A stretch of 20,083 nt of DNA from a virus. How positions within the stretch are numbered: the stretch's first letter is position 1; every line of letters begins with the position of its first letter. Position numbers and translations under genes: made by a program. The notes beneath the pieces are model-generated. The model made no database searches. It saw only the letters and a list, made by a program, of their open reading frames with translations, and was not told the origin of the DNA. The DNA is taken from positions 1 to 20,083 of the IMG/VR virus record IMGVR_UViG_3300035070_000294. One strand, given 5' to 3'. Shown piece after piece: positions 1 through 20,083 of the stretch.

Positions 1-609
1 ACACAGACTGACGTTGACTTTGTCATCGACCTGATCGCACAAGAAAACGTAGCAGCGGAGACTATCCAGCAGTACGACGTTACAGGTGATGGTGTTCTTG
101 ACATAAACGACCAAAACATGTTAGCGAGTGCACTACAGGGTGACCAAGATGTTACCTTTGCGGACACGTCCATGTTTAACCCGGCAACGGGGCTTTACCT
201 GCAACAAGAACAAGACACGCAGGCTACGATGGACGCAATCTTAGACATGAATACGCAGATTAACACGAATATCGACACTCGTGCCAAGGAGCGGAACATC
301 AACGATATGATGCAACAGATTATGGCATCGGGAGATATTGCAGGTCAGCAGGTCAGTGTTAAGACTCCGGACCCCATGAATATCGACTACCTGTATGATA
401 TTAGTGGAGAGAGTATCTTTGCTACACCGTCGCAGGCTCAGTTGTTTAGTAGTCCGTACGGCGGCACTCGGGTAGATCAGCCTAGACAGCAGCCTGCGAA
501 TACTCAGGTGGTTCCGTCGCTCCTGCCACGCCGTACAAGTGGGTTCGCTGAGGGTGGACAGGTTGAGGACGAAACTGATATGCTACTAAGAATACTTGGA
601 GATACGTGA
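1..609 (+). CDS. 5'-partial phage protein with EF-hand/dockerin-like calcium loop and C-terminal FAEGG motif
   Basis: The frame is open from base 1 with no start codon before 118, so the gene begins outside the window; the first internal ATG at 118 would cut through the most recognisable part. Bases 76-111 encode an EF-hand/dockerin-type loop (D-V-T-G-D-G-V-L-D-I-N-D: Asp at loop positions 1, 5, 9 and 12, Thr at 3, Gly at 6) flanked by helices. The first codons (TQTD followed by a helix) look like the end of another such repeat, so tandem repeats probably precede. The middle is Gln/Asn/Met-rich and probably helical, and the C-terminus carries GFAEGGQV followed by an acidic end. Such loops bind Ca2+ in EF-hand and dockerin families. 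The exact role is unknown; a virion or tail-associated role is inferred from the downstream genes. Its stop overlaps the next ATG (TGATG). Confidence 0.8.
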   Translation, partial: TQTDVDFVIDLIAQENVAAETIQQYDVTGDGVLDINDQNMLASALQGDQDVTFADTSMFNPATGLYLQQEQDTQATMDAILDMNTQINTNIDTRAKERNINDMMQQIMASGDIAGQQVSVKTPDPMNIDYLYDISGESIFATPSQAQLFSSPYGGTRVDQPRQQPANTQVVPSLLPRRTSGFAEGGQVEDETDMLLRILGDT

Positions 610-1286
610 TGGCGAGCTGGCTTGATGGACTGATTAAAAACTTCACCGGCGGTGACGGCGAGACTGACTGGGTTAAAGGCATCATCACGACCGGTGGTAG
701 CTACCTCTTGAACCAATCCGGTGCAGGCCAAGCGCAGATACCTCCAACAGGGTATCAAGGCGGTATTCCAGACTACGAAGTGCAGCGCCAGACCGTGCCG
801 GGTACCTATGATCCGAATCGACGTCCCGGAAGTGGTGGGCAGCGCTACTTTACACAAACGCAGTTCGCTCCTAAGAGCGCTACTCCTGCGGCCCCTATGT
901 CTGCGGAAGGTCTTGCGGCTCTGAACGCTGCTAACCCTGCACGACAAGAACGACGCCCCGGAGGCCCACGCGCCCCGTTACCGGACCAGACACCGGTGCA
1001 AATGGCTGCAGGTGGCCTTGCCAGCCTGAAAGAGGGCAAATACCTAGATGGTGCCAGTGATGGCATGGCGGACGAAGTACCCGCACGCATCGACGGTAAA
1101 CAAGAAGCTCGTCTGAGTGACGGCGAGTTTGTAATTCCAGCTGATGTTGTGAGTCACCTTGGTAATGGTAACTCTGATGCAGGTGCCAAAATGCTCAAGA
1201 GTATGATGGACCGCGTGCGCAAAGCACGTACTGGAAATGAGAAACAGGGTAAGCAAATTGACCCCAACAAATTCTTACCCGAGTGA
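609..1286 (+). CDS. Virion-associated phage protein with conserved C-terminal 'LSDGEFVIPADVVSHLG' module (225 aa)
   Basis: The start at ATG 609 is preferred over the in-frame GTG 606 because GGAG at 598-601 then lies 7 nt upstream; the ATG overlaps the previous stop. Residues 44-86 form a Gly/Pro/Tyr-rich stretch (GYQGGIPDY, RRPGSGGQRYF). A Pro/Ala linker follows, then MAAGGLASL at 132-140. Residues 151-209 are a dense conserved module (DGMADEVPARIDG, ARLSDGEFVIPADVVSHLG, then MMDRVRKARTG). I recognise this module as widespread in uncharacterised phage structural proteins, but no biochemical role is known to me. There is no signal peptide or convincing membrane helix. Context suggests a structural, tail or ejection component. 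The assignment to a phage virion-type family is fairly secure; the function is not. Confidence 0.82.
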   Translation: MASWLDGLIKNFTGGDGETDWVKGIITTGGSYLLNQSGAGQAQIPPTGYQGGIPDYEVQRQTVPGTYDPNRRPGSGGQRYFTQTQFAPKSATPAAPMSAEGLAALNAANPARQERRPGGPRAPLPDQTPVQMAAGGLASLKEGKYLDGASDGMADEVPARIDGKQEARLSDGEFVIPADVVSHLGNGNSDAGAKMLKSMMDRVRKARTGNEKQGKQIDPNKFLPE

Positions 1287-1294
1287 GGTGAACC

Positions 1295-2137
1295 ATGGCC
1301 GACCCAGTAGACGTTATCCCGACAACCGCTGACCCTATCGTAGGACAAGAAACTGGCAGAGAAAGTTCTCTTTCTTCTTGGGCTGGTCCATACGTCACTG
1401 AAATGCTTGGCAAAGGTCAGGCATTGGCCGGTGAGGGCTACAACGCCTATATGGGGCCGCTTACAGCAGGTGCTTCTGATCTACAGAGCGCAGCGTTTCA
1501 AGGCATCGGTGCTCTATCTCTACCGACCGCTGATATGGGTGTTTCTGGGTATCAGCCGGGTTCTTTCTCGGACCCCGGTATAGCACAACAATACATGAAC
1601 CCATACCTGCAGGCGTCGTTGAATCCGCAGTTGGAAGAAGCGCGTCGCCAAGCAGGTATTACCGCTGCACAAAACGCCAATAAGTTTGCCGGTGCCTACG
1701 GGGGGTCAGCGCAGGCGCTTTTTAATGCAGAATCGGGTCGTAACCTCGGCCAGAACCTCGCTGCAATCACGGGTCAGGGTTACGCAGACGCATACGATCG
1801 CGCTCAACAACAGTTCAACACCGAAACTGACCGTGGTATGACTGCGCAGGATAAGATCAACCTGTACGGCACCACAGGCCTGCAAGGGTTGGCAGAGATG
1901 GGCGGAATCCAACGGGGTATAGAGTCTGAAGGTATCACAGCAGACCGTATGCAGTTCGAGGAAGAACGTGACTTCCCTTATAAGCAGGTGCAGTACATGC
2001 AGTCCTTGCTGCAGGGGTTACCAATCGCAGCTCAATCTTACAGCTATGCACAACCTAGTGCGTTGTCTGAAGTGTTGTCAGGTGCCGGTGGGCTTTCCGA
2101 ACTGTACGACACTCTATTTGGTGGGGGCTCAGAATAA
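1295..2137 (+). CDS. Putative phage virion protein, Gln/Gly/Ala-rich (280 aa)
   Basis: ATG 1295 is preceded by GAGGTG at 1285-1290, 8 bases after the previous stop. The protein has a low-complexity N-terminus. A conserved central pattern follows: YMNPYLQASLNPQLEEARRQ, then FAGAYGGSAQALFNAES at about residues 131-147, and a Tyr/Gln-rich helical repeat (YADAYDRAQQQFN). I recognise the order 'MNPY ... hxxQ ... GAxGGSxxAL ... YxxAxxxAxxQF' from phage proteins encoded among tail or internal virion genes, usually annotated as hypothetical. The C-terminus is Ser/Gly/Leu-rich (LSGAGGLSELYDTLFGGG). Its stop overlaps the next start as TAATG. A structural or ejection role is inferred from family recollection and position; no enzymatic motif is visible. 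Confidence 0.82.
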   Translation: MADPVDVIPTTADPIVGQETGRESSLSSWAGPYVTEMLGKGQALAGEGYNAYMGPLTAGASDLQSAAFQGIGALSLPTADMGVSGYQPGSFSDPGIAQQYMNPYLQASLNPQLEEARRQAGITAAQNANKFAGAYGGSAQALFNAESGRNLGQNLAAITGQGYADAYDRAQQQFNTETDRGMTAQDKINLYGTTGLQGLAEMGGIQRGIESEGITADRMQFEEERDFPYKQVQYMQSLLQGLPIAAQSYSYAQPSALSEVLSGAGGLSELYDTLFGGGSE

Positions 2138-4011
2138 TGGCTTTAGAAAACGGCGGTCTCGACGCTCAAATCGAACAACGCATGGATGCCTACCGAGGCA
2201 ACCCACAGCAGCTGCAGCAGCGCTACGGACAGAACAAAGAACTTCTGGACCTTTTGGCCCTGCAGAAACTCACGTCTGAGAAGCAAGCCGCTTCCCGTGA
2301 TATGCAGATGAAGATGCAGCAGCAGCCGGGCACCATTGCACAGCAGCGCGAACAAGAAGCTCTAGAGCTAACGAAGCAGGAGATGGGTAGTACCCTCGGT
2401 GATCTTGCAGGTCGTACGAAGAGCACGCTGGATCAGAAGCAGATGAACCAGCAGAAAAATATGGGTAAAATGGCTCAAGCTGCGAGTCGACCTCCACAAG
2501 CGGGAATCGGTGCTCTTATGGGTGGCGCGACACGTCCACAACCTCGTCCCGCTGTCCCCCCTCAAGCGCAGGGTCTCGCCGCTGCACGCATGGCTCAAGG
2601 GCCAAGTAAGTTTGCCGGTGGCGGTATCGTGTCTTTTGCGCAGGGCCAAGGTGTCAGTGGACAATCAGGTCTCCAAGGCGAACAGACACTCGAGGAGAAG
2701 GTTGCACGCATCAATGCCCGCCCTGAATTGAGTGCCGGACAGAAGCAAGCCCTCATCAACCAGATCATAGCACAAGAACCTGAGCAGCCTTCTAGTGCGC
2801 AGCGTATGACCCCTATTGGTCGTGAAAGTAGCGCACGGATGCCGGGGCAGCGTGGTATGGTTCCCGTAGGCTCGGGCATGTCACAGCTTGATGTTATGGC
2901 GGAACTTAACCCGTCTATTGCTCCCACACGCCCCACTCCGGTGCCAGCCCCTACGACTGCGGCTCCTGCTCCTATGCCTGCTCCTGCTGCCCCGACACCA
3001 ACCCCCGGAGGTATCACGGACCTTCTTGACCAAAAAGGACAGGGCCCCGCCCCTGCAGTACCAACAGCAGGTGAAACTGCGGCCTCATTCCAAGTACCTC
3101 AAACGGCTGGTGCGGCGGATACAGGTATTCTAGCTGCACAAAACATGACATCTGCGGATGCAGCCCTACGCAAAGGCACGCAGTTCTCCGATGAATACAC
3201 TGGTCGTGCCGCTGCAAGTGAGTCGTACGAGGACATGAAGTCCCGACTGGCTGAATTTGATGAAGCAAACTACGGTCCGGGCGATGACTTAAACGCGTTC
3301 TTGATTGGTATGGGTGGCACAGGTTCTATCGGCTCTGCGATGAAGGGTGGCTATAACGCCATGAACCGCAGTAAGAACAACCGCCGTAACCGTATGATGG
3401 ATGAGTTCCAGCTGGAGAAAGATCGTATCGGTACCGACGCCGTGTTCTCCGCATCTGGTATTAAACTTGGTACGCAGCTTGCAGCAGATGCCGCGGCTAA
3501 CGAACGTAGTATCAGGTCTGCCGCCGCTGCATTGGGTGCAGCTAAAATTCGTGCGGCAACTGCCGATGCTGATCGCCTAGCAAACGTGTACAAAGCAGAG
3601 CTAAAGGCCGTGGACGATGCGGCAGCTCGTGCGGTGCAGCTGGCTACCAATGAACGTCTGGGTGACCAGACTCGCCTGACTGCTGCGATTGACGTGCAGA
3701 GTGATGTTGCGAGAACCCGTGCTTCCTTGCTCGAAGACCAACTCAGCAACTCTATGACTCTACAACGACTTGAGATGCAGAAATCGCAGGTGTCAGATGA
3801 TCCCGAGGCGATCGCAGCCATTAACCAGAACATAGCCGCAGAAACCGCACAGATTGCGTTGACTGTAGAAAGCGTGCTTAATACGCCTACACCATCCGGG
3901 CTAAATCTTCTCGAACTGGAAGCTACCGCTGCGGATACAATACGTAAACTGATGGGTGTTTCGGGGTTAACCGAAGATGATGTGACCGGTGTTACCGTTG
4001 ATGGAGAATAA
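2137..4011 (+). CDS. Putative internal or structural phage protein, Gln/Pro/Ala-rich with long helical C-terminus (624 aa)
   Basis: The start ATG at 2137 overlaps the preceding stop, with a G-run about 10 nt upstream. Residues 1-110 are Gln/Met/Lys-rich and predicted helical. FAGGGIVSFAQGQG lies at residues 159-172, the third occurrence of an A-x-G-G element in this operon. A Pro/Ala/Thr-rich linker occupies about 266-291 and is probably unstructured. From about residue 385 (NAFLIGMGGTGSIGSAMKGG) to 600 the chain is almost entirely Ala-rich helix with many Arg/Asp/Gln, consistent with coiled coil. No catalytic motif is visible. It lies 3 bases before the giant protein gene, so the two are probably co-translated. 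By context it resembles phage internal-core or ejection proteins, which are often long, helical and poorly conserved; this is inference. Confidence 0.8.
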   Translation: MALENGGLDAQIEQRMDAYRGNPQQLQQRYGQNKELLDLLALQKLTSEKQAASRDMQMKMQQQPGTIAQQREQEALELTKQEMGSTLGDLAGRTKSTLDQKQMNQQKNMGKMAQAASRPPQAGIGALMGGATRPQPRPAVPPQAQGLAAARMAQGPSKFAGGGIVSFAQGQGVSGQSGLQGEQTLEEKVARINARPELSAGQKQALINQIIAQEPEQPSSAQRMTPIGRESSARMPGQRGMVPVGSGMSQLDVMAELNPSIAPTRPTPVPAPTTAAPAPMPAPAAPTPTPGGITDLLDQKGQGPAPAVPTAGETAASFQVPQTAGAADTGILAAQNMTSADAALRKGTQFSDEYTGRAAASESYEDMKSRLAEFDEANYGPGDDLNAFLIGMGGTGSIGSAMKGGYNAMNRSKNNRRNRMMDEFQLEKDRIGTDAVFSASGIKLGTQLAADAAANERSIRSAAAALGAAKIRAATADADRLANVYKAELKAVDDAAARAVQLATNERLGDQTRLTAAIDVQSDVARTRASLLEDQLSNSMTLQRLEMQKSQVSDDPEAIAAINQNIAAETAQIALTVESVLNTPTPSGLNLLELEATAADTIRKLMGVSGLTEDDVTGVTVDGE

Positions 4012-4014
4012 GAC

Positions 4015-7000
4015 ATGGCGATACATACGCTCACCCTCAAAGACGGGTCTACGCTCCAAGTAGAAGCGCCACGGGGTACGCCTGTATCCGAACTTGTAGG
4101 TCTCGCTAACCAGCAGTCTCGCACCGCAGATCAACAAGCCTTGCAGAACCGGCAGCAAGAGCGCCAAGCGTTTTTTGATAGTCAACGGCCTGAGTATGCA
4201 GCCATTCCAGAACCTGAAACAGGGTTTTTTGGCGACATCACGTCGGGGTTTGGCACTGGATTCGTAGAAACAGGTGAGATGGCGGCACTGGGTGCGGCTA
4301 CACTGCTCGACGAAGAAGCCGAGCTTGCTGCACGAGGTAAGATTCAATCTGTTGCAGATGCCATTAAGCCTAGCGTGCGTGAAGGTGATAAGGACGACAT
4401 TGCATTTAAGATCGGCCAGACGTTTGGTTCTATTGCTGGTTTTGCTGTACCCATTGCTGGCGCTGCAGCTGCCGCCCCTGCCGCTATACCCGCTGCCGCC
4501 GTTGGTACTGGGATCGGTGCTCTCTTAGGTGTAGGTGCTGCAGCTGGTGAAGCGAGTGAACGTGCTCGTGCCGCAGGGACCACCGAAGAACAACGTAACT
4601 TAGCTATCCGTCAAGCCGCCCCTGTTGGCCTGTTAGAAGTAGCGCCCCTTGGGCGTTTCATGCGTTCTGTCGACATTCCCGTCATTGGTCAATTTATTAA
4701 AGACCTTGGCCCTGAGACCGTAGAAACAATCGGTCAGCGTATCCAGAACGCCGCTATCACTGGTGGTGGTGAGGCCGCACAGGAAGTCACCGCGGAGATC
4801 GTGCAGAACCTTGCGGAGCGTGGGTACAACCCAGAACGTGCTATCACAGAAGGCACTGGAGAGTCCGCGCTGTATGGCGGCGGTGCCGGTGCTACCATCC
4901 AATTCCTCGTGGACGCCTTTACAAACAGCCGTAAGGCAGGTCCGCAGGGTGAAACTCCCCTACAGATCGAGGGTGAAACTCCGCTACAGATCACCGATCA
5001 GCGAGAGCCTGCGCAAGTAGAACCTCCCGAGGGTATCGCAGGGTTGTTGGAAGCACCACGTGCCGCCCTGCCTGCACCCGCTAAACAGTTACCCGCCCCG
5101 CGGACTGAGGTGACACCCGAAGGTCAAGCGATAACTCCTGAACAGCGCAGTGCGCAGTTGGAACAAGAGCGCCTAGAAGAGGCCGAACTCAACCGTATGC
5201 TCGCTGAAGACGAACCCATCGTCGCGGATATGCCGCCGAGAGATGTTCGAGAAGGCCAAGCGAGGTTGCGTGCGGAAGAAGCACGTGCAGCTGAGACTCA
5301 ACAAGTAGCTGAAGTTACTCCTGCTCCGGAAGATGATGGAGACATTGCTGCAGAGCTGGCTCGTCTGGACGCTCGAGAAGCTGCTACGAGAATAAAACGT
5401 GCGCAAGACCGCCCAGTAGAAGAAGCAGAAGCTCGTAGAGCCGGTATTCTTTCTGACGTCTTAGCGAGCACTACAACAGCCAGTCAGGTAAACACTGAGC
5501 GAGCTTTCTCTAAAGCACTGGCAGATCAGGGTATCGCTCGTGTCGAACCCACTAAAGACGAACGTGCAGCCATCGCACGCAAAACTTACGAGGTAGCAGC
5601 GCAGCGACCTGAAGCGCCTGTAGAGGCAGCTGTAGAAGCGCCCTCAGAAGCACCTGTACCAGTTAAAGACCCTGCACAAGAAGCATTGGAAGCTCGTGTG
5701 GCTCCCAGAGACCGCCCCGCGGTGCAGCCTTCATTTCCGGGTATGGGTCGTAAGGCTGACCTCGGTGTGGCACCTGCACAGGAAAGCGTTGCGGAAACTC
5801 CTGCGGCTCCTGTAGCTGTAGATGAGACCTTCTTGAACGAACTGGGAGTGCCTAAAGCTGCTCCTATCCGCAAACGTGTTTTGGGTAAAGATTTTAACGC
5901 CCCAGAAGTAAGACAACAGTTCGCTACTTTGGCGGGCAACAAAAACACTTCGGGTACGTTGAAAGCAAACATCAACCGTGCGTTAGGGGACGTATCTGAA
6001 GCTCAAGGAGACTTGCCGTTATTCCCACGTCGGGGAGCTAAACCTGCGGCTGGTATTACTCCGCTCAACAAACCTGCCTTGTCTAATGTAGACTTAGGCC
6101 AACTCTTGGAGGTGCCACGTGTCGCGAGTCAAGAAGCTAAACCGGCAGCAAGTGGAAGAAGCGTTCCGTCTCCTGTCGGAGATGTGGGGGCAAGACCCGC
6201 ACGACCAGTTCCTAGCCCTGCCCCTGCCGTCGAAGCTACCGGAGAACCTACTGCACCTAGAGGTAGCAGATTGGGAAGCCCTGTCGTGGAGCCTCGAGTG
6301 CCTGATGGAGCAAGCAGAGCGGAGCGTGATGCACTAGAACGCAACGCCATTGTGGGACGGCCAGACACTCCGGAAGCCAAACGTGGTCCTATCCCCGCCG
6401 CTGTTAAGTCGAGCGAACGGAAAGATGCCGAAAAGAAAGTCGTGGACAGGGAAACCGCGGCCAAGAAAGTTCGTGCGGAACTCAAGACACGTTGGGAGGC
6501 TCAGGCCACAGACGTGGCTAAACGTGAGTATGCCGACACTGAAAACCAAGTTAAAGGTGATCCGTTCACCACGGCGGAAAACCGCAAAATCCTCAAGCTG
6601 CTGGAGACACCCGTCAAGAGCCGCGAGAAAGATGCCCTTGATGCAGTCGTAACTTACCTTGGACTTTACCCTAACCCTGCAGAGGGTCTCTACCTTGCGA
6701 TGCAGGACGTTGCCATGGGAACTCCGCAGAGTCGAGGCGATCCGCTACTTAAAGGCACCGGTGGTAAAGCTGCGGGTAAGGCGGTTAAGTGGGCTCAAGA
6801 AAACCTCGACAGCAACGGTAAAGAGTGGGTTCGTAAGTCTGTTGTGGCTATCCAGAAAGACCTCATGGGTGTGGCGGATGCCGACCTGACCGTAGCGCAG
6901 TTGAAAGAACAAGGCATCACCGATGCCGTTCAGATGCAGCGTGAGAAGGAAGCACTGGAAGCAGAGCGTGAAGAAGCCGAAGCAATGCTTGAGGCAGAAA

Positions 7001-10000
7001 CCCAAGACAATGAGTCCTTCGACATCGAACGGCAGCTGGGGTTCACTCGCATTAAGATCGACAAGCTGCTCAAGGCTAACGCCGTTGTAGGTCTGGACCT
7101 CCCCTTGCACCCGTCTGTTGGCGCGTCAATCAAGGCTGGCGAACTGAGCGCTGCTCTCTCTGCTCTGGCGGGTACATCCCCTAGTGCTCAGGTACAGAAC
7201 ATCGCTGCTAAGTTGGCGGACGTAGTGGGCGACACAAAACTTGTTACCAAGAAAGACCTGAAGGCAGCGGACGGTCGCCCGGTGGCGGGTATGTTTGATC
7301 CTGAGACAAACACAATAACGCTTGATGAAGGAACTGGTATCAACGCGCACACGTTGATCCACGAAATGACCCACGCTGCGGCAAGCGCCACGCTATCGAA
7401 TAAGGCACACCCACTTACAAAGCAGATCACCAAACTGTTTGAGAACGTCAAAGAGTATCTCGACACTGCTTACGGTGCTCAGAACGTCGACGAGTTCTTC
7501 TCTGAGGCAATGAGTAACCCAGACTTCCGTGCCATGCTCGCCACGATCAACGTCAAGGGTGAGCCTATCAGCGCATTGCGTCGGTTCCTAAATTCTACGG
7601 GTAATTTCGTACGTCGCCTCATGGGTCGTCCGACCACACCACTGGACGCTATGGAGACTGTAGATACGTTTGTAGACGGCCTACTTGCCCCTGCACCGCA
7701 GTATCGTAACTCTGGTCAACTCCTAATGTCTTCTACTGCAGACGGTGCCAAGAAGGTTCTAAATACGTTAGTAAGTCGCACGCAGAAGAAGTTTGGTACG
7801 CCTGAAGCACGTAAGGACTTCCGTCGCCAGTTTGGTGACGACTCAGTAGAGTTCCTGCAAAGTGGGGTCGCAGAGAACGCAAAGAAACTTCTGTTGAAAC
7901 TCACAGGTTCTCAAGCAATGGCAGATATAGCCAAGGCTGCGGGTCTGGGTAATATCGGGTATAAACTAGACCGCATTATCAACGAGCAGCGTGGCGGTAT
8001 CCGTATAGCCAACGAACAGGTAAAACGTGAGATCGACAAGGTTGTTTCTTGGGTCGACAAAGTAAGTGATGCCAAGAAAGAGACGCTGGACCGCTTGATC
8101 TACAACGACAAGTACGGTGCCACCATCTATCAGGTAGACCCAACACTCACTGCAGCAGAGGCCAAGAAGCGGTATGCTAAGGACTCCGATAAGATGGCTG
8201 TCTGGAATGAGCAACGCAAAGACTGGAACGCTCTTGGTGCTGATGGGCAGCGTACGTACAAGATCATGCGGGATAACTACCGTAACCAGTACGAGAAAAT
8301 GCGGGCTGTCATCTTTGGTGAGATCGACGAGCTAATGGCAGACAACCCTGAAGCGGCTACCAAACTGAAGAACGAAGTGTATGGCAAGCTGTTCGATAAG
8401 GGCACTCTGGACGTTTATTTCCCATTGATCCGTGAAGGTCAGTACAAGTTGACCTATGCTGCCAAGAACCCTGCGTCGGACCGCGAAGCCTATGTCGTAG
8501 AGATGTTCACTACAAAACGTGAGCGAGACCGTGCGGCGGCGGAAGTACGCGCAGATAAAGAGTTTACTGGAGTTGAAACCTTCGACGGTGAAATGACCAA
8601 CAGTGACTTCAAGAACGCTCCTCCTGCTTCGTTTGTAGCACAGACACTCCGCACCTTGAGCGCCAACGGTGTAGATGGAGATGTGCAGACGCAGATCATG
8701 CGATTGTTTGTTAATGCCCTGCCAGAAACATCCTTTGCAAAGTCCCTGCAGAAGCGTAAGGGCACCCCCGGCTACCTGACGGACTCTGTCTATGCCATGA
8801 AATCTAAAGCGTACGACCTTGCGGGACAGACTGAGAAGCTCAAGTACGCCGCTGTCCTACGATCTTTGGAACGAGAAATAGTAGAACAGGTAACTCCTGA
8901 AGGTGGCGCAAAAGCGAAATCTCGTCTGGGTAAAACCGCACAGGCAACTCGTGCGTCGTTTGAAGATGTAAAAGACGAACTGCTGAACCGTTCCAAGTTT
9001 GCTCGTGAGGGTGCAGAGCGCAAGGATTTAGAAGCATACGGTCGTAGGCTCAACCAGACTGCCTTCATCTTTACCATCGGTTTCAACGTATCGTCTGCTC
9101 TGGTAAACCTCTCGCAGGTACCGTTGTTCGTGATGCCGTTCTTGGGTGGTAAATACGGGTACAAAGAAACCGGTATCGCAGTCAAAGAGGCTGGTAGCAT
9201 CGTCGCTTCCTCCAAGAACTCCATCCTTGAGAACTACAACATCCGTGATGATGGCGTGATGAGCGTCAAGAAAGATTTGGATGTGCCTGCGGAACGCCGC
9301 AAAGAACTTGAAGACCTTGCTCCCCTCGTAGCACTCGCTGCAAAACGTGGTCAGTTGGGTCAGGGCTACCTTGCGGAGGCCTTGGGTCTCGAGGAGTCAG
9401 GTCGAGTATCTCGCGGTGGTAAGGTCGGCGCTATCATGGATAACATATCCGTGCTGTCAGCTTTCGCATTTAACCACGGTGAGCAATTCAACCGGCAGGT
9501 AACTCTGGTAACAGCGTACAAGCTGGCACTGCAGAAGTTGGCCAAGGACAGTCCTAACATGACGCGGACTGAACGTATGGATAAAGCCGCAGAAATGGCG
9601 ATCTACGAAGCACAAGAGACAAACGGCGGCTCGTTCTTGGAGACTGCGCCCCCTATCGCACGTGAAGGTCTCGGTCGTGTGGCCTTTATGTATAAGAGCT
9701 ACGGCCTGCAGATGTATTACAGTATGCTCAAAGCTGCTAAGACTGCGTTCGACTCCGACAAGGGTAAGTTGTTTGGTCCAGAGGGTTCACCGGAACGTAA
9801 GGCTGCTTGGAAACAACTTATCGGCCTACACGGTACAGCGTTGTTCTTTGCGGGTATCCAAGGTGTACCTCTTTACGGCGCGGTGCAGTTGGTAGCAGAC
9901 TTGTTCTTCTTGGACGACGAAGAGGACGACTTCGACACCATCGTGCGCAAGTATGTAGGTGAGGGATGGTACAAAGGCGCTATCACGAACTTCTCAGGTA

Positions 10001-10647
10001 TCGACGTCGCTGGTCGTACTGCGCTTACAGGGCTGTTGATCCAAGAAAACCGATACAACAACGACCCGTCACTCGAGGAAAACCTTGGGCACTACTTGGG
10101 TGGTCCCGCTCTCAGCGTGGCTAAACGTCTGGGTCGTGGTGTGAGTGACCTTGCAAGTGGTGAGACTCAACGAGGCATTGAGAACATGATGCCTGTCGCT
10201 ATTGCCAACGCATACAAGGGTACGTTCGGTCGGTACGCAGATCAGGGCGGTGCGTTTACTCGTCGGGGTGACCCGATATATGACGATATGACCGCGGGTG
10301 AAATGGCTTCTCAGGTGCTGGGTTTCCCACCCACAGAGTACACGTTCCGCCAAGAGCAGAACATGATTAGTAAACGTATCGACATATCAGTTGGTAAAAA
10401 GCGTTCGGGCCTGCACAAGAAGTATTATGTGGCCATGCGCTTGGGTGACTTCGATGCAGCAGACTCGGTATTCGATGAGATCATGAAGTTCAACGAACGG
10501 CATCCCGAGGCGGCAATCACACCTAATTCGATCGAGAGGTCAATGAACCAACACGCTAAAACATCCACTGAGATGTATAACGGTGTTTCTCTCAGCCCGT
10601 TGTATCGTAGAACCCTCGAGCAGCTGCGCTCCGAGTACAGCCAATAA
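4015..10647 (+). CDS. Giant polyvalent/ejection-type phage protein with zincin domain and variant PLxRFG motif (2,210 aa)
   Basis: GGAG at 4003-4006 lies 8 nt before ATG 4015. Residues 1-32 form a short beta-rich module (TLTLKDGSTLQVEAP...) like those opening many large phage virion proteins. Residues 132-181 are a Gly/Ala hydrophobic segment of glycine-zipper type. Residues about 310-830 are Ala/Glu/Pro/Arg-rich and probably disordered. A zincin follows: H1116-E-M-T-H1120, with E1160 or E1164 in DEFFSEAM as the likely third zinc ligand, so metalloprotease activity is plausible. At 1470-1475 PLIREG sits where polyvalent phage proteins have PLxRFG. Hydrophobic helices occur near 1685-1712 and 1936-1973. 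Large ejected proteins of podoviruses (for example T7 gp16) are comparable in position and size; polyvalent proteins (Aravind group) combine such domains. The role as a co-injected protein is inferred. Its TAA stop overlaps the facing terminator. Confidence 0.87.
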   Translation: MAIHTLTLKDGSTLQVEAPRGTPVSELVGLANQQSRTADQQALQNRQQERQAFFDSQRPEYAAIPEPETGFFGDITSGFGTGFVETGEMAALGAATLLDEEAELAARGKIQSVADAIKPSVREGDKDDIAFKIGQTFGSIAGFAVPIAGAAAAAPAAIPAAAVGTGIGALLGVGAAAGEASERARAAGTTEEQRNLAIRQAAPVGLLEVAPLGRFMRSVDIPVIGQFIKDLGPETVETIGQRIQNAAITGGGEAAQEVTAEIVQNLAERGYNPERAITEGTGESALYGGGAGATIQFLVDAFTNSRKAGPQGETPLQIEGETPLQITDQREPAQVEPPEGIAGLLEAPRAALPAPAKQLPAPRTEVTPEGQAITPEQRSAQLEQERLEEAELNRMLAEDEPIVADMPPRDVREGQARLRAEEARAAETQQVAEVTPAPEDDGDIAAELARLDAREAATRIKRAQDRPVEEAEARRAGILSDVLASTTTASQVNTERAFSKALADQGIARVEPTKDERAAIARKTYEVAAQRPEAPVEAAVEAPSEAPVPVKDPAQEALEARVAPRDRPAVQPSFPGMGRKADLGVAPAQESVAETPAAPVAVDETFLNELGVPKAAPIRKRVLGKDFNAPEVRQQFATLAGNKNTSGTLKANINRALGDVSEAQGDLPLFPRRGAKPAAGITPLNKPALSNVDLGQLLEVPRVASQEAKPAASGRSVPSPVGDVGARPARPVPSPAPAVEATGEPTAPRGSRLGSPVVEPRVPDGASRAERDALERNAIVGRPDTPEAKRGPIPAAVKSSERKDAEKKVVDRETAAKKVRAELKTRWEAQATDVAKREYADTENQVKGDPFTTAENRKILKLLETPVKSREKDALDAVVTYLGLYPNPAEGLYLAMQDVAMGTPQSRGDPLLKGTGGKAAGKAVKWAQENLDSNGKEWVRKSVVAIQKDLMGVADADLTVAQLKEQGITDAVQMQREKEALEAEREEAEAMLEAETQDNESFDIERQLGFTRIKIDKLLKANAVVGLDLPLHPSVGASIKAGELSAALSALAGTSPSAQVQNIAAKLADVVGDTKLVTKKDLKAADGRPVAGMFDPETNTITLDEGTGINAHTLIHEMTHAAASATLSNKAHPLTKQITKLFENVKEYLDTAYGAQNVDEFFSEAMSNPDFRAMLATINVKGEPISALRRFLNSTGNFVRRLMGRPTTPLDAMETVDTFVDGLLAPAPQYRNSGQLLMSSTADGAKKVLNTLVSRTQKKFGTPEARKDFRRQFGDDSVEFLQSGVAENAKKLLLKLTGSQAMADIAKAAGLGNIGYKLDRIINEQRGGIRIANEQVKREIDKVVSWVDKVSDAKKETLDRLIYNDKYGATIYQVDPTLTAAEAKKRYAKDSDKMAVWNEQRKDWNALGADGQRTYKIMRDNYRNQYEKMRAVIFGEIDELMADNPEAATKLKNEVYGKLFDKGTLDVYFPLIREGQYKLTYAAKNPASDREAYVVEMFTTKRERDRAAAEVRADKEFTGVETFDGEMTNSDFKNAPPASFVAQTLRTLSANGVDGDVQTQIMRLFVNALPETSFAKSLQKRKGTPGYLTDSVYAMKSKAYDLAGQTEKLKYAAVLRSLEREIVEQVTPEGGAKAKSRLGKTAQATRASFEDVKDELLNRSKFAREGAERKDLEAYGRRLNQTAFIFTIGFNVSSALVNLSQVPLFVMPFLGGKYGYKETGIAVKEAGSIVASSKNSILENYNIRDDGVMSVKKDLDVPAERRKELEDLAPLVALAAKRGQLGQGYLAEALGLEESGRVSRGGKVGAIMDNISVLSAFAFNHGEQFNRQVTLVTAYKLALQKLAKDSPNMTRTERMDKAAEMAIYEAQETNGGSFLETAPPIAREGLGRVAFMYKSYGLQMYYSMLKAAKTAFDSDKGKLFGPEGSPERKAAWKQLIGLHGTALFFAGIQGVPLYGAVQLVADLFFLDDEEDDFDTIVRKYVGEGWYKGAITNFSGIDVAGRTALTGLLIQENRYNNDPSLEENLGHYLGGPALSVAKRLGRGVSDLASGETQRGIENMMPVAIANAYKGTFGRYADQGGAFTRRGDPIYDDMTAGEMASQVLGFPPTEYTFRQEQNMISKRIDISVGKKRSGLHKKYYVAMRLGDFDAADSVFDEIMKFNERHPEAAITPNSIERSMNQHAKTSTEMYNGVSLSPLYRRTLEQLRSEYSQ
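4948..4995 (+). repeat. Tandem 24-bp duplication in the giant gene linker
   Basis: Two adjacent 24-bp units (4948-4971 and 4972-4995) differ by one base over their first 21 bases and encode GETPLQIE followed by GETPLQIT. The duplication is in frame and lies in the disordered linker after the hydrophobic N-terminal segment, so it changes linker length only. Confidence 0.8.
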
Positions 10648-10674
10648 AAAACCCCCGCTTTTTACGGCGGGGGC
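10645..10674 (-). terminator. Rho-independent terminator for the - strand operon
   Basis: A perfect 7-bp GC stem (CCCCCGC at 10652-10658 with GCGGGGG at 10667-10673) encloses an 8-nt loop. Read on the - strand the hairpin is followed immediately by six T (the A-run 10646-10651 of the + strand), the classical intrinsic terminator. Read on the + strand no T-tract follows (CAGTCTAGAG), so it should stop mainly leftward transcription. The run overlaps the TAA stop (10645-10647) of the giant + strand gene. Confidence 0.85.
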
Positions 10675-10684
10675 AGTCTAGAGA

Positions 10685-10697
10685 GGAGAACGACAAC
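10685..10697 (+). promoter_or_regulatory. Orphan Shine-Dalgarno leader copy
   Basis: GGAGAACGACAAC here is identical to the 13 bases just upstream of the SSB ATG (- strand, 14518-14530), and its first 10 bases match the SNF2 gene leader (16779-16788). Here it is followed by AGG instead of ATG, on the + strand, with no credible gene behind it. It may be a relic of a lost or rearranged gene start, or chance reuse of a strong ribosome-binding leader. Confidence 0.35.
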
Positions 10698-10728
10698 AGG
10701 GAGGAGTCGTCGTCTGTGTACGATGTTA

Positions 10729-10956
10729 TCACACTGTCCGCCAAATGCGAACCCCAAACATGTCGTTCTCTATTCTGACGCGTATTTCGAACGTCCAACC
10801 CTTCATTTCAGCAATTTTATTAGCCTGCTTCTTGGCTTTGTCAGTGTCGACGCAGGGGATAAACACGGACGCCCCCACTGCCATACCATCCCATTCCACG
10901 ATAACCTTGATCTTATCGGGGTTGAGGTCGTCAGTCTTCATCGGTTTCTGATACAT
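10729..10956 (-). CDS. Small conserved-looking phage protein of unknown function (75 aa)
   Basis: I do not recognise this protein. It begins with a charged stretch (KTDDLNPDKIKVIVEWDG), then alternates short beta-like segments with a Lys-rich helix (DTDKAKKQANKIAEMKGW) and ends in a beta-like strand with aromatics (GVRIWRTV). Composition and pattern look like a genuine small alpha/beta protein. Two starts are possible: ATG at 10956 (75 aa) or ATG at 10941 (70 aa). Neither has a well-spaced Shine-Dalgarno, and GAGG abuts the first. Either way the start overlaps the end of the primase-helicase gene, suggesting translational coupling. It is the last gene before the terminator, so it is co-transcribed with the replication genes. 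Confidence 0.65.
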   Translation of the reverse strand: MYQKPMKTDDLNPDKIKVIVEWDGMAVGASVFIPCVDTDKAKKQANKIAEMKGWTFEIRVRIENDMFGVRIWRTV

Positions 10957-13738
10957 CCTCGTCGAGCCCCTCTAGTTTTACTGCGATAGTCCACGCGGAT
11001 GGTAGGTTGAAGTTAGTACCCTTGCAGAGCCGCTTCTTGACTTTCTTGGCCCCCATCTGTTGCGTCAACCCATCCACTGTGCTGATGAAGTCGATGTGCT
11101 GCTCACCAAGCCACTGCTTGAACGGCTTTTGCACAATGTAGAGCATGGACGTGTCAGGTTCGTACCTAGCTATGATTGCGTTGCGGGGCGACTGTTCTGG
11201 GATAACAAGCGGTGCGACCCCGTCAGCCGCAGCTGCGGTAGCTGTGCTCTTAATCTTCAGCACGTTACTCCAGTTTTCTGACATGTAATCTGTGATGAGC
11301 GTCTGCACGGTTGCTGTACTATCATCCACAAAAGACTTCACACGGATGAGTGTGGCGACGACCCAGTCAAACAACTTCTTCAGGTCGTAGTTGATGAGGC
11401 CCATGTGCTTGGCCACATATGCACCGGTAAGAATAGCAGCGCAGCCCCCTGCCCAGAAGCGGTTGACACTGGTAAGCCCTGCGCGTTTCTCGAGGTTCTC
11501 TTTGATCTTCGCAAACTTCTGATAGATGCTCGCGCGGTTGTTGATGACGTACTGCACGTACTCCTCGGCGAAGTGGCCGTAGTTGAGCTGCACGTCTTTG
11601 AACTGCGCTGCCCCTACAGTAGGGTCCACGTGAACCCGTGGCATGTCATCCACCCGTAACTCGAGCAGTCGCTGCATCTCGGCTTTGACGTCACCCTTGG
11701 CCATAGCCATCTGCGCATACAGACTTACGTTACCCGTAGAGAACGCCAGTAGACGCCAAGGCTTACCACGGACACGTTCTAGGTTGCCCCCGCCAGTCAT
11801 ACGGTTCTTCTGCTTGCCTTCAGATAGCTGGTAGGCGTAGTCGGACGCCACAGCGCCACGCATGTTTGTCATCTCGTCTGTGTTCAATAGCAGGTTGTGC
11901 ATGAGTTCTGCGCGGTTCCAACGAGCGTTCTCGGTGTCTTTCTTCATGCTGGTCGTGCCTGCGGGATCACCCCAGATAGAGGACGCTGCGAACATGGCGG
12001 TTGTCTTACCACCCCCTGTGTGCCCAAACAGGTGCACACCCAAACTGTACAAACCGGTGAATGGCATGAGGATTGTGCCGAACCCGCCGCATACAACGAA
12101 CTGGTGCATCTCCATACCTTCTTGGTCGTAGAAGTCGAGTATCTCTTGGCTACGCTCACGCGTCCCCTTAATAACAAACGCCTTGGACGACTGTATCGTT
12201 TTACCCGACGGAGGGTTGTACTCCACACCCGTGGCAGTAATCAGTCGGTCGCCTAGCACGAACTCCTGCATCTCGGTGTCGTCAGTCCACCCGAACTGCT
12301 GGTGCGCGGTGCTCGCGGTTACAGTCTGTTGTAGTTCATTGATCCATGCTGTTGTGTATCTCATTAGTCTATCCAAGTCTGCGCCAAGCGCGGTTATACC
12401 CTGTGCGGCCATGTGCTTGCGGAACTCTTCTTTCGAAGTGATCGAGGTCAAAGGTACGGTGAACTCACGTACCCCGTCTCTTGGCAAGTGAAGGGCAAAT
12501 GCCACCACCTCACCCAACTCCGCATCGTGGAGCCTGCGTGTAACGTAGAAGTCGTAGTGATATATGCACTGCTCGTCAGGGTTACCGTCTTCGTCCTTGA
12601 TGCGTATATACACCCCACCGTTCTGTCCGCGGAAATACGGGTTGGGGAATTTAGGTATCTCGTACGTCTTCACGCCGGACGCAGCAGGTGCTTCAACGAC
12701 ATTGTCCTCGGGTGCAGCCTCGGCGACTTCCTTGGTCAACATCGCAGGTGTTGATATTTTACCCTTGTTCGGACAGTCAGCGCACCCCGCAGGGTTATGC
12801 AATTCAAACGTATTGCAGAAGTGTGGCCCACCAGTGTCGTGCATCTTACGTATGGTGGCGTCTACCCTGTAGTCTGGGTGTTTGTGAGACATCAGATGTG
12901 CGGCCTTCTCCCCATCTTCGCACACGTTGGCAATAGATAGACCAGACCGCCACAGGTCATGCGCTACTGTCTCTTGGTTCTCGATGATGTATTTTATCTG
13001 GCCACAACCCGTACCGTTTTGCGTACGCATCAGTAGTCGCTTAAAGCTACCACGCTGGTTCTGCTGCATGGCATCTCGGAACGCGCTCACTGCCCCTGCG
13101 GGTTTGTATTTGTGGGGGACTGCTAGTGGGTCGTTACCGATCAGCTCAGAAAACTCATCGAAGTCCACAACCTGCGGTGCCTCTAGCCCGAAGAACGTAA
13201 CCGGTGCAGGTGGGTTGCTTTTGTGGTTGTGTGTATTGGGTACACGGAGAACACGTGCCACATCGGACGTCACAGCAGGGTCAGCCTCGAACCCATCAGC
13301 AGCACATAAGTTCTTTAGGCGCTCGGCTACAGGCCACCAGTCATCGCGGCATACAGCTTGAGACAAAATCCAGTACACGTGCACACCACGCCCTGAATTG
13401 ACCAGCGTGGGTTTGGGTAGCCGGTGACGTTTACAAAACGTGCGTAGGGCAGCGATAGCAGCTTTCTGGTTGGGGAACTCTTTGCTAGGTCCGCAGTCCA
13501 AGTCCAGAAAGAAAGATTTGAGGTGGGTTACGTTGTCGGCCTTGCGGGAGCCTGCATCCTCAAGCACACCTAGTGCGAAGTATGCGTCATACCCGTTAGC
13601 GTCGAAGTCGTTTGCTGCATCTATCACCTCGTTGACAGAGGTGTAAAACTTCTGCTTGCGGTTACCGTCTTTCGCGGCAAACACACAGTAATGCCCGTCA
13701 TGCCCTAGTATAAGGTCTAAAAATCGTTTGGTTTCCAT
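10931..13738 (-). CDS. Bifunctional AEP primase - DUF927-type helicase (935 aa)
   Basis: This protein probably makes primers and unwinds DNA at the phage fork. Residues 1-200 fit an archaeo-eukaryotic-type primase: the catalytic pair D79-L-D81 (FFLDLDCG), SGRGVHVYW at 115-123 with His120, then D153/D159 and RVLRVPNT. Residues 245-330 carry C245, C308, C319 and C322, a probable metal-binding module. From about 350 a DUF927-like region leads into a P-loop ATPase with Walker A GHTGGGKTT (K578) and Walker B LLLNTDE (D621, E622). The C-terminus is acidic (LDEDVSETDED). I chose ATG 13738 (METKRF) with GAGTGG about 5 nt upstream; an in-frame GTG at 13747 would add three residues. An upstream gap holds a UUCG hairpin. 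Family membership is secure; direct primase activity is inferred. Confidence 0.93.
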   Translation of the reverse strand: METKRFLDLILGHDGHYCVFAAKDGNRKQKFYTSVNEVIDAANDFDANGYDAYFALGVLEDAGSRKADNVTHLKSFFLDLDCGPSKEFPNQKAAIAALRTFCKRHRLPKPTLVNSGRGVHVYWILSQAVCRDDWWPVAERLKNLCAADGFEADPAVTSDVARVLRVPNTHNHKSNPPAPVTFFGLEAPQVVDFDEFSELIGNDPLAVPHKYKPAGAVSAFRDAMQQNQRGSFKRLLMRTQNGTGCGQIKYIIENQETVAHDLWRSGLSIANVCEDGEKAAHLMSHKHPDYRVDATIRKMHDTGGPHFCNTFELHNPAGCADCPNKGKISTPAMLTKEVAEAAPEDNVVEAPAASGVKTYEIPKFPNPYFRGQNGGVYIRIKDEDGNPDEQCIYHYDFYVTRRLHDAELGEVVAFALHLPRDGVREFTVPLTSITSKEEFRKHMAAQGITALGADLDRLMRYTTAWINELQQTVTASTAHQQFGWTDDTEMQEFVLGDRLITATGVEYNPPSGKTIQSSKAFVIKGTRERSQEILDFYDQEGMEMHQFVVCGGFGTILMPFTGLYSLGVHLFGHTGGGKTTAMFAASSIWGDPAGTTSMKKDTENARWNRAELMHNLLLNTDEMTNMRGAVASDYAYQLSEGKQKNRMTGGGNLERVRGKPWRLLAFSTGNVSLYAQMAMAKGDVKAEMQRLLELRVDDMPRVHVDPTVGAAQFKDVQLNYGHFAEEYVQYVINNRASIYQKFAKIKENLEKRAGLTSVNRFWAGGCAAILTGAYVAKHMGLINYDLKKLFDWVVATLIRVKSFVDDSTATVQTLITDYMSENWSNVLKIKSTATAAAADGVAPLVIPEQSPRNAIIARYEPDTSMLYIVQKPFKQWLGEQHIDFISTVDGLTQQMGAKKVKKRLCKGTNFNLPSAWTIAVKLEGLDEDVSETDED

Positions 13739-13764
13739 GTGCGCCACTCACTTTAGTAGGGTTA

Positions 13765-13790
13765 ATCACGGCCACCGAAGCAGCCGTGAT
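13765..13790 (-). other. Intergenic RNA hairpin with UUCG tetraloop
   Basis: In the gap between the SSB and primase genes the - strand reads ATCACGGC-TGC-TTCG-GTG-GCCGTGAT. This gives an 8-bp perfect stem extended by two G-U wobbles and a C-G pair closing a UUCG loop, about 11 pairs in all. The wobbles form only in - strand RNA (they are C-A mismatches on the other strand), so the structure favours the transcribed strand. No long T-tract follows (TTAACCC), so it is more likely an mRNA processing or stabilising element, or a weak attenuator, than a full terminator. Confidence 0.65.
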
Positions 13791-13800
13791 ATGTTTCTGT

Positions 13801-14517
13801 TTAGTCGTCCCATGCGTCTAGGACGGAGTCGAGGTCGTCGGCAGAGGATGGCGCAGGTGCCGCTTTACTAGCGGTTCTCTTTACCGGCGCTTCTTCTTCC
13901 TCAAACCCGTCGTCATCGGCTACATCGGCCAACACATTGTTGCTCTTGGCTGGTGCGGAGTTTGACCCTGCGAACGGGTTGGCATCACCGCCTGCAACAA
14001 AACCACCTTCGACAGCGCCGAATGGGTTGCGAGCCTCCATAGGAACGTACTTGATAACTTGCACAGCTTTCAAGCGCAACGACACGCTTTGCTTCCCGCC
14101 GAAGTCGTACGGGATCATCTGCACGGCTACGTTAACTGTACTACCTGTAGTCAACTGGAAGTCATCAGGGAGTGGCGTACCCTGCGAATCCACCTGCAAT
14201 GGTTTAGCTGTGGCCTCGCCTTTGTAGGCACCCTTCAAGTTAGCCTTGTGGGTGTATGTACCGTTATCGTCTTTCACGAACGGGTTAGCCAGTTTCTCAG
14301 CCCACTTGGGCTCTTTGTTGGCGTCATACGCTGACTTCATCTCCGTGAACAAAGCCTTAGCTGTGGCACTGTCCATGCGGAACTGAATTGAGAACTCGGC
14401 GTTCTGCTCTCGTGGGTCGCAAGGCATACTGCGCTTCTTGTTCTGATCGAAGGCGTATGTGCGGTCCACTTTGGGCCAGAGTGCTTCTACGTTCTCGATG
14501 ATATATGTTTCGGCCAT
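13801..14517 (-). CDS. OB-fold single-stranded DNA-binding protein, DUF2815-like, acidic C-terminal tail (238 aa)
   Basis: This protein probably coats single-stranded DNA during phage replication and recruits partners through its tail. GGAG lies 9 nt before ATG 14517. Residues 1-160 have the strand-rich pattern of an OB-type core (IIENVEALWPKV, FSIQFRM, VNVAVQMIPYDFGGKQSVSLRLKAVQVIKYV). I place it nearest the DUF2815 phage family, whose members travel with PolA, SNF2 helicase and RecB-like nuclease genes as here. Residues 160-238 are a flexible Ala/Ser/Asp/Glu linker ending DDLDSVLDAWDD, the acidic tip typical of phage and bacterial SSBs such as T7 gp2.5. Three NPF triplets occur (78-80, 164-166, 180-182). 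Context and tail make an SSB role likely; the family name is from memory. Confidence 0.85.
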   Translation of the reverse strand: MAETYIIENVEALWPKVDRTYAFDQNKKRSMPCDPREQNAEFSIQFRMDSATAKALFTEMKSAYDANKEPKWAEKLANPFVKDDNGTYTHKANLKGAYKGEATAKPLQVDSQGTPLPDDFQLTTGSTVNVAVQMIPYDFGGKQSVSLRLKAVQVIKYVPMEARNPFGAVEGGFVAGGDANPFAGSNSAPAKSNNVLADVADDDGFEEEEAPVKRTASKAAPAPSSADDLDSVLDAWDD

Positions 14518-14530
14518 GTTGTCGTTCTCC
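14518..14530 (-). promoter_or_regulatory. Ribosome-binding leader of the SSB gene
   Basis: GGAGAACGACAAC precedes the SSB ATG directly. Its first 10 bases recur before the SNF2 helicase ATG and the whole 13-mer recurs as an orphan at 10685 on the + strand. The strong GGAG fits a protein needed in large amounts. Confidence 0.6.
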
Positions 14531-14534
14531 TATA

Positions 14535-14792
14535 TTAAACGTCTTGGTCAGTGTCGAAGTTCATTTCGATCTGACGGTCATCTGCTACCACCACTTCGGG
14601 GGCTTCATCCACATCCTGCATGGCTTTAGTCAAAGCGTCTGAGACTGCGGTCTTGTTGAACCGGTAGGTGTTACCGATCTTGATGTACGTGGCCTTGGGG
14701 ATATGCCCCTGCCGTACCCACGCACGGATAGTTGAGATTGACACCGCGAAGTGCTTTGCCAAGTCTTCTATCTGGACAAAAGGTTCTGTCAT
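14535..14792 (-). CDS. Small helix-turn-helix DNA-binding protein, excisionase/MerR-like (85 aa)
   Basis: Residues 7-46 form a winged-helix pattern typical of the excisionase/MerR-like HTH_17 group: QIEDLAKHFAVSISTIRAWVRQG, then a basic wing (IPKATYIKIGNTYRF). The remaining half is an acidic, probably flexible tail (DEAPEVVVADDRQIEMNFDTDQDV). Such proteins act as directionality factors, transcription regulators or origin binders. No integrase is visible here, so a regulator of early transcription or a replication accessory is more likely than an excisionase; this is inference. The ATG overlaps the stop of the 133-aa gene by one base, with GAGG about 8 nt upstream, so the two are translationally coupled. 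The SSB follows 17 nt downstream. Confidence 0.85.
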   Translation of the reverse strand: MTEPFVQIEDLAKHFAVSISTIRAWVRQGHIPKATYIKIGNTYRFNKTAVSDALTKAMQDVDEAPEVVVADDRQIEMNFDTDQDV

Positions 14793-15193
14793 TATTTCTT
14801 CCTCACAGAGATTACGTATTCAGTGTCGATGTTCAGACCTTTGGGCATGACATCGGGGTTTTCCTCCAAGAACTGTTTGACATTGGTCTGGTTCAAACGA
14901 CGGTCTAGGAACTCGGGCATGTCATGTTCTTTGATGAACGAATACATAGAGTCCCAATCTCCAGTCCAATATTTCGTTTTAGTAGACCTGAAAAACAGAC
15001 CCTCGGTGGTGCGGACGCTTTCGACATTGTGAGAGTCACAGTAGTCTAGTAGCGCACGTTTCAGGATTTCCTGTTGGCGTACCAACTCTCCATCTTTCTC
15101 CTTGAAGTCCGCCGACAACGCTGCTCTTTCCGCCCTGATCTTGATGTAGGCTTTGGTCAGCTTGTCCGGCGAGACGTTGGATGTATCATCCAT
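14792..15193 (-). CDS. Phage protein with N-terminal coiled coil, function unknown (Gam/Gp157-like architecture) (133 aa)
   Basis: ATG 15193 is preceded by AAGGAG with a 6-nt spacer. Residues 10-55 are a charged heptad-like helix (AYIKIRAERAALSADFKEKD, EILKRALLDYC). Residues 56-133 are a compact domain with VRTTEGLFFRS, a WTGDWDSMYSFI helix, LDRRLNQTNVKQFLEE, a Pro/Gly turn (PDVMPKGL) and a final strand (EYVISVRKK). This layout, coiled coil then small alpha/beta domain ending in VRKK, recurs in uncharacterised phage proteins. It is reminiscent of Gam- or Gp157-type host-nuclease-interfering proteins, but I see no decisive signature. Its place between the helicase and SSB genes suggests a role in replication or protection of DNA ends. 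Function is an open guess. Confidence 0.8.
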   Translation of the reverse strand: MDDTSNVSPDKLTKAYIKIRAERAALSADFKEKDGELVRQQEILKRALLDYCDSHNVESVRTTEGLFFRSTKTKYWTGDWDSMYSFIKEHDMPEFLDRRLNQTNVKQFLEENPDVMPKGLNIDTEYVISVRKK

Positions 15194-15221
15194 TTCGCTC
15201 TCCTTAACTGGTTAGAATTAC

Positions 15222-15250
15222 ACTCTAGTGGTGTATGGTGTGTTAGTCAA
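15222..15250 (-). promoter_or_regulatory. Candidate sigma70-type internal promoter
   Basis: On the - strand TTGACT (15250-15245, five of six consensus bases) is followed after exactly 17 bases by TAGAGT (15227-15222, four of six). The -35 overlaps the end of the SNF2 helicase gene, and transcription would start near 15215, about 20 nt before the 133-aa gene. It would give the HTH/SSB/primase part its own transcript. A match of this quality can occur by chance. Confidence 0.35.
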
Positions 15251-16778
15251 GTAATTCTTTGTAGAGATCAATCATCTTTGTGTGGACGTTGATTCTGTTA
15301 TCTAACAGTGAGTAAATACGCTTCTCCGCAGGGGAACCTTGCAGCTGCACAACGGTACATGGGTGCTTCTGACCTGACCGATGAACACGGGCGTTTGCCT
15401 GTGCGTATGTTTCCAAAGAAGACGTTGGCCCCCACCACACTACCGTGTTGGCTGCTGTTAACGTGACACCGTGTGCAGCGGACTGCGGTTGGATTACCAG
15501 CACCTTGGGGTCGTCTGCGGTTTGGAACCGTTTGAATATATCTGTGCGCTTGGACACCGGTACATCGCCACGTATGACCTCAGCTGTCACCCCGTCCTTA
15601 CGGAGTTTATCCACCAGTATGTCGATCGTATGTGTGAACGGTACGAACACCAGAACTTTCTGGCTACTCTCGTCAATGACTTCCTTCAGCACTTTGTAGC
15701 GGTGCTTGATGTCAAACTCGAGTGTGTCCCCATCGTCAGTATACACAGCGCCAGCGGAGATTTGCAGCAGCTTGTTGATGATGACCGCAGAGTTCACGGC
15801 AGACACTTCGTCTTCGCCGATAGTCATGGTGTGGTTCTTCTTGAGCTTGTCGTAATACACCTGTTGTTGGCGTGTGAGTTCCACCTTTCGCTTGACGTAA
15901 GTCATCTCGGGCAGGTCAAGACATTCTTCTTTGGTAAAACGAATAGCTGGCTGTAACACCTTAAACACAAGGTCAGACGCCTCGGGTTTTACTATCCATC
16001 TGAACTGCGTAACCTTGCGCATGACCATGTCTCGGAACGAACCAAAGAACCTTGGCACTGAGTTGGGGTTGACTAACTTAGCTAACCCGTAAGCATCGAG
16101 CGGCGACTGTGCAGCGGGAGTACCCGTCATCATCCACAACCACGTGTCGTCGTTCACCAACTTATTCATGGTCTTCCAACGCTTCGACTGCGCGTTCTTG
16201 TAGTGTGTGGCTTCATCCACGATGATTAGGTCGAACCCACCGTTCATGATCTCGTCGAACACGATCTCGATACCGTCGTAGTTGATGATGGCAAAATCAG
16301 CGCCTTGGTCGATCAACTTTTTACGTTTCTTCGGCGTACCATGTATGATGTCCACACTACGGTGCGGCGCAAAGGTGAACAGGTCTTCACGCCATGCAGA
16401 GTCCATGATCGACAGGGGGCACACAACCAACACTCGGTTGATCTTGCCTTGTTTCATCAGGTAGTCCGCGGCCCAGATAGCACTCGCTGTCTTGCCTGTG
16501 CCCTGCTCGTTGAAACAGAAAGCCTTTTGGTTCATGGTGAAGAACGAAGCTGTCTTCTTCTGGTGCGCAAACGGATCATACTTGCCCGTCCACGAATACC
16601 TATCCTGTATTGGTGATGGGGCGTTCAGGTTGAGGTTGCGTAGGCTGTGTACTTCGTCGATACCCCAGTTCACTAGCACTTCGTTGCCACTCATCACCCT
16701 GCTTTTGGGGATGACTTCAGTGACACGTTTTGGATTGCGTAGCTTCAGAAGCAACGCCTTACCGCCGATGATCTTCAT
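15243..16778 (-). CDS. SNF2-type superfamily 2 helicase/translocase (511 aa)
   Basis: This is an ATP-dependent DNA translocase. All core SF2 motifs are visible: Q-like AHQ (Q73); motif I EQGTGKT at 91-97 (K96); motif Ia VLVVCP; motif II DEAT at 188-191; motif III TGTPA at 218-222; then in the second RecA fold VLVFVPF, SAAHGVTLTAANTVVWWGP (motif V) and QANARVHRSGQ at 460-470 (motif VI). RxHRxGQ and DEAT with TGTP mark the SNF2 branch. It is short for SNF2 because it lacks large insertions, which is usual for phage versions. ATG 16778 follows GGAGAACGAC. An intergenic hairpin and 29 nt separate it from the HNH-like gene. Likely jobs are fork remodelling, recombination, or clearing proteins from DNA. 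Family assignment is secure; the precise task is inferred. Confidence 0.95.
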   Translation of the reverse strand: MKIIGGKALLLKLRNPKRVTEVIPKSRVMSGNEVLVNWGIDEVHSLRNLNLNAPSPIQDRYSWTGKYDPFAHQKKTASFFTMNQKAFCFNEQGTGKTASAIWAADYLMKQGKINRVLVVCPLSIMDSAWREDLFTFAPHRSVDIIHGTPKKRKKLIDQGADFAIINYDGIEIVFDEIMNGGFDLIIVDEATHYKNAQSKRWKTMNKLVNDDTWLWMMTGTPAAQSPLDAYGLAKLVNPNSVPRFFGSFRDMVMRKVTQFRWIVKPEASDLVFKVLQPAIRFTKEECLDLPEMTYVKRKVELTRQQQVYYDKLKKNHTMTIGEDEVSAVNSAVIINKLLQISAGAVYTDDGDTLEFDIKHRYKVLKEVIDESSQKVLVFVPFTHTIDILVDKLRKDGVTAEVIRGDVPVSKRTDIFKRFQTADDPKVLVIQPQSAAHGVTLTAANTVVWWGPTSSLETYAQANARVHRSGQKHPCTVVQLQGSPAEKRIYSLLDNRINVHTKMIDLYKELLD

Positions 16779-16788
16779 GTCGTTCTCC
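16779..16788 (-). promoter_or_regulatory. Ribosome-binding leader of the SNF2 helicase gene
   Basis: GGAGAACGAC abuts the ATG at 16778, giving GGAG a spacing of 6 nt. The same 10 bases open the SSB leader and the orphan copy at 10685. The hairpin at 16790-16807 ends directly before it, so the leader remains single-stranded when the hairpin forms. Confidence 0.55.
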
Positions 16789-16789
16789 T

Positions 16790-16807
16790 TTTAGGGTATC
16801 CCCTAAA
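16790..16807 (-). other. Intergenic hairpin before the SNF2 helicase gene
   Basis: TTTAGGG-GATA-CCCTAAA on the - strand is a perfect 7-bp stem with a 4-nt loop. It begins directly after the TGA of the HNH-like gene and ends directly before AGGAG of the helicase leader. No T-tract follows. Its placement suggests a spacer, processing site or mild translational control. Confidence 0.5.
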
Positions 16808-17077
16808 TCACGCTTTCTTCTTGTAGTTACGTGCGCGGTTCTTGCTCGAACTCTCTATCGTGTAACCATCTTTGTTGCTGCCACCTTTGGACAGGGCTTT
16901 CTTGTGGCTGACGTCTTTACCTTCGCGCTTGTCAGCTTTGCCGTTGTTGTTCTTATCAACACCGTCCTTATCCACGGCACGTCGAGCACGTTGGCGCTCC
17001 ATACGGGCTTCAAAGGCTTTACTCCCAACAGGTTTGTTGGTCTGTTTCTTGCGGTCTGCGGGGTTTTTATATGGCAT
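16808..17077 (-). CDS. Small highly basic HNH-like protein with embedded EF-hand loop (89 aa)
   Basis: The protein is Lys/Arg-rich, with an N-terminal basic helix (residues 18-34). Residues 41-52 fit a canonical 12-residue EF-hand loop: D41, N43, N45, G46, D49, E52. Directly after come DVSHKKALSKGG (55-66) and SKNRARNYKKK (78-88). These match the 'DH...LSKGG...NR' pattern of compact HNH endonucleases, but the usual Asp before the His is Ser57, the zinc cysteines of larger HNH proteins are absent, and the His-Asn spacing is short. It may be a reduced HNH nuclease, a catalytically dead DNA-binding derivative, or a nucleic-acid-binding protein only. The ATG overlaps the nuclease gene stop by one base (TGATG), with GGAG 7 nt upstream. 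The gene is certain; the HNH assignment is moderate. Confidence 0.8.
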   Translation of the reverse strand: MPYKNPADRKKQTNKPVGSKAFEARMERQRARRAVDKDGVDKNNNGKADKREGKDVSHKKALSKGGSNKDGYTIESSSKNRARNYKKKA

Positions 17078-17748
17078 CAGTTTGCTCCGTTATGTACGCA
17101 CTCAATGATCGGACAGTGGCGGCGACATAACCCGTTAGGTTTAGCGTTCCACATATCTTCTTCTGCTGCGGTCTCCATCTGCTTGTACTTGGCCAACCAC
17201 TTCTCCCACAGCTTAGGCTTATCATACTCCGTATAGGTGTCTTTCACCAAGTCATTGCTAATCACGAACACCAAGCCTGCACGTACGGTCTTTACCTGTG
17301 GGTAGTGCTTGAACACGGACATCGCCATGAGTTCCAGCTGCCCCTTGTCGGCATACTTTGAGGACTTGCCCGTCTTGTAGTCGATCACCCATGCAAGATC
17401 ACCGTCGAGGATGATGAGGTCAGCTACCCCACGGAACCACACGTTGGGGTCAAAGAACCCGCACGGCTCTAGGTCTTCTGTGATACCCAGCTTGAGTTCG
17501 CACAGCTTGTCGCCCTTCTTGTTCTTGAGGGAGTCGAGCATCTTCTGCGCAAAGGAGAACTTTCCGGGTAGCGGTACGTCCTTCCCTATATAATCTTCTG
17601 CTGCGGTGTGGAACGCCGTGCCGTACATCGTAGCCTCGGTCTCCTTGAAGGGAACCTCCTTGAGAATCTTATCGTGATAGAACTGTTTGGGGCACTGCTC
17701 AAACGCTTTGATCTTACTGTAAGACCATGGCCATACTTTCGTTGTCAT
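17077..17748 (-). CDS. PD-(D/E)XK nuclease of the Cas4/AddB (RecB-like) type with probable 4Fe-4S cluster (223 aa)
   Basis: This is probably a DNA exonuclease or end-processing nuclease. Motifs run in the RecB-family order: SYSKIKAFEQCPKQFY (C19); GTAFHTAAED (H47, E51); GVAD (D110); VIDYKTGK (D123, K125); QLELMAM (Q137). Three C-terminal cysteines (C208, C212, C217 in CRRHCPIIEC) together with C19 reproduce the four-cysteine iron-sulphur staple of Cas4 and AddB. All catalytic residues are present. The start ATG 17748 overlaps the polymerase stop as ATGA, with GGAG about 7 nt upstream. The polymerase, SNF2 and SSB neighbours fit a phage replication/recombination nuclease, and no CRISPR array or cas1 is present, so this is not a Cas4 adaptation gene. 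Cluster assignment is inferred from the cysteine pattern. Confidence 0.93.
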   Translation of the reverse strand: MTTKVWPWSYSKIKAFEQCPKQFYHDKILKEVPFKETEATMYGTAFHTAAEDYIGKDVPLPGKFSFAQKMLDSLKNKKGDKLCELKLGITEDLEPCGFFDPNVWFRGVADLIILDGDLAWVIDYKTGKSSKYADKGQLELMAMSVFKHYPQVKTVRAGLVFVISNDLVKDTYTEYDKPKLWEKWLAKYKQMETAAEEDMWNAKPNGLCRRHCPIIECVHNGAN

Positions 17749-19574
17749 CCTGCGTCTCCATATGATTTGCCTGTGCCACTCTCACAGGTGATTGGTAACC
17801 CCTTGGCCCAGTCTGGTGTCTGTCGCATACATTCTTCCATGTACGCCTGTGCTTCAGCCAACTCTTCGTCGGGCACACAAGTGATAATGGAGTCATGTAC
17901 TGTTAGCACAGCTTTGTATCTCTTGGCAAGTAATATCATCTGGTGCCCTATGATGCAGCGCGCAATAGCCTGACACACGTTCTCTACAACCTTGCCGCCG
18001 TATATACGGTTCGGCCCTTTGCGGGTACGGTATGTGTATTCATAGCCAAACTCTGACTTCTCCCCAACAAGCCCGTGGTAAAACATGGGCAGGCCCGATG
18101 GCAGGATGATCGCGTTCTTCTGTGCGTCTACTTGCAAGACACCCTCGCGACCAAACTGTAAGGTGTCACCACGTGCCATGTACTGCACCATGTTGTTGGC
18201 GTCCCTCCATAGCTGGCTGATTGCCCCGTTGGTGCTGCGGTAGATGTCGATGATCCGCCGCGCTTCTTCGAGTTCGATATACACACCCATACCCTGTAGC
18301 TGCATCTGGAACTTGGGTGCACCCATGCCGTAGCCTGCGCCTAGAATCGTAGTCTTACCCACAAACCGTTGATCCTTGGTCACGTCTGCTACGTCCACGT
18401 TATAGATACTCGACGCCATATATTTGTAGACGTCCTCTCCGTCAGTGAACTGTTGTGTCAGATCGTTCTGCCCTGCAAGCCAAGCGAGCACCCGTGCCTC
18501 AATCTGTGAGGAGTCGCAGTCGATAAGCGAGTGACCCTCTGGTGCAATGATGCTGCTCTTTAACTTCTTACCGTTCGGTCCGCGGCTTGGCAGGTTTTGT
18601 AGGTTGATCTTGTCGTCACCACCCCACCGACCAGTGTGCGCTGCGTAATACCTTACTGGTACGGGTAGAAGCCCACGTTTGGATATGTCGATGAACCGCT
18701 GCGTCCGCGTTTCTTCAAGTGTAGATTTGGTGCCGAGCCTCGCTGATACCAGTGCCTGAACCTGATCGTTCTCATGTTCTAACAGCTGCTTGAACGCCTC
18801 GTCGTTCTTGGCAAAGGCGAAGGTCTCTTTACCTGTGGTGGGGCTCACCTTCATCGGCGGTTCTACGCCTAGATCAGACAGCAGCTCTGCGAACTTGGGG
18901 TTGGACATAAGTTCTTTCTTGTCCGTGATACCCGCATCGCGCATCAGCTTGTCCTTGCGCTCTTTGATGTCTTCGAGGTGCGACTCCAGCAGTCCTGTAT
19001 CGAGGTCCAATGTAGGTTCTGTAAACATCCGCAGGGTGAGATCAATCAGTCGAAGTTCCTGTTTTGGGAACCCCTTGGCCATAAGAGAGAACAGCTTGTA
19101 TGTGAGTTCCACATCATTGATGCAGTAATCCCCGTACCGCTCTAGTTCTTCTGGTCCAAAATCTCTCCGTCGTTTTCCGAGGGCGTCGAGTACCTCTGTG
19201 CCTTTAACGCCGATATTGTACCTTTCAGATAAGGCAGCGAGGCTTGCGCGAGCTTCAGTCCCATGTAGGGCACGAGCGATGCAAAGAGTATCGGTATACA
19301 TCCGAGGACGAATACCAAAACGCCAGTTAAGAATGGCACCATCAAACATAGTGTTATGACAAAGTACCATAGAGTCTTCCCAAGGGAGCGCCTTGAGATA
19401 ATTTTTTGTCTGTTCATGTGTTCCACTGGCCCACTCCGTCTCTCCATTGTTTAGTTTCACACTCACGCCGATCACCTCAAAGCGAGGATCACGGACGTAA
19501 GATTCTGTTGTCATTTTGCGCAGGGAGTAGTCCCTGTCGTAGTAGGTCTCAAAGTCCAAGGTTATCAGGTTCAT
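17745..19574 (-). CDS. Family A DNA polymerase with 3'-5' proofreading exonuclease (609 aa)
   Basis: This is the phage replicative DNA polymerase. Exonuclease motifs: Exo I DFET (D7, E9), Exo II HNTMFDG (D78), Exo III YCINDVELTY (D154). Polymerase motifs: TGRW; motif A DSSQIEAR (D354); motif B RFVGKTTILGAGYG (R403, K407, L411, Y415); motif C VHD (H560, D561). There is no 5'-3' exonuclease domain, and the length is compact for phage PolA. The residue equivalent to E. coli Phe762 is Leu411. I start at ATG 19574 (MNLITLDFET), which has GAGG 8 nt upstream and overlaps the deaminase stop as ATGA; a longer reading from 19646 would add 24 non-family residues inside the deaminase gene. Its stop overlaps the nuclease start as ATGA. 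Identity is certain. Confidence 0.97.
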   Translation of the reverse strand: MNLITLDFETYYDRDYSLRKMTTESYVRDPRFEVIGVSVKLNNGETEWASGTHEQTKNYLKALPWEDSMVLCHNTMFDGAILNWRFGIRPRMYTDTLCIARALHGTEARASLAALSERYNIGVKGTEVLDALGKRRRDFGPEELERYGDYCINDVELTYKLFSLMAKGFPKQELRLIDLTLRMFTEPTLDLDTGLLESHLEDIKERKDKLMRDAGITDKKELMSNPKFAELLSDLGVEPPMKVSPTTGKETFAFAKNDEAFKQLLEHENDQVQALVSARLGTKSTLEETRTQRFIDISKRGLLPVPVRYYAAHTGRWGGDDKINLQNLPSRGPNGKKLKSSIIAPEGHSLIDCDSSQIEARVLAWLAGQNDLTQQFTDGEDVYKYMASSIYNVDVADVTKDQRFVGKTTILGAGYGMGAPKFQMQLQGMGVYIELEEARRIIDIYRSTNGAISQLWRDANNMVQYMARGDTLQFGREGVLQVDAQKNAIILPSGLPMFYHGLVGEKSEFGYEYTYRTRKGPNRIYGGKVVENVCQAIARCIIGHQMILLAKRYKAVLTVHDSIITCVPDEELAEAQAYMEECMRQTPDWAKGLPITCESGTGKSYGDAG

Positions 19575-20023
19575 TTCAAAACCTCGTGCACTTCGACCCC
19601 CGCTTCGATGAACTGGTCGATGCTGAGGGCTAGGTTGTCCTTCCAACGCATTAAGAACTCACGTGACGGGTGGGGCCACACAACATGTTTTATCCCGGAC
19701 TGGATGATGAGTGCCGCGCAGTTGGCACAGCAGGGGTGCGTTACCACCAAGGTGCATCCGTCCAGTGGAGTGGTGGCAAACATGATGGCGTTAGCCTCCG
19801 CGTGTAGGGTCATACGGTATTTTGTTTCACGCTCTTCAAGACGTTCGCGGCTATCATCAACACCTCTTGCAAACCCGTTGTAGCCTGTGGATACCACACG
19901 GCGTTTGGGGTCAAAGATGGCAGCACCAACTTTCGTGCTCGGGTCTTTACTCAGCAGGGCGACATGCTCTGCCAAACCGAAAGCCCAGTTGCGTAGTTTG
20001 TCTGTATCTAGTGGGTTAGTCAT
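19571..20023 (-). CDS. Deoxycytidylate (dCMP) deaminase family protein (150 aa)
   Basis: This enzyme converts dCMP to dUMP, feeding thymidylate synthesis for phage DNA. Zinc ligands of the cytidine/deoxycytidylate deaminase fold are visible: H74-A-E76 (HAEANAI, with E76 as proton shuttle) and C99-A-N-C102 (PCCANCA). The family sequence is otherwise well kept: SKDPSTKVGAAI, STGYNGF and ALIIQSGIKHVV. Length matches phage dCMP deaminases. The start ATG 20023 has AAGGA about 8 nt upstream and overlaps the upstream gene end by 8 bases. It is the most upstream complete gene of the visible - strand operon. A broader deaminase specificity (for example on free deoxycytidine) cannot be excluded; no allosteric-site assignment is attempted. 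Confidence 0.93.
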   Translation of the reverse strand: MTNPLDTDKLRNWAFGLAEHVALLSKDPSTKVGAAIFDPKRRVVSTGYNGFARGVDDSRERLEERETKYRMTLHAEANAIMFATTPLDGCTLVVTHPCCANCAALIIQSGIKHVVWPHPSREFLMRWKDNLALSIDQFIEAGVEVHEVLK

Positions 20024-20083
20024 CAGTAGTTCCTTTTTGTTTGTAGTACGCGTCAGTTACGAGGTCGACTAGGTATTCGGCTA
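20016..20083 (-). CDS. C-terminal end of an unidentified upstream gene (partial)
   Basis: From 20081 the - strand frame reads AEYLVDLVTDAYYKQKGTTDD and stops at TAA 20018-20016. It overlaps the deaminase start by 8 bases, the style of the rest of this operon. The other two frames contain stops here. Only 21 residues are visible, probably helical with an acidic end. No function can be assigned. Confidence 0.5.
   Translation of the reverse strand, partial: AEYLVDLVTDAYYKQKGTTDD

Follow-up and report, generated by a model that had tools for sequence, protein, structure and literature searches.

The window, by which we mean the whole 20,083-nucleotide stretch of viral DNA analyzed here, carries at positions 4015–10647 of its plus strand a single open frame without stops, encoding a giant protein of 2,210 amino acids that is preceded on the same strand by three smaller genes. 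The features of this protein and of the upstream genes, all on the plus strand, are as follows:

606–1286, plus strand: 226-aa gene of the same block, a probable virion protein
1295–2137, plus strand: 280-aa gene, gp14/gp52-like by position only
2137–4011, plus strand: 624-aa gene directly upstream of the giant gene, gp15/gp51-like by position only
4015–10647, plus strand: giant polyvalent and putative ejection protein, 2,210 aa
4015–4194, plus strand: exchangeable N-terminal cap, residues 1–60, of the "GPDG..VEGPxGAT" type
4195–4944, plus strand: conserved N-terminal module, residues 61–310 (GEASERARAAGAT, EAAQE..QN..E.GYNPE)
4441–4503, plus strand: hydrophobic Gly/Ala segment, residues 143–163, inside the N-terminal module
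4945–6354, plus strand: hypervariable low-complexity linker, residues 311–780, about 470 aa, delimited by column occupancy and composition
6565–7044, plus strand: conserved middle domain, residues 851–1010 (160 aa), delimited by alignment
7120–7695, plus strand: zincin-like metallopeptidase domain, residues 1036–1227, by fold match to N4 gp50 C1
7228–7236, plus strand: insertion slot, residues 1072–1074, holding ART-PolyVal (PF18760) in the relatives L005, L073, L077 and L078 and absent from the window protein
7360–7374, plus strand: HEMTH, residues 1116–1120; H1112 also lies in the zincin
7489–7506, plus strand: DEFFSE, residues 1159–1164, the start of DEFFSEAM (1159–1166)
8032–8376, plus strand: LPD39 (PF18858), residues 1340–1454
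8413–10602, plus strand: helical C-terminal domain NF032893 ("tail-700 / PLxRFG"), residues 1467–2196
8422–8439, plus strand: PLIREG, residues 1470–1475

The HEMTH motif, the downstream DEFFSEAM glutamate and PLIREG all lie where an earlier note on this DNA had placed them, and the polyvalent membership that it claimed is borne out by profile searches. Judged by these profiles, the product belongs to the already described class of large polyvalent proteins, because it has both a strong match to NF032893 ("PLxRFG domain", tail-700) and a match to LPD39. The former, obtained in the NCBIfam scan, covers residues 1467–2196 (positions 2–678 of the 681 of the model) with 313 bits (E = 3.7e-93), far above the curated cut-off of 100 bits; the letters PLxRFG are the label of this family and not its curated criterion, and the window protein, which does not have them, is filed as an altered-motif subfamily. 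The latter reaches 35.4 bits (E = 1.1e-8, Pfam), with a gathering score of 27. PHROGs matches over the C-terminal region are to DarB-like and other giant phage proteins, and when the whole protein was compared with isolated phages by tblastn, the C-terminal region alone was matched, at about 22–26% identity. Pfam and NCBIfam scans detected neither a methylase or helicase domain nor an RNA polymerase domain, PDB sequence searches with both halves of the protein gave nothing significant, and no relative was found in a scan of bacterial genomes. In IMG/VR, the zincin region has at least 245 relatives and the C-terminal domain at least 554. For nine close relatives the identity is 61–100%, and a zincin with HExxH is present in every relative that has enough sequence upstream of the C-terminal domain. 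As in the polyvalent proteins of phages and plasmids described by Iyer et al. 2017 (PMC5512222), a zincin is combined with LPD39, the gene lies among virion genes (as seen both across the loci and in the 62-kb relative described below), and ART-PolyVal is found in sisters. However, whereas polyvalent proteins combine several disparate activities, the window protein itself has one assigned enzyme domain, the zincin, next to LPD39, to which its sister L005 adds an ADP-ribosyltransferase (ART).

The eight NF032893 proteins from isolated phages offer a closer comparison. Those of the podoviruses H66, Parlo and vB_KpnP_ZX1 share with the window protein the full-length match of 1467–2196 and the late position of the gene, and five of the eight have, like the window protein, a plain HExxH, in their case about 400–600 residues upstream of the motif. 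Seven of the eight are 3,000–4,700 residues long, compared to 2,210 here, and the window protein lacks a methylase-helicase. All eight keep PLxRFG, whereas the window subfamily has PLxR-E/K/D-G: among 79 aligned relatives, the fifth position is E in 49, K in 12, D in 6, T in 4, R in 3, S in 3, Q in 2 and F in none. The earlier suggestion that the Phe to Glu change marks a subfamily is thus half right, in that the loss of Phe does mark a large aquatic subfamily, but the Glu is no specific adaptation, because the position simply varies within it.

A separate model of residues 1440–2210 (pLDDT 77.7) has polyvalent phage proteins as its best BFVD matches, with E down to 1e-44. Remoter matches, at 12% identity, are to proteins of the roseophages CRP-5 (E = 5e-8) and CRP-4 (E = 2e-7) that are named internal virion protein D; this is an automatic UniProt name, and GenBank lists CRP-5 gp39 as hypothetical. 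Another of the remoter matches (E = 7e-10) is to the giant protein that Celeribacter phage P12053L encodes within its virion block, while the sequence profile of the domain leaves only a trace in P12053L gp42. Against solved structures there were unspecific helical matches only, none of them significant (best Z 6.2), with N4 C2 and the solved gp16 absent among the structural matches listed. Sequence similarity of this domain to N4 C2 was rejected on a profile–profile E of 0.69, although motifs looked alike by eye. Foldseek searches of the PDB with models of 1011–2210 and 1440–2210 returned nothing at E = 0.001 or better.

The N-terminal part is more loosely built. Its caps are swapped among members, which have either a "GPDG-GPEGAT" type, a helical type or, in L040, a lysozyme-like type; the last of these, an N-terminal extension (L040:4347–5100), shows the T4-lysozyme-like triad spacing E-x8-D-x5-T and matches phrog_37474, with no match in Pfam or the PDB. 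The module of residues 61–310 also occurs in the giant protein of Ruegeria phage 45A6; its equation with the Schitoviridae/N4-type NTD is not supported by profile comparison (E = 0.016, probability 3%; Presley, E = 0.045). The membrane-like Gly/Ala segment of the earlier note is indeed found within this module, at 143–163, but with a best 21-residue Kyte–Doolittle mean of 1.74 it can be called only borderline membrane-like; across the family, this maximum has a median of 1.60 and is above 1.6 in 27 of 56 members. Similarly, the disordered linker of roughly 500 residues corresponds to a low-complexity stretch of about 470 residues (11.5% Pro and 18% Ala, with order-promoting residues making up just 20%) that is the least conserved part of the protein (38–68% column occupancy), but its place is after the N-terminal module and before the zincin, and not between the zincin and PLIREG, which are separated by 354 residues that are mostly helical in the AlphaFold2 model. 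The middle domain, 851–1010, matches no known family.

Turning to the zincin, the HExxH motif is not a chance occurrence, because it would be expected only 0.005 times from the composition of the protein (12 His in 2,210 residues). Furthermore, H1112, HExxH, E1160 and E1164 are invariant in all 81 aligned relatives. An AlphaFold2 model of residues 1011–2210, built with 48 sequences (pLDDT 74.9), consists of helices and three strands, and predicts an HExxH helix (1111–1127), a downstream glutamate helix (1158–1167) and a three-strand sheet, which together are the hallmarks of a zincin-like metallopeptidase. HEMTH is thus placed inside a zincin fold, as the earlier note had proposed, and the top structural match in the PDB is the C1 domain of the N4 virion RNA polymerase (vRNAP), namely residues 2124–2366 of gp50 (9pnt, Z 8.4, rmsd 3.9, 171 residues aligned; 9pnr, Z 8.0), compared to published boundaries of 2124–2375 (PMC12633501). 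The next match, and the nearest outside phages, is lethal factor, with the fold of a secreted effector protease (Z about 4.7), which Iyer et al. 2017 had likewise found as a relative of the N4 domain (PMC5512222).

While a Z of 8.4 is by itself middling, an independent profile search agrees with the relation to N4 C1. With E scaled to 100,000 sequences (best decoy 110), the zincin profile matched the crAss-like cr55_1 (4e-12), five of six vRNAPs (PG11, 2e-11; MIF8, 4e-9; XC38, 2e-7; Presley, 4e-7; P184, 5e-6), the giant protein that the T7-like Limnohabitans phage YIMV22061 encodes at the gp16 position (3e-5) and, within the same range of E, Parlo. The sixth vRNAP, that of N4 itself, gave no sequence match, so that the fold points to N4 C1 and the sequence profile to the relatives of N4. 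On these profile matches, the window zincin is homologous to the vRNAP zincins. The presence of a zincin in the N4 vRNAP was already recorded by Iyer et al. 2017 (PMC5512222); in the open-access literature we found no paper linking a zincin of the window type to C1 of the recently solved N4 polymerase. As a separate observation, a stretch of N4 gp50 at about 2451–2615, at the start of the "C2" region, aligns with the window zincin profile (E = 4e-5) with its HExxH lost, and the vRNAP of the Vibrio phage PG11 keeps a second HExxH, at residue 2424, at the matching position, so the start of N4 C2 may be a dead second zincin.

The region just before the zincin is a site of insertion. In L005, the closest sister of the window (tree support 0.99), which shares 93% identity with the window protein over its C-terminal half, an insertion of about 160 residues at 1073/1074 matches ART-PolyVal (PF18760, E = 2.3e-18). 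A divergent ART occupies the same slot in two other lineages, represented by L073 and by L078, as well as in L077, which is near L078. Parsimony on the tree requires three changes for the presence or absence of the ART, and at least two gains are likely, because the backbones of L005 and L078 are only 50% identical and because the window, L002 and L003, which surround L005, have no ART. The sequence of L066, a neighbor of L073 in the tree, is incomplete at the slot.

The gene neighborhood is strongly conserved. Of the 37 loci that include at least 2.5 kb of upstream sequence, some of which are near duplicates, 36 contain a homologue of the 280-aa gene and 35 one of the 624-aa gene, and these keep their order and immediately precede the giant gene. 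In order and size ladder, this trio corresponds to N4 gp52-gp51-gp50 (150, 645 and 3,500 aa), and T7 gp14-15-16 have the same layout (196, 747 and 1,318 aa; PMC8954989), although the 624-aa and 280-aa genes match gp15/gp51 and gp14/gp52 in order and size only. In a 62-kb relative (L198–L201), the trio stands at the end of a late block with genes for terminase (TerL), portal, capsid, S74 tail fiber and endolysin, and this block converges with an opposite-strand block of 938-, 242- and 511-aa genes, which we liken by size and order to the primase, SSB and SNF2-type helicase genes of the window; N4-type phages are likewise convergent after the trio. Searches for a PF12236 portal and a PF00940 T7-type RNA polymerase gave no match in eight relatives, but the controls gave none either, so they are uninformative. 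Several further genes in these surroundings deserve mention in their own right. The 226-aa gene of the window (606–1286) carries a motif, SDGMADEVPARIDGKQEARLSDGEFVIPADVVSHLGNGNSDAGAK, common to Synechococcus/Planktothrix and Caulobacter phages (one of the proteins being annotated as a tape measure protein). The late block of the 62-kb relative includes a beta-ketoacyl synthase-like gene (L198:3786–4898; PF02801, E = 4e-15, and PF00109), possibly an auxiliary gene of fatty-acid synthesis, and a 1,916-aa late protein is encoded just before the block of the trio (L198:5369–11119); L005 has a 2,168-aa ORF upstream of the trio.

Virion evidence comes from a family member in phage H66, as H66_0060 matches NF032893 with 796 bits and its record states that its presence in the virion was "verified by mass spectrometry". 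Together with the gene trio, this makes the virion-borne and injected protein envisaged by the earlier note likely. JC1 gp69, which has been found in virions (PMC9144972), was dropped as evidence, as it carries LPD38 and has no NF032893 match.

Taking these data together, we compared the protein with the giant proteins of N4 and T7. N4 gp50 (Schitoviridae) likewise has a hydrophobic N-terminal part, a flexible linker, the zincin C1 and a large helical C-terminal domain, and is the last of a small-medium-giant trio convergent to replication genes. It differs in that an RNA polymerase of about 1,100 aa lies between the NTD and the zincin, where the window protein has the linker (311–780) and a 160-aa domain. 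T7 gp16 (internal virion protein D) shares the gene order and size ladder, and is the largest ejection protein of its trio; it has a transglycosylase domain, which the window protein lacks, and the likeness to gp16, as the last and largest of a gp14-gp15-gp16-like trio, is one of position and size. In YIMV22061, the 1,576-aa protein at the gp16 position (L196:7210–11940), which follows the gp11, gp12 and 782-aa genes, carries the zincin clade of the window, and its first residues resemble, by sequence, a soluble lytic transglycosylase such as T7 gp16 has.

On balance, we favor the interpretation that the giant protein serves a podovirus-like marine phage as its largest ejection (internal virion) protein, of the gp16/vRNAP type, with a self-processing zincin. 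The individual parts of this interpretation differ in strength: packaging and ejection are very probable in light of homology, the arrangement of the genes and the H66 data, and an active metalloprotease is likely given the strict invariance of its residues, while self-cleavage as the main task of the zincin is our preference only, at somewhat less than even chances. The protein would be a late product that is packaged in the head and driven into the cell behind the proteins of the two upstream genes, as are T7 gp16 and N4 vRNAP. Its hydrophobic N-terminal module would insert into the inner membrane and the long flexible linker would let the chain pass the tail. The zincin, together with the helical C-terminal domain of 750 residues, would make up a chassis entering the cytoplasm, with the slot just before the zincin, which takes an ART in sister phages, available for a swappable payload. 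After delivery, the zincin may cut its own chain, so that the C-terminal (or payload) part and the membrane part come apart. We prefer this substrate because self-cleavage explains both how one zincin clade can serve many unrelated payloads and the long variable linker upstream. Our main reason for caution is that N4 vRNAP is packaged unprocessed with its zincin HExxH intact (PMC5512222), and thus an intact zincin need not mean self-cleavage. Cutting of the cell wall is the least likely of the three targets proposed earlier (own chain, cell wall or host factor), because the nearest zincins of this clade sit in polymerase and DarB-like cargo proteins, and because visible peptidoglycan functions belong to separate domains (the SLT-like N-terminus of YIMV22061 and the lysozyme-like triad of L040).

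It is also conceivable, if unlikely, that the zincin is a host-directed effector that cuts a host protein, for example, a defense or transcription factor, and that the ART of the sister phage is a second effector on the same delivery chain. This is one of the options listed by Iyer et al. 2017 (PMC5512222), and it would account for the invariant active site, for the effector protease fold of lethal factor as the nearest non-phage structure, and for the repeated gain of an ART beside the zincin. However, the domain is kept across very different hosts (Schitoviridae, crAss-like, T7-like and DarB-like phages), which fits a common delivery step better. We would give an equally modest chance to the zincin being a structural element of packaging or ejection, with proteolysis not its role in infection, as may hold in N4, where the region with the MPTase is needed for encapsidation of a protein that stays unprocessed (PMC5512222) and where C1 clasps the RNA polymerase domain (PMC12633501). 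Strict invariance of the metal site in 81 sequences is, however, difficult to account for unless the site binds metal or is catalytic, and the degenerate second zincin-like stretch in N4 C2 suggests that these residues are lost when they are not needed. Finally, it is very improbable that the protein is simply an antirestriction protein of the DarB-like kind, guarding incoming DNA, since, despite the C-terminal domain shared with proteins annotated as DarB-like, the antirestriction name stems from the N-terminal parts of other proteins, and the window protein has only the linker and a 160-aa domain over residues 311–1010, with no methylase/helicase domain by Pfam or NCBIfam.

Returning to the ejection protein with a self-processing zincin, a broader generalization can be put forward only tentatively, and we consider it rather doubtful: that a zincin and a large helical C-terminal domain form a general phage delivery chassis, partly common to the giant proteins of N4 (vRNAP), crAss-like, DarB-like and T7-like phages, onto which each lineage loads its own payload (an RNA polymerase, a methylase-helicase, an ADP-ribosyltransferase or, as in the window, none) to be freed by the zincin inside the cell. 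The polyvalent class, the PLxRFG family and the idea of injected zincins were already known (PMC5512222); new to these are an aquatic subfamily whose motif is altered, the three-gene cassette conserved within it, an ART slot next to the zincin and a direct connection between this zincin and N4 C1. A large aquatic phage family keeps the N4-type HExxH domain, with its active site invariant, in a protein free of polymerase, which uncouples the zincin from transcription and suggests a role in packaging, ejection or processing, and the ART slot shows how such giant proteins acquire new host-modifying activities.
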